Below are positions 1 to 64,000 of a stretch of DNA of 64,000 nt, one piece after another. The stretch is from NCBI GenBank assembly GCA_021404565.1, contig JAAWWF010000007.1, positions 124,001 to 188,000 on the forward strand, in the 5' to 3' direction. The stretch's first letter is position 1, and every line of letters begins with the position of its first letter. The translations under genes and the position numbers were made by a program. The notes under the pieces are model-generated. The model worked only from the letters and a program-made list of their open reading frames with translations. It was not told the DNA's origin and searched no databases. The DNA comes from Roseivirga sp. (lineage in GTDB: Bacteria; Bacteroidota; Bacteroidia; Cytophagales; Cyclobacteriaceae).

Positions 1-307
1 CTTGAAATTCATTACGAATACCAAGGATGGTCGAAAGATTTAGCTGCGCTCTGATCAGTCCTTCTCCATAGCCCAAAGTAGTCGCAAGCTCAATGGCCTC
101 ATCTGCCAGTATCAATCCTGCTGCCTGATCTTGTCTTTGGAGGTCTTTCACTAATTCATTGAGAATATCCACTCTCATCGTGCCTTTACTAGCCCGGAGC
201 GCCTGTTGCAAACTGTCAATTTTAAATTGGCCATGAAGCAGTGACACGTGCCAAACAAAGCATAGAAGGATTAACACAGGGACTCTCCCACCACAAGAAT
301 TATTCAC
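1..307 (-). CDS. N-terminal part of an exported TPR-type protein, possibly a sensor kinase (runs off left edge)
   Basis: An open frame without stops runs from a GTG at 307 to the left edge, about 102 codons. The N-terminus reads as a signal peptide: a short polar stretch ending in Arg, the hydrophobic run VPVLILLCFVWHVSLL, then HGQ as a plausible cleavage site. It is followed by helical sequence (SLQQALRASKG, DILNELVKDLQ, LADEAIELATTLGYGEG, RAQLNLSTILG) with the spacing and A/G/Y pattern of TPR repeats. In Bacteroidota, exported proteins starting this way are usually TPR histidine kinases or TPR regulators with a later transmembrane segment, but that part lies outside the window. An AAGG sits just before the GTG, and an in-frame stop (317-319) lies three codons upstream of it, so no other start is available nearby. 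It follows the GH29 gene on the same strand after about 145 bases and could be a local regulator; that is inference. Confidence 0.6.
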   Translation of the reverse strand, partial: MNNSCGGRVPVLILLCFVWHVSLLHGQFKIDSLQQALRASKGTMRVDILNELVKDLQRQDQAAGLILADEAIELATTLGYGEGLIRAQLNLSTILGIRNEFQ

Positions 308-453
308 AGCCTTAAGTTAGGAGAAATCATACAATACCAGATACACATGTGGCTGGTAAAGGGTATTTGCTTTTAGTAGAATTCTAGTATTTGGTCGATC
401 CAAACAAGAATTCGGTTTCGCCCCTACATGAGAAAATCTCAACCAATAGTACC

Positions 454-1935
454 TTAAGGCTCTGTACTGGCCTTATACACCTCAATATTTGAAATTGTGG
501 GGCTGGCTTTAGCATCCAGAATAGTGATTTTAAGCTTTGTTGCCTTTGTCTCGGGTAGTCTGAGAATGCGTTTATAGCCAATCGTAGTTTCAGTAGCCAG
601 TGTTTGATAATCCCCATCTATCAGCGCTTCTACCCTAAAGGCTTTTACCCGTTGGCCTAAAGCTATATACTCCTGAAGTACTAATCGGTTAAAAGTGGTT
701 TCCTCTTCAAAATCTATTTCCAAAGAGCTTTCAATGGTTTTATCATCAGTTGCCCAATAAGTTGTCTTATCTCCATCCAGTACTCCATCTGCTGAGTATT
801 GGCTGCCCCTGGTATTTGAGGCACTAATGCGCTTACCCGTAGCAAGATTATTCGTGAAGGTTTGGTCTAATGTCTTCCTTAACTCCATCAGGGCTTTTAC
901 ATCATTTTCATGCACAAGGCCTCTTCGATCCACAGGGAGATTGAGTAACAGATTGCCATTTCTGCCCACGGATTTATAGTAGATATCCAGCAAGTGTTCG
1001 AGCGATTTTACCTTATCATCCTGGCTCTCGTGGTAATACCAGCCTGGCCTGATCGAAACATCACATTCGGCAGGCACCCAATGCGTGCCATCTTCATGAC
1101 CTGTACCTAGTTGTTTGCTATCTGCTACACCGGGAGCAAATTCTGCTCTCCGCAAGGGGGCCCAGTTCGTAGCATTGGCAAAGCCGTTTTCATTGCCCAC
1201 CCAGCGCACCTCTGGTCCGCCATCGCTGAAGGTTACGATTCTGGGTTGGTATTCACGAGCGAGAGCAAATGTGTTCTCCCAGTCGTAATAGGTCGTTCGG
1301 TCCACATTGCGCGTTTCGTTGGCACCTCCATAATAGCCGTCACCTCCATTAGCACCATCTACCCAAAGTTCAAATACTTCACCATAGTTGGTGAGGAGTT
1401 CTTTTAGCTGGTTGCGGTAGTAGGTGATGTATTCCGGCTTTCCATATTCAGCATGATTGCGATCCCATGGAGAGAGGTAAAGCCCCATTTTCAAACCATA
1501 TTCTTTACAGGCAGCGGCCAGTTCTTTGATCACATCCCCTGCTCCATTTTTCCAGGGGCTGTTCTTTACAGAATGCTCGGTAAATTCAGATGGCCACAGA
1601 CAGAATCCGTCATGGTGTTTGGCCGTTAGAATGATCGCCTTCATACCTGCCTCTTTCGCCACCCTTGCCCACTGTCGTGTATCAAGTTCCGTTGGATTGA
1701 AAAGCTCTGGAGATTCACCTCCCAGCCCCCATTCAATGTCTGTGAAGGTGTTCATATTGAAATGCACAAAAGCATAGTACTCCATTTCATGCCAATCGAG
1801 CTGCTGTGAGCTGGGCAACGGGCCGACCGGAGCAGGCGGGGGTACATCTTTATCACAGGATATTATTTGAAGACTCAAAGCGAGCAGGCAAAAGAGTCTT
1901 GCGAAATCTCGATATCCGTTTGTTTGTGCTTTCAT
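454..1935 (-). CDS. GH29 alpha-L-fucosidase, lipoprotein, with C-terminal discoidin-like domain
   Basis: Predicted exo-acting alpha-L-fucosidase releasing terminal L-fucose. I chose the ATG at 1935, not the one at 1983, because it gives a lipoprotein signal with lipobox IISC and Cys27 and avoids overlapping the upstream gene; the product is about 493 residues. The catalytic TIM barrel spans roughly 45-380, with the GH29 signature AKHHDGF near residue 105 and ELWVDGAN, whose Asp193 is the likely nucleophile. Residues about 385-493 form a beta-sandwich resembling an F5/8 type C (discoidin) domain. ELWxDGAN resembles the GH29-B group, which favours branched alpha-1,3/1,4-linked fucose; this is family inference. 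It is the last gene of a run with a second GH29 (8 bases upstream) and a GH20, which suits trimming of fucosylated HexNAc glycans. Family call is secure, linkage is not. Confidence 0.93.
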   Translation of the reverse strand: MKAQTNGYRDFARLFCLLALSLQIISCDKDVPPPAPVGPLPSSQQLDWHEMEYYAFVHFNMNTFTDIEWGLGGESPELFNPTELDTRQWARVAKEAGMKAIILTAKHHDGFCLWPSEFTEHSVKNSPWKNGAGDVIKELAAACKEYGLKMGLYLSPWDRNHAEYGKPEYITYYRNQLKELLTNYGEVFELWVDGANGGDGYYGGANETRNVDRTTYYDWENTFALAREYQPRIVTFSDGGPEVRWVGNENGFANATNWAPLRRAEFAPGVADSKQLGTGHEDGTHWVPAECDVSIRPGWYYHESQDDKVKSLEHLLDIYYKSVGRNGNLLLNLPVDRRGLVHENDVKALMELRKTLDQTFTNNLATGKRISASNTRGSQYSADGVLDGDKTTYWATDDKTIESSLEIDFEEETTFNRLVLQEYIALGQRVKAFRVEALIDGDYQTLATETTIGYKRILRLPETKATKLKITILDAKASPTISNIEVYKASTEP

Positions 1936-1943
1936 TTTGTTTT

Positions 1944-4178
1944 CTATCTGGTGATGATGCCGATCTCGCCTACTGAAACCCATGGTTCATCGGCAGCTCC
2001 TGACCTGGAGATAAACCGGAAGTACCGAGCAGAAACGGAGCTCGTAAATAAGACTTCCTGAAGCATCGGGTTATTTCTAATATTATCGAAGGTTCCTGCC
2101 TTGACAGTGTTCCATTTTTCTCCATTGGTACTTACCTGAAACTGGTAGGTTTTGACAGTACCGCTGACGTTTCCATCCGTTCTGGGCTGGTAGACAAATC
2201 CTTTTAACTGATAGGTTTGTCCCATATCTACCGCGATTTCATGCGGATGATTTTTCACATTTTCTCCCCAGGGGGTATGCCACATGGTTCCAGGGTTATC
2301 ATCTATGGCTTTTTCTGCTTCAAAACCATTGGCCGGAGTGGACGCTGAGACCACTTTCCAGTCGGATTTAGGCACATCGAAGGCCTTGGATACTACATCC
2401 GTAGATCTGGAGTGATCAGAGGTAAAGGCTCTTGCCTTAATATTTCCGGGGCTCCCCATGAGGAAAGGCCCTGAATACTTAAGCGATTTTTCGGAGGGCT
2501 CGCTACCGTCCAGGGTATAATAGATAATCGGGTCGGGTGTGGAGCATTTTATAGACACCATACCCGATTTATCCCGATTGATAGTGGGCACATCCAATAG
2601 CTCTTCGCCCATATAGACTTCAAGGTTTGATATGCTTGGGGCAATTCTGGACTCAAGGATTCTAAGTCTGAACTTCGTGGTTGTTTCAGCCGGAAACCGG
2701 AGAATTCGTTTATAACCGACTGTGGTTGATTTAGCTACGAGTCTCCATTTTTCATCAGACCAGACATCTACTTCGAACCGCTCAATGCGCTGCCCTTTTT
2801 CCCTGATATACTCCTGGATGACAATGCGGTTGAAAGTTTGCGTTTCAGGAAACTGAAAAGTGAGTGTGGCTTTTTCATTGCCGTCTTCGGGTATCCAATA
2901 AGTTTCCGGGTTAGCATCAATCATGTATTGACGCTTGGTTACACAGTCAACATCGATGGAGATGTCAATATCGGCCTCTGTCATAAGGTTATGACTGAAG
3001 GAGCTTTCTATCATCTGTCCAAGTTCACGAAGGCGTTGTGCGTCTGTATCCGGTATCAGGCCTCTTCGGTCTGGTGTAAGGTTCAGTAAGAACACAGTAT
3101 TCCCTCCTACAGAACGATACCAGGTGTCAACCAATTCGGTGACTGTTTTTACATATTGCTGTTCATCTCTGTAAAACCAGCCATGCCTGATAGAGGTATT
3201 GGTTTCAGCCGGATACCAATAGAGGTATTTTGCATCAAGCAGTTTTTCTCTGCTGCCCAGGTCATTGGCTGTGGCGTCTTTAAAGCTACTTTGGTCTGGG
3301 TGTTCTTGCAGTGGAATCACACTCCACTCATCAGCTCTGGTATGACCAGCTTCGTTTCCGCACCACCTTACATCAGGTCCCTTAATGGCAATTACAGCTT
3401 TGGGCTGGAGTTTTCTGATCAAGTCGTACCAGGCATCGTAATTATAGGTCTGATCCGTTCCGGGTTTGGGGTTGGCCCCGTCAAACCACAGTTCATGAAT
3501 TGGCCCGTATTCAGTCAGGGTTTCATAGAGCTGATCCATGAAATAGGTGTCATAATCTGTAAGCTCATAATCGAATGTTCTTTTGACTGATGCTCTGTGT
3601 TCTTTGGCGGAAGGTATGGTTCTGGTACTTCTCTTACTGCCATTCCCATAATATCCTCCTTCTCTTTCTATCTCATGCAGGTCGGCAGGAGAAAGGTAGA
3701 TGCCCAGTTTTAACCCGAACTCCCGACAGGCCTCAGACAGCTCTCTGAGCACATCTCCCTGTCCATTGTTCCAGGGGCTGTTCTTCACTGAATGCTCAGT
3801 GTAACGGCTGGGCCAAAGGCAAAAACCATCATGATGTTTGGCTGTGATCATAGCCATTTTCATCCCGGCAGCTTTCATTGTTTTTGCCCATTGACGGGCA
3901 TCAAAATCAGTCGGGTCGAATACGCTGGGTTCTTCTTTTCCAGTGCCCCACTCCCGGGCGGTGAAGGTATTTACGCCAAAATGAATAAAGGCAATGAATT
4001 CATTTTCCTGCCAGTCAAGTTGCTTTTTGGTAGGTACTACATTGACGGCTTTCTGAACGATCGACTCCGGGGTATCATCTGGTGATATTGCCACAAAATG
4101 GTAGGTGGCCTCCTGTTGCTGACAAGCTTGCAGCAAAACAAGATAGAACAACCCAAACCATTTAGTCAATTTTGTCAT
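1944..4178 (-). CDS. GH29 alpha-L-fucosidase, lipoprotein, with three accessory beta domains
   Basis: Second fucosidase of this operon, 744 residues. The signal ends LLQAC with lipidated Cys19. The catalytic barrel occupies about 50-400 and holds TAKHHDGFCLW and HELWFDGANP, the latter with the presumed nucleophile Asp. After the barrel come a discoidin-like sandwich (about 410-540), a chitobiase/hexosaminidase C-terminal type domain marked by YYTLDGSEPS (about 550-620), and a second F5/8-type domain with WHTPWGE and ARYFRF to the end. The N-terminal two thirds closely parallel the neighbour at 454-1935, including the phrases GYKRILRFP and SPWNNGQGDV, so the pair looks like a tandem duplication with domain loss or gain. 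Its start overlaps the stop of the GH20 gene by the four bases ATGA (4175-4178), implying translational coupling. The extra domains suggest anchoring to a larger polymer. Confidence 0.94.
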   Translation of the reverse strand: MTKLTKWFGLFYLVLLQACQQQEATYHFVAISPDDTPESIVQKAVNVVPTKKQLDWQENEFIAFIHFGVNTFTAREWGTGKEEPSVFDPTDFDARQWAKTMKAAGMKMAMITAKHHDGFCLWPSRYTEHSVKNSPWNNGQGDVLRELSEACREFGLKLGIYLSPADLHEIEREGGYYGNGSKRSTRTIPSAKEHRASVKRTFDYELTDYDTYFMDQLYETLTEYGPIHELWFDGANPKPGTDQTYNYDAWYDLIRKLQPKAVIAIKGPDVRWCGNEAGHTRADEWSVIPLQEHPDQSSFKDATANDLGSREKLLDAKYLYWYPAETNTSIRHGWFYRDEQQYVKTVTELVDTWYRSVGGNTVFLLNLTPDRRGLIPDTDAQRLRELGQMIESSFSHNLMTEADIDISIDVDCVTKRQYMIDANPETYWIPEDGNEKATLTFQFPETQTFNRIVIQEYIREKGQRIERFEVDVWSDEKWRLVAKSTTVGYKRILRFPAETTTKFRLRILESRIAPSISNLEVYMGEELLDVPTINRDKSGMVSIKCSTPDPIIYYTLDGSEPSEKSLKYSGPFLMGSPGNIKARAFTSDHSRSTDVVSKAFDVPKSDWKVVSASTPANGFEAEKAIDDNPGTMWHTPWGENVKNHPHEIAVDMGQTYQLKGFVYQPRTDGNVSGTVKTYQFQVSTNGEKWNTVKAGTFDNIRNNPMLQEVLFTSSVSARYFRFISRSGAADEPWVSVGEIGIITR

Positions 4179-6508
4179 TCAACTATAATCTCATCGATAA
4201 ACACCCAGGCCTTTTGGTCCTTATTATGTGGCCTGTGCTCTATATTTTTTGCAAAGACCTTGATATAACGGGCTTTTACAGATTCAAAAGTGCTCTTGTA
4301 TTCATTGACTCCTGTTTTCTTCTCATCAACCTCTCTCGTACGAGCTATTTCGGTGAAGTTCACACCATCTGATGAAATGGCATAGGTGACATACTCCGGC
4401 AGATACACCCATGAGTTAGGTTTGTGGTTGAAGTGTGCTCTGATGCTGCTGACGGATTGCTCGGATTCCAGATCAATTACCACCTCAATATCGTCTTCCT
4501 GAAAGCCCAGCCACTGCCCATCACGATAATTGGCACTCCCCGTAAGACCATTTACGAGGGTGCCTTTGCCACTGCCGGGATACCTCGGGTTCCAGAGCGT
4601 GGTGTATTCAATAGACTTGCCAGAAGCCAGGTGCAGGTTGAACTCTTTATACGATACTTTTCCATAAGGCTGCCCATCTTTGAAAGTAGCAGCCTTGATA
4701 TCAGCCTTTTCCGTAAGCGTAAAAGGTCCGGAATATACTTTAGCATCCTCTCCAGGTTCGGAACCGTCAAGAGTATATCGAATCTCGTAGCGATCCAGTT
4801 CATTGGACATAACCACTTCCAGATGGTAATTGGTCGTATCCAGTACGCCATCAATCTTCACGTTATAAGCACTGCGGGCATAGTTGATACCTGCCTCATT
4901 GAGTCGGTTGAAATTGAACTCCATGCGATCTTTAAAAGAGGTCCAGTCCAGGTTCTTTTTGGGTGACCAAACAGTTTCGGCCATGGCAAAAAGCCTGGGG
5001 AAAATCATGTACTCCACATGTTCAGGAGTCTGCACCGTCTCTGTCCACAAGGCGGCATGCCCACCCAGGATATGATGTTTCTTGTCTTCTGCAATATCTG
5101 CAGGCACGGGATCAAACTTGTATACCTGAGTGAGTAATAACTGTGAATATGCCGGTGGCTCCAGCTCCTGATCTCCCTGATACAAATCGAAATAGGTATA
5201 AGAGTTGGGTGCCATGATCACATCATGTCCCATGTTGGCAGACTTAATACCGCCCTGCATTCCCCTCCACGACATGACCTTGGCGTTTTCCGCCAGACCA
5301 CCTTCAAGAATCTCATCCCAGCCAATGATCTCTTTACCTTTACTTTCTATATAAGCTGCCATTTTACTGATAAAGTGACTCTGAAGTTCTTCTTCGTCTT
5401 TCAGGTTTTCGCGCTTCATCAGGTTCTGACATCTGGAGCAATTGTGCCAGGCTGTTTTCACTACTTCGTCTCCTCCTATATGAATAAGTTTGGAAGGAAA
5501 CAGTTCTATGACTTCGTCAATGACATTCCTCAGAAATTCATAGCTCTGTTCATTGCCGGCACAAAAAGCATCTGTACCAAATTTGATGTTGCCGATGATG
5601 TCATTATCAACACAAATCAGCTCGGGATAGGCTGCCAGAGCTGCATAAGAATGACCCGGCATTTCTATTTCGGGTATTACCTCGATAAAGCGTTCTTTGG
5701 CGTAGGCAACGATTTCACGGATGTCGTCTTTGGTATAGAACCCACCATAAGCAGGTCGTCCATCTGCAGGCTTGCCGATTTCAGTTGCCGACCAGTCCCA
5801 GGCTTCTTTTCGTTTATCCACTCTCCAGGCACCTACTTCCGTAAGCTTTGGATATTTATCGATCTGAATACGCCAGCCGGGACCATCAACAAGGTGCCAA
5901 TGGAAAACATTGAGCTTATAACGGGCCATGTGATCCAGGTACTTTTTGATGAACTCTTTAGGGAAGAAATGACGGCTTACATCAAGGTGAAGACCTCTCC
6001 AACCAAAACGAGGTTCATCTTTGACAGAAACTGCAGGAACAGTCCATCTAACACTTTTCTCTGTCTTTTGTGCATCAATCTCAAAGGGCAACAATTGTCT
6101 GATCGTTTGCACAGCATAAAACACACCAATGGCGTTTTTGGCCCGGACATGTATTATTTCTTCATTCACATCAAGTTCATAGCCTTCTTCATTTTCAACA
6201 TCATCTGATAGTTCCAGCTTGATAACATTAGAAGAATGAGAGGCCTGTGCCGTTTGCACAGGCAACTCCCATTGATTGATTGTATGAAAAAATGTATTGA
6301 GGTAACCCGCTACCCATTCGACATCTGCGTCAGGGTTGATTAGCTGGATTACAGTTTCTTTGTTGATTTCAAAATAACCTGAGTTGATCTGCAGATCTAC
6401 TGGTGTTGGAATCAGGTTTACAGGCACTACCCGAGGCTTTTCAGATTGGCATGAGATCAGCAGGATGGTCAGTATGACAAGGGATAAAAAATTTCTCGGA
6501 CTCCTCAT
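4175..6508 (-). CDS. GH20 beta-N-acetylhexosaminidase, lipoprotein, with C-terminal CHB_HEX and discoidin-like domains
   Basis: Predicted exo-beta-N-acetylhexosaminidase removing terminal GlcNAc or GalNAc by substrate-assisted catalysis. The 777-residue protein has a lipoprotein signal (LLISC, Cys20), a GH20 N-terminal domain (about 30-160), and a catalytic barrel containing HLVDGPGWR, EIEMPGHSYAA and HIGGDE, where Asp347-Glu348 is the catalytic pair. A chitobiase C-terminal type domain with RYTLDGSEPG (about 590-650) and a discoidin-like module ending in KAWVFIDEIIVE follow. That last module is shared with a GH29, an acetylesterase and a sulfatase elsewhere in the window. It is the first gene of the run 6508 to 454, with 133 bases of apparently non-coding sequence upstream in which I found no convincing promoter motif. 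Confidence 0.95.
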   Translation of the reverse strand: MRSPRNFLSLVILTILLISCQSEKPRVVPVNLIPTPVDLQINSGYFEINKETVIQLINPDADVEWVAGYLNTFFHTINQWELPVQTAQASHSSNVIKLELSDDVENEEGYELDVNEEIIHVRAKNAIGVFYAVQTIRQLLPFEIDAQKTEKSVRWTVPAVSVKDEPRFGWRGLHLDVSRHFFPKEFIKKYLDHMARYKLNVFHWHLVDGPGWRIQIDKYPKLTEVGAWRVDKRKEAWDWSATEIGKPADGRPAYGGFYTKDDIREIVAYAKERFIEVIPEIEMPGHSYAALAAYPELICVDNDIIGNIKFGTDAFCAGNEQSYEFLRNVIDEVIELFPSKLIHIGGDEVVKTAWHNCSRCQNLMKRENLKDEEELQSHFISKMAAYIESKGKEIIGWDEILEGGLAENAKVMSWRGMQGGIKSANMGHDVIMAPNSYTYFDLYQGDQELEPPAYSQLLLTQVYKFDPVPADIAEDKKHHILGGHAALWTETVQTPEHVEYMIFPRLFAMAETVWSPKKNLDWTSFKDRMEFNFNRLNEAGINYARSAYNVKIDGVLDTTNYHLEVVMSNELDRYEIRYTLDGSEPGEDAKVYSGPFTLTEKADIKAATFKDGQPYGKVSYKEFNLHLASGKSIEYTTLWNPRYPGSGKGTLVNGLTGSANYRDGQWLGFQEDDIEVVIDLESEQSVSSIRAHFNHKPNSWVYLPEYVTYAISSDGVNFTEIARTREVDEKKTGVNEYKSTFESVKARYIKVFAKNIEHRPHNKDQKAWVFIDEIIVE

Positions 6509-6641
6509 TTATTCTCTTTTTGAACAACAGTATTAATTATGTCACTTTTTGAGGCCAAAAACTGACGGATTAAGGGCGCAATTATAGTCAAATACCTCAG
6601 GCATGCTAACTTCTTAGATTCCAAATATCTCAAGGCACATA

Positions 6642-8474
6642 TCAGAACCCGGTGATTTTAAAGGTCCAGGCATATTGGCCCTGAATTTTCGAATATTTGA
6701 CGTTACTCGTATCAATAATCATGCTTCCATTGACATATCTCCAGGGCAATTTACCTTCATAACCCAGCAGAGAAATTTCAGCATCCGTCCCGGGCTTATC
6801 TACTTTCAAAACCAATTGGCCATCTGGCCATTCCATTGATATGGCATATACGTTTCCGTTGTTTTGCGTATAGGCAATATGTTGCTTCTTTGACCTGTAA
6901 ACTACATTAAGACCATTTTCAACACCTGTTGAAGATGTGAAGAGCCGGGAGGAACGAACAATCTGCTTTTCGAGACTTCCGCTGGACCAGAAGAGTCGTG
7001 CACTGGCATTTTGCTTTCTTTCAAAGTACTCTACGCGGAGTTTATATCTCTGACCTCCATTAAGCCTGATCTTTCCGGTTTGCGAAGCATTTGCTGTATT
7101 CCCCATCACAAAACCATTGGCTCCTTCAGGTGCATTTTTCCAGTTATTGATGATCAGCTGGTCATTGACCCAAACTCTGATACCGTCATCAGCCTGTACT
7201 TCAAACTGGTATTCTTCAGAAAATTCAGGTGCTATAAAACCCGTCCATATAGCGGTGAACTCATCTTCTTTAATTGGACTTCCCGGGCCATTGCGTACCC
7301 AGTTGAAATCGATATTGGCATCAACTCTTCTAAGCTCAACATCCTTTTCTTCACCTGATTTGCTCCAGATGGTTGAGCCATAAATGGCTTCACCGTTTAT
7401 TTTGAGCCAATCCCCCAGTTGAATCAACCTTTCTTGCTGTAAGAGCGGAATCTGTCCATCAGATTTGGGGCCAACATTGATCATGAGGCCTCCACCATGA
7501 GCTACTGCTGTGACAAATAGGTGCACCAGGTCTTCACCAGACATATAGGCATCCAGTTTTTCAAAACGGTTGAGGCCAAATGAACGACCAAGTCCTCTTA
7601 CTTCTGCCCAGGGTCTGTCATTGGCAGGAATACCCGAGCTGTATTCAGGTGTGAGGAAACCCATACCCTTGCTGCCGCTTCCCCAGCGATCGTTGACCAC
7701 GGCATCATCTCCAACCAAATTGAAATACCAGGAAATAAGCTCAGCGGAGTGCCATTCTTCAGCAGTATTGAACCATTCACCATCTGAGAAGATAAGGTCG
7801 GGTTTGTAGGTACCAATCAGCTCTTTGAATTGTGGAATCATATGCTGGTCCACATAGGGTTTTATATTCCGATGGGGATCAGTGTCCCATCTATGGAGCG
7901 GGTTATTCCATTCAGGCAGCGAATAGTATAAGCCCATACGCAAACCGGCCTTACGAACAGATTTGGTAAGTTCCCCTACCAAATCCCGCTTGGGGCCAAC
8001 TTCCATGCTGTTCCATTTTGGGGCGTATTTACTTGGCCACATGGCATAACCATCGTGATGTTTGGACACCATCATCACATATTTGGCTCCTGCTCTTTTG
8101 AAGATATCAGCCCACTCATCCGGGTAAAACAAACGTGTTTTGAATAGGGGGGCAAAATCTCTGTACTCGAAATCTTCTCCAAAATGGGTTTTCATATAGG
8201 AAGTCCGAAGGGAGTCGCCTAGCATTAACCCACGCAGGTACCATTCGGCATAGTCTTCTTTGTTGCTATAGGCTGGTACTGAATAGACACCCCAATGAAT
8301 GAAGATTCCAAGCTTGGCATCTTTGAACCACTGTGGATAGGGACGGGATTTCAGGTCGTCCCAATCAGCTGAGTATTGCTTTTGTTGCGCATTAGCATGG
8401 GCGGCAAATAAGAGCGGTAGCAACAGACTCAAAGAGAAAATTTTGGCGGAAGAAAACGCTGATTTCGTATGCAT
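6642..8474 (-). CDS. GH29 alpha-L-fucosidase with inserted PA14 domain
   Basis: Exported alpha-L-fucosidase of about 610 residues. The ATG at 8474 is preferred; the longer frame at 8492 would need a TTG start. The signal peptide is type I, ending AAHANAQQ. The catalytic barrel (about 40-365) has IHWGVYSVPAY, MVSKHHDGYAMW and DLIFSDGEW, with Asp231 the presumed nucleophile, closer to the broad-specificity GH29-A pattern. Between the barrel and the usual C-terminal beta-sandwich (about 520-610) lies a PA14 domain at about 386-512, with TAIWTGFIAPEFSEEYQF, QADDGIRVWVNDQ and LRVEYFE. PA14 domains in glycosidases often cap the active site and restrict substrate shape; that role here is inferred. 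It lies 20 bases after the next GH29 gene and is probably co-transcribed with it. Confidence 0.93.
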   Translation of the reverse strand: MHTKSAFSSAKIFSLSLLLPLLFAAHANAQQKQYSADWDDLKSRPYPQWFKDAKLGIFIHWGVYSVPAYSNKEDYAEWYLRGLMLGDSLRTSYMKTHFGEDFEYRDFAPLFKTRLFYPDEWADIFKRAGAKYVMMVSKHHDGYAMWPSKYAPKWNSMEVGPKRDLVGELTKSVRKAGLRMGLYYSLPEWNNPLHRWDTDPHRNIKPYVDQHMIPQFKELIGTYKPDLIFSDGEWFNTAEEWHSAELISWYFNLVGDDAVVNDRWGSGSKGMGFLTPEYSSGIPANDRPWAEVRGLGRSFGLNRFEKLDAYMSGEDLVHLFVTAVAHGGGLMINVGPKSDGQIPLLQQERLIQLGDWLKINGEAIYGSTIWSKSGEEKDVELRRVDANIDFNWVRNGPGSPIKEDEFTAIWTGFIAPEFSEEYQFEVQADDGIRVWVNDQLIINNWKNAPEGANGFVMGNTANASQTGKIRLNGGQRYKLRVEYFERKQNASARLFWSSGSLEKQIVRSSRLFTSSTGVENGLNVVYRSKKQHIAYTQNNGNVYAISMEWPDGQLVLKVDKPGTDAEISLLGYEGKLPWRYVNGSMIIDTSNVKYSKIQGQYAWTFKITGF

Positions 8475-8494
8475 TAGAAAATTCACTATCAAAT

Positions 8495-10558
8495 CTATTC
8501 TACAATTAATTCATCCGCAAAAAGCCAGGCTCTTCCGCCATTTCCTGCATGCCACTCGGGGCATGTACCTATATTTTTAGCGTGCACTCTTATATACCGT
8601 GCCTTCGCTCCATTTACCTCCTGTTTAATGTCCAAGTTTAGATTGGCCTGCCCGCTTTCTATATTAAATTTCCGTATACCGACCTGGGTATAATTCTCTC
8701 CATCTTCGGATATTTCAAAGGTCACCTGTTCGGGTTGAAAGATCCAGACACCATGATGCTGCAACATACCCAGGGTAATCGAATTGACTTTTTTTTCCTC
8801 TCCTAAATCGGCTGTTATAACCAAATCCTCACCTTCAAAGCCCAACCATTTTCCATCGGCAAAGCCTTCATGAGATCGTTCTCCATCGGCCAGGGTCATT
8901 TCTCCTGCTCCGCTATACTTTTGGCTATAGTTATTCTTCAGGCCAATACTCTTGAATCTGGTGCTGCTAACAAATTCAGCGGTGACTTCTCCGGAGTCAA
9001 CAAATCCGGTCTTTGTAGAAATTGCTCTGACTTCTACAGTGGAAGAAATCTTAAACGGGCCTTGATACCTCAGGGACTCAGGTCCCGGTGCACTTCCATC
9101 GAGTGTATAGTATATAGTTGAACCTTCTTCTGCCTTAATTTCAACCTCATTCTCTTTATAAAAAATGTTTTTTTCCTGAGGCTCGATACCCAGTGTACTT
9201 ACCGTTGGTTCGTTCAGAACATTTGATTCCTTCCCCTTAATTTTAAACACCCAGGCTTTCGTACTAAGATTGCGGATACTCTCTGGTACTTCAATCAGTG
9301 TACCCCGGGTTTCATCATAGGTCCAGCTAAGCGGCTTATCAGATCCAAGAAAGTAGATCTCACTATTCTTTTCAGGAACCACATTTTTAAGCTGCAATTG
9401 GGCTTCAGGTTGTTCCAACACCAATCCATAAAATATGTCTGTCCCTCTTTTTTGGGTATAGCGGATATTTTCTCCCTGGTAGAATTTTTTAAGGGCGACC
9501 GTTCCGTAAATGGCTTCTCCGTTCAGTTTCATCCACTCTCCCATATCCTGTAGTCTTTCTACGCTTGGCTGTGGTATCAACCCCTCATCCGTAGGGCCTA
9601 CATTGAGCAGATAGTTTCCACCTTTCGCAGCAATATCGATCAGGTTATGGATAAGGGTTTCGGATGATTTCCAATTGTCATCATTCCTCTTAAAGCCCCA
9701 GGTATCATTCATCGTCATACAAGACTCCCAGTCCATATCCGAGGTACCTTCCAGTATTTCCTGTTCCGGGGTACCAAAGTCACCAGCGTAAGACTTGTCT
9801 TTGTTCATCCCCTGCATGCCTTGTCTTCCTTTCCCTACCCTGTTATTGATCAGAATATCTGGCTGAAAGCTTCTTACATAGTCGTAGAGCTCTTTTCCCT
9901 GTGGTTCTGTCCATTCATCGATCCACTCTCCATCAAACCAAAGCACGGCTATATCTCCATAATTAGTTAAGAGTTCTTTCAGCTGAGGCTTCATATACTC
10001 ATCCCTGTACTTTGCGAAAGTTTCACCTTTTGCTTCCGGGTGATGCCAGTCCATTATGGAGTAATAGAAGCCCAATTTGATTCCTTCTTTTTTGCATGCA
10101 TCGGCCAGTGCTTTTAGTGCGTCTTTTCCATAAGGAGCGGCATCTACAAGGTCATAATCAGAAACTTTTGAATCCCACAAGCCGAAGCCATCATGGTGTT
10201 TTGAGGTGATGACTATATATTTCATTCCAGCTTCTCTGGCCAGTTTGGCCCAGGCTTCAGCGTTGTATTTTACAGGATTGAAATCCTTAACGAACTTCTC
10301 ATATTCGTCTAGGGGAATATTGGCTGAGCTCATGATCCATTCGCCAATCCCTCCTACTTCTTTGCCCTGATAGATACCAGCTGGTACAGAATAGGCTCCC
10401 CAATGGATGAACATACCAAAGCGTGCTTCCCTCCACCAGTCCATACGAGTGTCTGTATCAGCTGATAAGTATTCTGTGGATTTGGGTTGACTACAGGTCG
10501 TAAGCAGGCCGACCGTCAACACGATGAGAAAGTAAGCTTTAAGCTTTTGAGGAGACAT
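8495..10558 (-). CDS. GH29 alpha-L-fucosidase, lipoprotein, with CHB_HEX and discoidin-like domains
   Basis: Fucosidase of 687 residues with a lipoprotein signal (LLTTC, Cys22). The barrel at about 35-360 contains MFIHWGAYSVPAG, VITSKHHDGFGLW and IAVLWFDGEWID, the last with the candidate nucleophile; the pattern is GH29-A-like. A GH29 C-terminal sandwich follows to about 450, then a CHB_HEX-type domain with YYTLDGSAPG (about 475-530) and a discoidin-like module with WLGFEGEDL, WIFQPEQV and AWLFADELIVE. It is the promoter-proximal gene of a two-gene fucosidase unit with the PA14-containing enzyme. About 75-100 bases upstream of its start lies a sequence element that recurs upstream of the unassigned enzyme gene at 34140, a likely shared regulatory site. 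Confidence 0.94.
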   Translation of the reverse strand: MSPQKLKAYFLIVLTVGLLTTCSQPKSTEYLSADTDTRMDWWREARFGMFIHWGAYSVPAGIYQGKEVGGIGEWIMSSANIPLDEYEKFVKDFNPVKYNAEAWAKLAREAGMKYIVITSKHHDGFGLWDSKVSDYDLVDAAPYGKDALKALADACKKEGIKLGFYYSIMDWHHPEAKGETFAKYRDEYMKPQLKELLTNYGDIAVLWFDGEWIDEWTEPQGKELYDYVRSFQPDILINNRVGKGRQGMQGMNKDKSYAGDFGTPEQEILEGTSDMDWESCMTMNDTWGFKRNDDNWKSSETLIHNLIDIAAKGGNYLLNVGPTDEGLIPQPSVERLQDMGEWMKLNGEAIYGTVALKKFYQGENIRYTQKRGTDIFYGLVLEQPEAQLQLKNVVPEKNSEIYFLGSDKPLSWTYDETRGTLIEVPESIRNLSTKAWVFKIKGKESNVLNEPTVSTLGIEPQEKNIFYKENEVEIKAEEGSTIYYTLDGSAPGPESLRYQGPFKISSTVEVRAISTKTGFVDSGEVTAEFVSSTRFKSIGLKNNYSQKYSGAGEMTLADGERSHEGFADGKWLGFEGEDLVITADLGEEKKVNSITLGMLQHHGVWIFQPEQVTFEISEDGENYTQVGIRKFNIESGQANLNLDIKQEVNGAKARYIRVHAKNIGTCPEWHAGNGGRAWLFADELIVE

Positions 10559-10633
10559 TTTGGTTAAGGTCTGATAGAAGAAGCAAGTTACGGCCTCTGG
10601 ACTCCGTTTTCTATCAGTTCATTCACTCACTCC

Positions 10634-10657
10634 AACACTATACTTGCAAGAAAATGA
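10634..10657 (-). promoter_or_regulatory. Conserved upstream element, copy 1
   Basis: On the plus strand this reads AACACTATACTTGC, three bases, AAAATGA. The same pattern with one difference (T for C) and identical spacing occurs at 34233-34256. Both lie about 75-115 bases before the start codon of the first gene of a minus-strand unit. Read on the minus strand the core is TCATTTT, three bases, GCAAGTATAGTGTT, and a TATTTRCA lies at the same distance upstream in both copies. It may be a promoter with an operator; the Bacteroidota -33/-7 consensus is not an exact match. Confidence 0.45.
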
Positions 10658-10710
10658 ATAACTGAATAGATATCTGCAAATAAGGTGTATGAATTAGTTC
10701 TGAATATAGC

Positions 10711-10784
10711 CTCGGACTGAGTCCGAGAGTTCATTATGGTCGCAGGTTCCACCTTTCTGGCGGATAAATCTGAGAACCTGCGAC
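10711..10784. repeat. Two adjacent hairpin-forming inverted repeats
   Basis: CTCGGAC and GTCCGAG flank a TGA loop at 10711-10727, giving a perfect 7-bp stem. Twelve bases later GTCGCAGGTTC (10739-10749) is matched exactly by its reverse complement at 10774-10784 across a 24-base loop. Neither is followed by a T-run on the minus strand that would mark a clear intrinsic terminator. They may be an RNA structure or a repeat remnant. Confidence 0.5.
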
Positions 10785-10830
10785 AGTTAGAATGGGAAAG
10801 AGGACAAACATAGGCGAGATGCTCATAAAC

Positions 10831-10978
10831 CGTCCGACCTTGATGCTGATAAGTTTGTTATCAGATTTCCGAAGTATTCCTCTCTTAATGAATTGTGATT
10901 GGATTCTACCCCATATCTGTGCTGACGGGGTATTGTTGATCCGCGTTCCCTGCAGAAGATTCTGATTGGGGTCAGGTG
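10831..10978. repeat. Degenerate copy A of an intergenic repeat family
   Basis: This stretch shares blocks with copy B (11801-11956) in the same order: CGTCCGACCTTGATGCTGAT is close to the copy B text at about 11866, and GCTGACGGGG occurs in both. It begins immediately 3' of the DUF1963 gene stop, the same placement as the other copies relative to their upstream genes. The similarity is patchy, so this copy is less certain. Confidence 0.4.
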
Positions 10979-10982
10979 GGTT

Positions 10983-11699
10983 TTATGATTGTGCCCAGTG
11001 AAACTCGCAACTTTCAAAATTCAGGTTTTTTAAATCATCCTTAGAAATCAGCACACTAAACACTCCCTCATCGTTAAATCCGGCCTCTCCTATTTGAAGC
11101 AGTACAATTTTTTCTGAGTTGATTATGTTCTCGATCTCACTTTCTCCTAATTGACAATGTGTAAATATTCCGAACAGCTTGGATTTGTTGCTGCCAGCAA
11201 ATTCATCCCAAATTAATCCTTGCTCATTTACTCTTTTTCTCTCCCAATCATCCTCAGGTACTCTAAATCTATCTTCCCATGATTCAGTATCTGACCAAAT
11301 TCGATCGATTAATACACCATCCCAAAAATTGTCTTCGTGTTCAACAATCTGTCTATGCAAATTCTCATTGGGTTCTCTGGAATAAAAAACTTTCCCGGTG
11401 TCAGTCATCATGTCTGAGAAAAAGATGAGTTGTCCATTTCCAGGCAATAACCGAGAATTATCATGTTTTGAAATCTCCGATAGATCCAGCTGTGCTGCAA
11501 ACCTCATCCCTGAAGGAAAGGGAACATCTTCCGGTAAATCAATCACTGGTCCTCCATATCGAGAATGGCCAAGAGGAATTTCCAAATCCGTAAATTTCAC
11601 ATATTCATCTCCCATCCAGTCTTCTTTTTCCATAGATGACGGGAAGTATCTGCTGGCAGACGGGGCCAGTGATATAATGTCAAATTTCTCTTTGTGCAT
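10983..11699 (-). CDS. DUF1963 (YwqG-like) protein
   Basis: A 238-residue cytoplasmic protein with no signal peptide. Family features are HSRYGGPVIDLPEDVPFPSG near residue 50, then MRFAAQLDLSEIS, LLPGNGQLIFF, a central DDWERK region and the C-terminal IFTHCQLGESE and LLQIGEAGFN segments. This matches the DUF1963/YwqG family, whose members are often annotated as suppressor or immunity-like proteins without a known activity. It has no evident link to glycan breakdown. It is isolated between hydrolase operons, with repeat-bearing intergenic regions on both sides (424 and 257 bases), as expected for a gene inserted at a break between operons. Function unknown. Confidence 0.8.
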   Translation of the reverse strand: MHKEKFDIISLAPSASRYFPSSMEKEDWMGDEYVKFTDLEIPLGHSRYGGPVIDLPEDVPFPSGMRFAAQLDLSEISKHDNSRLLPGNGQLIFFSDMMTDTGKVFYSREPNENLHRQIVEHEDNFWDGVLIDRIWSDTESWEDRFRVPEDDWERKRVNEQGLIWDEFAGSNKSKLFGIFTHCQLGESEIENIINSEKIVLLQIGEAGFNDEGVFSVLISKDDLKNLNFESCEFHWAQS

Positions 11700-11800
11700 T
11701 TCTTAAGGTGTTGATGACTGAATTCCTTTTGACTGTAATGAATCTAGTTTGTTTTTATCTTCCAAAAAACCCTGAAGGCGTCCAAGTGTGGATTTCGTTG

Positions 11801-11956
11801 ATCAGGGTCCTCTGCGAGAGACCCTGATCGGGATCGTAAGTTCTTTTTCAAAGGCGTCCGACTTTGATTCTGATGAGTATGCGGCTGAGTCTCGCAGGTT
11901 CGTTTCTATAAGTCGCTTACTGACAGGCTTCGATGACGTATCGGTGCTGACGGGGC
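11801..11956. repeat. Intergenic hairpin repeat, copy B
   Basis: The left end is a strong hairpin at 11801-11828: ATCAGGGTC plus CTC pair with GAG and GACCCTGAT around TGC with a single bulged A. The right end, GCTGACGGGGC, abuts the stop codon of the phosphodiesterase gene at 11957. The AGGGTCCTCTGCGAGAGACC block also appears in copy D (18106-18216), and the GACGGGGC end at the gene stop recurs in copies C and D. A 65-codon minus-strand frame (11802-11999) within it is a by-product of the repeat. Confidence 0.6.
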
Positions 11957-12748
11957 TTACTGCTCTGGCAATAGCTCCAATACCACCAGCACTGGACAAT
12001 GATCTGAAGCAACTTTTTCATCGATTACCTGGGTTTCTAAAACTCTCCATCGGTAAGCTGGCCTAAAGAGGATGTAATCTATTTTTCTTGTAGGATCATC
12101 TGAGGGGAACGTAGGTGTATCTTCTTTAAAGGATCGGGTCCACCTGGTAAACAACTCCTGCATGGCAGCCTTTTCAGGTGTTGCATTCAGGTCTCCGGTG
12201 AGGATGGCAGGACGATTGTCTGTCGTCAAAATACGGTTCAGTTCCTTTGCCTGCATAAGTCGATTAGTCGGGTCTCTTTCATGATCCAAATGGGTACCTA
12301 CAAAGCGAATGGTGTCACCACTTTTCAGAATTACATTGACTTCCGCAGCAGCTCTGGGTTCCTTGCCTTCTGTGTAGGGTAAAGGGTGATTTTTGGTACT
12401 GAGAAAGGTAAAACCCGAAAGTATTCCTTCCCCATATTCTCCACCATCATAGGGCATTGCTCGCGCAAAAAGCGGAGACATTCCTGTTCTGAAAGCCAAC
12501 TCTGTGACCAGGTCGTACTTTTTGGCCCTATTGGTTTTATAGTCTACCTCCTGCAAGGCCACCAGATCGGGCTTTGCCGATTTAATGACACTGGCGATCA
12601 AGTCCAGGTCAAAGTCACCTTTTGTGGTGGCCCCATGCAGAATGTTAAAAGTGAGGACTCTTACAATCCGTGACGAATCGGGAATCTGGCCAATAAGGCT
12701 GTTGGTCAAAAGAACAAACGAAAGTAAAATCAGTGGCTTTCTCATCAT
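11957..12748 (-). CDS. Exported endonuclease/exonuclease/phosphatase (EEP) family phosphodiesterase
   Basis: A 263-residue protein with a type I signal (ending SLIGQIPD). Core motifs of the EEP fold are present in order: LTFNILHG, VALQEVD with the metal-binding Glu, GTHLDHE, LTGDLNATP, RKIDYILF and ASDHCPVLV with the catalytic Asp-His. Family members hydrolyse phosphodiester or phosphomonoester bonds in nucleic acids, lipids or sugars; the substrate cannot be told from sequence. Its first ATG overlaps the stop of the sulfatase gene (12745-12748), so it is coupled to a glycan-desulfating enzyme. This supports a role in removing a phosphate-type substituent, but nutrient scavenging is equally possible. 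It is the last gene of its run, followed by repeat copy B. Confidence 0.88.
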   Translation of the reverse strand: MMRKPLILLSFVLLTNSLIGQIPDSSRIVRVLTFNILHGATTKGDFDLDLIASVIKSAKPDLVALQEVDYKTNRAKKYDLVTELAFRTGMSPLFARAMPYDGGEYGEGILSGFTFLSTKNHPLPYTEGKEPRAAAEVNVILKSGDTIRFVGTHLDHERDPTNRLMQAKELNRILTTDNRPAILTGDLNATPEKAAMQELFTRWTRSFKEDTPTFPSDDPTRKIDYILFRPAYRWRVLETQVIDEKVASDHCPVLVVLELLPEQ

Positions 12749-14073
12749 TGATCAAAAAAGGTGGGTTCGTTTTCTAATTGTTTTTGGTGCGCTTCAATAT
12801 AGCCTTGCAGTTCGGCTACAATCTCAGGATTATCATCAGAGATCTCATATTTCTCTGAAGGGTCAATGCTGAGGTTAAAGAGTAAAGGAAGTTTACCTTC
12901 AAAATAGTCTTTACCGGTTTGGCTGTGGGTAGTGATATGCAGTTTCCACGCCCCTTTTCGTACTGCCATCAGGCGGTTGTTCAGCCCATAATAAAAATAG
13001 GGTTCTCCTTCTTCCATCGCTTGATCCTGTAGAAGGCTCGATATGTCTCTACCGTCAACCGGACGGTCTTCGGGAGCATATTGTCCTGTCAGGCTAAAGG
13101 CAGTTTGGTAAAGATCCAGTGTGCTGGCTCTTTGGGTCTGGATAGTACCTGCCTTAATGGTACCCGGCCACCAGGCAATACCCGGCACGCGCATACCACC
13201 TTCCCAAGTGCTGCCCTTTCCATCTCTTAACAGGCCGGAGGAGCCTCCTCTTTCATCTTTGATGATCCATGGACCGTTATCGCTGGTAAAGAATACGAGG
13301 GTATTTTCCGCAATGCCCTGTGCTTTCAGGGTCTTCATAATTTCTCCCACCCCCCAGTCTATCTCTTCGACTACATCACCATATTTACCTCTTTCGGAAT
13401 CGTTGAATTCACTCCCGGGCATCAGTGGTACATGCGGCATGGCATAGGGGACATAGAGTAAGAAGGGCTCGTCCTTTTTCCTTTGGATAAAATCCACGGC
13501 CCGGTCAGTGTACATTTTAGTGAGCTTGGTCTGATCCGGATTATGCTCCAGTGTATCATTGCCATCGATCAGAGGAATGTCTTTCCACTTGGGAGGAATC
13601 ATGTCGTTGCTATAAGGAAGGCCGAGAAACTCGTCAAAGCCATTTTGCAAGGGCAAATACTCAGTTTTGGTTACTCCCAAATGCCACTTGCCAAACATGG
13701 CAGTGCTGTATCCGGCTTGTTTCATTCCCTCAGCCATGGGGATTTCTTCGGGGTGCATGCCCCTGGGGGAGCTGGGCACCAACACCCAGCCAAAACCAGA
13801 CCGGATCGGGTAACGGCCAGTAAGCAGTGAGTAACGGCTGGCGGTACAGGCAGGAGAGCCGGAATAGAAATTGGTGAATTTCATTCCCTCCGCCACCATA
13901 CGATCTAAATTAGGAGTCCGAATTGTGGGATGCCCATAGCTGGTAAGATCACCGTAACCCAGATCATCACAGAAAATGATCACAATATTGGGTTTGTCAG
14001 ATTTCTGAGTACCTGAATCATCGCAGGAGACTGCAAATACAACAAGGAGAATCAGTACGGTTAATCTTTTCAT
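12745..14073 (-). CDS. S1 family sulfatase, lipoprotein (CTASR motif)
   Basis: Predicted formylglycine-dependent sulfatase of 442 residues, anchored by a lipoprotein signal (AVSC, Cys17). The metal-site motif IIFCDDLGYGD comes first, then ACTASR with Cys76 as the residue oxidised to formylglycine, and GKWHLG with the conserved Lys and His. FFTSDNGPW supplies the later Asp-Asn metal ligands. The motif has Ala where most S1 sulfatases have Pro, an accepted variant. The subfamily, and so the sulfate position cleaved, was not assigned. It is translationally coupled to the EEP phosphodiesterase downstream and lies five bases after the propeller-hydrolase gene, in a unit that begins at the sulfatase at 16579. 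Confidence 0.93.
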   Translation of the reverse strand: MKRLTVLILLVVFAVSCDDSGTQKSDKPNIVIIFCDDLGYGDLTSYGHPTIRTPNLDRMVAEGMKFTNFYSGSPACTASRYSLLTGRYPIRSGFGWVLVPSSPRGMHPEEIPMAEGMKQAGYSTAMFGKWHLGVTKTEYLPLQNGFDEFLGLPYSNDMIPPKWKDIPLIDGNDTLEHNPDQTKLTKMYTDRAVDFIQRKKDEPFLLYVPYAMPHVPLMPGSEFNDSERGKYGDVVEEIDWGVGEIMKTLKAQGIAENTLVFFTSDNGPWIIKDERGGSSGLLRDGKGSTWEGGMRVPGIAWWPGTIKAGTIQTQRASTLDLYQTAFSLTGQYAPEDRPVDGRDISSLLQDQAMEEGEPYFYYGLNNRLMAVRKGAWKLHITTHSQTGKDYFEGKLPLLFNLSIDPSEKYEISDDNPEIVAELQGYIEAHQKQLENEPTFFDQ

Positions 14074-14078
14074 TTCTA

Positions 14079-15170
14079 TTATTTTTTATCGGATAGGGGT
14101 ATGTGAACGTTAAACGTCAAGGAGTCTGATTGCCCTTTGACCCATGCTGCGGCAAAGAGCATTTTGGGCTCTCCATTTTCATCGAACCACAGTTGTGGTC
14201 TTTCCAGGTTTCGAAGAGCAGTTGTGTCTCCACTCTCCCATATAATCTCTGTTTTTGTTACCATTATATGTTCAGATGGCTGCCAGTCAAAGCCTTCAAA
14301 CGATTCGAACAGGGCCAGTGATTTATGACCCGTATACTTCGCATACATATCTTTAACCAATGCATAATACCTATCTCGCTGATACCAAACATAAGGGTCT
14401 TCAGCAGTGGCTTTGGTCAATATGGGCTTTTCTGCAATGGTAAATGGCCCCGTGGGAGAATCAGCCGTAGCAATACAGTGAATGGTCTTAAACTCCTTTG
14501 ATTTTTCAGCGTTTGGTGGCCTGGACTTGAACATCATAAGATAGCTGCCGTCAGGACGCTGTGTGACGCTGGGGTTTACCATATAGCCATTGGCAGCTTT
14601 GCCTTCCTGATAGTCAATGATCGGCTCTGGCAGTACTTTCCATGGACCAGAGGGGTGATCTGCTATGGCCACTCCTATTCTTTGTGTAAAGATGTGGTTC
14701 AGCCAGTCAGAGAGTCCAAGGTCTTCTTTGCGATGAGAAATGAAGTACAAGTAGTATTTGTCTCCGAATTTTTTAATGTGTGGGTTATGAGCCGATTCTT
14801 CGTTCCAGTTTCCTTTGCCAAACCCCTTGAGCAGTGTTTTTTGAAAGGTATATGGACCGGCAGGGTCATCAGCCGTGGCATAGGCTATTTCTGAGGTTTT
14901 AAGCCATCCCTGAAAGCCTTTTTCTTTTGGCCAACGTGCATAGAGTAAGTGACAAACTCCATCTTCGGTGCGCTCCATTGACCCTCCCCAGACATAGTAA
15001 GCAGTATCTGCCAAAACAGAATGTGTGGGCACTGGTTGGATTTGTTTGCCAAGATCAAGTGGCAAGGCTGCTTCAGGTTTTTTATGGCCAGTTATACAAG
15101 CCCCGGAAAGTATCAGTACTGTCAGGCATAATATTTTCAGCCATGCCCGCTTTTGCTTCACTGTGCTCAT
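14079..15170 (-). CDS. Putative glycoside hydrolase with five-bladed beta-propeller (GH43/GH117-like), lipoprotein
   Basis: A 363-residue lipoprotein (LSGAC, Cys25) with repeating propeller phrases: YYVWGGSMERTEDG, TADDPAGPYTF, HNPHIKKFGDKYYLYFIS, IADHPSGPWKV, NPSVTQRPDGSYLMMFKS, TADSPTGPFTI, AEDPYVWYQRDRYYALVKD and NLERPQLWFDENGEP. The xDxPxGPF/W blades and the acidic residues in HNPHIKKFGD, NPSVTQRPDG and EDPYVWY match clan GH-F-like hydrolases such as GH43 and GH117. I could not assign a family with confidence. It overlaps the preceding sulfatase by ATGA (15167-15170) and is followed by another, so it probably acts on a sugar exposed by desulfation. Similar propellers beside sulfatases are frequent in algal-glycan loci. 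Activity and linkage unknown. Confidence 0.75.
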   Translation of the reverse strand: MSTVKQKRAWLKILCLTVLILSGACITGHKKPEAALPLDLGKQIQPVPTHSVLADTAYYVWGGSMERTEDGVCHLLYARWPKEKGFQGWLKTSEIAYATADDPAGPYTFQKTLLKGFGKGNWNEESAHNPHIKKFGDKYYLYFISHRKEDLGLSDWLNHIFTQRIGVAIADHPSGPWKVLPEPIIDYQEGKAANGYMVNPSVTQRPDGSYLMMFKSRPPNAEKSKEFKTIHCIATADSPTGPFTIAEKPILTKATAEDPYVWYQRDRYYALVKDMYAKYTGHKSLALFESFEGFDWQPSEHIMVTKTEIIWESGDTTALRNLERPQLWFDENGEPKMLFAAAWVKGQSDSLTFNVHIPLSDKK

Positions 15171-16579
15171 TTTTCTGGTTCGATATAATCGGGATTAAGA
15201 TCTGTGGGTACCGGGGCACTAAGTTCTTTTCTCCATTTTACCAGGGCTCTGTGCATTCTCTTCGCCCTTCGGGCTTCACTATCAGCGAGGTTGATGGATT
15301 CGCCAATATCGCTTTTCAGATTGTAGAGTTCCAGGCCCCCTGTTTCAAAATTCTCAATCAGTTTCCAGTCGCCCATGCGCATGGCCGAAGCGGGTACCTG
15401 CCTCCATTTTTGCTTCATGCCGCCATAGGGTTCCAGGTAAGCTGGAAAGTGCCAGAACAGCGTCTTCCTTTTAAGTTTCTTTCCAGACTCGAGTAGAGGC
15501 AATAAGCTTTCTCCGTCAAGGGTAAGGTTTGTCTTACTAATCCCGGCCAAATCAAGGAAGGTAGGAAAGAAGTCCGTACCGATTATCGGCTCATCAATCC
15601 TCTGGCCGGGTTGCGTATGCCCTTTCCAGTAGATGACCAGTGGCTCACGGATTCCTCCTTCATAGAGCATACCTTTGGACCCCCTGAGAGGCAAGGCATC
15701 TGAGGCCCGGAAATAGGGACCATTGTCAGAGAAGAATATGACGATGGTGTTTTCCTCAAGTCCAAGTGTTTCCAACTTATCCATTACCCTGCCGACCCCC
15801 TGATCAAGGCTCTCCACCATGGCGGCATACACAGGGTTGTACTTACCTTCAGGGGGAGGTTTGTTCTTATATTTTTCAATCAGTTCTTTTTTACCCTGAA
15901 TCGGGGTATGCACGGCAAAATGGGTGAGGTAGAGAAAGAAGGGTTTTTCTTTATTGTCTTCTATAAATGTCAGTGCCTCATCTGTCAGTCGATCAGTAAG
16001 GTATTCGCCTTCGGGCCCATCCTCTATATGATCATTTTTATAGGGGCTGAAATAGCTCCTTGGACTTCCTCGTTGGTCACCTCCAATGTTTAGATCAAAA
16101 CCTCGTGCCTCTGGATTTGTTTTCGGGCTTCCACCCAGGTGCCATTTGCCAATACTGGCTGTAGCGTAGCCTTCCTTTTTGAGAAGTTGAGGAAAAGTAA
16201 GAAACCGAGGGGCCAGTACGTGCTTGTTTACCGGAGGGATCAGCTTTCTATTCTCACTCTTGCCTCTTTCTGCCGAAGCCACCGTGAAGACTCCATGGCG
16301 GGGTGTGTATTGGCCCGTCATTAAACTGGCTCTTGTAGGTGCACAGTTGGGAGCATTGGCATAGGCATTGGTGAACATGGTGCCCATTTCTGCGAGTCTG
16401 TCCAGGTTTGGAGTTTCGTGGTATGTGTTGCCCATAAAACCGGGATCTTTCCAGCCCATATCATCAGCCAGAATGAACACGATGTTGGGTTTGGTTCCTT
16501 CCCATTCCTGTGCATGACACGATGCATTCACCAGCCAGAAGCTGAGACAGAAAAGGGTTATAGTAATCGACTTATTCAT
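15167..16579 (-). CDS. S1 family sulfatase (CAPTR motif), exported
   Basis: A 470-residue sulfatase with a secretion signal ending near ASCHAQEW; a Cys at residue 21 leaves lipidation possible, though a type I site after HAQ is as likely. Signature elements are IVFILADDMGWKD, NCAPTRASLMTGQYTP with formylglycine Cys79, SIGKWHLGG, and FFSDNGPYF. DDMGWKDPGFMGN with ALPLRGSKGMLYEGG is common among exo-sulfatases on galactose or GalNAc-type sugars, but I do not assign a subfamily. It is the first gene of a unit running to the EEP phosphodiesterase, with repeat copy C just upstream. The same-strand acetylesterase gene lies beyond that repeat. Confidence 0.93.
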   Translation of the reverse strand: MNKSITITLFCLSFWLVNASCHAQEWEGTKPNIVFILADDMGWKDPGFMGNTYHETPNLDRLAEMGTMFTNAYANAPNCAPTRASLMTGQYTPRHGVFTVASAERGKSENRKLIPPVNKHVLAPRFLTFPQLLKKEGYATASIGKWHLGGSPKTNPEARGFDLNIGGDQRGSPRSYFSPYKNDHIEDGPEGEYLTDRLTDEALTFIEDNKEKPFFLYLTHFAVHTPIQGKKELIEKYKNKPPPEGKYNPVYAAMVESLDQGVGRVMDKLETLGLEENTIVIFFSDNGPYFRASDALPLRGSKGMLYEGGIREPLVIYWKGHTQPGQRIDEPIIGTDFFPTFLDLAGISKTNLTLDGESLLPLLESGKKLKRKTLFWHFPAYLEPYGGMKQKWRQVPASAMRMGDWKLIENFETGGLELYNLKSDIGESINLADSEARRAKRMHRALVKWRKELSAPVPTDLNPDYIEPEK

Positions 16580-16594
16580 TTTTCGTTGTTCAAT

Positions 16595-16700
16595 GCTCAG
16601 GGTCTTACTACATAATGACTTTGAGCGACTTTAAAGCTCAGGGTCCTGCAGGGCAGAGACCGCTGAGCGGGGTTAGTATTAAAACCGTGACGGGGCGCAC
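16595..16700. repeat. Intergenic hairpin repeat, copy C
   Basis: This fills the gap between the acetylesterase stop (16701) and the sulfatase start (16579). It contains CTCAGGGTC / GACTTTGAG around a 12-base loop (16596-16625), then GCTCAGGGTC paired with GACCGCTGAGC (16636-16668, one bulge), and ends in GACGGGGC next to the gene stop. Its order of blocks is the same as copy D. Confidence 0.7.
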
Positions 16701-18089
16701 TTACTGCACCGTAATTTCATCTACAAAAAGCCAGGCCTTACCCCCCGCAGCATAATGCCATTGAGGACATTTGCCTGTGTTTTTGATAAATACTTTAATG
16801 AAACGAGTTTTTAATCCTTCTCTTTCCACAGTGACCCTTTCCAGTTGTCTTCTCACTTTTTGATCCGCCCCCAGCTTTATCCTGATGGGCCTGGAATATT
16901 TCTTTCCGTCTGCTGACCACGAAACTTCTACATATTCAGGGAAGAAAATCCAGGCTCCGGCATCTTGCAATACCCCAATCGTGACCTTGTCGATTTCCTG
17001 CTCCTTTCCCAGGTCAATAGTGGCTGAAAAATCCTCTTCTTCGAAGCCCAGCCAATATCCATCATCAAAATACTTACTGCCGACTTTTTCGTCCACCAGA
17101 CTTTGCTTTCCTTTTGCCCGATATCGCTTATCTGGTCCGTTTTTCAGCGTAATGACTGAGTGAGCGGCCAGGGACGGTAGTTTCTCCTCCCCTAAACTGA
17201 GTTTTTGAAGCGCCTTGGCGAATTTCTCTCCCAGGTCTATATACCCCTGGCTATTGTAGTGTGCGGCATCTGAATACTGATAGTGTTTGGTATCCCTCAC
17301 GATAGCAGCATTCGGGTCGGTCATCACAAACTTTTCCTGGCCGTACTGGACGAGTTCTCCGTATTTCCAGACCTTTCCGGTTCTATTGTCTCCTGAATCT
17401 GAAATCTTCCCAATCACAATTGGAATAGTATCTGACCGAAAGCTTGCTCTGATGAGCCCCATGAGTTTCCTGAGATTTTCGTAGTATCTCATCCCAGCGG
17501 CTTCATTCTGACCATCACTTTCTCCCTGCATCCAGACAATGCCACTGGGGATCAGGTAATCCACTCTTCCATCAGCATTAATATCTGTAGTATTCATGGC
17601 CTTGTTCACGGTAGTCAGGAAGTGGTCATACTGATTGATTCCTATTTTCCCCTCGTAGTCGGCATCCCAGGTACCGACACTCTGCGTAGCCATATCAATG
17701 GAAGTTCCTCCCAGGGAGTACTTTATCAAGGCAATTTTATCATCGGGATACAGCTCACGAAGTTTCCTCGCAAAGGACAATTCGACTCCAAAACTGGAGG
17801 ACAGTTTATTCTCCAAACCATCAGAGGAGAAGCCACGGCCATGCCCAGGGCTCAGCTGAGTCCACAACCCCAGACCTCCATCTGTTTTATCGTCCACTGC
17901 AGGATTGCCATGAAAGATCCAGACATCTTCGAAGGTCTTGTTCAGAGACTCGGGGAGTTCGGTGTTGGTGCCAAAGCCGTCCATGTTTGACTGACCACCT
18001 AAATAGAATACGCGCACTGAATCTACTTGCTGGCCAAGCGCCACAAGCGGAAGCATCAAGAAAAAGCTTAAGGCTAGTGTTCTATACAT
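16701..18089 (-). CDS. SGNH-type carbohydrate acetylesterase (SASA/CE6-like) with C-terminal discoidin-like domain
   Basis: A 462-residue exported esterase (signal ending VALGQQV). The N-terminal two thirds form a sialate-O-acetylesterase/CE6-type domain: YLGGQSNMDGFG holds the nucleophile Ser, IVWMQGESDGQ is the characteristic block III, and SDAAHYNSQGY carries the Asp and His of the triad. The likely role is removing O-acetyl groups that block glycosidases. Residues about 315-462 form a discoidin-like module (YWLGFEEED, WIFFPEYVEVSWSADG, RFIKVFIKNTGKCPQWH, AWLFVDEITVQ) nearly the same as that of the sulfatase at 18217-20049. Repeat copies D and C flank it upstream and downstream. The esterase call is firm; acetyl as the group removed is family inference. 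Confidence 0.88.
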   Translation of the reverse strand: MYRTLALSFFLMLPLVALGQQVDSVRVFYLGGQSNMDGFGTNTELPESLNKTFEDVWIFHGNPAVDDKTDGGLGLWTQLSPGHGRGFSSDGLENKLSSSFGVELSFARKLRELYPDDKIALIKYSLGGTSIDMATQSVGTWDADYEGKIGINQYDHFLTTVNKAMNTTDINADGRVDYLIPSGIVWMQGESDGQNEAAGMRYYENLRKLMGLIRASFRSDTIPIVIGKISDSGDNRTGKVWKYGELVQYGQEKFVMTDPNAAIVRDTKHYQYSDAAHYNSQGYIDLGEKFAKALQKLSLGEEKLPSLAAHSVITLKNGPDKRYRAKGKQSLVDEKVGSKYFDDGYWLGFEEEDFSATIDLGKEQEIDKVTIGVLQDAGAWIFFPEYVEVSWSADGKKYSRPIRIKLGADQKVRRQLERVTVEREGLKTRFIKVFIKNTGKCPQWHYAAGGKAWLFVDEITVQ

Positions 18090-18105
18090 TTTTAATTTAT
18101 TTTTT

Positions 18106-18216
18106 GCTCAGAGTCTTACTGCGTTATGACTCTGAGTGGAGTTTATCAGGGTCCTCTGCGAGAGACCGCTGAGCGGGGTGCTATACCCGTCTGACCTGCG
18201 GTCTGACGGGGCATGT
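18106..18216. repeat. Intergenic hairpin repeat, copy D
   Basis: This lies between the sulfatase stop (18217) and the acetylesterase start (18089). Four structured pieces are visible: CTCAGAGTC / GACTCTGAG around 12 bases (18107-18136, perfect), GGTC-CTC / GAG-GACC around TGC (about 18150-18167), CCGC / GCGG around TGA (18166-18176), and CCCGTCTGACC / GGTCTGACGGG around TGC with one mismatch (18186-18210). The block ends in GACGGGGC at the gene stop, as in copies B and C. Confidence 0.72.
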
Positions 18217-20049
18217 TCACTGAACCGTAATTTCATCTACAAATAGCCAGGCCTTTTGCCCTGCTCCCATATGCCATTCAGGGCACTTCCCGGTATTTTT
18301 GACTAATACTTTGATGTACCTCCCATGTACATTTTCTTTTTCCACAGTGATGCGTCTGATCAATTTCCTGCTCTTGTCTTTCAAGGCTCCCACCTCCATT
18401 CTTATGGGCGTTGAGTAATTCTTTCCATCAGCAGACCATGATACTTCGACAAATTCAGGGAAAAAGATCCAGGAAGGAGCGTCCTGCAAGGTGCCTACCA
18501 CTACCCGTTCTATTTGCTGTACTTTGCCCAGGTCGATTGTTGCACTGAGATCATTTCCCTCATAGCCCAGCCAGAAACCATCGTTGAATTGACGGCCGCC
18601 CAGTTTCTCATCATGGAGGCTTAGTGCTCCACGGCCGCTGTATTTATTATGAGGTTGATCGGTCAGAGTCACCTCGGCATTTTTAGCAATGGAAGTGAGT
18701 GTTTCTCTTTTCTTAGGTGCATCTTCCGCACTGGCATATTCCCAATCCAGGTATTCATCCAGTAGCTCTTTTACCTTCTCAGGGTATTGGCTGGCGATAT
18801 TGACCATCTCACTTGGGTCATTCTTCAGATTGCTTAGAAAGAGTACATCCTTCTCAGGGTCGAGTACTGCTTTTTTAGTCGGGTCTTGTGGAAAGCCAAT
18901 AAGTTTCCAATCGCCTTTTCTGATCGCCCAGCTTACGCCTTGTTTCCATCGAAAGACCTGATGTGTGGTTTCTTCTGCAGCATTTTCAATCAGTGGTTTG
19001 AGGCTTTTTCCCTCCAGGTTCTCTGCATTTCCTCCTATATAGTCCATGATGGTAGGGAACCAATCAATGTTAAGGGCCAGCTGATCTCTTTCCTGGTTTT
19101 CAGGAATTTGATTTGGATAACTAATGATGGCCGGTACCCTGATTCCTCCTTCAAACAGAGACATTTTTGAACCCCGGTAAGGCCCTGCACTTCCACCACC
19201 ACCAAAGGCGCGGCTTTCTACAGAATGCCCATGGTCTGACTGAAAAATAACGATGGTATTTTCTCTCAATTTCAGAGAGTCCAGGGTATGCATCAGGTGC
19301 CCTACTCTCTCGTCTATGGTTGAAACGAAGGCCGCATAATCTTTTCTGGGGTGAGGCAAGTTCTTATAATGCTCTCGCCACTTTGCTGTTGGCTGAAGAG
19401 GGTAATGAGGCAGGTTAATGGCATAGTACATAAAGAAAGGACTCTCTTTATTCCTACCGATGAACTCGTCAGCTTTCTGCTTCATCAGGTCGGGAAAGTA
19501 TGCGCCATCCTCCCAGATCTCCTTTCCATTTTCATAGAGGTCATGCCGGTTGGGCCCATTCCAGTAGAAGAAGTGAGAATAGTTATCGATGCAGCCTCCC
19601 ATGTGTCCGTAGGAATAATCAAAGCCTTGTCCATTGGGCATGGTTTCAGGAGTAAAACCGAGATGCCATTTACCAATATGGCCGGTGGTATAACCCTCTT
19701 CTTTCATGGCTTCGGCTATGGTAACTTTCTCAGTGGGCATACCCCGCGTACCTTTCATGGAGGAGGCATTCCCCGGCAGGCCAGCAGCATGGGGATTCAT
19801 ACCGGTGAGCATTGAGGCTCTGGATGGTGAACAAAGCGGGGCGGCCGCATAGAATTGGGTGAATTTTACGCCTTGCTCTGCAAGTTTATCAATATTGGGT
19901 GTATGCAGATCTTTGGCACCAAAAGAGTTCAGGTCAACTGTTCCCTGATCGTCTGTGAGGATGACAATCACATTTGGTTTTTGCTGAGCGAAGGCATTCA
20001 GCGTAAGCCAGGTCAGCAAGAGGGTCGATATGACAGCGCTTCTTTTCAC
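18217..20049 (-). CDS. S1 family sulfatase (CSPSR motif) with C-terminal discoidin-like domain, exported
   Basis: A 610-residue exported sulfatase (signal ending LNAFAQQ). The catalytic part (about 24-455) carries IVILTDDQGTVD, PLCSPSRASMLTG with formylglycine Cys73, IGKWHLGF and FQSDHGHS, where the usual Asn ligand position is His, a known S1 variation. Beyond residue 465 comes a discoidin-like module (WLGYEGNDL, WIFFPEFVEVSWSADG, RYIKVLVKNTGKCPEWH, AWLFVDEITVQ), a rare addition to a sulfatase and almost the same as the tail of the acetylesterase downstream. The start overlaps the previous sulfatase stop by ATGA (20046-20049). The shared binding module suggests that sulfatase, esterase, a GH29 and a GH20 are targeted to the same glycan. 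Confidence 0.93.
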   Translation of the reverse strand: MKRSAVISTLLLTWLTLNAFAQQKPNVIVILTDDQGTVDLNSFGAKDLHTPNIDKLAEQGVKFTQFYAAAPLCSPSRASMLTGMNPHAAGLPGNASSMKGTRGMPTEKVTIAEAMKEEGYTTGHIGKWHLGFTPETMPNGQGFDYSYGHMGGCIDNYSHFFYWNGPNRHDLYENGKEIWEDGAYFPDLMKQKADEFIGRNKESPFFMYYAINLPHYPLQPTAKWREHYKNLPHPRKDYAAFVSTIDERVGHLMHTLDSLKLRENTIVIFQSDHGHSVESRAFGGGGSAGPYRGSKMSLFEGGIRVPAIISYPNQIPENQERDQLALNIDWFPTIMDYIGGNAENLEGKSLKPLIENAAEETTHQVFRWKQGVSWAIRKGDWKLIGFPQDPTKKAVLDPEKDVLFLSNLKNDPSEMVNIASQYPEKVKELLDEYLDWEYASAEDAPKKRETLTSIAKNAEVTLTDQPHNKYSGRGALSLHDEKLGGRQFNDGFWLGYEGNDLSATIDLGKVQQIERVVVGTLQDAPSWIFFPEFVEVSWSADGKNYSTPIRMEVGALKDKSRKLIRRITVEKENVHGRYIKVLVKNTGKCPEWHMGAGQKAWLFVDEITVQ

Positions 20050-21638
20050 TTTGATACTTCTCTAAGCATTTCTACCGGATTCTGACTTTGAATGCTGTCA
20101 CCATAGAGTTTCTGTTGCTCCCTGAGTTCTTCCAGCAATTCCGTTTTTACATCCTGGTATGCAGCATCGTCAAAGACATTCTTCATCTCTTTAGGGTCAT
20201 TTCTCAGGTCATATAGTTCCCACTCATTTACATCATGGTAAAAATGCATCAGCTTAAAGTCTTTGGTTCTGACTCCATAATGTCTTTTCACGGCATGCTC
20301 TGCCGGATACTCATAATAATGATAGTAGGTAGCCTCGCGCCAGTTTTCAGGCTCCTTGCCCTGGTTGTTCATTACTGTTTTTAATGATCTGCCCTGAAGA
20401 TCATCGGGTACCTCTACTCCAGCATATTCGAGCAAGGTAGGTGCCACATCAATATTCATGGTCAATGCCTCACTTACCGTTCCTTTATCAATGGTCTTTG
20501 GATAGCTGACAATAAAAGGAGTTCGATAAGACTCTTCATACATAAAGCGCTTGTCGAACCAGCCATGTTCGCCCAGATAGAACCCCTGGTCTGAGGTATA
20601 AACAATGATTGTATTCTCTCGCAGGCCGTTTGCCTCCAGGTAATCGAGTACCCGGCCGATATTGTCATCTACCGAGGCGACACACCGGAGGTAGTCTTTG
20701 ATATATCGCTGATACCGCCATTTGCCTAGTGCTTCTCCGGTCAGATTGGCCTTTCTGAAGGCTTCATTTTCATCTGCATAGGCTTCATCAAAAGCCTTGC
20801 GCTGCTCGGGGTTTAACCTGCCAACAATTCTCTCAAAAGCCTTATCCACATTCTTTTCAGCTGTTTTGTACATGAGCTTCAGGTCGTAGATCTCGTACAT
20901 GTCTTCCACAATCGACATCTCCTGGGTTTCGGCTGCCGTGCCTCTGTTTTCGAAACTGTCGAAGAAGTTATCGGGCATGGGAATGTCCACATCATCATAC
21001 ATATTCAGGTGCTTTGTATCGGGCATCCAATTACGATGTGGGGCCTTGTGATGAAGCATCAGGTAGAATGGTTTTTCCTTGTCTCGTTTGTCTACCCAGT
21101 CCAGCGCATAATCGGTGGTCAAAGTGGTGACATAGCCTTCTCTCTGGCTACGCTCACCCATTTCTATAAAATCAGGGTTGTAGTAATGGCCCTGACCGGG
21201 AAGGATATTCCAATAATCAAATCCTGTAGGGTCAGATCTTAAATGCCACTTACCCACCATGGCGGTTTGGTAGCCGGAGGCCTGGAGTAGTTTTGGAAAT
21301 GTTTGTTGACTTCCATCAAAGGTCTGAGCATTGTTTATCACCCCATTGAGGTGGCTGAACTTGCCTGTGAGAATTACGGCCCGGCTGGGTGCACAGATAG
21401 AGTTGGTAACAAAGGCATTGTCGAATCGAATACCTGAGTTGGCAATCCTGTCCATATTCGGTGTCTGATTGATCACACTGCCATAGGCACTCATGGCCTG
21501 AGTGGTATGATCATCGGTCATGATGAAAATTATATTAGGCCTTTCTACTTTTTCATCCGGCTGATTGCAGCTTGTGGTATACAAACTTATGAGGCACAAA
21601 AGCCATAGATAACGACCCGTAATTTTATTCCTGAGCAT
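20046..21638 (-). CDS. S1 family sulfatase, lipoprotein, resembling N-acetylglucosamine-6-sulfatases
   Basis: A 530-residue lipoprotein (TTSC, Cys24). Motifs: IIFIMTDDHTTQAMSAYG, SICAPSRAVILTGKFSH with formylglycine Cys82, AMVGKWHL and TSDQGFYLGEHGWFDKR. TDDHTTQAMSAYG, GKFSHLNGV and YLGEHGWFDKRFMYEES are typical of the group of S1 enzymes that includes GlcNAc-6-O-sulfatases (S1_11-like); I rely on remembered family features, so the position specificity is tentative. It overlaps the next sulfatase by ATGA and the upstream GH20 gene by 14 bases (21625-21638). Close coupling to a hexosaminidase fits desulfation of a 6-sulfated HexNAc followed by its removal. Confidence 0.92.
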   Translation of the reverse strand: MLRNKITGRYLWLLCLISLYTTSCNQPDEKVERPNIIFIMTDDHTTQAMSAYGSVINQTPNMDRIANSGIRFDNAFVTNSICAPSRAVILTGKFSHLNGVINNAQTFDGSQQTFPKLLQASGYQTAMVGKWHLRSDPTGFDYWNILPGQGHYYNPDFIEMGERSQREGYVTTLTTDYALDWVDKRDKEKPFYLMLHHKAPHRNWMPDTKHLNMYDDVDIPMPDNFFDSFENRGTAAETQEMSIVEDMYEIYDLKLMYKTAEKNVDKAFERIVGRLNPEQRKAFDEAYADENEAFRKANLTGEALGKWRYQRYIKDYLRCVASVDDNIGRVLDYLEANGLRENTIIVYTSDQGFYLGEHGWFDKRFMYEESYRTPFIVSYPKTIDKGTVSEALTMNIDVAPTLLEYAGVEVPDDLQGRSLKTVMNNQGKEPENWREATYYHYYEYPAEHAVKRHYGVRTKDFKLMHFYHDVNEWELYDLRNDPKEMKNVFDDAAYQDVKTELLEELREQQKLYGDSIQSQNPVEMLREVSK

Positions 21639-23220
21639 AAGCGATTCCCTTTAGCTTCCAGTATTCTTTTAATTTAACCAATACAGACTCAAAATGAGTA
21701 AAAGATTTTTGTGCTGGTTCAGTCCAGCCAACTTCAGCATAAGCCGCCAGGCGTGGAAAAACCTGATAATCCATGCGTTCTACCGTGGGAATCCATTCAC
21801 CCCACATTTGTGCTCCTGTACCCAATACCTGCTTGTGATATCTGGCCTCGAGGCCTTCAGGAATAGGGTCAAAGTCATAAGCAGCCTGAAGGGGGATGCT
21901 TTTGTAGCCATAATCAAGGTAGGTTTTCGAGTGAAGTGAATTCACAATATCATATCCTTTTTCCAGGGCTGTTTTAGCCAGAGCCAAATCTCCTTTCCAG
22001 AAGTGAATTACTGAACTCAGGGCCAGTTGCTCTTTAACTTCTGTATCTTCTGAACTTTGATATTCATGCACATTGTGGCCGAGTATCTCATTCCAGCCCA
22101 TCATGCGTTTGCCTTTGCTATCGAGGTATTTTGAGATTTTATTGGTGAAATATATCTGCAAATCTGCCGGACTTGCCAGGCTATTCTCTTTCATGAATTG
22201 CTGAACCTGTACAGAGTTTTTCCACTGATCATATTTAACCTCATCTCCTCCGATATGAATGATTTTCGATGGGAAAAGCTTCATTGTTTCATCCAGCACA
22301 TCCTGTAAAAACCCATACACCCGGGGGTCAGTTACGTTATACGAATCGGGCATTTTACCGAAAATCACGGGTACCTCAATTTGCTTACCGGATGTACCTA
22401 ACCAAGGGTAAGAGGCAATGGCTGCACTGGCATGCCCAGGCATTTCAATTTCCGGGACAATCGTAATATGTCTTTCAGCAGCATATGCCACTATTTCTTT
22501 GATTTGCTCCTGAGTATAAAAGCCTCCATGTGGTTGATTTGATCTTTTCTCACTGTTCCAGCCACCTATTTGTGTATTGTTTCTATGAGAACCAACAGCA
22601 GTAAGTTTCGGATATTTTTTAATCTCAATTCTCCAGCCCTGATCATCGGTAAGGTGCCAATGAAAAACATTCATTTTTAATAAGGCCATTTGATCAAGGA
22701 GTTTCCTGACTTGCCTGATGCCTTTAAAATGACGAGACTCATCCAGCATAAAAGCACGCCACTCAAAACGGGGGCTGTCTTTAATGGTCACGGCATCCAG
22801 TGTAATCTTATCGTTTGTTTTCCGGGCAAATAGAAGCATTTGCCTCAGTGATTGTACTCCATAAAAAAGCCCTGTCTCAGTACCTCCAACAATCTGTATG
22901 CCCTTGTTACTAATGCTAAGTGAATACCCTTCTTTCTGGTTGAGTTCAGGGTTTATTGTCAACAGAATTTCTGCCTTTCTTTCCTTAGCAAATTCATTAT
23001 TCAGATTAAAATCCTCATTCAGTGCGATTTGAAGAAATAATGCGGTTTTTTTTGCTCCCTTGCCATAGGCCAGGCGGGTGTCACTGGTGATGGTAAACTG
23101 TCCCGTGCCCTGCATTATCTCGGCAGGATTTGGAATAATGGTTACCTGTCTCTGAGCCAATGAGGGGTTGACTGTCAGCAGGCATAAACCACAAATGATT
23201 AGAGTAATGTATTTGCGCAT
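21625..23220 (-). CDS. GH20 beta-N-acetylhexosaminidase, exported
   Basis: Second GH20 of the window, 531 residues, with a type I signal ending NPSLAQRQ. It has the GH20 N-terminal domain (about 25-150), then the catalytic barrel with FMLDESRHFKG, HWHLTDDQGWR, EIEMPGHASAA and IHIGGDEVKYDQW, giving catalytic Asp326-Glu327. It ends with the barrel and has no accessory domains, unlike the enzyme at 4175-6508. It probably removes terminal beta-GlcNAc or GalNAc after desulfation by the coupled sulfatase, whose start lies inside its last codons. It is the first gene of the run 23220 to 18217, separated from the oxidoreductase upstream by 88 bases that hold a terminator-like hairpin. Confidence 0.95.
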   Translation of the reverse strand: MRKYITLIICGLCLLTVNPSLAQRQVTIIPNPAEIMQGTGQFTITSDTRLAYGKGAKKTALFLQIALNEDFNLNNEFAKERKAEILLTINPELNQKEGYSLSISNKGIQIVGGTETGLFYGVQSLRQMLLFARKTNDKITLDAVTIKDSPRFEWRAFMLDESRHFKGIRQVRKLLDQMALLKMNVFHWHLTDDQGWRIEIKKYPKLTAVGSHRNNTQIGGWNSEKRSNQPHGGFYTQEQIKEIVAYAAERHITIVPEIEMPGHASAAIASYPWLGTSGKQIEVPVIFGKMPDSYNVTDPRVYGFLQDVLDETMKLFPSKIIHIGGDEVKYDQWKNSVQVQQFMKENSLASPADLQIYFTNKISKYLDSKGKRMMGWNEILGHNVHEYQSSEDTEVKEQLALSSVIHFWKGDLALAKTALEKGYDIVNSLHSKTYLDYGYKSIPLQAAYDFDPIPEGLEARYHKQVLGTGAQMWGEWIPTVERMDYQVFPRLAAYAEVGWTEPAQKSFTHFESVLVKLKEYWKLKGIAYAQE

Positions 23221-23261
23221 CAGGATATGTGATAAAAAAATGACCCTTTAAAGTTTTAAGA

Positions 23262-23283
23262 GGGGAGTTGTTAGCAACTCCCC
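23262..23283 (-). terminator. Intrinsic terminator-like hairpin after the Gfo/Idh gene
   Basis: GGGGAGTTG and CAACTCCCC form a perfect 9-bp stem around a four-base loop. In minus-strand orientation the stem is followed by TCTTAAAACTTT, moderately T-rich. It lies 26 bases after the stop of the oxidoreductase and 42 bases before the start of the GH20 gene, so it probably separates the fucose-catabolism unit from the GH20/sulfatase unit. Confidence 0.7.
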
Positions 23284-23308
23284 CTCGGTCAAAAAATATT
23301 ATGAAAGC

Positions 23309-24649
23309 TTAAAAGAACCGGGTTTTACCGGGAGTTGCTACTGGATACTCACCATCTGCATTCGGTAAAATAGGTGCTTCGCTATTAAAGGAAGTCAGAT
23401 TATCGGGCACCAGTTTCAAATCGGAAGCCATGGCTTCATCCCAGGTAATCTGCTGACCTGAGTAAGTAGCCATTCTACCCAAAATCGCAGTCATGGTGCT
23501 ATGAGCCCCATAATCAGTATTGTCCAAACGATGCTCTCCGGCTTTGATGGCCGCAAAGAGTTCGTTGTGCTCCTGCTGATAAGGGTTGATATCGTTTTCT
23601 CCTTTATAGTCTAAGATTGACTGGCCATTATAGCCTTTGATGAGACTTCTGTTTCCACTGTTAACCGTGATCTGGCCTTTGGTGGTCTGGAATACTTCCT
23701 CAACCCGGTTCATACAACCCCGCTGATGTCTGCACTGGCTGGAAATGACCTGACCCTCGGGATATACAAACTCTACGAAGTGATGATCAAAAATATGACC
23801 GTGGTCTTTGCCCTTTCTGGTCTGACGGCCCCCCATACCCTGGGCTGAAACAGGACTGGCACCAATGTACCAGTTGGCCACATCTATATTGTGGATATGT
23901 TGCTCCAAAATATGGTCTCCGCAAATCCAGGTGAAGTAATACCAGTTGAGCATCTGGTATTCGAGCTCCGTCTGAGCAGGCTTCCTGGGTCGGGTCCAAA
24001 CCCCGGCACTGTTCCAATACACCTGACCTGAAACGATATCTCCGAGACTACCTTCATTGAGCATATTTTCAACGGTACGGTAGTTCTTCTGGTAGTGTCT
24101 TTGCAGACCTACTACTACATTTAGTTTCTTCTTTCTGGCTTGCTTTCCTGCCTCCAATACACGCTTGATTCCTACCACATCGGTAGCCACCGGCTTCTCC
24201 ATAAAAACATGCTTGCCTTGCTGCACCGCATACTCGAAATGCAGCGGCCTGAAACCGGGAGGTGTGGTGAGAATTACCACATCAGCCATGTCTATGGCTT
24301 TTTTGTACCCATCAAAATCTGTGAATTTTGAGGCATCGGTAACTTGTACTTTCCCCCGGCCTTCATACTTTTTAGACAGGTTTTTAAAGCTGTTTTCCAG
24401 ACGGTCCGCAAAAACATCAGCCATGGCTACCAGCCTGACATCTGCATCTGCCTCAATAGCTTGCGCTGCGGCTCCCGTGCCACGTCCTCCACAGCCCACC
24501 AGGGCTACCTTGATTTCTCCGGCTGCTCCGGCATAGGCGCTCATTGATATGGGCAGTGCACCTAAGAGCATTCCGGTACCTGCTACTTTGGCCGAGGCCT
24601 CCAGAAATTCTCGTCTGGTTTTCAGATTGGATTTATCAGATGTCTTCAT
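23309..24649 (-). CDS. Tat-exported Gfo/Idh/MocA family oxidoreductase
   Basis: A 446-residue protein whose N-terminus is a twin-arginine signal (KTRREFLEASAKVAG, hydrophobic LLGALPISMSAYAGA). A Rossmann domain follows with VALVGCGGRGTGAAAQA as the dinucleotide motif and EKPVATD, typical of the family; the C-terminal alpha/beta part contains CGDHILEQHIHNIDVANW and a HGHIFDHHFVEF stretch. Tat export fits a protein folded around tightly bound NAD(P) in the cytoplasm. Some periplasmic members act as glycosidases by a redox mechanism (GH109) and others are sugar oxidoreductases; this one cannot be placed. It ends the unit with the FGE-like protein (12 bases upstream), the hydroxy-acid dehydrogenase, mutarotase and permease. 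Confidence 0.88.
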   Translation of the reverse strand: MKTSDKSNLKTRREFLEASAKVAGTGMLLGALPISMSAYAGAAGEIKVALVGCGGRGTGAAAQAIEADADVRLVAMADVFADRLENSFKNLSKKYEGRGKVQVTDASKFTDFDGYKKAIDMADVVILTTPPGFRPLHFEYAVQQGKHVFMEKPVATDVVGIKRVLEAGKQARKKKLNVVVGLQRHYQKNYRTVENMLNEGSLGDIVSGQVYWNSAGVWTRPRKPAQTELEYQMLNWYYFTWICGDHILEQHIHNIDVANWYIGASPVSAQGMGGRQTRKGKDHGHIFDHHFVEFVYPEGQVISSQCRHQRGCMNRVEEVFQTTKGQITVNSGNRSLIKGYNGQSILDYKGENDINPYQQEHNELFAAIKAGEHRLDNTDYGAHSTMTAILGRMATYSGQQITWDEAMASDLKLVPDNLTSFNSEAPILPNADGEYPVATPGKTRFF

Positions 24650-24660
24650 AGTTTTTGTTT

Positions 24661-25662
24661 TTAGTATTCTCTAATTGGTTTACCCCAGTATTTCTCCCAG
24701 TCGCTTTTAGGCGGCACCTTGGCTGGCCTCACGACTCTGAAGCCCACATGCAAGGCATCAGTGAGCCACCAAAGGCTTTTAGGAATCTGAGGATCTCTTT
24801 TCTTCCAGCTTTTATCTGAGTACTGCCGTGAGGCTGATCTCAGGTTTTCTTTGGTATCCTGAAATGATCCACCTCTGACCACCCTGGGATAAAGCTCTTC
24901 TGTCATAGAAAATGGATTCTCGCTGGCATCGGGGTTTTTATAAAAGTCTGCATCATAGCCATCTAATACCCATTCGGCCACACTACCCTGCATATCATAC
25001 AAACCCCAGGCATTGGGCTTTTTCGTTCCTCCTTTCTGAGGTTTTTTGTCACTATTAGCTGCATACCAGGCAAATTCACCCAACTGATCTTCTGCAAAGG
25101 GATAAGGCTCCTCACTCCCCGCCCTGCTGGCGTATTCCCATTCGGCCTCGGTAGGCAGGCGGTAAAAGTGGCCCGTCTTCGCGCTGAGCCATTTACAAAA
25201 AGTAGATGCTGCATATTGCGTCACATTCACCAGCGGATAACCGGGCTTATTGAAGTTGACATAAGGCATGGTTGCGCCTGATACTCCATCGACAGCAAGT
25301 TCTATATCGCGGTTTTGTGTGGTGATATCACCATCTGTTTCACGGTATAGAAACAGTTCGAATTGATCCCAGGTAATTTCCAGCGTACTCATCCAAAAGT
25401 CATCAACCGCCACTTGGTGTTGTGGTCCTTCATCGGGCCTTCTACCGGCTTCTGTTGCCGGGCTGCCCATTTTGAACTTACCTCCCGTTACAGGTACAAA
25501 GTCTAAAGAAAGCTCTGAACCGGGAATCTCCTGCTGATAGGCTTCGAAACTCTGTTGCTGTATGTTGACCGGAAAAGTTCTATGCTCACGATCAAGTGTC
25601 AGGGCCAATAATGAAAAGGCGATCAGCAGATCTTTCATAAGAAGTTTACTCCACTCTTTCAT
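24661..25662 (-). CDS. FGE/SUMF1-fold protein lacking the catalytic cysteines, exported
   Basis: A 333-residue protein with the formylglycine-generating-enzyme fold: FVPVTGGKFKMGS, DEGPQHQVAVDDFWMS, EITWDQF, YPLVNVTQYAASTFCKWLS, YRLPTEAEWEYASR, NAWGLYDMQGSVAEWV, RVVRGGSF (260-267) and HVGFRVVR. In active sulfatase-maturing FGEs the segment after RGGS carries two cysteines; here it reads QDTKENLRSASR, shorter and cysteine-free, so copper-dependent sulfatase activation is unlikely. An N-terminal hydrophobic stretch (DLLIAFSLLALTL) suggests export; an internal ATG at 25638 would give a neater signal peptide. Its start overlaps the upstream gene by ATGA (25659-25662). Probably a structural or ligand-binding relative; function unknown. 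Confidence 0.85.
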   Translation of the reverse strand: MKEWSKLLMKDLLIAFSLLALTLDREHRTFPVNIQQQSFEAYQQEIPGSELSLDFVPVTGGKFKMGSPATEAGRRPDEGPQHQVAVDDFWMSTLEITWDQFELFLYRETDGDITTQNRDIELAVDGVSGATMPYVNFNKPGYPLVNVTQYAASTFCKWLSAKTGHFYRLPTEAEWEYASRAGSEEPYPFAEDQLGEFAWYAANSDKKPQKGGTKKPNAWGLYDMQGSVAEWVLDGYDADFYKNPDASENPFSMTEELYPRVVRGGSFQDTKENLRSASRQYSDKSWKKRDPQIPKSLWWLTDALHVGFRVVRPAKVPPKSDWEKYWGKPIREY

Positions 25663-26825
25663 GCGTTACTCTCCTTATTATCAGCCAAATGGTTCGGCAG
25701 GTTCGTAATACTTTCGCAGCAAATTTGCTCCATAACTTGTTGTAATTGTGTTTTCAGTAGTGATATGGTATGATCTCCTCCCTCTTTGCCCAGCGCTCCA
25801 ACGCCATACATAAAGCTTCGTCCCATAAAGGTAAAGTCTGCACCTGAGGCGATGGATCGGGCAATATCCGGTCCGGAGCGCATGCCCCCATCCATCATTA
25901 TTTTGATTTGATTACCGTATTTTGCGGCAATTCTCTCTGTTGGTCTGATCGTAGACTCTCCTGCATCAAGCTGTCGGCCACCATGGTTGGAGACTATGAT
26001 GCCATCCAGACCAAGACGAATCGACTTCTCGGTATCTTCCTCGCTGGCTACTCCTTTAAGGATGATTTTACCTTTCCAGCGATCACGAATTCTGGCAATC
26101 TTATCTTCATCCAGCCGACCGGAAAACATCTGGTCCATAAAGCCACCAAGGCCTTTGAGGTCGAGTCTTCCGGGCATATAAGGTTTCAGCGTTTCAAAGT
26201 TAGGCTGGCCATGCTTCAGGGTTTGGAGTGCCCAATGTGGCCTGGTCAGTATCTGACATATGTTTCTCAGTGTCATTCGAGGAGGCATTGAGAGTCCGTT
26301 TCGGATATCCCTTGGCCTGAAACCAAAGGTGGGTACATCACAGAGTAAAACCAGAACCGGGCAGCCTGCCTGTTCGGCTCGATTCAGGATGTCATCGCGG
26401 AACTCATCTTTAGTTGGGTGATATAGCTGAAACCAGGCTTTACCTTCGGTAATTTCTGAGATACGTTCAATGCTGCTTGTAGTCACTGTGCTGAGGACAA
26501 AAGGGACATTGTGTTTGAGGGCTGCCTTTGCCAGAATCTCAGTGGCATTGGGCCACATAAGCCCCTGAAGCCCTACAGGCGCAATGCCAAAAGGAGCATC
26601 ATATTCATGCCCGAAAAGTTCAGTTTTTAAGCTACTCTTTTGATAAGGAGCCAGGTATTGGGGTATCAGGTTCACGTCTCTTATATCGGCTGTATTTCTA
26701 TGCAGATTAACATCTTCATTACAGCCACCATCGAGGTAATCGAAAGCGAAACCGGGCATCTTGCGTTTAGCCTTGTTTCGCAAATCATCCACGGAAGGAT
26801 ATCGTCTGTTGTAGGCCCAGGTCAT
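25659..26825 (-). CDS. FMN-dependent alpha-hydroxy-acid dehydrogenase (L-lactate dehydrogenase-like)
   Basis: A cytoplasmic flavoenzyme of 388 residues. It starts with YPSVDDLRNKAKRKMPGFAFDYLDGG, typical of the L-lactate dehydrogenase/glycolate oxidase family, and has IAPVGLQGLMWP, WFQLYHPT, ILKGVASEEDTEKS, IVSNHGGRQLDAG (catalytic His and substrate-binding Arg) and IMMDGGMRSGPDIARSIASGA (FMN phosphate site). It would oxidise L-lactate to pyruvate, passing electrons to a quinone. L-lactate is one product of the non-phosphorylated L-fucose pathway, and the gene is coupled by ATGA overlaps on both sides, to a mutarotase (26822-26825) and the FGE-fold gene, next to a fucose permease. The lactate role is therefore a well-supported inference; another 2-hydroxy acid is possible. 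Confidence 0.9.
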   Translation of the reverse strand: MTWAYNRRYPSVDDLRNKAKRKMPGFAFDYLDGGCNEDVNLHRNTADIRDVNLIPQYLAPYQKSSLKTELFGHEYDAPFGIAPVGLQGLMWPNATEILAKAALKHNVPFVLSTVTTSSIERISEITEGKAWFQLYHPTKDEFRDDILNRAEQAGCPVLVLLCDVPTFGFRPRDIRNGLSMPPRMTLRNICQILTRPHWALQTLKHGQPNFETLKPYMPGRLDLKGLGGFMDQMFSGRLDEDKIARIRDRWKGKIILKGVASEEDTEKSIRLGLDGIIVSNHGGRQLDAGESTIRPTERIAAKYGNQIKIMMDGGMRSGPDIARSIASGADFTFMGRSFMYGVGALGKEGGDHTISLLKTQLQQVMEQICCESITNLPNHLADNKESNA

Positions 26826-27169
26826 TTGGTTTGCTGGCTTTTAAGGTCAAAAATCTTATCCATCAACATCCACTTTTCTCCGGGCTGAGCCAGCGGCAGT
26901 GCCTGTTGATATTTCCACATCAATGCCTCCCACTGCTGTACTTTAGGATTATCCTTATCTCTCGCTGCCTTTTCATCGAAGGAGAAAGAGTCATCTGCTT
27001 CAACCAGCATGCACAGGCGATTACCAAGCAAATAAATCTCCATGTTGTCAATACCGGAGGCCTCAATGCTGTCAATCACTTCAGGCCAGACTTTTTCATG
27101 ATAGGTTTTGTACTCCTCAATGAGTTGAGGGTCGTTTTTCAGATCGAGTGTCAGGCAATATCTTTTCAT
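26822..27169 (-). CDS. Sugar mutarotase of the L-rhamnose mutarotase (RhaM/YiiL) family
   Basis: A 115-residue cytoplasmic protein beginning MKRYCLTLDLKNDPQLIEEY, with TYHEKVWPEVIDSIEASGI carrying the conserved His24, IYLLGNRLCMLVEADDSF, and WEALMWKYQQALP with the pair of Trp residues of the sugar site. The length and fold match RhaM, which interconverts anomers of 6-deoxyhexoses. In this context, between a FucP-type permease 12 bases upstream and a lactate-dehydrogenase-like enzyme coupled downstream, it probably epimerises L-fucose anomers for the pyranose dehydrogenase. It is not of the FucU family that does this in E. coli. Substrate is inferred from neighbours. Confidence 0.88.
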   Translation of the reverse strand: MKRYCLTLDLKNDPQLIEEYKTYHEKVWPEVIDSIEASGIDNMEIYLLGNRLCMLVEADDSFSFDEKAARDKDNPKVQQWEALMWKYQQALPLAQPGEKWMLMDKIFDLKSQQTK

Positions 27170-27181
27170 AATCAGACCCTT

Positions 27182-28504
27182 CTATCCCTCGCTTATCTGA
27201 TGCTTTCTAAAAACCTCTCGCCCATACCAGGCTATGTACACAAAGCAAACCAGAGGAAGTATAAAGGAGAAATTGACTTCTGATACTCCTGTGATTTGTG
27301 TGTCACTCACACCACTACCTCCCACATCAATGATCATTCCCTGCCACTTGGGCATAAGGGCTCCTCCTACAATGGCCATGACCAAACCGGCTGCACCAAT
27401 TTTGGACTCTTCTTCATTGAGTCCGTTCAGCGCAATACCATAGATAGTAGGGAACATAACAGACATGAAAAATGAAACACCTACCAGCGCATACAAACCA
27501 AAAGTGCCGTCAACATAAATGGCCAAAAGTGTACAAATACCCGCCAATATAGCGAAGTACATCAGGAGCTTGCCTGAGTTGATAAATCGTAGTAAATAAG
27601 TACCAATAGCTCTACCCAACAGGAATGCTATAAAGGCTGCAAACTGGTAGTTGGCGGCCACTGTGCTTGATATACCTATGGCTTCTGCGTACTGATAAAT
27701 ATAGGTCCAGCACATGATCTGAGCTCCGACATAGAATACCTGAGCCAATACCCCCAGTACATATTTTTTGTTCGTGCGCAGGGAATCGAAGGAGGACTTC
27801 ACGCTGGGTATTTTTCCCTCTCCCCTGGTTTGTGGCATTTTGCTCACCGCAATGAGAATAAAGATACCAATGAGCACTAACCCCAGAATAACATAGGGAT
27901 CTCTGATGACCATTAAATCTGAGGTTTTGATCAATGTCTTTTTGGCAAGATCAAGGGAAGCAAAATCTGCAATATCATCGGATTGGAGCTTTCGCAGTAC
28001 AAACTGCTGAGCAACTAACAAGCCTCCCAGCAGCCCTACAGGGTTGAATGCCTGTGCCAGATTGAGTCGTTGAGTAGCGGTTTCCCTGGCTCCCATGGCC
28101 AATATGTAAGGATTGGCTGTGGTTTCTAAAAAGGCCAGACCGAAAGTAAGGATGTACAGACCGAGGCAGAAAAACCAGAACTGCTCGGTAATGGCAGCCG
28201 GATAGAACAAAAGCGCCCCAACTGCATAGAGGGCCAACCCTATCAAAACGCCTACCTTATAAGAGTACTTTCTTACAAAGAGGGCTGCGGGTAAAGCCAT
28301 ACAAAAATAGCCTCCATAAAAAGCCATCTGCACCCAGGCAGCTTGCGAATTGGTGAGTTCCAGCACTTTTTTGAAAGCCTGTACCATGGGGTCGGTAACC
28401 GCATTGGCAAAGCCCCAAAGTGCAAAAAGGGAGGTGATCAGGATAAAAGGAACGAGGGTTTTCCGATCGACAAGTTTGGCTTTTTGTTGGGGGATTGTGG
28501 TCAT
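27182..28504 (-). CDS. fucP: FucP-type L-fucose:H+ symporter (major facilitator superfamily)
   Basis: A 440-residue integral membrane protein with about 12 hydrophobic segments. The N-terminus LVPFILITSLFALWGFANAVTD closely matches FucP-family permeases, with the signature continuing as FYGGYFCMALPAALFVRK and LAFLETTANPYI, the latter containing the acidic residue used in proton coupling. C-terminal segments such as FMSVMFPTIYGIALNGL and AAGLVMAIVGGALMP are also family-typical. It brings L-fucose released by the secreted fucosidases into the cytoplasm, where the flanking mutarotase, SDR and hydroxy-acid dehydrogenase act. A permease for another 6-deoxyhexose cannot be excluded, but the fucose context is strong. 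Confidence 0.9.
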   Translation of the reverse strand: MTTIPQQKAKLVDRKTLVPFILITSLFALWGFANAVTDPMVQAFKKVLELTNSQAAWVQMAFYGGYFCMALPAALFVRKYSYKVGVLIGLALYAVGALLFYPAAITEQFWFFCLGLYILTFGLAFLETTANPYILAMGARETATQRLNLAQAFNPVGLLGGLLVAQQFVLRKLQSDDIADFASLDLAKKTLIKTSDLMVIRDPYVILGLVLIGIFILIAVSKMPQTRGEGKIPSVKSSFDSLRTNKKYVLGVLAQVFYVGAQIMCWTYIYQYAEAIGISSTVAANYQFAAFIAFLLGRAIGTYLLRFINSGKLLMYFAILAGICTLLAIYVDGTFGLYALVGVSFFMSVMFPTIYGIALNGLNEEESKIGAAGLVMAIVGGALMPKWQGMIIDVGGSGVSDTQITGVSEVNFSFILPLVCFVYIAWYGREVFRKHQISEG

Positions 28505-28513
28505 TGACAGGGA

Positions 28514-29293
28514 TTAAATAATGCGGTCTAAATGGGCATAACCACCATCAACATAAATATGCTGTCCGGTGGTATGGGCTGCCATATCTGAGAGGAGAAA
28601 TAAAGCTGTATTGGCTATTTCATCAGAGGTGGTCATGCGATTCTCCAGTGGTATTCTATCCGTAATAGTTTTCTCTTTGGAGGCAGGGTCGTCAAAGGTC
28701 TCCAGCCACTTCTTATACAGGGGTGTCATAACCTCAGCTGGTACTATAGCGTTTACCCTGATCTGATATTTTAAAAGTTCTACTGCCCACTCTCGGGTCA
28801 GGGCCAGCACACCACCCTTGGCAGCAGCATAGCCAGAGGTATTACCCTGGCCGGTAAGGGCGGTTTTAGAGGCGATATTCAGAACCGTTCCATTTGACTC
28901 TTTGAGCAAGGGCAAACAAAAATGTGTCAGGTCATAAATATGGTTAAGGTTCTTCTGAAGTGATTCTCTGAAAGCTTCAGGACTCCCTGATTCTAAACCC
29001 ACACCGTCATTGACTCCAGCATTGTTTATCAGGCCATCAAGTTTTCCAAAGGCTGTCTGAGTTTGCTCTACTACCTCCCTGCACTGTTCCGTATTACATA
29101 AGTCAGCTTCAATGAAGAGAACTTTATGACCCTTTCCACTAAGATTTTTGCCCAGTCTGGTTCCTGCTTCTGCATTTTTATCTACAATCACCGGAATGGC
29201 GCCTTCGGCTATAAGCCCCTCTGTAATGGCCAGACCAATACCACTTACGCCCCCGGTAACCATGAAGATTTTATCTGCCAGTCTTAAGTTCAT
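28514..29293 (-). CDS. Short-chain dehydrogenase, probable L-fucose dehydrogenase
   Basis: A 259-residue cytoplasmic SDR with TGGVSGIG (13-20) for NAD(P), INNAG near 90, and the catalytic set Ser142, Tyr155 and Lys159 in NIASKTALTGQ and SGYAAAKGG. Asp38 after the second beta strand (VIVDKN) suggests NAD preference. The VNAIVPAEVMTPLYKKWL segment is one I associate with SDR L-fucose dehydrogenases, which oxidise L-fucose to fuconolactone. Placement between the GH95 gene and the FucP permease agrees. The alternative is 2-keto-3-deoxyfuconate dehydrogenase, but the SDR at the right edge of the window fits that step better. Confidence 0.85.
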   Translation of the reverse strand: MNLRLADKIFMVTGGVSGIGLAITEGLIAEGAIPVIVDKNAEAGTRLGKNLSGKGHKVLFIEADLCNTEQCREVVEQTQTAFGKLDGLINNAGVNDGVGLESGSPEAFRESLQKNLNHIYDLTHFCLPLLKESNGTVLNIASKTALTGQGNTSGYAAAKGGVLALTREWAVELLKYQIRVNAIVPAEVMTPLYKKWLETFDDPASKEKTITDRIPLENRMTTSDEIANTALFLLSDMAAHTTGQHIYVDGGYAHLDRII

Positions 29294-29325
29294 ATTTCGA
29301 TTGATCGGTCCACTGAAATTAGCAT

Positions 29326-31689
29326 TTATTCTTCAACCAGCTGATGATTAAGCGTATAGCTGGTCCCCGCTTTCATTTTAATCGTTTTGACTATTTCTCC
29401 GTACCTCAATTTGTAGTCACCAGATTCAGTGGGAGTTATCACCACATTTACCAGTACTCCGTTTTTCCAATCAAGGTCAACGGTGAGGTTGCCCCTTGCT
29501 TTTAGTCCTTTGATTTTTCCTGCTGACCAACCGGGTGGTAAGGCTGGTAGTAAATGAATTTCTCCGGTATGAGATTGTAGCAGTGCCTCAGCCACACCGG
29601 CTGTAAAACCAAAATTTCCGTCAATCTGGAAAGGGGGATGCATATCAAATAGGTTGGGTACAATAGACTTCTGCAAATGAAGATTGATATGCTTTTCTAC
29701 CTCTGCTCCTTCCTGTAATCTGGCAGAAAGATTGATCAGCCAGGCCCGGCTCCAGCCCGTACCGGCACCGCCATGGGCTAGTCTATAGTCCGTTGATTTT
29801 TTTACCGCTGCAAACCAATCCGGTGTGCCTTCTTTGGTGATAGTATTGCCCGGGTAAATGGCATAGAGATGTGACATATGGCGATGACCTTTTTCAGCCT
29901 CTTCATAGGGTCGGTCCCATTCCAAAATGCGTCCGTCTGGCCCTATGACTACTCCGGGTCTTAGGTTTGTTAGCTTCTCTTTTACTTCTGCGGTAAATTC
30001 ATCTTCAATCCCCAGGACAGCAGCAGCCTTCAACGCATTGGTAAACACCTCCTCGATAATCTGCTGATCAATGGCAGTGCCCAATACCGTGGCCGCGGAT
30101 TTGCCATCAGCTGCGATATAAGAGTTCTCAGGGGAGGTGGCTGGAGCAGATATCCATTTGCCATCTCTCGGGTCTTTCATAAGCCAATCGAGATAAAAGA
30201 GAGCCGATTGCTTCATGGCCGGATAGGCTCTGTCCCTCAAAAAGGCCTCGTCTTTTGTGAATTCGTAGTGATCCCAGAAATGCTGCATCAGCCAGCCACC
30301 GCCACCAACCCAGGCCCCCCAGTAAGGTTGCTCTGCGCGCATCCAGGCGGGTGCCCAAAAGTCCGTAGCCTGATGGGCCACAAAACCCCGCATGTTGTAC
30401 TGTTCTTTTGCTGTAACCTTACCTCGCTCAATCAATCGCTCTGTAAAGTCGAAAAGCGGGCCATGCAGTTCGCTGAGGTTGGTCACTTCAGCAGGCCAGT
30501 AGTTCATCTGCAGGTTGATGTTCAGGTGGTAGTCGGCATTCCAGGGGGCTTTCAGGTATTCATTCCAGATGCCTTGCAGGTTGGCAGCATTAGAGCCTGG
30601 TCTGGAGCTGGCAATCAACAAATAACGCCCGAATTGGAATAGCTTGGCTACAAGGTCTGAATCAGCGGCTCCGGCCTTAACTCTATCCAGTCGGGTATTG
30701 ACCGGCAGGCTATCGAGTTCATGATTACCCAGATCAAAGTACACACGCTTAAAGAGTTGCTGATAATCCAGCACATGGTTTTTCAGGATTTCTTCAAAGC
30801 TACTTTCGGTCAGTTTTTCCTGGTCAGCCGCTGCTACCCGGACAAAATCCTCTCCGTGATACCAGGAACTGGCAGAAGTGATATAGAGCACCGCTCGGCT
30901 CACCTTGTTCAATTGAAGCTGACCATTGATGGCTTCCACTGAGCCTCCTTCGCTTTCTACCCTCAATCGGCTTTGAAATTTCACGCCATAGTCAATACTC
31001 ACAGGTTTCGAGAAATGCTTTCCATTTCTTTGGGTCACTTCGCCTGTCATCCACAATTCATTACCATTATGAGAAGTCACGTCAACCGTTGGTTCTCCTT
31101 CATCATCCGGCCGGCTTAATTCCAGTGACAAGTTAAGCCCTTCAGGACTGGTAGTTTTTAGCTCAATTACGATGGTATTGTCGGGGTGAGAGGTAAAGAC
31201 CCGCTCCGTAAAATCACCTTTATCAGTTTTGTAGCTGATGGTCACGAGAGCAGAATCCAAATCGAGCTGACGGTGATAGTCCGTTATCTCCCTGTCTTCA
31301 AAATTGATAAACAGGTCACCCATCGTCTGATGCGATTTAACAATGCTTTTATGAGAGAAACTCCCTACCCAGGCCTTATCTGCTTCGTGTACCTTACCGG
31401 CTATCAAAAGGTCCCGGACTTTCTGTAAGTCTCGCGGGGTTCCCTGGGCATCACCCCAATCTGGCCCGCCCGGCCACATAGAGTCTTCATTGAGCTGGAT
31501 TCTTTCTCTGTCAGGATCACCAAAGACCATCGCCCCCATACGTCCATTGCCTACAGGAAGTGCTTCTTTAGACCAGTTGCTGGCCGGGGCATCGTACCAA
31601 AGCAAATTTCCGTACTCAGGTACATCAGGAGATGTCTGACATGCCGAAAATGCCAAAGTGAAAATCAGAAAGCTTACGAACTGCTTCAT
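29326..31689 (-). CDS. GH95 alpha-L-fucosidase, lipoprotein
   Basis: A 787-residue exported enzyme with lipobox FSAC (Cys17). The N-terminal super-sandwich begins LWYDAPASNWSKEALPVGNG and QLNEDSMWPGG, both diagnostic of GH95. The (alpha/alpha)6 barrel contains NLQGIWNEYLKAPWNADYH and LNINLQMNYWPAEVTNL, with the Asn pair that activates water in this inverting family, and PFQIDGNFGFTAGVAEALLQS with a further active-site Asp. GH95 enzymes mostly release alpha-1,2-linked L-fucose from galactose termini, and some act as L-galactosidases. It lies immediately after the unassigned enzyme gene (no bases between the genes) and just before the SDR/permease unit, linking release and uptake of fucose. Confidence 0.95.
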   Translation of the reverse strand: MKQFVSFLIFTLAFSACQTSPDVPEYGNLLWYDAPASNWSKEALPVGNGRMGAMVFGDPDRERIQLNEDSMWPGGPDWGDAQGTPRDLQKVRDLLIAGKVHEADKAWVGSFSHKSIVKSHQTMGDLFINFEDREITDYHRQLDLDSALVTISYKTDKGDFTERVFTSHPDNTIVIELKTTSPEGLNLSLELSRPDDEGEPTVDVTSHNGNELWMTGEVTQRNGKHFSKPVSIDYGVKFQSRLRVESEGGSVEAINGQLQLNKVSRAVLYITSASSWYHGEDFVRVAAADQEKLTESSFEEILKNHVLDYQQLFKRVYFDLGNHELDSLPVNTRLDRVKAGAADSDLVAKLFQFGRYLLIASSRPGSNAANLQGIWNEYLKAPWNADYHLNINLQMNYWPAEVTNLSELHGPLFDFTERLIERGKVTAKEQYNMRGFVAHQATDFWAPAWMRAEQPYWGAWVGGGGWLMQHFWDHYEFTKDEAFLRDRAYPAMKQSALFYLDWLMKDPRDGKWISAPATSPENSYIAADGKSAATVLGTAIDQQIIEEVFTNALKAAAVLGIEDEFTAEVKEKLTNLRPGVVIGPDGRILEWDRPYEEAEKGHRHMSHLYAIYPGNTITKEGTPDWFAAVKKSTDYRLAHGGAGTGWSRAWLINLSARLQEGAEVEKHINLHLQKSIVPNLFDMHPPFQIDGNFGFTAGVAEALLQSHTGEIHLLPALPPGWSAGKIKGLKARGNLTVDLDWKNGVLVNVVITPTESGDYKLRYGEIVKTIKMKAGTSYTLNHQLVEE

Positions 31690-34140
31690 TTATTGAATAC
31701 TTACAGGTTCAGCTTTCCCCATAATTCTTACTTCCAATTTGGCTTTTGGCTCTTTACCTGCATTGCTGAAAGTACAGTCAAGATTAATAGTCTGATCACC
31801 GTTCTTGATGGCCAGGTCAATGTTCAAATCAACCTCACGGATTTTCTGCCAGTTTTCGTTGAGAAGGGTAGCGGTTTTACCACCTTCATACTTGAGGCTT
31901 TGTCCATTTTTCAATCGCAGGGGCAGAACGACTTTCTTATAATTGTTCAGTTCCAGACTGATATTCGATAAGTCGGCTTCGACAGCTGAGAGAATAAACT
32001 GGACTCTATTATCTCCCGTTTCATTTTCGAATTCAAAGCTGGAATAGAGCGGTTCACCGGGCTGTCTTACTTTCTTTTCATGGCTGAATTTGTGTGAGAA
32101 AACCTGATATAGATTCCATTGATTTTCGGCCAGGGTTTCCAGGTGAAATTCATTGTTTATGTCTTCCATTCTCAGCCTTTGCTCTTCAGAGAAAACATCT
32201 GCCATCCGGGCCTTTTCCCATTCTCCAATAGCGCTCAGTATTTCTTCCGTATAGCCGTTTTTCTCCAGGGCATCGAAATTGGTAACGAAGGCATAACCCG
32301 CATTGAAGGCTGCAGAACGAGCAAGCATCCATTCAATATCTTCGATACTGGTGGTAGGGCGCATACTGAACCAGCCCAGCATGCCCGGCATATAATTACG
32401 CTGGAAGTATTTCTGGTTTTTCAGTCGGTATTCTGTCTGGCTTTCTCTGAAACCGGCATACCAGGGTTCGCCCCAATTCATCCGGGTGTAGATATGCCAG
32501 AAGTAGTGGGTAGTGCGACTGGCATCGGCTATATAGTGGGATTTGATATCATCTGACAGCCCGTCATACCAGGCCTTGGTGAATAGAATCTCTCCGTAGT
32601 TTCCCATGCCCGTAGATCGGTTGCCTTCTACCCCGTCAAAAGAGATTTGGCGCAGTCCGGTTTCATTGTAGAGATCGGCTAAATTTTTAGCCATTTCATC
32701 ACCGAGCTGTGCATTGGTCAGGAAGACTTTATAGGCATGGTCAGCCAATAAACTGATCTCGCTTCCGCTCGGGTGATTTGTGATTTTCGTACCATACGCA
32801 CCGCGTTGACAATCAAGCAGCTTCCAGGGGGCAGCCTCAGATACACCTCCATAGCGAATCAGCTCCTTGCCTATCTGTACAGTTTTCAAACTGTTGTTCT
32901 TCATTTGCCTGAAGAAGTCAGAGGATTCAATGGGAATCTCCTTCTGGCTGGTATTGACATCCGAACTCAACTGGCTTGAACCCACCTTTGCCAGGCGGTC
33001 ATCAGGTACGGGAGTGACAAAAGCATCGTTAGTCGTAATGAAGTTTGATAGGGTATGAGCTCCTACCATGATTCCCTGCGTTTCAGCCTTTGCCACCACA
33101 GCCTTCATACCTTTTCTGCCATTGGGAAAGCCATCGTTGAGCTCAAAATTGCCCCAGGTTTTAAAAGGGCCATCGTGATAGAGATACCTCAACCCAGCCT
33201 GTTTGGTATAATCAATAGCACGATCAATGTTCTTCTCGCTAAACCCCATAATCATGTAAGCAGCAGCTGCCGTTCGGGTGGTTTTACCCCATTTGCCATC
33301 AATCATAGGATGAGGCAAACCCTCCGCGAGTTCAATTTTCCCGAGTGTTTCCAGGGCATCTCTTTCAGTTGAGCCAAAGAGGGCAATTTTAGAACCTATC
33401 ACTCCCCCATCATCATAGGCTGGAGCCACATACTGATCTTTGCTCCAGTTTTTGATGACCCTTTCTTTACTACGGTTTCTGGTATAAGCCTGCAAGGTGC
33501 TACCAAAATCAGTAGGCTTGGCGGCCTCCACCCGATAGAGCACATAACGCTTACCCTTCTCGCTTAAATCAGAGTAGTCACCTCCCTCAAAAATGTCGAT
33601 CTGGGGCATGGCATCATTATCATTCCAGGGATAGCCGCCCAGGGTTTTCGGGTTAAGGGATTGAATACCAATGGCAAAGTCTTTATTTCTGACCACTCCC
33701 ACCGTTTCGCCAATCACGCCATCAATGGTGGTTGGGTAGGGACCCCAGAGAACAAGGTCAACTTCATCGGCACCTGTCATTGCTGTCAACTCAAAAGTGA
33801 TGTGACTGTCCTTTTGTCCTACCAGAACTTCCGCCTTTCTATCTCCCGGAAATTCCAGGGATAAAATCTTTGTATTTTCTACAAATGAAGCAGATTCGGG
33901 TTGGATGGCGACTCCATCCTGCCAAATACTGAGAATGGACGACAGGGTATCTTTGAAATGGTAATCCAGACTTGCCGTGATATCTCTGAAAGCGGTAATC
34001 TCGCCTTTCTTATTCAGGCCTAATTCGAAGCTTTCACTCTTAAAGGTGATTCGCTTTTCTGAACAGCTGGTTGCAAGAAATCCAATCAAAAGAATAATGG
34101 AAAGCGCAGAGATTCCGGGCCTATATGAGCATGCCTTCAT
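31690..34140 (-). CDS. Large exported enzyme of unassigned family, probable TIM-barrel glycoside hydrolase
   Basis: An 816-residue lipoprotein (ATSC, Cys26) that I do not recognise. Layout by eye: an N-terminal beta-sandwich about 28-240 (FELGLNKKGEITAFRD onward), a central alpha/beta region about 285-640 with barrel-like alternation (AAAAYMIMGFSEKNIDRAIDY, GLRYLYHDGPF, GIMVGAHTL, LRQISFDGVEGN, YAFVTNFDAL), and a C-terminal beta domain about 680-816. Candidate catalytic acids are Asp323, Asp502 and Glu505, at the ends of predicted strands. The ISFDGVEG segment resembles strand ends that carry a nucleophile in alpha-glycosidase barrels, but no named family motif is present. It leads a unit with GH95, preceded by a conserved upstream element. 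The setting suggests action on a fucose-containing glycan, perhaps internally; this is inference. Confidence 0.6.
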   Translation of the reverse strand: MKACSYRPGISALSIILLIGFLATSCSEKRITFKSESFELGLNKKGEITAFRDITASLDYHFKDTLSSILSIWQDGVAIQPESASFVENTKILSLEFPGDRKAEVLVGQKDSHITFELTAMTGADEVDLVLWGPYPTTIDGVIGETVGVVRNKDFAIGIQSLNPKTLGGYPWNDNDAMPQIDIFEGGDYSDLSEKGKRYVLYRVEAAKPTDFGSTLQAYTRNRSKERVIKNWSKDQYVAPAYDDGGVIGSKIALFGSTERDALETLGKIELAEGLPHPMIDGKWGKTTRTAAAAYMIMGFSEKNIDRAIDYTKQAGLRYLYHDGPFKTWGNFELNDGFPNGRKGMKAVVAKAETQGIMVGAHTLSNFITTNDAFVTPVPDDRLAKVGSSQLSSDVNTSQKEIPIESSDFFRQMKNNSLKTVQIGKELIRYGGVSEAAPWKLLDCQRGAYGTKITNHPSGSEISLLADHAYKVFLTNAQLGDEMAKNLADLYNETGLRQISFDGVEGNRSTGMGNYGEILFTKAWYDGLSDDIKSHYIADASRTTHYFWHIYTRMNWGEPWYAGFRESQTEYRLKNQKYFQRNYMPGMLGWFSMRPTTSIEDIEWMLARSAAFNAGYAFVTNFDALEKNGYTEEILSAIGEWEKARMADVFSEEQRLRMEDINNEFHLETLAENQWNLYQVFSHKFSHEKKVRQPGEPLYSSFEFENETGDNRVQFILSAVEADLSNISLELNNYKKVVLPLRLKNGQSLKYEGGKTATLLNENWQKIREVDLNIDLAIKNGDQTINLDCTFSNAGKEPKAKLEVRIMGKAEPVSIQ

Positions 34141-34311
34141 AATGTCCGATGGTTGGTACCTAATCGATTGAACAATGGAGATAAATCTACCGCTATCAGC
34201 GAAACTATACTAGTAAACCATTCACCACACTGAACACTATATTTGCCCCAAAATGATAGTAAGTTGAAAATAATGTAAATAAATGATCACTTGTAAGCTT
34301 ATACTATTTCA
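34141..34311. other. Intergenic leader of the 34140 unit
   Basis: A 171-base non-coding stretch between the cysteine-cluster gene and the leader gene of the GH95 unit. It holds the second copy of the conserved upstream element (34233-34256). I see no further gene or strong terminator here. Confidence 0.5.
34233..34256 (-). promoter_or_regulatory. Conserved upstream element, copy 2
   Basis: Plus strand AACACTATATTTGC, three bases, AAAATGA, matching copy 1 at 10634 in 20 of 21 fixed positions with equal spacing. Similarity extends on both sides: GTGAATG follows on the minus strand in both, and TATTTRCA precedes at the same distance. It sits 93-116 bases before the start at 34140. Confidence 0.45.
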
Positions 34312-34896
34312 TCACCCGAGGTCTGTGGAATCTTCAATAATGGTCTTTGCAAAAGAGCTTTCCCGCTTAAATACAACTCCGAAACTATTGGTTAAGAGCC
34401 TCTTGAGAACCTCATACTTCAAAAGTAAAGGCCGGTGTAAGTTGTGGAACTGCTCAATTGTCAGTCTAGTCAATGCCTCTTTCTCCAAAGACCACATTTT
34501 CAAATGGATATCATCTCGGTCGTTTTCAGTACCGGCTGTTTTTAAGAGCATTTCTATTTCCCTCTTAAGAGATTTAAGCCTGTCGATTGCCTCATGAGCA
34601 TTATAGACACTTACTTCTCCATCCATATATTCTTTGAGCAGCTTACACTCATAGTCGCTGCAAATGGAAGGTCGTTGTGAATAAATCGTGCAGGTATTAT
34701 TTATATGAGCCGCACAGGGTTGCTTAAGGACACGCTTACCCCCTGCTTCCAGCAGGTTCATTCCCATACTCACATCCACCAAATCGGTATCTTCAAGTGG
34801 CACCTGCCCGAATGCAGTACCATCACAGCAGGCACCGCATTTAATACAAAGGTCAGAGGCAGCACAACTACTCATAGATTCTGATTTTCTGGACAA
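34312..34896 (-). CDS. Cysteine-cluster (YkgJ/UPF0153-type) protein
   Basis: A 194-residue cytoplasmic protein. Near the N-terminus it has CIKCGACCDGT, then CAAHINNTCTIYSQRPSICSDYEC, giving the Cys pattern of the YkgJ family thought to bind zinc or an iron-sulfur cluster. The C-terminal half is helical and rich in charged residues (DRLKSLKREIEMLLKTAG). Nothing connects it to glycan breakdown. It stands alone on the minus strand, diverging from the peptidase pair at 35165. Molecular role unknown for the family. Confidence 0.82.
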   Translation of the reverse strand: MSRKSESMSSCAASDLCIKCGACCDGTAFGQVPLEDTDLVDVSMGMNLLEAGGKRVLKQPCAAHINNTCTIYSQRPSICSDYECKLLKEYMDGEVSVYNAHEAIDRLKSLKREIEMLLKTAGTENDRDDIHLKMWSLEKEALTRLTIEQFHNLHRPLLLKYEVLKRLLTNSFGVVFKRESSFAKTIIEDSTDLG

Positions 34897-35164
34897 AACC
34901 GGATTGCGTTGAGTGGTTGTGGCCGATCGAATGAAAATGAGAGCGTACTCTCTTCACTCTTCAGCCGTAAAGGAATCAAAATTTAGTAGACAATCGGCCC
35001 ACTGTTGCACAAATCTTTAACATTGCTCTTCAATGTTTGGTGTCACTCAATCTTACACAACCCAAATTATTACCTCTGCGCCTTTTCATCTGAAAATCAC
35101 TAGATTAGAGAAGAGCACGAGTTTTTTCAACAGAGTTCTTGCTCAATCAACCGAATGATTGCCC

Positions 35165-36616
35165 ATGAGAAAGATACCCATTGCCAGCTTGATGGTAGTA
35201 CTGATCGCTTTGACGATCGAAACCTCCGCTCAGGAGAAACACTACTATCAGACAGATTTCCCCAAAGAAGAATTCGCAAAAAGAAGAGCCACCATATTTG
35301 AAAAAATCGGGAACGATGCCATTGCTTTGATCCAAAGCGCCAGGGATGTAGATGACTTCAATGTATTCAGGCAAACCAATACCTTTTATTATCTCAGCGG
35401 GCTGGAAACCCCACACTCCTACCTGCTCTTAAATAGCCGGAATAAAAGAACTACGCTTTATCTGCCACATCGGGACGAAGGCCGGGAACGGAGCGAGGGT
35501 AAAATACTATCGGTTGAAGATGCGGAGCTCATTAAATCATTGACTGGAATAGATCAGGTAAAGGCCGTGAGGTATTTGGCGAATGACCTTGTGGGTACAG
35601 GGCTAATCCGTCCACCGGCTCCGGTGCTCTACACTCCATTGAGCCCTGCCGAAACAGGAACTGATAGTCGTGATACACGTTTGCACGGCCAGGCCAGGGC
35701 TTTCTCCGACCCCTGGGATGACGAGACCTCCAAAGAGGCCCGTTTTGCTGCGCTGATCAAGGAGAGGAACCCACAGTTTGAAATCAAAGATCTGTCACCC
35801 ATCCTGGATGAAATGCGATTGATCAAAAGTGAAAAGGAAATTGAGGTAATTCGAAAGGCTACTGAAATTGCCGGTCTGGCAATTATAGAAGCTATGAAAT
35901 CCACTAAGCCCGGGGTTTATGAATATCAATTAGATGCGGCAGCAAGGTATGTTTTCCATTTAAATGGTGCCCGGGGAGATGGCTATGCCTCGATTATCGG
36001 AGGTGGCACCAATGCCTTTATGGGCCATTATTTCAGAAAAACAGACCAGCTCAAAAGTGGTGACCTTGTACTTATGGATTATGCACCGGACTACCATTAC
36101 TATACCAGTGATGTCACCCGCATGTGGCCGGTCAGTGGGAAGTATACCGAAGCTCAGAAGAAATTGTGTGAGTACATTCTTGCCTATCGGGATGCGCTTT
36201 TCAAATACGTAAAGCCCGGAGTGACCTCCAACGAAGTGCTGGCATCTGCAGCCAAAGACATGGAGAAATACCTAGAAGGCAAAAGCTTCGACAATCCTAA
36301 TCATCTGAAAGCGGTTCAGGAAGGCATCAAATTCAGAGGGCACTTTCAGCACCCGGTAGGCATGGCTGTACATGATGTAGGACGGGTACATGGAGTGCCC
36401 CTGCGTCCGGGGATGATTTTTACGATCGACCCCATGATCTGGATTAGGGAAGAGCAACTCTATATCCGCATCGAGGATGTGGCTCTGGTTACAGAAGATG
36501 GTGTTGAAAATCTAAGTGCCTTTGTTCCTTCGGCCCTCAGCGATATAGAACGCACCATGAAAAAGAAAGGTCTGGTTCAATTCCACCCTGCTACTCAATT
36601 ACCTCTTAAGAAATAG
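35165..36616 (+). CDS. Exported Xaa-Pro aminopeptidase-like M24B metallopeptidase
   Basis: About 483 residues, plus strand. The ATG at 35165 is preferred; a TTG two codons earlier is the only other nearby option. The signal peptide is type I (SLMVVLIALTIETSAQEK). An N-terminal aminopeptidase-P domain (about 25-175) precedes the pita-bread catalytic domain with LMDYAPDYHYYTSDVTRMWP (two metal Asp ligands), HPVGMAVHDVG (His ligand), MIFTIDPMIW and YIRIEDVALVTEDG (Glu ligand). In most family members the third segment reads EPG; here Asp replaces the metal-binding Glu, a conservative but uncommon change. Four bases separate it from the M1 peptidase gene, so they form an exported peptide-degrading pair that could process glycoprotein backbones. 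Confidence 0.9.
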   Translation: MRKIPIASLMVVLIALTIETSAQEKHYYQTDFPKEEFAKRRATIFEKIGNDAIALIQSARDVDDFNVFRQTNTFYYLSGLETPHSYLLLNSRNKRTTLYLPHRDEGRERSEGKILSVEDAELIKSLTGIDQVKAVRYLANDLVGTGLIRPPAPVLYTPLSPAETGTDSRDTRLHGQARAFSDPWDDETSKEARFAALIKERNPQFEIKDLSPILDEMRLIKSEKEIEVIRKATEIAGLAIIEAMKSTKPGVYEYQLDAAARYVFHLNGARGDGYASIIGGGTNAFMGHYFRKTDQLKSGDLVLMDYAPDYHYYTSDVTRMWPVSGKYTEAQKKLCEYILAYRDALFKYVKPGVTSNEVLASAAKDMEKYLEGKSFDNPNHLKAVQEGIKFRGHFQHPVGMAVHDVGRVHGVPLRPGMIFTIDPMIWIREEQLYIRIEDVALVTEDGVENLSAFVPSALSDIERTMKKKGLVQFHPATQLPLKK

Positions 36617-36620
36617 CCCT

Positions 36621-38267
36621 ATGAAACGTTTCCTCCTCATCATTCTCACCATTTGCCTGTGTAGCCATAGCGCAGTGTCTTTTACTGACCCATATTCTAA
36701 AAACCCGAATATTGACGCGCTGAACTATCGATTTGAGTTTCAACTATCAGACGAAACGGATAAGATTCAGGGAAAAGCAACGGTTGATGTACGCTTCAAG
36801 ATAGATGGAATCGAACGCCTCCGTTTGGACCTTATTAAAGCTTCCGGAACACTGGAAGGAAAAGGCATGACTGTTACCAAAGTTGTATCTGATGGTAAGT
36901 CTGTTTCTTTTATCCATGAGAATGATGCTTTGATCATTTCTCTCCCAGCAGCATCCGTAAAAAATCAGCGAAGTCAGTTTACCATCACCTATAGCGGAAT
37001 TCCGGCTACCGGCTTGAAAATCGGACCAAACAAACATGGAGACCGCACCTTCTTTAGCGACAACTGGCCCAATAAGGGCAGAAACTGGCTACCTACTATC
37101 GACCACCCTTACGACAAGGCTACTTGCGAGTTTGTCGTAACGGCACCCTCTCACTATCAGGTAGTTTCAAATGGTCTCAAGATCGAGGAAACGGATCTGG
37201 CCTCAGGTATGCGACTGACTTACTGGAAACAGTCGGTACCCATTGCTCCCTGGCTATATGTATTGGGGGTGGCACGTTTCGCAATACAACATGTAGGCGA
37301 TTTTCAAGGGAAGGCTATTCAAACCTGGGTTTATCCACAGGATCGGGATGCCGGATTTTACGATTTTTCCGAACCCACCAAGCAGGTACTTGAATTCTAC
37401 AGTGACTATGTAGGCCCCTTCTCTTATGAAAAGCTGGCGAACATTCAGTCTAACAGCGTGGGTGGAGGAATGGAAGCAGCATCAGCCATTTTGTACGGTG
37501 ATAATTCTGTTGTCGGAGACCGTAACGTCCGGTGGCGCAATGTGGTCATCCATGAGATAGCACACCAGTGGTTTGGTAATGCTATTACTGAGTATGACTG
37601 GGATGACGTGTGGCTAAGTGAGGGGTTTGCTACCTATTTCACATTGCTGTTTATAGAGCATCAATATGGTAGAGACGAGTTTCTGCAGGGGCTCCGGTCC
37701 AGTAAAACCAGGGTGGATAATTTCCAAACGAAGAACCCTGACTATATCATCGTCCATAACAACCTGAAAGACATGAGTAAGGTAACCACGGGCCAGACTT
37801 ATCAAAAAGGCAGCTGGATTCTGCATATGCTCAGAGGTGTAGTGGGCACTGATATTTTCTGGAAAGGCATCCAGAATTACTATGCCAAATACCAGGACTC
37901 AAATGCCACCACAGCGGATTTTCGCAGAGAAATGGAAGAAGTATCTGGAATGGATCTCTCGACCTTCTTTGAGCAATGGCTCAATAAAGGGGGCATGCTC
38001 AAGTATTCCGGTAACTGGAAGTATAATAGCCGCACGAAGGAGGTGACTATTAACCTGGATCAGGTACAAACTGATGGAAGTTTTTTTGAGATGCCTCTTC
38101 AGGTCGGAATTAAGTATCCGGGGAAGAACACCATGACCATGGAGCTATTGCAGGTAAACAAGAAATCGAACTCGTTTACCATAAAGGTTGAAGGAGAACC
38201 AGAGGCGCTTATGCTTGATCCGAATACCTGGGTATTGATGGATGCAGATTTTAAAAGAGGGAATTGA
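36621..38267 (+). CDS. Exported M1 family zinc aminopeptidase
   Basis: A 548-residue peptidase with a type I signal (FLLIILTICLCSHSAVSF). The M1 zinc motif is complete: VVIHEIAHQWFGNAITEYD with HEIAH, then WLSEGFATYF with the third ligand Glu. The exopeptidase motif usually written GAMEN appears as GGGMEAAS, a variant also seen in Bacteroidota M1 enzymes. It has the N-terminal beta-sandwich (about 25-215), a catalytic domain, and a C-terminal beta domain from about 470, but lacks the large ERAP-type helical domain, which fits its length. It removes N-terminal amino acids from peptides in the periplasm or outside, together with the M24B enzyme immediately upstream. Confidence 0.93.
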   Translation: MKRFLLIILTICLCSHSAVSFTDPYSKNPNIDALNYRFEFQLSDETDKIQGKATVDVRFKIDGIERLRLDLIKASGTLEGKGMTVTKVVSDGKSVSFIHENDALIISLPAASVKNQRSQFTITYSGIPATGLKIGPNKHGDRTFFSDNWPNKGRNWLPTIDHPYDKATCEFVVTAPSHYQVVSNGLKIEETDLASGMRLTYWKQSVPIAPWLYVLGVARFAIQHVGDFQGKAIQTWVYPQDRDAGFYDFSEPTKQVLEFYSDYVGPFSYEKLANIQSNSVGGGMEAASAILYGDNSVVGDRNVRWRNVVIHEIAHQWFGNAITEYDWDDVWLSEGFATYFTLLFIEHQYGRDEFLQGLRSSKTRVDNFQTKNPDYIIVHNNLKDMSKVTTGQTYQKGSWILHMLRGVVGTDIFWKGIQNYYAKYQDSNATTADFRREMEEVSGMDLSTFFEQWLNKGGMLKYSGNWKYNSRTKEVTINLDQVQTDGSFFEMPLQVGIKYPGKNTMTMELLQVNKKSNSFTIKVEGEPEALMLDPNTWVLMDADFKRGN

Positions 38268-38508
38268 TCGGTGCCATCCTGAGGCTTCGGGACAACCGCC
38301 CTGTATTTCGTACTGTTTTCGGTTTAGCCGCCCTCCAGGGTGCATAGGATCGCATAGGCCGCAGATTCATATACCGTACCTAAAGGCATGGAGTCGTTTC
38401 TATATGTTTTTAGTTACCTGCATATCGTCCCTACGGGACTGGTAGTTTATGTCTGACTTTATTCATATGGCGTGGTAACCAAATTGGGTTAAACCTATGT
38501 ATGAACGA
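38268..38508. repeat. Intergenic region between convergent genes with a probable dispersed repeat
   Basis: A 241-base gap between the convergent M1 peptidase and PhoD-like genes. The segment from about 38275 to 38460 has the look of a dispersed Bacteroidota intergenic repeat, with the short palindrome GTCCCTACGGGAC at about 38428 and repeat-like text around ATATACCGTACC and CATGGAGTCG. I recall such sequences recurring in this phylum but cannot verify it here. A 67-codon plus-strand frame (38242-38445) overlaps the M1 gene end and the repeat and is unlikely to be a gene. Confidence 0.4.
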
Positions 38509-41121
38509 TTAGTTAAAGCCCACAGTAATCACTTCTTTGTCTTTTATGGTGAGTCCTTCGAAAACCTGAGTTGCTGGGCTGCCTGAGTAGTCACTGATTT
38601 TTACGGTATATCGGTTTCTAGTGTTAAAGACTTTGGGGATGAAACTCTTCCCTTTGATTCTAAGTGTATAGACTACCTCTTGGGTATTTTCATTATAAAC
38701 CTGAACCACCGGGTCACTGATACCCGAAATCTGAATTTCAGGTAAGTAACCCGCAGCTTTTCGCCCGTAATTCTCTTCCTGACTTACTGTTACCGGCCAA
38801 CCATCGTAAGGCTTGTCTCCTTTGGATGGATCGGCCCAGCGAGGCCAGTTTTCCAGAGTAATAGTTCTGTCTGCTTTATTGAACCGGGCGATGCCGTAAC
38901 CTGCTGCACGGTCGTGCAACTCCGCAGGAAACTTATTGCTGATGTAGGGATTAGAGACCGCATGAACCGTCATCTTATTCCCGAATCCATCTTCATGATC
39001 ACCGGTATAAATGGGTGACTCAGGCTCTCTGTTCAAGCCAGGCTTATCCGGGAACCATCGCCTTGGATAGAAGTTGGCTATCGAGGGCACGCAGAGGGCA
39101 AAGCCGGCATCGTTATAGGCATCCACTCCATATTGAATGGTGCTTCCCAAATGCTGATCACCAGCTATGTGTACGGCAAAGGCTTTTCTCAGCTTCTTTA
39201 CAGCATTGTCTCTGCCCGTTTTTGGCCAGCCATTGGAATCCATATCTGCTGCAGGTACATCATCAGGGGCATAACCATCTTTCTCGAAGATTTCCAAACC
39301 GGGGAAATTGGCATCATTGATCTCTGAGCGAGGCAGTGTAACCACATCAGCAAATATGGTTTGAGATAGCACAGCTTTCATTTTGGTTCCGACCTGCCAG
39401 TCAGCAGCCCAGTCTTCTAAAAAATCCAATTGTCGTTTGCCCAGTAGAATGGCTTCTTCGGCATCAGACTGAGTCTTTGCATTGAAGTTGCGGTTTTTTG
39501 CCCAGCCATTGACCACTTCAGCTTCAGGTAAAAGGCCTTTAGGAGCTGACTTAAACTTACGATCCTCCAATACCGCGAAGCTGACTCCTCCATAGCTGAA
39601 ATCTGTATAATACACCCCTATTCCCTGCTCGACTGGTGTGGGGTCAAAGGGATCGGGCATGTGGCTGGTTTGGGTACGTTCCACCATTTTCACCCAGTCG
39701 GCCGGCATTTTATAGCCACCACCATCCTGTGCTGTGCCTCCATAAGGCCCGGGTGCGGCTTTTCTTCCTCCAGCACCCCAGATATTACCATGGTATACAT
39801 CATGATCATCGGGAATGGTAATGGTCGGAACCTCAGCGGTCAGTTCTCCAAAGGCCCAATACCAGAGGTACCATTTATAGAGATAATCGAGTTCTGCATT
39901 TTTTCGATCGGCCCAGGTGGGGCTGGCTCCTTCATAGACCTGATCTCCACTAAAAAAGAGCACATCAGGCTTATGCTGCACAAAATTGTTGATGAGGTCG
40001 GTATGTGGAAACCACAGGCCCCAATCCCATGGGAATTTACCTGTGTCCACTCCTCCCCAACGGGCCGGATTGGGCCGCACATTATTATGGTTACCAGTAA
40101 AAGCGGCTACGGTCAGTTCCGCCTTATCAAGCGGTTCTTTTCTGATGGTACCCGCTGAGTAATAGTCTTTTCCTTCCAGTTGATAGCGAACTCTGAACGC
40201 TTTATCCTCTACCGGGTTCCAGTCTTCCACTCTGAAGTGTGCGGTATGGCCCGGGTTCACCAGCTCTGCTAACTGCTGCTCTACCCACTCTTCTCCTTCC
40301 AAAAACTCCAGTACTACCTTCGAATCATCTCCCCCTCCAACAGGCATAAGTTGAGCCGTCAGCTTTAAGGTTTCATTGGTCAATGTGTGCTGCGTTCCTA
40401 TAATAGGGCCGGTATTTCTATCTTCATGTTGATCTACTTTTGATCCCGAAACGGTCCAGTTATCAAAAGAAAAACGGCCTTTTTTCATTTCAGAATCAGG
40501 GTTGGAAACGAGTGCTATACCTCCCTTCGTTCTTTCGGTAGGAATCCTAATCTTCTCTAATCTACCAAGCTCTTTACCACCGGTACTGGCAATAGCAGTG
40601 AGGTTAGAGTCTTCATCCAGTTTTACGGAGAGTGATACTTCCTCTTCAAATACGCTGGTCCCAAAATCAACTTCCGCCAAACGAGTATTCTCTGTTTCGA
40701 AATCATAAATAAAGAGCTTTCCATCTCTACTAACTCCCACATAAAGTCCTCCATGCTTACCGTAGCTGTGATGAATCAAGGCAGCTTGTCTATAATCCTG
40801 CCCTGCTCCGGCACCAAAGAGAATCCCTGCATTGGCATTTCCTTCTACCTGCTCTACCAAATTCAGGGTTATGGTTGTCTCAAAGCTTCCGGTTCTATCT
40901 GCCAGGTTTCTGGTCAGTAAATGGACCGTACGCATAGGATTGGTTTCATTCAGGCAGACAAGTTTTCCGTCTTCCAGTTTCCAATCCTGCAAGCGGTTGG
41001 CCCAGAAATCAGGTCCGATCCAGGGGCGGTCAACGCTGGTAAATTCAGCTGTAAATGACTCTTTATTACCGCATGATGACAACATGGTGATCAAAGTCAC
41101 CAACATCAACAGGGTTTTCAT
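38509..41121 (-). CDS. PhoD-like metallophosphatase with N-terminal lectin-like domain, lipoprotein
   Basis: About 870 residues starting at the ATG at 41121, which has GGAG upstream and gives a clean lipoprotein signal (LSSC, Cys17); the frame extends to 41142 without support. An N-terminal concanavalin-like domain (about 25-215, RPWIGPDFWANRLQDWKLEDG, GNANAGILFGAG) precedes a Fn3-like segment and a PhoD-type metallophosphatase domain: DVLFFSGDQVYEGASPTW, TITIPDDHDVYHGNIWG, VHIAGDQHLGSTI. PhoD enzymes hydrolyse phosphomono- and diesters with Fe/Ca sites. The lectin-like domain suggests a polymer-bound substrate. It is the last gene of a run containing a sialidase and sulfatases. Phosphate scavenging or removal of a phosphate substituent are both possible. 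Confidence 0.85.
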   Translation of the reverse strand: MKTLLMLVTLITMLSSCGNKESFTAEFTSVDRPWIGPDFWANRLQDWKLEDGKLVCLNETNPMRTVHLLTRNLADRTGSFETTITLNLVEQVEGNANAGILFGAGAGQDYRQAALIHHSYGKHGGLYVGVSRDGKLFIYDFETENTRLAEVDFGTSVFEEEVSLSVKLDEDSNLTAIASTGGKELGRLEKIRIPTERTKGGIALVSNPDSEMKKGRFSFDNWTVSGSKVDQHEDRNTGPIIGTQHTLTNETLKLTAQLMPVGGGDDSKVVLEFLEGEEWVEQQLAELVNPGHTAHFRVEDWNPVEDKAFRVRYQLEGKDYYSAGTIRKEPLDKAELTVAAFTGNHNNVRPNPARWGGVDTGKFPWDWGLWFPHTDLINNFVQHKPDVLFFSGDQVYEGASPTWADRKNAELDYLYKWYLWYWAFGELTAEVPTITIPDDHDVYHGNIWGAGGRKAAPGPYGGTAQDGGGYKMPADWVKMVERTQTSHMPDPFDPTPVEQGIGVYYTDFSYGGVSFAVLEDRKFKSAPKGLLPEAEVVNGWAKNRNFNAKTQSDAEEAILLGKRQLDFLEDWAADWQVGTKMKAVLSQTIFADVVTLPRSEINDANFPGLEIFEKDGYAPDDVPAADMDSNGWPKTGRDNAVKKLRKAFAVHIAGDQHLGSTIQYGVDAYNDAGFALCVPSIANFYPRRWFPDKPGLNREPESPIYTGDHEDGFGNKMTVHAVSNPYISNKFPAELHDRAAGYGIARFNKADRTITLENWPRWADPSKGDKPYDGWPVTVSQEENYGRKAAGYLPEIQISGISDPVVQVYNENTQEVVYTLRIKGKSFIPKVFNTRNRYTVKISDYSGSPATQVFEGLTIKDKEVITVGFN

Positions 41122-41152
41122 TCTGGCTCTTGCTCCGGTCATGTCTATTGTA

Positions 41153-42304
41153 TCATTTAAGTAATTCGGAAATCTTAACTCTTTGAAAAAACAGATCAGC
41201 TTTGCTGCCTTCGTACAGGATTCCGATCGTTTCTTCGTCTATGGAAGTCATGCATGAATAGCCCCTGCCCACACCTTCATCCAGTAAAAGCTGATTGGAT
41301 TCGGGCCAGGAGTTGCCCATGTCTTTGCTGAGCTTAATGGTCATTTTCTCCCTTTTCTCTGTCGAGTTGGGATTGGAAAAGAGCAGATAGTCCTGCCCCT
41401 GATATCTGTGCCTGATCAGACTGGCCATACAAACAGGCTCAGGTAAGGCTTTTCTGGACGTAGGGTGCTCCTGCCAGGTAGCTCCCATGTCATTGGTAGT
41501 ATAAACAGATCTTGATCCGCCACGATTATCGCGCATATTCAACATCAGGCTTCCATCGGAGAGTTCTACCACCTGGGACTCCGTGGTGTCAGGCTTAGCT
41601 CCTGTACCAATCTGCCAGGTCTGCCCTCCATCTCTACTATAGATAATGGTAGAGTGAGCCATTTCATTCTCATCTTTAAACTGAGCCGGGAACACCAGGG
41701 TGCCATCGCTCATGGTAATGCCCTTACCCGGCCCCTGGAGCAAGAGGCGCCATTCAGGTTTTTTGATCTGGCTGGTGATGTTGATGGGCTGGGACCAGGT
41801 GAGACCGTCATCTTCACTTTTTACCATCATAAACTGGCTCGTCTCCTGCGGTGACATACCAGGCTTGGAAGCCCACCAGTTTCTCTCCCCAGGATGCCCG
41901 TGTGCCCAGACGGCTGCCACCCAGATCGTACCGGTTTTCTTATCTACCAGTACGGAGGGGTCACCAATTCCATTCTGATCTTCGGGAAGTCCTCCCCATT
42001 CACCCATATCCATAATGATCTTCATAGGCTCCCAGCTATAGCCCCCATCGGTACTTCTGCTCATACCTATATCCACATCTTCCTGCAGGTCTACTGCACT
42101 GTTTCTTCTGATATCATAGACGGCAATCAGGCTTCCTTCATTGGTAGTAACCAAACCGGGAATGCGGTAGGTATCCACTCCCTCCTCTCCATGAGAGCGA
42201 AGGGCAATACCTTGATGTTTTTCCTCTTTTTTACCCTGGCAGGACACAAGAAACAAGAGAACTCCCAGAGTGATTAATTGCTTTGCTAAGTTCAAAACTG
42301 ACAA
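41153..42304 (-). CDS. GH33-type exo-sialidase (BNR/Asp-box propeller), lipoprotein
   Basis: A 383-residue six-bladed propeller. No ATG is available for the signal peptide, so the start is a TTG, at 42304 (one base after the preceding gene's stop) or at 42295; both give the lipobox LVSC. Residues DTYRIPGL supply the RIP motif with the first arginine of the carboxylate-binding triad, IAVYDIRRN follows, and Asp boxes recur: STDGGYSW, SEDDGLTW, SRDGGQTW, TNDMGATW and SKDMGNSW. Family knowledge indicates removal of terminal sialic acid or related nonulosonic acids (KDN). It is translationally linked to the upstream sulfatase. A sialidase argues for an animal-type glycan target. Confidence 0.88.
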   Translation of the reverse strand: MSVLNLAKQLITLGVLLFLVSCQGKKEEKHQGIALRSHGEEGVDTYRIPGLVTTNEGSLIAVYDIRRNSAVDLQEDVDIGMSRSTDGGYSWEPMKIIMDMGEWGGLPEDQNGIGDPSVLVDKKTGTIWVAAVWAHGHPGERNWWASKPGMSPQETSQFMMVKSEDDGLTWSQPINITSQIKKPEWRLLLQGPGKGITMSDGTLVFPAQFKDENEMAHSTIIYSRDGGQTWQIGTGAKPDTTESQVVELSDGSLMLNMRDNRGGSRSVYTTNDMGATWQEHPTSRKALPEPVCMASLIRHRYQGQDYLLFSNPNSTEKREKMTIKLSKDMGNSWPESNQLLLDEGVGRGYSCMTSIDEETIGILYEGSKADLFFQRVKISELLK

Positions 42305-42305
42305 A

Positions 42306-43847
42306 TCAATTACCTGTCATTACATCCCCCAGTTGGGTCATCTTGAATCGGTCAAGTGTAGCTGAAGTGTGCTCTTTTACCATGATGTCTTCCATCTTTT
42401 TGATAATGTCTGGGTGTGCTTCGGCAATATTATTCTGCTCGGCAGGGTCATCTTTCAGGTTATAGAGTTCCAGGGTCATATTCCCTTTTTTGATTTCCTT
42501 ACGAATGCCTTTCCAGTCGCCCATACGTACTGCCTGCTGGCCCTGGTACTCAGGAAATTCCCAGTACAAATATTCTCTGTCTCCTTGTTTTCCTTCTCCC
42601 AACAAAGTAGGCAGGTAGCTTACACCATCTGTTTTCGGAATCTCTTCACCGGCAATTTCACCAGCAGTCGCCATAAAATCCCAGAAAACGGAAATATGAT
42701 CCGTCTTTGAGCCTGCCTTGATTTTACCGGGCCAGGCAGCAATCATCGGTACACGAATACCTCCTTCATAGGTAAAACCTTTGGTACGACCATAGGCTGT
42801 TTCAAAGGGGGCAGCACTTTTGAAGTGAGGAGCATCTACCCCTCCGGTATAGGTTGGGCCATTGTCGCTGGTGAAGATGATCAGGGTGTTATCATAAAGT
42901 CCCAGCTCTTTCAGTTTTGCTACCAGTTCGCCTACCTGATCGTCCAGATAAGTGATCATACCAGCATAGGCTGCATTGGGATAGCGGTGAGGGAAATACC
43001 CTCGGTTTCCAATATAGGGCTCTTCATCTCCCCAAAGCTCCAGGTAACGATCGGTATACTCCTGTGGCACCTGAATGGGAAGGTGAGGAATTGGTGTAGC
43101 ATAGTAGAGGAAGAAGGGCTGATCTTTGTTTTCGTCAATAAAGTTCAAAGCCTCGGTCTGCATTAATGCCGGTGCATAGTCGGGCTGCTTGTTGAACATG
43201 TCATAGCTGGAAGGGTCCATGGGGTCAGCTCCTTCCGGTAGTTTTTGCCTGGGAGCTACCAGGTCATTGTCTGTCCAGACCTTCTCTTTGTTTTTCCATA
43301 GATGTCTTGGGTAAAGCTGATGGGCCTGGCGCTGGCAGTTGTATCCATAGAAAAAGTCGAAACCTCTGTTATTTGGAATGCCTTCGGTTAGCGGAGCTCC
43401 CAGCCCCCATTTACCTACAATGCCTGTTTTGTACCCGGCATTCTGCAGTACATTTCCCACTGTTAGAGTACCATCGGGAATAGGCCGCTGACCTTCGAGA
43501 TTGGGGTCGTTTACGGCTTTTTCATAATTCCAGACTTCACCGCGTGAGGCCCATTCATCATTACCCCGGATATGCGCATTACCGGGGTGCTTACCCGTCA
43601 TCAGCATATAGCGGGCCGGTGCACATACCGGAGCCCCGGAATAGTGCTGGGTAAACATCATCCCTGATCTGGCCAGTGCATCAATATTAGGCGTCTGAAT
43701 TTTCGTTTGACCGTAAATACCCAGCTCCCCATAACCGAGGTCATCGGCCATGATATAAATGATGTTGGGTTTTACGGGAGTTTCTTCCGGCTCGCTGCAG
43801 CCTACAAATGCGAGAATCGCTAAAAGAATAAGGGAGGTTCTTTTCAT
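42306..43847 (-). CDS. S1 family sulfatase, lipoprotein (CAPAR motif)
   Basis: A 513-residue lipoprotein (FVGC, Cys17). Motifs: IIYIMADDLGYGELGIYG, APVCAPARYMLMTGKHPG with formylglycine Cys75, TGIVGKWGLG (Trp-Gly in place of the usual Trp-His, a notable change next to the conserved Lys), and IIFTSDNGPTYTG. HPGNAHIRGN after the active-site helix is found in a recognisable subgroup of Bacteroidota arylsulfatase-like enzymes whose substrate I cannot name. A 103-base gap upstream (43848-43950) separates it from the GH29 at 43951, so it probably starts its own transcript with the sialidase and PhoD-like genes; I saw no clear promoter match there. Confidence 0.92.
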   Translation of the reverse strand: MKRTSLILLAILAFVGCSEPEETPVKPNIIYIMADDLGYGELGIYGQTKIQTPNIDALARSGMMFTQHYSGAPVCAPARYMLMTGKHPGNAHIRGNDEWASRGEVWNYEKAVNDPNLEGQRPIPDGTLTVGNVLQNAGYKTGIVGKWGLGAPLTEGIPNNRGFDFFYGYNCQRQAHQLYPRHLWKNKEKVWTDNDLVAPRQKLPEGADPMDPSSYDMFNKQPDYAPALMQTEALNFIDENKDQPFFLYYATPIPHLPIQVPQEYTDRYLELWGDEEPYIGNRGYFPHRYPNAAYAGMITYLDDQVGELVAKLKELGLYDNTLIIFTSDNGPTYTGGVDAPHFKSAAPFETAYGRTKGFTYEGGIRVPMIAAWPGKIKAGSKTDHISVFWDFMATAGEIAGEEIPKTDGVSYLPTLLGEGKQGDREYLYWEFPEYQGQQAVRMGDWKGIRKEIKKGNMTLELYNLKDDPAEQNNIAEAHPDIIKKMEDIMVKEHTSATLDRFKMTQLGDVMTGN

Positions 43848-43950
43848 ATTTCAGTCAAGGTTGATCCTGGTTTACAGGGTATAATTTAAATATAATCAAT
43901 TGGTATGCAGACATTTAGTTCTCTTCAAAAAATCAATTCATTCTTCTTCT

Positions 43951-45384
43951 CTATATCACATAAAAAGCAGCCACAGACCTGAGCAAGGGCCTCTCGGTCG
44001 TTTCAATGATCCTAAGACGAATTGTCGACAGTCTTCTGGTTTCAAATCGTTCAATTCTTTTGTTTCCAATACTTTCGCCCTGAAAGATTTTTTCCCATTT
44101 GCCATCAGCGTTCTTGCCCTCAATGCTGTATTTTCTGATGCGTTCACCACGGGCAATGTCCTCTCTTACAATCACATGATTGACTTCCTGTGCTTTCGAG
44201 AGTTTTAGTATTACTTCTTCTCCTTCCCCTCTTGTTTCAGCTATGGGTGTATTGAATCTTCGCTTGATCTCATCTCCCCATTCCTTCATTCGCCTGACAT
44301 CTCCATCGGGTACCAGACCCTTCGGATCGGGGGTAATTCCCATGATGAGGGTTGAATTTCTCCCTACCGATTTATAGTACATACCCATCAGGTTTTCCAG
44401 GGGGTATATATGGTCTTCATCTCCCGGTTCCCAAAACCACTCATGTCTTCCATTATATCCTCTTAAGGGAGCGTCTGACATGGCCGGCATCCAGTACTCT
44501 CCATCCGGAGAGCCATGCTTTAGCAAGGCAAAATTGTTGTCGTAAATCTGCTTTTGGGCACTCTCTCCTGCTCCCGTAGACTTAAATGGGAAAGTAGACC
44601 AGCAGGGATAGCCTACGGTACCACTTTCGGAGCCTCCCCAACGGGCTTCAGCCAGCTGGTCGTTGTGATAGAAAAGGGCATTCGGCTGATGTCTTTTTAC
44701 TATGGGTAATACATCGGGTGCTCCTTTTTCCGGAGAACTGGCTCCTCCGTCAAACCAGATTTCAAACAGCTCTCCGTAGCGGGTACATACTTCTTTGAGC
44801 ATGCCCTCTACCATTTTGTTGTAATGCCGCTGGCGGTTTTTCTTAAAATCACCTTCTCCGTTCACTTCAAAATCATGTACTCCGTAAAATGAATTCCACC
44901 TGATGCCCATATAGAGGGCTGGTTTGAGCCCATACTTTCGGCATGATGTCACAAAATCCTGAACAATATCTGCCTTGCCATCCCGCCATCTGACAGCTTT
45001 GAGGCAGTAGGGATTCACATCTGATTGATAAAGGGCAAAACCGGTTTCATGGGTAACCGTCAGTATGGCAAAGGTGGCAGACATGGCCTTTGCTGCTTTT
45101 ATCCATTGATCGGTATCCAGCTTCTCAGGATTGAATATGTTGTAATCTGGTACCGGATCAATTCTGTTATTCCCCTGCCCGTATTTCTTGTTATCGAATA
45201 CATGCAGGTCGTAATGAAAGACTACACCCAGCTCAGCATTCTGCCAGGCCAGCTGAGCTCTATTGGGTCTGGGCCAACTGGTTTGATCATTTGTCCAGCC
45301 AGATGGATAGGTCATAGGAAGTAATGACAAAGCGGAGGCGCTTCCCAGGGTCTTGACAAAGATTCTTCTATCCATTTTTGCCAT
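43951..45384 (-). CDS. GH29 alpha-L-fucosidase with twin-arginine signal
   Basis: A 477-residue fucosidase starting MAKMDRRIFVKTLG, with the RR and hydrophobic SASALSLLPM of a Tat signal, unusual beside the other fucosidases, which use Sec signals. GGAAGAA lies at suitable distance before the ATG at 45384. The barrel holds ILTVTHETGFALYQS, where the usual KHHDGF is replaced by THETGF, and LFEIWFDGGASSP with the likely nucleophile Asp. A C-terminal sandwich (about 385-477) follows with GNKRIERFETRRLSTIRLR. Loss of the KHHDG histidines may alter fucose binding, so activity or specificity could differ. It lies four bases after the sulfatase gene upstream, within the same unit. Confidence 0.87.
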   Translation of the reverse strand: MAKMDRRIFVKTLGSASALSLLPMTYPSGWTNDQTSWPRPNRAQLAWQNAELGVVFHYDLHVFDNKKYGQGNNRIDPVPDYNIFNPEKLDTDQWIKAAKAMSATFAILTVTHETGFALYQSDVNPYCLKAVRWRDGKADIVQDFVTSCRKYGLKPALYMGIRWNSFYGVHDFEVNGEGDFKKNRQRHYNKMVEGMLKEVCTRYGELFEIWFDGGASSPEKGAPDVLPIVKRHQPNALFYHNDQLAEARWGGSESGTVGYPCWSTFPFKSTGAGESAQKQIYDNNFALLKHGSPDGEYWMPAMSDAPLRGYNGRHEWFWEPGDEDHIYPLENLMGMYYKSVGRNSTLIMGITPDPKGLVPDGDVRRMKEWGDEIKRRFNTPIAETRGEGEEVILKLSKAQEVNHVIVREDIARGERIRKYSIEGKNADGKWEKIFQGESIGNKRIERFETRRLSTIRLRIIETTERPLLRSVAAFYVI

Positions 45385-45388
45385 GTTT

Positions 45389-46756
45389 CTAGTTCTTCCT
45401 CAGGGTTTCTACAAAAGATTGGTTGTATCGCTTCCTCGAATGTGTTTTCCAGATGGTATCGGTTCTCCAAACAGGCTCAATTAATTCGGATTCCCATTTA
45501 TGAAATGATTCGAGCATTGAGTTGGTCAGTTCGGGTTCTTGACCACTCAGATCAGTTTGCTCCGCAATGTCGTTCGACAGATTATACAAACGAGGAGGAA
45601 CATCATCAAACCAAATCAATTTCCATTCTCCCCTTCTCACGGCTCCATGATGACCCAATCTCCAGAACAACTCTTTATGAGGAGAGTCCTCAGTCTGCTG
45701 CAGATAAGGCATTAAATCAATACCATCAACAGACTCTGGAACCTGACCATCAGCTACCGAAAGTGCGGTTGGTAAAATGTCCAGTGTAATCACGGGTTCG
45801 TCATAGAGCGTTCCTTTTTCAATCTGGCCGGGCCACTGAGCCACAAAGGGTACATGAATGCCCCCTTCCAAAAAAGTACCCTTGGTACCGGAAAAGGGTG
45901 AGTTGTCGGACGCATTATAGGGCATGGCCCCACCATTATCATTGGTAAAGATTACGAGTGTATTTTCTTCTAAACCAGCTTGCCTGAGGGCTGCCATCAC
46001 TTTACCAACATTCTCGTCCAAAGACCTGGTCATGGCAGCGTTAATGGCCCGCTGCTCTGTCTCAAAGCTACCCCTGGCTTCTTCCAGATAATCAGGCCGG
46101 GCATGCATGGGGGTATGTGGAGCATTAAAGGACAAAAAGAGGAAAAAGGGCTCTCCGTCACTCTTTTCAATAAAACTGACGGCTTCATTGCCAAAAGCAT
46201 CTGTGAGATAAGGCAGACTCATGGGCTCCACAGGCTCTCCGTTCCTTTGAATGTCTTTTGCTTTTCCGGTGTGATAAGCACTACCTCCCTTCAGCATTCC
46301 GAAGAACTCGTCAAAACCTCTGCGGTTAGGGTGAAATTGTGGCTTTTCTCCGAGGTGCCACTTGCCGATCAAACCGGTACGATAGCCCTTGGCTTTCAAA
46401 TAATCTGCAATGGTTTTTTCACCAACAGCCAGGCCAATCGAGTCAGGGTCAGTGTTGGTAAAGTTGCCACCAATATTGTACTCATGCCCAAAGCGCTGCT
46501 GATAACGCCCGGTGAGTAGACCTGCCCTGGACGGACTACAGACGGGCCCACTTACATAAGCATTGGTAAACTTGACACCATTGGCTGCAAAAGCATCAAT
46601 ATTAGGAGTTTTAATCAGCTGATTGCCGTTCAGTCCAAAATCTGCGTAACCGGCATCATCGGCAAAAATAATGATGATGTTCGGTCTGGTTGCATTCTGC
46701 TTTGAACAAGACAGAAAGACGATTCCGAATACCAGCAAAAAACAGCACTTTTTCAT
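45389..46756 (-). CDS. S1 family sulfatase, lipoprotein (CSPSR motif)
   Basis: A 455-residue lipoprotein (FLSC, Cys17). The order is IIIIFADDAGYADFG, GPVCSPSRAGLLTGRYQQRFGHE with formylglycine Cys73, GLIGKWHLGEKPQFHPNRRGFDEFFG and IFTNDNGGAMPYNAS. RFGHEYN and DNGGAMPYNASDNSPFSGTKGTFLEGG are features of the arylsulfatase-A-like group common in Bacteroidota and Planctomycetes; many act on galactose or GalNAc sulfates, but the target here is unassigned. Its start overlaps the stop of the next sulfatase by ATGA (46753-46756), and it precedes the Tat-exported GH29. Confidence 0.93.
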   Translation of the reverse strand: MKKCCFLLVFGIVFLSCSKQNATRPNIIIIFADDAGYADFGLNGNQLIKTPNIDAFAANGVKFTNAYVSGPVCSPSRAGLLTGRYQQRFGHEYNIGGNFTNTDPDSIGLAVGEKTIADYLKAKGYRTGLIGKWHLGEKPQFHPNRRGFDEFFGMLKGGSAYHTGKAKDIQRNGEPVEPMSLPYLTDAFGNEAVSFIEKSDGEPFFLFLSFNAPHTPMHARPDYLEEARGSFETEQRAINAAMTRSLDENVGKVMAALRQAGLEENTLVIFTNDNGGAMPYNASDNSPFSGTKGTFLEGGIHVPFVAQWPGQIEKGTLYDEPVITLDILPTALSVADGQVPESVDGIDLMPYLQQTEDSPHKELFWRLGHHGAVRRGEWKLIWFDDVPPRLYNLSNDIAEQTDLSGQEPELTNSMLESFHKWESELIEPVWRTDTIWKTHSRKRYNQSFVETLRKN

Positions 46757-48294
46757 TCTAATACTTCATCAGGGTATTCTACAAGTTTACCGGTTGCCTT
46801 ATCCGTGGGCATCTGGGCATCTACTTTTTTCAAATGGTCAGTAAGCACAGATGCTAGTTCTTTCAGTGTATCAGGCTGATCATTCGCCTGGTTTTTTGTT
46901 TCCCCAATATCCTCAGTAAGATTAAAGAGTTCGAAGCTTCTGTCAGCATGGTAATAGATAAGTTTCCAATCACCTTGCCTCACTGTACTGGTAGAACCGA
47001 TTCCCGGACCTTTTGGCCCCCAACGATTAGGATAGTGCCAGAAAAGTGGTCGCTCCTGATAGGGTGTTCTACTCTCATTGGTCAAGACAGGGACAAAGCT
47101 CTTACCGTCCACAGGTTGAACAGTCTGGTAGTCTTTGATGGATGCCATTTCCAAAATGGATGGGAAAAAATCTTCAATGATCAGGTAGTCATCGGTTGTG
47201 CTATTGGGTTTCACTTTACCCGGCCACTTCACTATCATAGGCTCACGAATGCCTCCCTCATGAGCAGAGCCCTTACCACTGCTCAGAGGTTTATTATGGG
47301 TATGTTTTTCACCACCTCTGGCCACAGCGCTGAGCCCCCCATTGTCTGACATGAACAGAATGATGGTATTGTCATCAATTTCTTTCTTTTCGAGATAAGT
47401 CATGATATCACCGAGGCTCTTGTCCATACCCTCCACCATAGAGGCATATTTAGCCTCTACAGGAAGCATACCCTGATTTATATATTTCTGAACAAACCGA
47501 TCATCTCCCTGAATGGGTGTATGCACTGCGTAGTGTGCCATATAGAGGAAGAAGGGTTGATTCTGATCGACTGCCTTTTGCATGGCATCTACTGCTTCCA
47601 GCGTGACGGCTTCCGACAAATAGATTTCCTGACCATGATATTTTTCAAGTCCGGGAACAGCCCAGGTAGAACGATTGGGATCATTGTTTCCAAAAGCTTC
47701 GGTACCATAGTAGCTACCGGGCGCACCGGCTGCATGTCCGGCAATATTGATATCGAAGCCCAGATTCAGAGGGTCGGCTGCAGGAGTACCAATCGCCCCC
47801 AAATGGGCCTTACCACTGTGAATCGTGAAGTACCCGGCATCGTGCAAAAGCTGTGGTAAAGGAGTGGCATGAATGGTACTGGCAATGCCTGCTACCGGAC
47901 TCATTCCATTCACATTCCAGGCAGGCTGGGCGAGAAGGTCATCGTCTGCGACTGGTTGCTTGTCCTTTCGTAAAGTCCAGTTGGTAACGCGATGATGTGC
48001 AGCATTCATACCTGTCATCAGACTCACGCGTGTGGGAGAGCATACAGCCGTGGCATAGGCCTGGGTAAATTTCATTCCCCCGGCAGCGAGACGCTCCATA
48101 TTGGGTGTTTGATAGAGATCGTTGAAGGGAGTGCGCTTGTTCCAAAATGGCACAGAGGTATCTTGCCAACCCATGTCATCTACCAGAAAAACGATGATAT
48201 TGGGTCGTTCTGCCGCTTGCTCCTGATCGGAACAAGTGCTGAGACATAACACAGCGACCAGGGAAAGAATCAGATTACAGCCTCTTATATTCAT
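46753..48294 (-). CDS. S1 family sulfatase, lipoprotein (CSPTR motif)
   Basis: A 513-residue lipoprotein (LSTC, Cys21). Motifs: IIVFLVDDMGWQDTSVPFW, AVCSPTRVSLMTGMNAAHHRVTNW with formylglycine Cys85, IHSGKAHLGAIG (Ala replacing the Trp of GKWH, leaving Lys and His) and LFMSDNGGLSAVARGG. The WNKRTPFNDLYQTPNMERL insertion and HHRVTNW text define a distinct sulfatase subgroup in marine Bacteroidota, with no specificity I can name. It is the middle of three consecutive sulfatases; its start overlaps the upstream sulfatase by 20 bases (48275-48294). Confidence 0.93.
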   Translation of the reverse strand: MNIRGCNLILSLVAVLCLSTCSDQEQAAERPNIIVFLVDDMGWQDTSVPFWNKRTPFNDLYQTPNMERLAAGGMKFTQAYATAVCSPTRVSLMTGMNAAHHRVTNWTLRKDKQPVADDDLLAQPAWNVNGMSPVAGIASTIHATPLPQLLHDAGYFTIHSGKAHLGAIGTPAADPLNLGFDINIAGHAAGAPGSYYGTEAFGNNDPNRSTWAVPGLEKYHGQEIYLSEAVTLEAVDAMQKAVDQNQPFFLYMAHYAVHTPIQGDDRFVQKYINQGMLPVEAKYASMVEGMDKSLGDIMTYLEKKEIDDNTIILFMSDNGGLSAVARGGEKHTHNKPLSSGKGSAHEGGIREPMIVKWPGKVKPNSTTDDYLIIEDFFPSILEMASIKDYQTVQPVDGKSFVPVLTNESRTPYQERPLFWHYPNRWGPKGPGIGSTSTVRQGDWKLIYYHADRSFELFNLTEDIGETKNQANDQPDTLKELASVLTDHLKKVDAQMPTDKATGKLVEYPDEVLE

Positions 48295-49744
48295 CTACTT
48301 TCTCTTTTAGTTCTTTTACAAGTTCAGGGTATTTTTCGACCAGGTTATTCTGCTCTCCGGGATCCTCTTCCAGGTTGTAAAGCTGCAGATCAAATTGTGC
48401 ACCTTTTCCGTTATATGTCCAGCCTCCGGACCCTTTAGAATCTACCAGTTTCCAGTGACCTTTTCGGATAGCAAAAACACCATTCACTGAATGCTGTACC
48501 GTGTATTCTCTTTCTTTGAATCCCGCCTGGCCAGTGAGTAGTTTGAAAATGCTGTTACTGTCTTCGGCTTGAGTAGAGGCCCCCAGCAATTCAGAGAAGG
48601 TGGCCATCAGGTCAGTCATAGACACCAATTCATTACTGCTACTGCCAGCTTTGACCTTACCGGGCCAGCGAGCGATAAAGGGTACGCGATGCCCTCCTTC
48701 CCAGACATCTGATTTCATACCACTATAGATGTAATTGGCTCTATGAGGAAATTTGGCCTTGTCTTCGGCCGTCCAGTGCGATCCGTTATCGCTGGAAAAT
48801 ATGATGAGGGTTTCCTCTTCTATGCCCAATTCCTCCAGTTTCTTCATCACAGCACCCACAGTCTGATCTACCTGAACTACAAAATCTCCATAGACACCGG
48901 CTTGCGATTTACCACGTACTTTATCGGTTGGTAACCAGGGTGTATGGGGAGCAGTGAGGGGAAAGTAAAGGAAGAAGGGTTGGTCTTTCTTTCTGCCCTG
49001 CTGATCTATGTATTCCACAGCCCTATCTGTGAGGTGATCCAGTGTTCCGCCCAGTTCAAAGTCTTGCTGAAGATCGGCTGTTCGCCAAAAAACGCCTCTT
49101 TCGGGGTTTTCACCTGCTATCTTCCCGTCCATTGGCTTGGTAAGCCTTCCATTTCTAATATAGCAGTAGGGTGCAATGTCTAATGAAGACGGAATGACAT
49201 AACCATAGTCAAAGCCTCTATCAGAAGGGCCACCTCCCACCTTTCCTCCATAATCCACGTTTTCTGTATTCGGGTCATCCCACTGGCTTCCTGTATAGAG
49301 AGGAAGAGAGTCGTTTTTCTTTGCCCAATCCAGACCCAAATGCCATTTGCCAATGCAGGCAGTGTGATAGTCATTAGCGGAAAATAAGGTCCCCAGGGTA
49401 GTTTGATTTTGATCGATTAAAGGTGGGTCATAACCTACCAGCACGCCTGACTTAAGCCTGGTACGAAAGGCATACCTGCCGGTGAGCAGCCCATAACGGG
49501 TGGGTGTGCATACGGCCGAATTGGAATGGGCGTCCGTGAAATACATACCCTGAGAAGTCAGTTGATTCAGGTTTTCAGTGGGTATTCCAGCATCGGGGTT
49601 CAGTGCCTGAATATCTCCATAGCCCATATCATCAGCGAGTATGAAAATTACGTTTGGTAGTCGTTTTTCCTGAATTTCTCCTGATTGACAAGCGGATATA
49701 AGAAGTGATAAACACAGGAGTTGAAAAAATGCCTTCTGTCTCAT
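48275..49744 (-). CDS. S1 family sulfatase, lipoprotein (CTPTR motif)
   Basis: A 489-residue lipoprotein (ISAC, Cys19). Motifs: NVIFILADDMGYGDIQAL, AVCTPTRYGLLTGRYAFRTRLKSGVL with formylglycine Cys79, ACIGKWHLGLDW, and IIFSSDNGSHW. The segments GRYAFRTRLKSGVL and DRGFDYGYVIPSSLDIAPYCYI recall galactose-6-sulfatase-type S1 enzymes (S1_15-like), a tentative placement. The last 20 bases overlap the next sulfatase, and the start lies one base after the type I phosphodiesterase-like gene, so the three sulfatases and the phosphodiesterase form one dense unit. Confidence 0.93.
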   Translation of the reverse strand: MRQKAFFQLLCLSLLISACQSGEIQEKRLPNVIFILADDMGYGDIQALNPDAGIPTENLNQLTSQGMYFTDAHSNSAVCTPTRYGLLTGRYAFRTRLKSGVLVGYDPPLIDQNQTTLGTLFSANDYHTACIGKWHLGLDWAKKNDSLPLYTGSQWDDPNTENVDYGGKVGGGPSDRGFDYGYVIPSSLDIAPYCYIRNGRLTKPMDGKIAGENPERGVFWRTADLQQDFELGGTLDHLTDRAVEYIDQQGRKKDQPFFLYFPLTAPHTPWLPTDKVRGKSQAGVYGDFVVQVDQTVGAVMKKLEELGIEEETLIIFSSDNGSHWTAEDKAKFPHRANYIYSGMKSDVWEGGHRVPFIARWPGKVKAGSSSNELVSMTDLMATFSELLGASTQAEDSNSIFKLLTGQAGFKEREYTVQHSVNGVFAIRKGHWKLVDSKGSGGWTYNGKGAQFDLQLYNLEEDPGEQNNLVEKYPELVKELKEKVDEYKRL

Positions 49745-49745
49745 G

Positions 49746-50657
49746 TCATTCGGTTTGTGGGGTTAACGCTTCCAATACCGGCCTGCCCGTCCAGAACTGA
49801 GGCTGGTTCAGCCCTAAAAGCCGGGCTATGGTAGCTCCGGTGTCATAAGTTACAATGCTTGAGGTTAATTCCCCTCTGGCTGGTATGTCCTTACCGCAGA
49901 TAATCCAGGGTATTTCTACTTCCAATAGTGTCTTGCCCCCATGTCCTTTGCCCACTCCTCCATGGTCTGAGCTCAGGATGATGACCGTTTCATCCATCAT
50001 ACCCCTGGATTCTAATGCATCGAGGATTCTACCGATTTGCTCATATATCTCTTCTACAGCTGTATAATATTCAGGGGTATCGTGACCTATCGTATGGCCG
50101 GCTCCATCTGGTTGGCCAAAATGAACGAAGGTCAGTGCAGGTTTTTCTTTGGTAATAAAGTCAATGGCCTTGTCAGTCGTTTCCTTATCAGAGCCACCGT
50201 TATGATCCAGATCAACGAGGCTTTTCTCAAACAGATAGCCTATACCTCCCCAGGTATATGAAACGCCTTTTTTCTCTCCCGGCAATTGTTCATCTACAAG
50301 GCTGAATATAGATGGATAGATACCTTCGCTTCCAACAATTCTTGAGGGCAATTCGGGTGTTTTGCTTCCCCATTCGGTGAATCCATGAAGTTCGGGGCCT
50401 GAACCCATGATCATGGAAGCCCAGTTAACCGCGCTGGAAGAGGGCAACACTGACCTCGCCTGCAATGAGTAGCTACCCCCATTCATCAGTTTTCTAATGT
50501 TAGGAATCCTTGCTTTTTCAAACGCATAGGCTCCCAAACCGTCAGAACCGATCAAAACCACATGGCGCGTGCTGCGCTCGGGTTGGTCTGAGCTTTCAGA
50601 ACAGGCTGCACATAACAGTAGCAGGGCAGTACATATCAGGCTTAACGTTTTTTTCAT
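49746..50657 (-). CDS. Type I phosphodiesterase/nucleotide pyrophosphatase-like enzyme, lipoprotein
   Basis: A 303-residue lipoprotein (LCAAC, Cys19) of the alkaline phosphatase superfamily. VVLIGSDGLGAYAFEKARIPNI gives the first metal Asp. The nucleophile region reads LPSSSAVNWASMIMGSGPELHGF, with a Ser near residue 73-75 where sulfatases have Cys, so it is a phosphodiesterase or phosphatase, not a type I sulfatase. Later ligands are HFGQPDGAGHTIGHD and LSSDHGGVGKGHGG. It is short for the family and has no extra domain. It follows the beta-helix protein by 18 bases and precedes three sulfatases. Confidence 0.87.
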   Translation of the reverse strand: MKKTLSLICTALLLLCAACSESSDQPERSTRHVVLIGSDGLGAYAFEKARIPNIRKLMNGGSYSLQARSVLPSSSAVNWASMIMGSGPELHGFTEWGSKTPELPSRIVGSEGIYPSIFSLVDEQLPGEKKGVSYTWGGIGYLFEKSLVDLDHNGGSDKETTDKAIDFITKEKPALTFVHFGQPDGAGHTIGHDTPEYYTAVEEIYEQIGRILDALESRGMMDETVIILSSDHGGVGKGHGGKTLLEVEIPWIICGKDIPARGELTSSIVTYDTGATIARLLGLNQPQFWTGRPVLEALTPQTE

Positions 50658-50675
50658 AGTAGTTTATGTTTAACT

Positions 50676-53045
50676 CTATTTGAGGGTGATCGGGATTTCC
50701 AGCTCTTTCTGATTTCTCACAACCGTCAGCGTTATCTGCCCTTTCCACATATTTCCTTTGTAAGCTTCCATCAATTTGCGGATGTCTGACGCATCTTCAC
50801 CGTTTAGCTTCAAAATGACATCGCGCACCTTTAGTCCACCGGCCATTGCCTGACTTTCGGTAGGCATCTCTAACAATATCATTCCTTTTTCTTCTGCCAA
50901 TCCGGCTGCCGACCTTTCTCCCAATCCCTGAATTTTCCTAACACGAGCACCCAGAAAATCATACACCTGCCTCTTGTCTTCATCGGCTTCTGCAGTATAA
51001 AGTACCGGGATTTCGGGAGTTGCCACCAGGTCTATCAGGTGTGAAGATTTTACTCCAAACAGGTCCATTGGAAAATTCTTAAATCCGACTGTCAAGGCAG
51101 GAGAGGTTTCTTTCACTGAGAAATCACCTCTTTCGGGATCCGTAAACTGAGGATTTCCAAAACTGCTGTGTTCATCGGTTCCATTCATTCGTGCATTGCT
51201 CAGGGCTACTGAGTCGGGAAAGAAGTTGTAGTCTACCTCATCTCCCCATTTGGGCACCCTTATAGGTTTATAGCCCGTCATGACGATGTTATTTTTAAAT
51301 ACATCATGACTTTCGTCAAACCATACATGGGGATGGAAGGAATTATTGACCATGATGTTGTTTTCTACCCTGCGATTAAAGCCTTCTCTGAGCTTTATGC
51401 CACCATTCAGGCAGAGGTTATTATAGATATGATAGTTGCCGGAACCATCGTCCAGATCAATATCCCAGCCATGGTCACACCTGAATCGGTTGTTTCTGAT
51501 GATAGTGGTTTTGATGGCATCAATTGTGGTAAGTGATGGCTCTTTAGTGGTTCTGACATTGAGGCTATCTCTGTTCGGGTGCCAGAAGCGGTCTCTTCCC
51601 CAGGAGTTGAACGACCCATGGTCACCTGTTTCAAGTACAGTATTGAATACATCATTAAACTCGATGAGATGTCCACCCCAGGTACCCTCGCTGATGTTGA
51701 TACCCGACCTGGGCAGGTTGTAAATACTGTTATTACTCACGGTAATATCCATGGCCATTGAGATCTGAACTCCGGCTACCTGTTTTTCAATGCGACCGAT
51801 GTCGTGGATCAGGTTGTCATCAGCAATACAGTCTGCGGGATAGTCCCTGGTTTTTGGACCAAGCTCTCTATCCAGTTCGTCCATGGCTGTATACTCATAA
51901 TATTGAAATGAAGGTGACCGCACAGCTTCGGGACTTCCTACAAAAGCAATGGCACTGGCTCCTATTTGCTCAAAGTGATTTCCCCTAATCTGGATATTGC
52001 GGTTGTATTTGTTGACGAATACTCCATTACCTCCCAGCTGACTAAAATGACTATTGCTGATGATACAGTTCTCCGCATTGGTGAGCAATATGGCTCCTCC
52101 CCGATAGATCGTCCAGTCGCTCCTGAGCAAGGGTTCATCGGTTTTCATATAGGTAGAACGCGTGTGGGTGAATTCTAAACCATCCAGTGTCAGGTATTGG
52201 GCCGGGGCTTCATCAGTTCCGGTTATTTCTATCAAATGGTCCAGAACGGGTACCTCGATAAGGGCTTCATTTAAATCCGATTCGTCATCAGGGTAGTAGT
52301 AGAGGGTATTCTCCTCCTGATCCAGGAACCACTCTCCTTTACTATCCAGCTCTTCTCTGATGTTTTCGACATATTGATAGCGTGGATGCATACCCATTTG
52401 TCGATTGTTCTGGAAACCTCCTTTAAGGTTCAGTTCTCCATTTGGTTGCTTACCTTCTATCTGGTAGTGGTACCCTCCCCATTCTGCCCTGTGCATGGCA
52501 TGAAGCACTCCACCTGCGGGGTTTTCCCAGCCTTTAACCCTTTCTTTGGAAGTGGCATCTTCCGCGTAGCCATTGAAAATATGCTCATTGGGATCAAAAT
52601 TCGGGTAGCGTGCCCTTATCTTTTTCTTTCCATTTATAAAGAGCTGATCAAAGGAATAAGGTCTGTCTAATTGTGCTTTCATTAATCCATTTCCTGCCTC
52701 TTCCCACTGGGGCTTTAACACCCGGGCACCTGACAGTGTTACCTGCTCATGAGGATACCCGGCTATTTTCAGTGGTGCCATTTCCGACCCTGCATTGTCA
52801 GCATTAATCTGAATCGTGCTGGCCAAATGGTAGGTTCCTCCTTCGAGCAGAATCGTAACCGCTTTATTTTCTTCCTGCCTTAAACTTCGGGCCTTGATTA
52901 GGGCTTGCTCCAGTGACTTTAGCGGGTCCATCCTGCTTCCTTCATTTAGGTCATTTCCTGCAAGGTTTACATAGATGAATTGCTCTTCAGAAGTGCAGGA
53001 CAGGGTTAGTGCAGCGACTAATAAAAATGGAAGTAGTAGTTTCAT
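50676..53045 (-). CDS. Right-handed beta-helix protein of GH141 type with C-terminal PDZ domain, lipoprotein
   Basis: A 789-residue lipoprotein (LTLSC, Cys17). Residues about 22-640 form a parallel beta-helix: IYVNLAGNDLNEGSRMDPLK and EGGTYHLASTIQINADNAG at the N-terminus, then repeating coils such as NCIISNSHFSQLGGNGVF, IQIRGNHFEQIGASAIAF, ITVSNNSIYNLPRSGINIS, HLIEFNDVFNTVLETGDHG and YHIYNNLCLNGG. The N-terminal architecture and the TLDGLEFTHT region match proteins in GH141, a family with a characterised alpha-L-fucosidase from rhamnogalacturonan-II breakdown and a xylanase. The last about 100 residues (LEMPTESQAMAGGLKVRDVILKLNGEDASDIRKL) form a PDZ domain, an odd partner for a glycan enzyme. 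A fucosidase role is suggested by the locus but not proven. Confidence 0.72.
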   Translation of the reverse strand: MKLLLPFLLVAALTLSCTSEEQFIYVNLAGNDLNEGSRMDPLKSLEQALIKARSLRQEENKAVTILLEGGTYHLASTIQINADNAGSEMAPLKIAGYPHEQVTLSGARVLKPQWEEAGNGLMKAQLDRPYSFDQLFINGKKKIRARYPNFDPNEHIFNGYAEDATSKERVKGWENPAGGVLHAMHRAEWGGYHYQIEGKQPNGELNLKGGFQNNRQMGMHPRYQYVENIREELDSKGEWFLDQEENTLYYYPDDESDLNEALIEVPVLDHLIEITGTDEAPAQYLTLDGLEFTHTRSTYMKTDEPLLRSDWTIYRGGAILLTNAENCIISNSHFSQLGGNGVFVNKYNRNIQIRGNHFEQIGASAIAFVGSPEAVRSPSFQYYEYTAMDELDRELGPKTRDYPADCIADDNLIHDIGRIEKQVAGVQISMAMDITVSNNSIYNLPRSGINISEGTWGGHLIEFNDVFNTVLETGDHGSFNSWGRDRFWHPNRDSLNVRTTKEPSLTTIDAIKTTIIRNNRFRCDHGWDIDLDDGSGNYHIYNNLCLNGGIKLREGFNRRVENNIMVNNSFHPHVWFDESHDVFKNNIVMTGYKPIRVPKWGDEVDYNFFPDSVALSNARMNGTDEHSSFGNPQFTDPERGDFSVKETSPALTVGFKNFPMDLFGVKSSHLIDLVATPEIPVLYTAEADEDKRQVYDFLGARVRKIQGLGERSAAGLAEEKGMILLEMPTESQAMAGGLKVRDVILKLNGEDASDIRKLMEAYKGNMWKGQITLTVVRNQKELEIPITLK

Positions 53046-53051
53046 CCGGTG

Positions 53052-54533
53052 TTACTTCAGGGCACTTACTTTAATCGTCCAGACATAGTTTGCCGGAGGG
53101 TTTTTCCTCCACTTTTCAGGAATGGTCACAACAAAACCATCACCCTCATTTTTCCACCTGAGCTTACCTTTTCCCAGCAGGCTCACCTGTGCTTTTATTG
53201 CAGGTTGAAGCGATTTCACCTTGATCTGTGCGGGCATAGTGGTTTCATTTTCATCTGCCATATAGAGAAAATAGACAGTACCATCTTTCTTCTGAGTGAT
53301 GGCTACCTTGTCTTCTTTGTAGGGGGCCATGGCATTAGTTTCATAAATGGCCTGGCTGTTCACCTCCATCCAGGCGGCATACTCTTCCAGTAAATCATAG
53401 GCTCCCTGCTGCCAGGTACCATCGGGGCCCGGAGCGATATTGAGGAGTAGATTGCCACCTTTTGATACAATATCAACCAACAAATGGATGGCTTTGTGCC
53501 CGCTCATGTATTTGGCATTGAAGGTATGAGACCAGCCTCCTCCGGAGATCATAGGTGACTCCCAGGGGAAGGGCAATGGCTTCTCCGGCACTCTGTTTTC
53601 CGGAGTCAGATAGTTTTGGTTTTTGCCATGTACCGCACGGTCTACCACGATGAGGCCGGGTTGTTTTTTCCTGGCCTTTACTACCAGGTCGTCCATATTG
53701 ATGTCCTGGTTAACGATGCGGTGTTTTAGGTAACCGTTGACATTTTGCTCTCCCAACTGACCTCTGTACCAATCGGTGATCTGTCCTTTGGGCGTTTTGG
53801 CCACCCAGCCGCCATCCAGCCAGAGGATGTCTACCTTACCATAATCCGTCATTAATTCCAGAATCTGATTGTGGGTAAAATCTATGAATTTCTGCCACCT
53901 ATCAGGGTTGGCCTCGGGTTCGTAGTTGACGTTTCTATCTCTTGGAGGGTATTTAGGATCCCAATAGTACTCCGAGTTCCAGTCAGGCTTTGAAAAGTAG
54001 GCACCTGTCCAGATATCCTGCGATCGGAAGGCATCGAAGATTTCTTTGGTGATATTCGCCTTGGGATGTTGTCTGAAAATACTCTTGCTACCGGTTACCT
54101 TATAGTCCGTGTATTTGGAGTCAAACATGGTAAAGCCGTCATGATGCTTGGTAGTAAAGACCATATAGCGCATGCCCGCGGCCTTAGCGGCTTTAGCCCA
54201 CTTTTCCGGATTGAATTTGACAGGATTAAACGTGAGGGCCAGGTTTTCATATTCCCTCTTATAAGTAAAGTAGTCATTGGGGTTTGAGCCTTTGGTTCTG
54301 ACGCACCATCCGTATTCCTCAGGGCAAAGCGACCAGGATTCTACAATCCCCCATTGACTGTAAGCTCCCCAGTGCATCAGCAAACCAAATTTCAACTCCT
54401 GCCATTGCTCGATCTTCGCAAGAGCAAGCGGGTCTGTTTCAGGTACGTAGCGTTCTTCTTCGTAAACGGCCTGCGAATATACCAGGTGAGATATCAGAAG
54501 AATTGAGGAGGCAATGATTAACACTTTTCTCAT
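53052..54533 (-). CDS. GH29 alpha-L-fucosidase, exported
   Basis: About 493 residues from the ATG at 54533, which begins the signal peptide MRKVLIIASSILLISHLVYSQ; an in-frame ATG at 54602 lies one base after the upstream stop and would add 23 residues without signal character. The barrel has GLLMHWGAYSQWG, VFTTKHHDGFTMFDS and KVDILWLDGGWV with the presumed nucleophile Asp. GGNLLLNIAPGPDG is a conserved late barrel segment. A C-terminal sandwich (about 410-493) ends AQVSLLGKGKLRW onward. The pattern is GH29-A, broad specificity. It lies six bases before the beta-helix gene and shares a unit with the metallophosphatase. Confidence 0.93.
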   Translation of the reverse strand: MRKVLIIASSILLISHLVYSQAVYEEERYVPETDPLALAKIEQWQELKFGLLMHWGAYSQWGIVESWSLCPEEYGWCVRTKGSNPNDYFTYKREYENLALTFNPVKFNPEKWAKAAKAAGMRYMVFTTKHHDGFTMFDSKYTDYKVTGSKSIFRQHPKANITKEIFDAFRSQDIWTGAYFSKPDWNSEYYWDPKYPPRDRNVNYEPEANPDRWQKFIDFTHNQILELMTDYGKVDILWLDGGWVAKTPKGQITDWYRGQLGEQNVNGYLKHRIVNQDINMDDLVVKARKKQPGLIVVDRAVHGKNQNYLTPENRVPEKPLPFPWESPMISGGGWSHTFNAKYMSGHKAIHLLVDIVSKGGNLLLNIAPGPDGTWQQGAYDLLEEYAAWMEVNSQAIYETNAMAPYKEDKVAITQKKDGTVYFLYMADENETTMPAQIKVKSLQPAIKAQVSLLGKGKLRWKNEGDGFVVTIPEKWRKNPPANYVWTIKVSALK

Positions 54534-54603
54534 ATGGGTGATTATTAAAAAGGTTCTTCGTGCATTTCTGTAATCGGAACCTGTCATGGCTTGAACGCTC
54601 ATC

Positions 54604-55611
54604 TTAAAATCTTATCAGGTAGTCAGACATTTTAGCTGAATAACGGCTTCCTTCCATCCCTTCGGGCATTCCCATATCAAAGGGGGAGGGAGAGATCCAT
54701 TCACTTTTCACACCTTCTATGGTTACCGATCCTTCGGGATCGATTGTAACAAAGGCATATAATGGGTCCTTATAGCCAGCCAGATTGGGTAACCATTTAT
54801 ATTCTTCATACAGCTCTTTCGGATATCGATCCATCGACTTATACTTATCTGACATCCACTGATAAGACATGCTGTTTACCTCAATGTAATGGATGCCGTT
54901 TTGCACATGGTGGTAGTCAATATGATTGTGCCCGTTAAAGCAGCAAATGATCTTTTCTTTATTGGCTTCAAGAATTTTCTGAAGCGTCAGCCTATTCTTC
55001 ACACCCCATTGATAATGCCACAGACTCTGGTGGGAAAAAACAATGGTGGGTAGTTCAGTGGCTTCCAAATCAGCCTTAAACCATTCGATTTGCTCGTCAT
55101 TGATGAAGGTTCTCAGACTGGAGTCTACATAGAAGTTGCCTCTTTCATAGTCAGTATACTTGCCATCCTGATAGAGGAAGTTGGCATCCAACACGATAAA
55201 GTGGGTACCCTTAAAATCATAGGAATAATAGGTCTTGGGCATCTCCCAGAAGTCCAGCATTTGCTGCTTGGATTGCCGGTCCATATCGTGGTTCCCCAGT
55301 ATGTGATACTTAGGGCCCTTGAAGGTGTTCCAGGTTTTAAGGAAGTCTTTGTTCTTTGTTTCTGCCATACAGAAATCTCCCATCTGAATGACGAAGTCAG
55401 CTTCTCTATCTATCGCCTTTTCAATGAAGGTCTCAAGCCGCTTATCTGCATCGGGCATGAGGTCTTTGTGCACGTCAGTTACAATGCCAAACGTCAGCAT
55501 TTCACGCCTGGAGTCATTTGACAGGAATGGAGTGAAAGCAAGTGTTGTTTGGGGCAATAGTGTCGCTACTGCTCCTATTCCAACCTGACCGACAAACCTT
55601 CTGCGTTTCAT
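54604..55611 (-). CDS. Tat-exported calcineurin-like metallophosphoesterase
   Basis: A 335-residue protein with a twin-arginine signal (KRRRFVGQVGIGAVATLLPQ). The five metal-site motifs are present in order: IVTDVHKD, IQMGDFCMA, HILGNHDMD, VFSHQSLWHYQ and CCFNGHNHIDYHH. Members of this family hydrolyse phosphodiesters or phosphomonoesters; the Tat signal fits metal loading in the cytoplasm. It lies between two GH29 genes (6 bases after 55618, one base before the longer frame at 54602), so it is transcribed with fucosidases. Its substrate is unknown; a phosphorylated glycan or phospholipid-type substrate are options. Confidence 0.87.
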   Translation of the reverse strand: MKRRRFVGQVGIGAVATLLPQTTLAFTPFLSNDSRREMLTFGIVTDVHKDLMPDADKRLETFIEKAIDREADFVIQMGDFCMAETKNKDFLKTWNTFKGPKYHILGNHDMDRQSKQQMLDFWEMPKTYYSYDFKGTHFIVLDANFLYQDGKYTDYERGNFYVDSSLRTFINDEQIEWFKADLEATELPTIVFSHQSLWHYQWGVKNRLTLQKILEANKEKIICCFNGHNHIDYHHVQNGIHYIEVNSMSYQWMSDKYKSMDRYPKELYEEYKWLPNLAGYKDPLYAFVTIDPEGSVTIEGVKSEWISPSPFDMGMPEGMEGSRYSAKMSDYLIRF

Positions 55612-55617
55612 TTACTT

Positions 55618-56997
55618 CTACTTCAGAATCAGTTCAATTACCGGTATTTCAACATTGGGTTTGACTACTGGCAATGCCAGATTGATATCTCCTTCTCCTA
55701 ATTTTTCCTTTCCCCAGTAGCCATGAGGTTCAGTAATTAAAATCTCTGAAGCATCGTGTAGGAACTGTGCATATTTCACTTTGCCTTTGAACCCTCTGAG
55801 CGTAAAATTCTGCAATGGGTAGTCCAGCAGGTGCACATACAACCGGTTAGTCTCAGGGTTATAGGTGAGCAGGGAGTTATCAGGAATGTGAAACTCCTCC
55901 GGAGCCTGCGTAGCTCCATAAATGGACCGGCTGTTTACCTTCATCCACTTACCCATTTTTTCAAGTGCTGCTTCTGCCCTGTGGTCAATAGTGCCTCTGC
56001 CGGTGGGGCCTACATTCAAAAGCAGGTTCCCTCCTTTGCTCACAGATTCAATAAGCAATACCAATAGCTGCTTATTGTTTTTCCAGGTCATTTCATCCCG
56101 GTAATAGCCCCAAGAACCACTGAAGGTCTGACAGGTCTCCCAGGGGATTTTCTGACCATTGTAGGTAGGCCAGTCGGCTACTTTAAATTGTTCGGGCGTA
56201 GTGAAGTCCCAGCCCCCGGCATAATCTTTCAAATCAGCCCTGTCGTTAATGATAATGCCCGGCTGCAGCTTGCGAACCATTTTCATCAACTCAATCGAGC
56301 CCCAATCGTCCCGACCCTTGCCGTTTTTTCCGGGGAACGAATAGTCAAGCCAGAGAATATCCACCTTGCCATAATTGGTCATGATCTCGGCAACCTGGTC
56401 TTTGACGTATTGGCGATAGACTCCCATATCCCGGCCTTTATTGAGTTGGGTATATTCTTCATCTGAACGGGCACTCTGCGGGTGAACCCGATCGACTGTA
56501 TACTCAGGGTGATGCCAGTCTATCAGTGAATAATAGAACCCTACTTTAAGTCCTTCGGCCCTGAAAGCATCTACCCATTCCCTGAGTGCATCTTTACCAT
56601 AAGGCGTATTGGTGGCCTTATAGTCTGTGAATTCTGAATCGAAAAGAGTGAACCCTTCATGGTGTTTGGCCGTGATGACCGCGTACTTCATGCCTGCAGC
56701 TTTGGCCATTTTTGCCCATTCAGTCGGGTTGAATAAGTCGGGGTTGAAGTTCTCGAAATACTTTTGGTATCGCTCGTCCGGAATTCTCTCGTTCTTTTTC
56801 ACCCATTCATGTCGTCCGGCCAGAGAGTAGGTCCCCCAATGGATAAACATGCCAAAGCGGTCATTCGTCCACCAGGCAAGACGATCTTCTTTCTGAGCCT
56901 CCGTCTCATCCCAGATTTTCTGCTGACCCGAAACATTCAGTGATGTAAAAAATAGTAGCACTATCAGGGTCTTAAAAAGTTTTATTGGTTCATTCAT
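55618..56997 (-). CDS. GH29 alpha-L-fucosidase, exported
   Basis: A 459-residue enzyme with a type I signal (FKTLIVLLFFTSLNVSGQQ). The barrel (about 35-365) holds MFIHWGTYSLAGRHEW, VITAKHHEGFTLFDS (Glu in place of Asp of KHHDG), and KVDILWLDYSFPG with the candidate nucleophile Asp followed by Tyr instead of Gly. GGNLLLNVGPTGRG follows as usual. The C-terminal sandwich ends NVEIPVIELILK. LWLDYS is seen in a subset of Bacteroidota GH29 proteins whose specificities differ from the classic enzyme. Its start overlaps the stop of the large ThuA/sugar dehydrogenase fusion by ATGA (56994-56997). Confidence 0.92.
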   Translation of the reverse strand: MNEPIKLFKTLIVLLFFTSLNVSGQQKIWDETEAQKEDRLAWWTNDRFGMFIHWGTYSLAGRHEWVKKNERIPDERYQKYFENFNPDLFNPTEWAKMAKAAGMKYAVITAKHHEGFTLFDSEFTDYKATNTPYGKDALREWVDAFRAEGLKVGFYYSLIDWHHPEYTVDRVHPQSARSDEEYTQLNKGRDMGVYRQYVKDQVAEIMTNYGKVDILWLDYSFPGKNGKGRDDWGSIELMKMVRKLQPGIIINDRADLKDYAGGWDFTTPEQFKVADWPTYNGQKIPWETCQTFSGSWGYYRDEMTWKNNKQLLVLLIESVSKGGNLLLNVGPTGRGTIDHRAEAALEKMGKWMKVNSRSIYGATQAPEEFHIPDNSLLTYNPETNRLYVHLLDYPLQNFTLRGFKGKVKYAQFLHDASEILITEPHGYWGKEKLGEGDINLALPVVKPNVEIPVIELILK

Positions 56998-59900
56998 CGG
57001 TTTTCATAATTGAGCAAGAGATAATCGGCATTCATCACATACTGATCCGGATCCGTGTCATTCCTGAATCTTATATAGAGCTTATCAGTCCCCTGATTTT
57101 TCTCAAGGGGAATTACATGATTTTTGAATCTCTGTATTTTATCATTTGAGTAATCGATCAATACGGAACCTATCAGTTCTTTGGCAGTATCGCCTTTCCA
57201 TACTTCCACCCAACCTGTATACTGATATCCCTCGTTATACAAGCCTCTGATGGTAACAGACTCAAGCCCGTCAAACAGTACATTGTCAAAGGAGAAATCG
57301 TGTTTGTCTTTGATATTACCCACTACGTTTGCTCCAAGAGCCTGCCATACCGTATTGCCATCATGTGTTTCATTGGCATCTTCCGCCTGCAGAATAGCGG
57401 CTGTAAATGTGTACTGAGCAGTAGATGAAAGTGGAGAAGCTTCTCCATTCCCCTGATCCTGATAGCTGGCAGTCAGTACATACATACCTGATACATTACT
57501 GCGCCTATGCTTATCGAAATTCAACATGCCTTCGAGCGGTAGCAGATTCTTTTCCGTCTTTTCGAGAGATAAAATGTATTTGACAATTTCTTCCAGCTCA
57601 TTATCTGTGAGCTGAGGATGAGCTGCCATGGGGGTTTCTCCCCAAACTCCTGAGCCTCCGTTTTTGATTTTGTTTTTCAGGTAGTCCAGGTGCTCAGTCG
57701 AGTATTTTTCAGCGATATCCTGATAAGAAGGACCGTTAATCTTTTTATCCACTGCGTGACAGGCCAGGCAGTCGGAGTTGTCAATGTATTTCTTGCCATT
57801 GGAGAGAATCTCAATCTTATGACCTTGCTCCACGACCTGTCTGGTATTCGCTTCAGGTATAAAATCCAGGACTACTTCTACTGCATCTGCAGCAATACTT
57901 CCATCGGCTGTACTACCGTCTTCTGTATCAGTAACGCTTACCTGATAACCCAATTCACCCTTGCCATTGTAGAAGGTATTCTCTGAGTCGAAGCTAACCG
58001 AGACCACAGGAGGCGCATTGCCCACCACTACAGCATAAGTAGCCTGAGAGGTGAGCCCTTTGGAGTCCCTTACCGTCAAGCTGACTTCATAAGTGCCTGC
58101 CTTATCAAAGCTGAAGGAAGTAGCGGCTTCAGTGCTGCTACCCAGATCTCCGAAGCTCCATAGATACTTGAGGGGTTCTCCTTCCAGGTCTTCTGAAGAC
58201 TCACCCGAAAAGTCCACCGTCAGTGGAGCGGCTCCTACAGATTTATCAGCTGTGATTCTTGCGATTGGTGCCCGGTTACCCGATACAAAGCTGATCCGAT
58301 TGAGTTGAGCGTCCATATTTCGGGTGTTCCAGCTCTCGCCATACTCCAGCACATAGAGGCTTCCATCCGCTCCAAATGCCATATCCATGGGGTTGTGAAA
58401 TTCTTCATTTGGCAAAAAGGGCTCAGCTTTTACATAGTCATGATTTTCATCCATGGTGATCAGAAACATCCAGTCTCTCATCCATTCATAAATGATCAGT
58501 TTACCGTCAAAGTAATCGGGGAAGCCACTGGTAGAACCGGCATAAAGCTCTTTGTTGAATACCGGGCCGGCCATAGCCGTTCTGCCTCCTTCACCCAGCC
58601 ATGGAAATTCTTCGGAGGCATCATAGCCATACCAGATAAAGGATTCCTGTGCTGGAGGCAGGTTTTCTATCCCCGTATTGTTGGGTGAGTTGTTTATCAG
58701 GTTTTGTGGATCAAAGGGCCGAATTGATTTCTTATTCACAAAATCATAATCCCAGTAAGGCTTGTTATTACCCCTGGTATAGGGCCAGCCCCAGTTTCCG
58801 GGTTTTTTAGCCTGGTTGATTTCATCATGCCCCTTGGGTCCTCTTTCAGGGCCGTCCTTTCCCGAGTCAGGACCCACGTCTCCCCAATAGAGAATTCCTG
58901 TTCGTTGATCGACTGAAATTCTGAAGGGATTGCGAAGTCCCATGGTATAAATCTCGGGTCTGGTTTTAGGGTCATCATCTTCAAACAGATTACCGGCCGG
59001 AATTGAGTAAGTACCATCCGCTTCGGGCTTGATGCGGAGGATTTTTCCCCTCAGGTCGTTGGTGTTGGCACTCGACTTCTGAGCGTCCCAGACTGACCTT
59101 CCCGGACCTTCATCGCTGGGTGAGAAGCCATCAGATTCGAAAGGGTTGGTGTTGTCACCTGTAGATAGAAACAGGTTGCCCTGAGCGTCAAACTCCAGTG
59201 AGCCCCCGGAATGGCAGCAATCATGAGTGGAGGGGAATTCCATCATCACTTTTTCTGAAGAAACATCGATTTGACCATCAGTAAAACTGAACCGGGACAG
59301 GCGCTGAAGCTTCCCTTCAACCTTAGCGGAATAGAACAGATAGATCCAATTGTTAGTAGCGTAATCGGGATCAACTGCCAAGCCCAGCAAACCATCTTCT
59401 GCTATATACTTTACATCCAGATGTCCGGCATCCAGCAGTTCACCGGCTATCAGATCATATAGCTTCAGGTCACCACCTCGCTCAATGAACAATATCTTTT
59501 CCTTGGGCAGATAGTCCAGCTCCATAGGTTCGTTGAGGTTGAATGCCAGTACCTCTCTCACAAATCTGTTTTCTTCGGGAACCCTCTCTGAAGTGGCCTT
59601 TCCATAATCTCTTTTGTTGCTGCCAATAGCATATTCAATACCACCCCAGACATGCTTTAAAAACAGCTCATCGGTATAGGATTCATCGGTATGGCCAAGG
59701 CCTGTATAGAACATGCGACCTCCGTCAAATTCCCGGTACCAGGCTATTGGGTGACTGGCTCCATTCTCTCCGCCTTCGTAACTGGATTCCTCCAGGTTCA
59801 TCAATACATTCAGGCCTTCCGCAATGTTTCTATAGTTATACCATTCGTCAAAGTGCTCCCAGGTTTCGGGTAGATGCTCAGTCGCGGAATGACTTCTATC

Positions 59901-60353
59901 CAGAATACTGATTTTCGCCTTTTGCTGATGAGGATGGCTCTGAAAATAAGCCCCTACCAGCTGGTTGTACCATGGCCAGTCGTACTCTGTATCAGCCGCT
60001 GCATGAATGCCAACAAAACCTCCACCTGCCTGGATGTATCGCTCGAAATCGGCCTGCTGATAGTTGTTCAGTACATCGCCCGTAGTACTTAGAAAAATAA
60101 CGGCACTGTATTGAGCCAGATTGGCTTCAGTAAAGTAACCAGCATCGGTAGTTGTATCAATTTTAATATTGTTTTCACCAGCCAACTTTAAAATGGCTAC
60201 CGTTCCCGCATCTATGGAGTTGTGGTGGTAGCCAGCTGTTTTAGAAAAAATAAGAAGCTTCTCTTCTTTGGGAACCCCACAACCGGATACAGTCGTGGCC
60301 ATAAGGAGCAGTAAAAAAAATTTGAGGAGTTTATCGGACATCGGTTGATTCAT
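56994..60353 (-). CDS. ThuA / soluble sugar dehydrogenase / PKD / cytochrome c / CBM6-like fusion, lipoprotein
   Basis: A 1119-residue exported protein (lipobox VSGC, Cys25; an ATG at 60341 is an alternative start). Domains in order: ThuA-like (about 30-255, LLIFSKTAGYHHNSIDAG, GGGFVGIHAAADTEYDWPWY), a six-bladed PQQ-dependent glucose/sorbosone dehydrogenase-type propeller (about 275-690, EDGLLGLAVDPDY, THDCCHSGGSLEFD, MGLRNPFRISVD), a PKD domain (about 700-790, YLWSFGDLGSS), a class I cytochrome c (DCLACHAVDKKINGPS with the CxxCH haem site and a distal Met in TPMAAHPQ), and a CBM6-like C-terminus (AILQAEDANETHDG). It probably oxidises a sugar in the periplasm, passing electrons to its own haem. 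The lactonase gene follows eight bases upstream, hinting at a lactone product; speculative. Confidence 0.82.
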   Translation of the reverse strand: MNQPMSDKLLKFFLLLLMATTVSGCGVPKEEKLLIFSKTAGYHHNSIDAGTVAILKLAGENNIKIDTTTDAGYFTEANLAQYSAVIFLSTTGDVLNNYQQADFERYIQAGGGFVGIHAAADTEYDWPWYNQLVGAYFQSHPHQQKAKISILDRSHSATEHLPETWEHFDEWYNYRNIAEGLNVLMNLEESSYEGGENGASHPIAWYREFDGGRMFYTGLGHTDESYTDELFLKHVWGGIEYAIGSNKRDYGKATSERVPEENRFVREVLAFNLNEPMELDYLPKEKILFIERGGDLKLYDLIAGELLDAGHLDVKYIAEDGLLGLAVDPDYATNNWIYLFYSAKVEGKLQRLSRFSFTDGQIDVSSEKVMMEFPSTHDCCHSGGSLEFDAQGNLFLSTGDNTNPFESDGFSPSDEGPGRSVWDAQKSSANTNDLRGKILRIKPEADGTYSIPAGNLFEDDDPKTRPEIYTMGLRNPFRISVDQRTGILYWGDVGPDSGKDGPERGPKGHDEINQAKKPGNWGWPYTRGNNKPYWDYDFVNKKSIRPFDPQNLINNSPNNTGIENLPPAQESFIWYGYDASEEFPWLGEGGRTAMAGPVFNKELYAGSTSGFPDYFDGKLIIYEWMRDWMFLITMDENHDYVKAEPFLPNEEFHNPMDMAFGADGSLYVLEYGESWNTRNMDAQLNRISFVSGNRAPIARITADKSVGAAPLTVDFSGESSEDLEGEPLKYLWSFGDLGSSTEAATSFSFDKAGTYEVSLTVRDSKGLTSQATYAVVVGNAPPVVSVSFDSENTFYNGKGELGYQVSVTDTEDGSTADGSIAADAVEVVLDFIPEANTRQVVEQGHKIEILSNGKKYIDNSDCLACHAVDKKINGPSYQDIAEKYSTEHLDYLKNKIKNGGSGVWGETPMAAHPQLTDNELEEIVKYILSLEKTEKNLLPLEGMLNFDKHRRSNVSGMYVLTASYQDQGNGEASPLSSTAQYTFTAAILQAEDANETHDGNTVWQALGANVVGNIKDKHDFSFDNVLFDGLESVTIRGLYNEGYQYTGWVEVWKGDTAKELIGSVLIDYSNDKIQRFKNHVIPLEKNQGTDKLYIRFRNDTDPDQYVMNADYLLLNYENR

Positions 60354-60361
60354 TAGTAGAT

Positions 60362-61192
60362 CTACCCCAATTTATAGAATTTAACCGCGTTATGCCCCCA
60401 GATTTTATCTTTGTCTTCTTGTGAAAAGGGCTCCAGATAGGAATCCAGTAACTCGTGCACAATCTCATAGCCACCAGCCAGTTGACATACAGGCCAATCT
60501 GATCCAAACATTAGTCTGTCGGTACCAAAGGCCTCAAATACAACATCCAGATAAGGGTAGATGTCTCCCGGTCTCCAGGCATGCCAATCAGCCTCAGTAA
60601 CCAACCCGGACAGCTTACAGAAGACGTTTGGCTCTTTGGCCAACTCTTTTATTCGCTCTTTCCAGGGTGACATCACCTGATCTTTAATGCGGGGTTTTGC
60701 GATATGATCAAGTACAAAGGATTGATCAGGAAAACACCTGACCAGTTCTGTTGCCATTGTCAATTGATCTGAATGGATGAGGATATCGTAGGTCAGGTTG
60801 AATTGTGATAAGGCAGAAATCCCTCTTTTAAATTCAGGCTGAAGCATAAAATCTACATCAGCTTCAGCCTGAACTATGTGCCGTACACCTTTGAACAATG
60901 GATTTTCAGAGAACTCAGCAAGTCGTTCTTCCACATTAGCTGCTCTCAGATCAACCCATCCGACTACCCCTTTGATAATGGGATTATGCCTGGCCAAATC
61001 CAGCAGAAAATCTGTTTCTTCTTCGGATTGATCGGCCTGTACCGCTATACACCCGTCTATAGCACAGCAAACAATCTCGTTCTCAAAATCTATAGGGAGA
61101 AAGTCAGTCTTCAGGACCCTCATGCTATTATCAATCCAGGTATCCCTCACCGAATCGTATTTCCAAAAATGCTGATGTGCGTCTAATTTCAC
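60362..61192 (-). CDS. Amidohydrolase_2 family lactonase, probable L-fuconolactonase
   Basis: A 276-residue cytoplasmic protein beginning KLDAHQHFWKYDSVRDTWID, with the DAHQHFW metal motif and RDxWI of the L-fuconolactone hydrolase/4-sulfomuconolactonase group. Later motifs: ADQSEEETDFLLDLA, GVVGWVDLRA, FVLDHIAKPRI (His ligand), FCKLSGLVTEADW and DRLMFGSDWPVCQLAGGY with the catalytic Asp. It would open L-fucono-1,5-lactone made by fucose dehydrogenase. Its start overlaps the stop of the FAH-family gene by ATGA (61189-61192), which supplies the last step of the same route. Confidence 0.88.
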   Translation of the reverse strand: MKLDAHQHFWKYDSVRDTWIDNSMRVLKTDFLPIDFENEIVCCAIDGCIAVQADQSEEETDFLLDLARHNPIIKGVVGWVDLRAANVEERLAEFSENPLFKGVRHIVQAEADVDFMLQPEFKRGISALSQFNLTYDILIHSDQLTMATELVRCFPDQSFVLDHIAKPRIKDQVMSPWKERIKELAKEPNVFCKLSGLVTEADWHAWRPGDIYPYLDVVFEAFGTDRLMFGSDWPVCQLAGGYEIVHELLDSYLEPFSQEDKDKIWGHNAVKFYKLG

Positions 61193-62043
61193 TCGAAACC
61201 CCTGGCTTTTTGTTTTGTAATCCCGAGACCTTCTATGCCCAGTTCCATTATATCTCCCGGTACGAGGTATCTCTGTGGGTCAAGCCCCAAGCCTACACCA
61301 AAAGGAGTTCCTGTTGAAATGATATCCCCCGGCAGTAAAGTCATGAATTGGCTCACATAACTGATTAGTTCGGGGATTTTGAAAACCATATCTGAGGTAT
61401 TGCTGTCCTGCATCATTTCACCATTCAACTTAAGCCAGAGATGAAGGTTATGTGGATCTTTCACTTCATCCGAAGTTACCATCCATGGTCCCAACGGGGC
61501 AAAAGTATCGTTGCTCTTTCCTTTTACCCATTGCCCTTCACGCTCCAGTTGGAATTCCCGTTCACTCACATCATTGTGGACGGTGTAACCTGCTACAAAA
61601 TCCATTGCCTCTTCTTCTGTGACATAAGAGGCCTTCTTCCCTATTACCACGGCCAGTTCTACCTCCCAATCGGTTTTCACACTTCCTTTAGGAATGATCA
61701 CCTCATCATTGGGGCCGCAAACTGCTGTAGTTGCCTTAAAGAACAGCACAGGCTCTTTTGGTAACTGCATTCCGCTCTCTTTGGCATGACTGGCATAATT
61801 CAGTCCGATACATACGATTTTTGATGGTCTTACAATTGGCGCTGCCAGTCGTTGGTCTTCAGATATATGTGGACAATTGTCAATATTGGCAGAGAGCCAG
61901 GAGATGAGGCGTTTAACACCCTCACTTTCAAAAAACTGCTCATTATAGTCTTCTCCAAAAGCACTCACATCGAGCCTGAGTCCTTTTTTATTGACGATGC
62001 CTGGTTTCTCATTCCCCGGCTGCCCAAATCGTATTAATTTCAT
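61189..62043 (-). CDS. FAH-family hydrolase, probable 2,4-diketo-3-deoxy-L-fuconate hydrolase
   Basis: A 284-residue cytoplasmic enzyme. The N-terminal KLIRFGQPGNEKPGIV and the core KIVCIGLNYASHAKES, EPVLFFKATTAVCGPND, TDWEVELAVVIGK (metal ligands Glu-Leu-Glu type), GYTVHNDVSEREFQ, KSNDTFAPLGPW and GDIISTGTPFGVG are typical of fumarylacetoacetate hydrolase relatives that cleave 2,4-diketo-3-deoxy sugar acids. In the L-fucose route it yields pyruvate and L-lactate, the latter fitting the lactate dehydrogenase-like gene at 25659. It lies 60 bases after the sulfatase gene upstream and is coupled to the lactonase. Confidence 0.9.
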   Translation of the reverse strand: MKLIRFGQPGNEKPGIVNKKGLRLDVSAFGEDYNEQFFESEGVKRLISWLSANIDNCPHISEDQRLAAPIVRPSKIVCIGLNYASHAKESGMQLPKEPVLFFKATTAVCGPNDEVIIPKGSVKTDWEVELAVVIGKKASYVTEEEAMDFVAGYTVHNDVSEREFQLEREGQWVKGKSNDTFAPLGPWMVTSDEVKDPHNLHLWLKLNGEMMQDSNTSDMVFKIPELISYVSQFMTLLPGDIISTGTPFGVGLGLDPQRYLVPGDIMELGIEGLGITKQKARGFE

Positions 62044-62103
62044 GTATTCAAACGCTTTTAAATATTCTTATAAGTCTTTCATAATTACTCACCCAGCCCT
62101 CAC

Positions 62104-63606
62104 TTATGTCAACAGGAAGGTTAAGTCCAGTGAATCGCCCATTTCCTTTTGTAATTCCATTAAATCTCTAAGCAATGAGTTTCTCTTTTCTTTATAATCT
62201 GCCTGACCAGATAAGTCATGCATTTCAAGCGGATCGGCATTCATATCGAACAATTTCACCTTCCTTAGTTTAGGGTAGACTATCAATTTATAGCCTTCCT
62301 TTCGGATCATTCTTTGAAGGTCTATATAAGCTCCGTAAACTCCATTTTGCAGGTTACCGCCTTGTTTGGTGTCCTTAAGGCTGTTAAAGTCTATATAATC
62401 CGGTTTTGTTATACCGGCAACATCCAGACCGGTAGCCATAATATCCTGCAGGTAAACATCATGGTCAATAATTCTTCCTTTTTCGACATTGGGGCCTACC
62501 ATCATCAGGGGCACTCTCATACTATGATCGTACATATTCTGTTTGCCCAGCAGGCCATGGTGCCCTACTGACAGACCATGATCTCCGGTAAAAAAGATAT
62601 AGGTATTCTCTTCTTTTCCTGAAGCTTCCAGCGCATTCAGGATCTTTCCAATTTGTTCGTCCAAATGAGAGATAATAGCATAATATTCACGCAGATGAGT
62701 CTTGACGGCATATGGCGTTCGGGGGAAAGGAGCCAATGCTTCATCTCTTAAAGCCGGAGCACTTCCTATTCCGTCTTTATCAGGGTATTGCTCCATGAAA
62801 TTCTCAGGAAGCGGAATATCTTCCAACACGTATTTTTCTAAAAACGATTTAGGGGCCTGTCTTGGGTCATGTGGGGCATTAAAGGACAAGTACATAAAGA
62901 AAGGCTTGTCTTTGGTTGAGGCTGCTTCGATGAATTCAATCGCATCATCTTTCAACACCTCGCTCCAGTGTTTTCCACTCTTCCAAAAACCTCCATTCAA
63001 GGTATCATAAGACAACCACGACTTGTCGTTTTCATCTATGGGACGAAAATAACCGGCAGGCCGGATTAAGCTGAGGTCTTCATTTTTCTGGTAAGCATCC
63101 CTGACCTTATTCCATATGCCCGGTATTTTGTGAGAATGATCCCCAGGCATACCAGGACGAATATTTTTTACGTTTTGGAAAACATGAACTGCCGGAGCTT
63201 GCACGTGCCATTTTCCACTCATATAGGTATCGTAGCCAGCAGATTCCATGAGTTTTCCCCAGGTTTGATTGAGGGCTATAGAATCTTTGGCCGCCCATCT
63301 GCTACTAATATCCCTGGCTTTCCAGATTGATCTTCCTGAAATCATCATGGCACGTGATGCCGTACATACGGCCCCATTCCAACCACCCATGTTATAGGCG
63401 TGGCTAAAGGTTGTTCCGGATTTGACGAGTTTGTCAAGGTTTGGTGTTTCGATAACCTTGTTTCCGAATGCGTGAATTGCCTCATAGGTCAGATCATCCG
63501 CAAAAAGAAACACAATATTTGGTTTTTGGTCCGTATCAAGGCCATCCTCTACCGAACCTGTACAAGCAGATTGAAGTAGAAAAAGGAATAGCACTAGTTT
63601 ATACAT
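62104..63606 (-). CDS. S1 family sulfatase, lipoprotein (CTASR motif)
   Basis: A 500-residue lipoprotein (LQSAC, Cys15). Motifs: IVFLFADDLTYEAIHAFG (Thr in place of the usual Gly), GAVCTASRAMMISGRSIW with formylglycine Cys81, YMSGKWHVQAPA and FFTGDHGLSVGHHGLLGKQNMYDH. The Ala in CTASR and the GLSVGHHGLLGKQNMYDHS motif belong to the choline-sulfatase/iduronate-sulfatase-like branch; exact subfamily not assigned. It sits inside the fucose-catabolism cluster, nine bases after the second SDR gene and 60 before the FAH hydrolase, linking desulfation and fucose breakdown in one unit. Confidence 0.92.
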   Translation of the reverse strand: MYKLVLFLFLLQSACTGSVEDGLDTDQKPNIVFLFADDLTYEAIHAFGNKVIETPNLDKLVKSGTTFSHAYNMGGWNGAVCTASRAMMISGRSIWKARDISSRWAAKDSIALNQTWGKLMESAGYDTYMSGKWHVQAPAVHVFQNVKNIRPGMPGDHSHKIPGIWNKVRDAYQKNEDLSLIRPAGYFRPIDENDKSWLSYDTLNGGFWKSGKHWSEVLKDDAIEFIEAASTKDKPFFMYLSFNAPHDPRQAPKSFLEKYVLEDIPLPENFMEQYPDKDGIGSAPALRDEALAPFPRTPYAVKTHLREYYAIISHLDEQIGKILNALEASGKEENTYIFFTGDHGLSVGHHGLLGKQNMYDHSMRVPLMMVGPNVEKGRIIDHDVYLQDIMATGLDVAGITKPDYIDFNSLKDTKQGGNLQNGVYGAYIDLQRMIRKEGYKLIVYPKLRKVKLFDMNADPLEMHDLSGQADYKEKRNSLLRDLMELQKEMGDSLDLTFLLT

Positions 63607-63615
63607 CTCAACCTC

Positions 63616-64000
63616 TTAAGTATTCAGTTTTATAAAACCTCCATCAATCGGATAATCGGTCCCTGTTATAAAAGCCGCCTGGTCCGAGCATAGAAACAAG
63701 GCCAGATCGGCAATCTCCTCCGGTTTGCCCATCCTGCCAATGGGCTGGGTCGCGGAGAGTTTTTCAAACATTTCTCCTTCTTTTCCGGGATAGTTTTTGG
63801 CTATAAAGCCATCTACAAATGGAGTATGCACCCTGCCTGGAGAAATACAGTTGCAGCGGATGTTATCGCCCACATAATCTTTGGCTACAGACAGTGTCAT
63901 GGTCAGCACGGCACCCTTACTCATGGAATAGGCAAAGCGATCGGAAATGCCGACAGAAGAGGCTACAGAGGCAAGATTGAGAATTACCCCGCCATGCTCC
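63616..64000 (-). CDS. C-terminal part of an SDR, probable 2-keto-3-deoxy-L-fuconate dehydrogenase (cut by right edge)
   Basis: The frame is open from the stop at 63616 to the window edge, so the visible 127 or so residues are the C-terminal half of a short-chain dehydrogenase. They start EHGGVILNLASVASSVG, then FAYSMSKGAVLTMT carrying the catalytic YxxxK, RCNCISPGRVHTPFVDGF, QPIGRMGKPEEIADLALFL and ITGTDYPIDGGFIKLN. That combination is one I associate with 2-keto-3-deoxy-L-fuconate dehydrogenase of the oxidative L-fucose route. An internal ATG at 63924 is not the true start, because conserved sequence precedes it. With the FAH hydrolase and lactonase it supplies the later pathway steps; the dehydratase may lie beyond the edge. 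Confidence 0.82.
   Translation of the reverse strand, partial: EHGGVILNLASVASSVGISDRFAYSMSKGAVLTMTLSVAKDYVGDNIRCNCISPGRVHTPFVDGFIAKNYPGKEGEMFEKLSATQPIGRMGKPEEIADLALFLCSDQAAFITGTDYPIDGGFIKLNT

Follow-up and report, generated by a model that had tools for sequence, protein, structure and literature searches.

A putative lipoprotein glycosidase of a Roseivirga fucose locus, possibly of an undescribed glycoside hydrolase family

The 64,000-nucleotide stretch of Roseivirga sp. DNA analysed here (the window) carries an ATG-initiated ORF whose 816-residue product (Table 1) is best filed as a member of an undescribed glycoside hydrolase (GH) family within a known superfamily, as judged from Pfam, NCBIfam, PDB sequences and the literature, with CAZy outside the comparison. 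The favoured reading, to which a probability of about 0.45 is given, is of a retaining lipoprotein glycosidase that acts on fucose-containing glycans, perhaps on terminal alpha-L-fucose. Its parts differ in strength: placing the protein among the glycosidases of the alpha-galactosidase superfamily has good support and is highly probable, action on fucose-containing glycans is likely, and exo-cleavage of an alpha-L-fucosidic bond is a best guess at rather less than even odds. The enzyme would reside in the outer membrane or periplasm, and its barrel would belong with clan GH-D (GH27/31/36), GH29 being more distant. The mechanism would most likely be retaining, with Asp502, at the end of strand 4, as the nucleophile that attacks at the anomeric carbon; Glu558, close to where strand 6 ends, would serve as acid/base. 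The enzyme would most likely remove a terminal sugar, for which alpha-L-fucose is the leading candidate, and FucP could then import the freed L-fucose for oxidation by the fucose dehydrogenase whose gene lies downstream.

Table 1. Positions within the window of the family gene, its predicted parts and adjoining features
Feature	Position	Strand	Basis
Family gene, 816-aa putative retaining glycosidase, lipoprotein-like	31690..34140	minus	ORF, relatives, model, conservation
Cys26, predicted lipidation site (LATSC)	34063..34065	minus	sequence and conservation; codon checked
N-terminal beta-sandwich, approximately residues 28-257	33370..34059	minus	alignment and model
(beta/alpha)8 barrel, residues 268-662	32155..33339	minus	modelled alone, pLDDT 92.3
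His322, possible sugar-binding His	33175..33177	minus	54/57; aligned to second His of GH29 HHDGF
Beta-rich insertion, residues 385-465, between barrel strands 3 and 4	32746..32988	minus	model and alignment
Asp502, proposed nucleophile, end of strand 4 (498-502)	32635..32637	minus	57/57; codon checked
Glu558 (WGEP), proposed acid/base	32467..32469	minus	55/57; local pLDDT 77
Conserved upstream element GCAAATATAGTGTTCAGTGTGG, possible operator or promoter	34225..34246	minus	sequence comparison
GH95, directly downstream	29326..31689	minus	PF22124, E 8e-166
L-fucose dehydrogenase	28514..29293	minus	NF052481, 400.8 bits (cut-off 300)
L-fucose:H+ symporter FucP	27182..28504	minus	TIGR00885, 509.7 bits (cut-off 280.4)

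The first-pass annotation recognised no family for this protein, and the searches agree: it matched no Pfam family at E<=1 and no PDB sequence at E<=10 (phmmer), its sole NCBIfam match was by chance (E 0.35), and a 65-row family profile gave chance matches only against PDB sequences (best E 0.8). A Pfam scan of seven other members and one neighbour placed no member in a family, the lowest member E-values, both under the cut-offs, being 0.0024 for the phage/GTA tail-protein domain PF23666 in the insertion of one member (L051) and 0.0048 for CBM_11 in another (L092). At E<=1 the window protein was unmatched by PF02065 (Melibiase, GH36), PF12905 (GH101) and PF01120 (Alpha_L_fucos, GH29), and its own genome holds no match to the first two; likeness to GH29 is at the superfamily profile level only. 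GH95 is distinguished by its model PF22124, which the family protein does not match, and by an (alpha/alpha)6 fold where the predicted structure shows (beta/alpha)8. GH129 (PF11308) had no match anywhere, which adds nothing beyond the Pfam scan. For the characterised endo-fucanases of GH107, GH168, GH174 and GH187, compared via PDB sequences, phmmer found no relative and the profile gave chance matches only. GH139 was rejected on its (alpha/alpha)6 structure, as given in the accessible part of PMC12282258, and GH195 was set aside, by description alone, on the kinship to GH99 stated in the part of PMC13063451 available. No published description of the family was found in the literature searched, outside which lay CAZy and most subscription papers.

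A search of genome contigs (one genome per species) gave 286 pattern matches, of which 271 were confirmed as family loci. The best 80 of these are 51-81% identical and derive, by record title, from Bacteroidota, Gemmatimonadota, Calditrichota, Aminicenantes and others. A profile search across 296 genomes from the window's phylum detected the family in 11, and the window's own genome has a single copy. Divergent members occur in L091, in L092 and, as two extra copies of 25-32% identity, in L070. In the last (L070:2094-12514) the three members, two of them divergent, are clustered with oxidoreductase-like genes and a 967-aa gene of weak GH36N likeness (E 0.016).

As had been claimed, the N-terminal residues resemble a lipoprotein signal, and its predicted lipidation site Cys26 is conserved in at least 90% of the 65-row alignment, in which W132-G133-P134 and E145 of the beta-sandwich are invariant. 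The layout proposed at first pass, of sandwich, barrel and beta-domain, was borne out by the predicted structure (pLDDT 91.3), and a glycoside-hydrolase-like architecture is upheld. The modelled barrel is a (beta/alpha)8 barrel resembling those of GH27/31/36. No known GH structure exceeds approximately 10% identity, a level too weak to assign the protein to a known GH family. VIA-align ranked exo-acting GH36 and GH27 enzymes highest; neither GH29 nor the endo-fucanase families appear among the 50 matches listed for the full-length protein and the barrel, an absence that excludes neither. Full-length Foldseek gave its best E-value to the endo-alpha-N-acetylgalactosaminidase EngBF (GH101, 2zxq), in which the acid/base is presumably Glu, as proposed here. 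However, EngBF is only 8-9% identical and has a larger chain of 1178 residues.

The GH36 alpha-galactosidases (TtGalA, 6lcj; T. maritima GalA, 6gvd; and FpGalNase, 9ayu, which we take to be filed under GH36) are alike in N-terminal beta-sandwich, (beta/alpha)8 barrel and C-terminal beta-domain and also place an Asp at the end of strand 4. The proposed catalytic pair lies 56 residues apart, against 60 for D327-D387 of T. maritima GalA, where the position of D327 and the catalytic roles of both residues are our assumption; D387 is named in a PDB entry title. Nevertheless, the family is approximately 10% identical to these enzymes, has Glu and not Asp as proposed acid/base, and carries a large insertion after strand 3.

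Barrel-only Foldseek (plain search, 50 matches listed) departs from the full-length fold search: pyruvate kinases rank first, with one amylase and no GH36. Kinship to pyruvate kinase was rejected, the likeness being read as common barrel topology with an inserted beta-domain, which the pyruvate kinase barrel presumably contains. This ranking does lend something to the idea of a glycosidase-fold protein that does not hydrolyse, such as a binding, transport or regulatory lipoprotein, as do the divergent members of L091 and L092, neither of which keeps WGE (in L092 the stretch is WDRP, which aligns Asp to position 557 and Arg to 558). Against it, an acidic centre is kept across several phyla, as named in the record titles, and such a protein is improbable. 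Neither a non-glycosidase family nor a structure lacking a barrel with clustered acids, the outcomes named beforehand as refuting, emerged by sequence or by full-length fold search.

Among 57 aligned members, D502 and H549 are invariant, E505 and R565 are present in 56, E558 in 55 and H322 in 54. Of the three acids first suggested, Asp502 and Glu505 hold their place at a barrel strand end (position 505 is Asp in the one exception), while Asp323 was rejected as a catalytic acid, being Asp in just 7/57. An acid/base role for Glu505, three residues past Asp502, was set aside, weakly, and the residue taken as a supporting one, presumably as in GH31. The strand placing of GH nucleophiles was taken from the parts of PMC1249566 and PMC10154630 available. 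Asp502 ends DSSP strand 498-502 of the model, and the hhalign profile alignments place it on the nucleophiles, as would be expected of the strand-4 Asp of clan GH-D. In the local alignments it falls, within ISFDGVEGN, on KWD of GH36, KYD of GH27 and W-DG of GH29, which we take to be the nucleophile motifs of those families.

The assignment of Glu558 is more tentative. It lies four residues beyond a two-residue strand (553-554), taken as strand 6, in a block of pLDDT 77, and immediately precedes the GH36 strand-6 motif Asp, which we assume to be the acid/base and the donor Asp of GH27/31/36, in a low-confidence stretch of the global profile alignment. At this donor position, aligned one residue off, the family would have Glu and not Asp (55/57).

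In the hhalign comparison, made with the barrel less its insertion and with small sets (GH36, 6 sequences; GH29, 7; GH27, 9), local and global probabilities were 92.8% and 95.5% for GH36, 83.9 and 95.4 for GH29, and 27.7 and 0.1 for GH27. A GH31-like set (sub-cut-off PF02065 matches) gave 1.2 and 0.1, a weak GH101-like set (sub-cut-off PF12905 matches, no true GH101) 1.9 and 0.1, and GH20 and sulfatases 0.6 or less. GH29 had been entered as a control and came out similar to the family barrel; since its global score is as high as that of GH36, the profile test cannot choose between the two. The values for GH27 (0.1 global) and the GH31-like set (1.2) indicate that profile likeness stops short of the rest of the clan. 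In the alpha-L-fucosidases of GH29 the strand-4 Asp nucleophile is aligned to D502 and HHDG stands against YHDG; the N-terminal sandwich and the insertion after strand 3 distinguish the family from them. GH29 genes share genomes, and frequently loci, with the family.

The gene lies in a fucose-centred, sulfated-glycan locus. As claimed earlier, it abuts a GH95 gene, whose ATG is the very next base after the family stop codon; L-fucose dehydrogenase and FucP follow, and then an FMN-dependent L-lactate-dehydrogenase-like protein, scoring under NCBIfam cut-offs, and an FGE-sulfatase-domain protein. The window also encodes seven PF01120 (GH29-type) genes, two GH20, one GH43-like and one GH141-like beta-helix, together with nine PF00884 sulfatases, a SASA esterase, a sialidase-like BNR protein, an FAA hydrolase and an L-fucono-lactonase-like amidohydrolase (292 bits, below the cut-off of 400). 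The place in a fucose locus is supported. Within the same locus, 56994-60353 (minus) encodes a 1119-aa protein that joins ThuA, glucose/sorbosone dehydrogenase, PKD and cytochrome c domains.

This setting bears on a rather unlikely alternative, in which the protein, as a retaining enzyme of alpha-D-galactosidase or alpha-N-acetylgalactosaminidase type, takes off galacto-configured sugars on, or capping, fucosylated chains; it would be a GH36/GH27-like enzyme on its usual substrates, linked to fucose just via a common polysaccharide. The nearest solved folds (GH36 alpha-galactosidases, FpGalNase and GH101) do act on D-galacto sugars, and the GH20, BNR and SASA genes would suit mucin-like glycans. 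However, the downstream genes serve fucose uptake and oxidation, and at the strand-2 sugar-binding position the family shows His322 and then a variable residue in place of the Asp-Asp of the GH36 sequences. The reading as an exo-acting alpha-L-fucosidase draws on the gene linkage, on downstream FucP and fucose dehydrogenase, and on the alignment of His322 to the GH29 His.

The first-pass annotation regarded the locus as otherwise exo-acting and the protein as a candidate for a missing endo-activity or a new fucosidase-like family. The premise is doubtful: 50676-53045 (minus) matches a GH141-type model weakly (GH141_M, 27.7 bits against a cut-off of 27), and endo-fucanases are reported in GH141 in the accessible part of PMC12786026, so this gene could supply endo-activity. 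The same beta-helix joins the weak GH141 insertion-domain match to a C-terminal PDZ-like one, an unusual pairing in a possible endo-fucanase. An enzyme that cuts the backbone of a sulfated fucan, or frees O-glycans as GH101 does, would suit the EngBF match and the nine sulfatase genes; but VIA-align favours exo-acting enzymes. An endo-enzyme is unlikely, and the claim that the protein fills a gap in endo-activity is not supported. The fucosidase-like half of the proposal fares better.

Co-occurrence supports the link to fucose. Among the 296 genomes (cut-offs 1e-3 for the family and GH29, 1e-20 for GH92 and GH95), GH29 is found in 90, GH95 in 61 and the control GH92 in 108. The 11 family genomes, two of which (G158, G162) carry divergent members, have GH29 in 11/11, GH95 in 11/11 and GH92 in 5/11, by matching of lists by eye (hypergeometric p 1.3e-6, 1.3e-8 and 0.37, respectively). 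By genus (9/9) p is 4.6e-4 for GH29 and 1.0e-5 for GH95, and with the window's own genome excluded 4.3e-6 and 6.4e-8. The 30 genomes behind 30 of the 80 loci hold GH29 in 29 and GH95 in 25. Such co-occurrence suits any enzyme of fucosylated substrates.

Close linkage is less common. In the available flanks of the 80 loci, often incomplete and labelled by similarity to window proteins only (the ORF caller missed the family ORF of L051), GH29 occurs in 11, sulfatase in 13 and GH95 in 5. GH29 is the immediate same-strand neighbour in 7/80, and any GH29, GH95, sulfatase or fucose uptake or breakdown label is seen in 22/80, with none in most loci. A Pfam census of same-strand neighbours, covering 44/49 upstream and 40/45 downstream, found GH29 in 5 upstream and 3 downstream and GH95 in 1 and 3; the remainder were of mixed families, some housekeeping. 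In Algoriphagus formosus (L017) the family gene follows genes for fucose dehydrogenase (397.5 bits, cut-off 300), FucP (538.1, cut-off 280.4), a lactonase-like protein (269, cut-off 400), an FAA hydrolase, an esterase-like protein and a HAD protein; 10 of the 12 neighbours were scanned, and none of these is another GH. L011 and L018 show a like arrangement, as judged from their similarity to proteins of the window. Each of the three Algoriphagus genomes has one GH29 match away from the family locus, those of L017 and L011 being 58-59% identical to the window GH29 at 454-1983. The family protein as the only fucosidase of Algoriphagus was rejected, GH29 having been found in both genomes checked of the three; neither has GH95 at 1e-20.

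The nearest upstream same-strand gene ends 171 bases from the family gene and the conserved element lies inside this gap, so that the family gene probably leads its unit, as had been claimed, and may be co-transcribed with the genes that follow. The core GCAARTATAGTGTT is found at 34233-34246 (minus) and again at 10634-10647 (minus), upstream of a GH29 gene; at two mismatches or fewer it has 3 matches in the window, a number reached by 3 of 100 shuffles. The earlier description of a conserved promoter element holds in part: of the four other loci compared, the core also precedes the orthologues of L028 and L002, but was not seen by eye in approximately 360 upstream bases of L003 and L004. In L002 it extends to a perfect palindrome (TATAGT-GTCT-ACTATA), suggesting that the element may be an operator. 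Searched across the window's own genome, the element matched here with 1 mismatch and at five places with 3 mismatches; a reversed control matched three times, so no regulon can be drawn.

Within the insertion that follows barrel strand 3 lies the motif IGxELIxY...RGAxGT...H, in which E426, R446 and H456 are each invariant (57/57). A tentative extension, somewhat doubtful as it stands, is that an alpha-galactosidase scaffold of clan GH-D type has been adapted to L-fucose, which would make these alpha-L-fucosidases (or fucanases) a new GH family whose conserved strand 3-4 beta-domain, with these three residues, helps to read a possibly sulfated substrate. The prediction is concrete, concerning one protein, two residues and a small substrate panel. 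If the protein does release fucose, it would provide a tool for fucoidan and mucin glycans and would add a family to the short list of GH29, GH95, GH139, GH141 and GH151 given in the part of PMC10154630 available.
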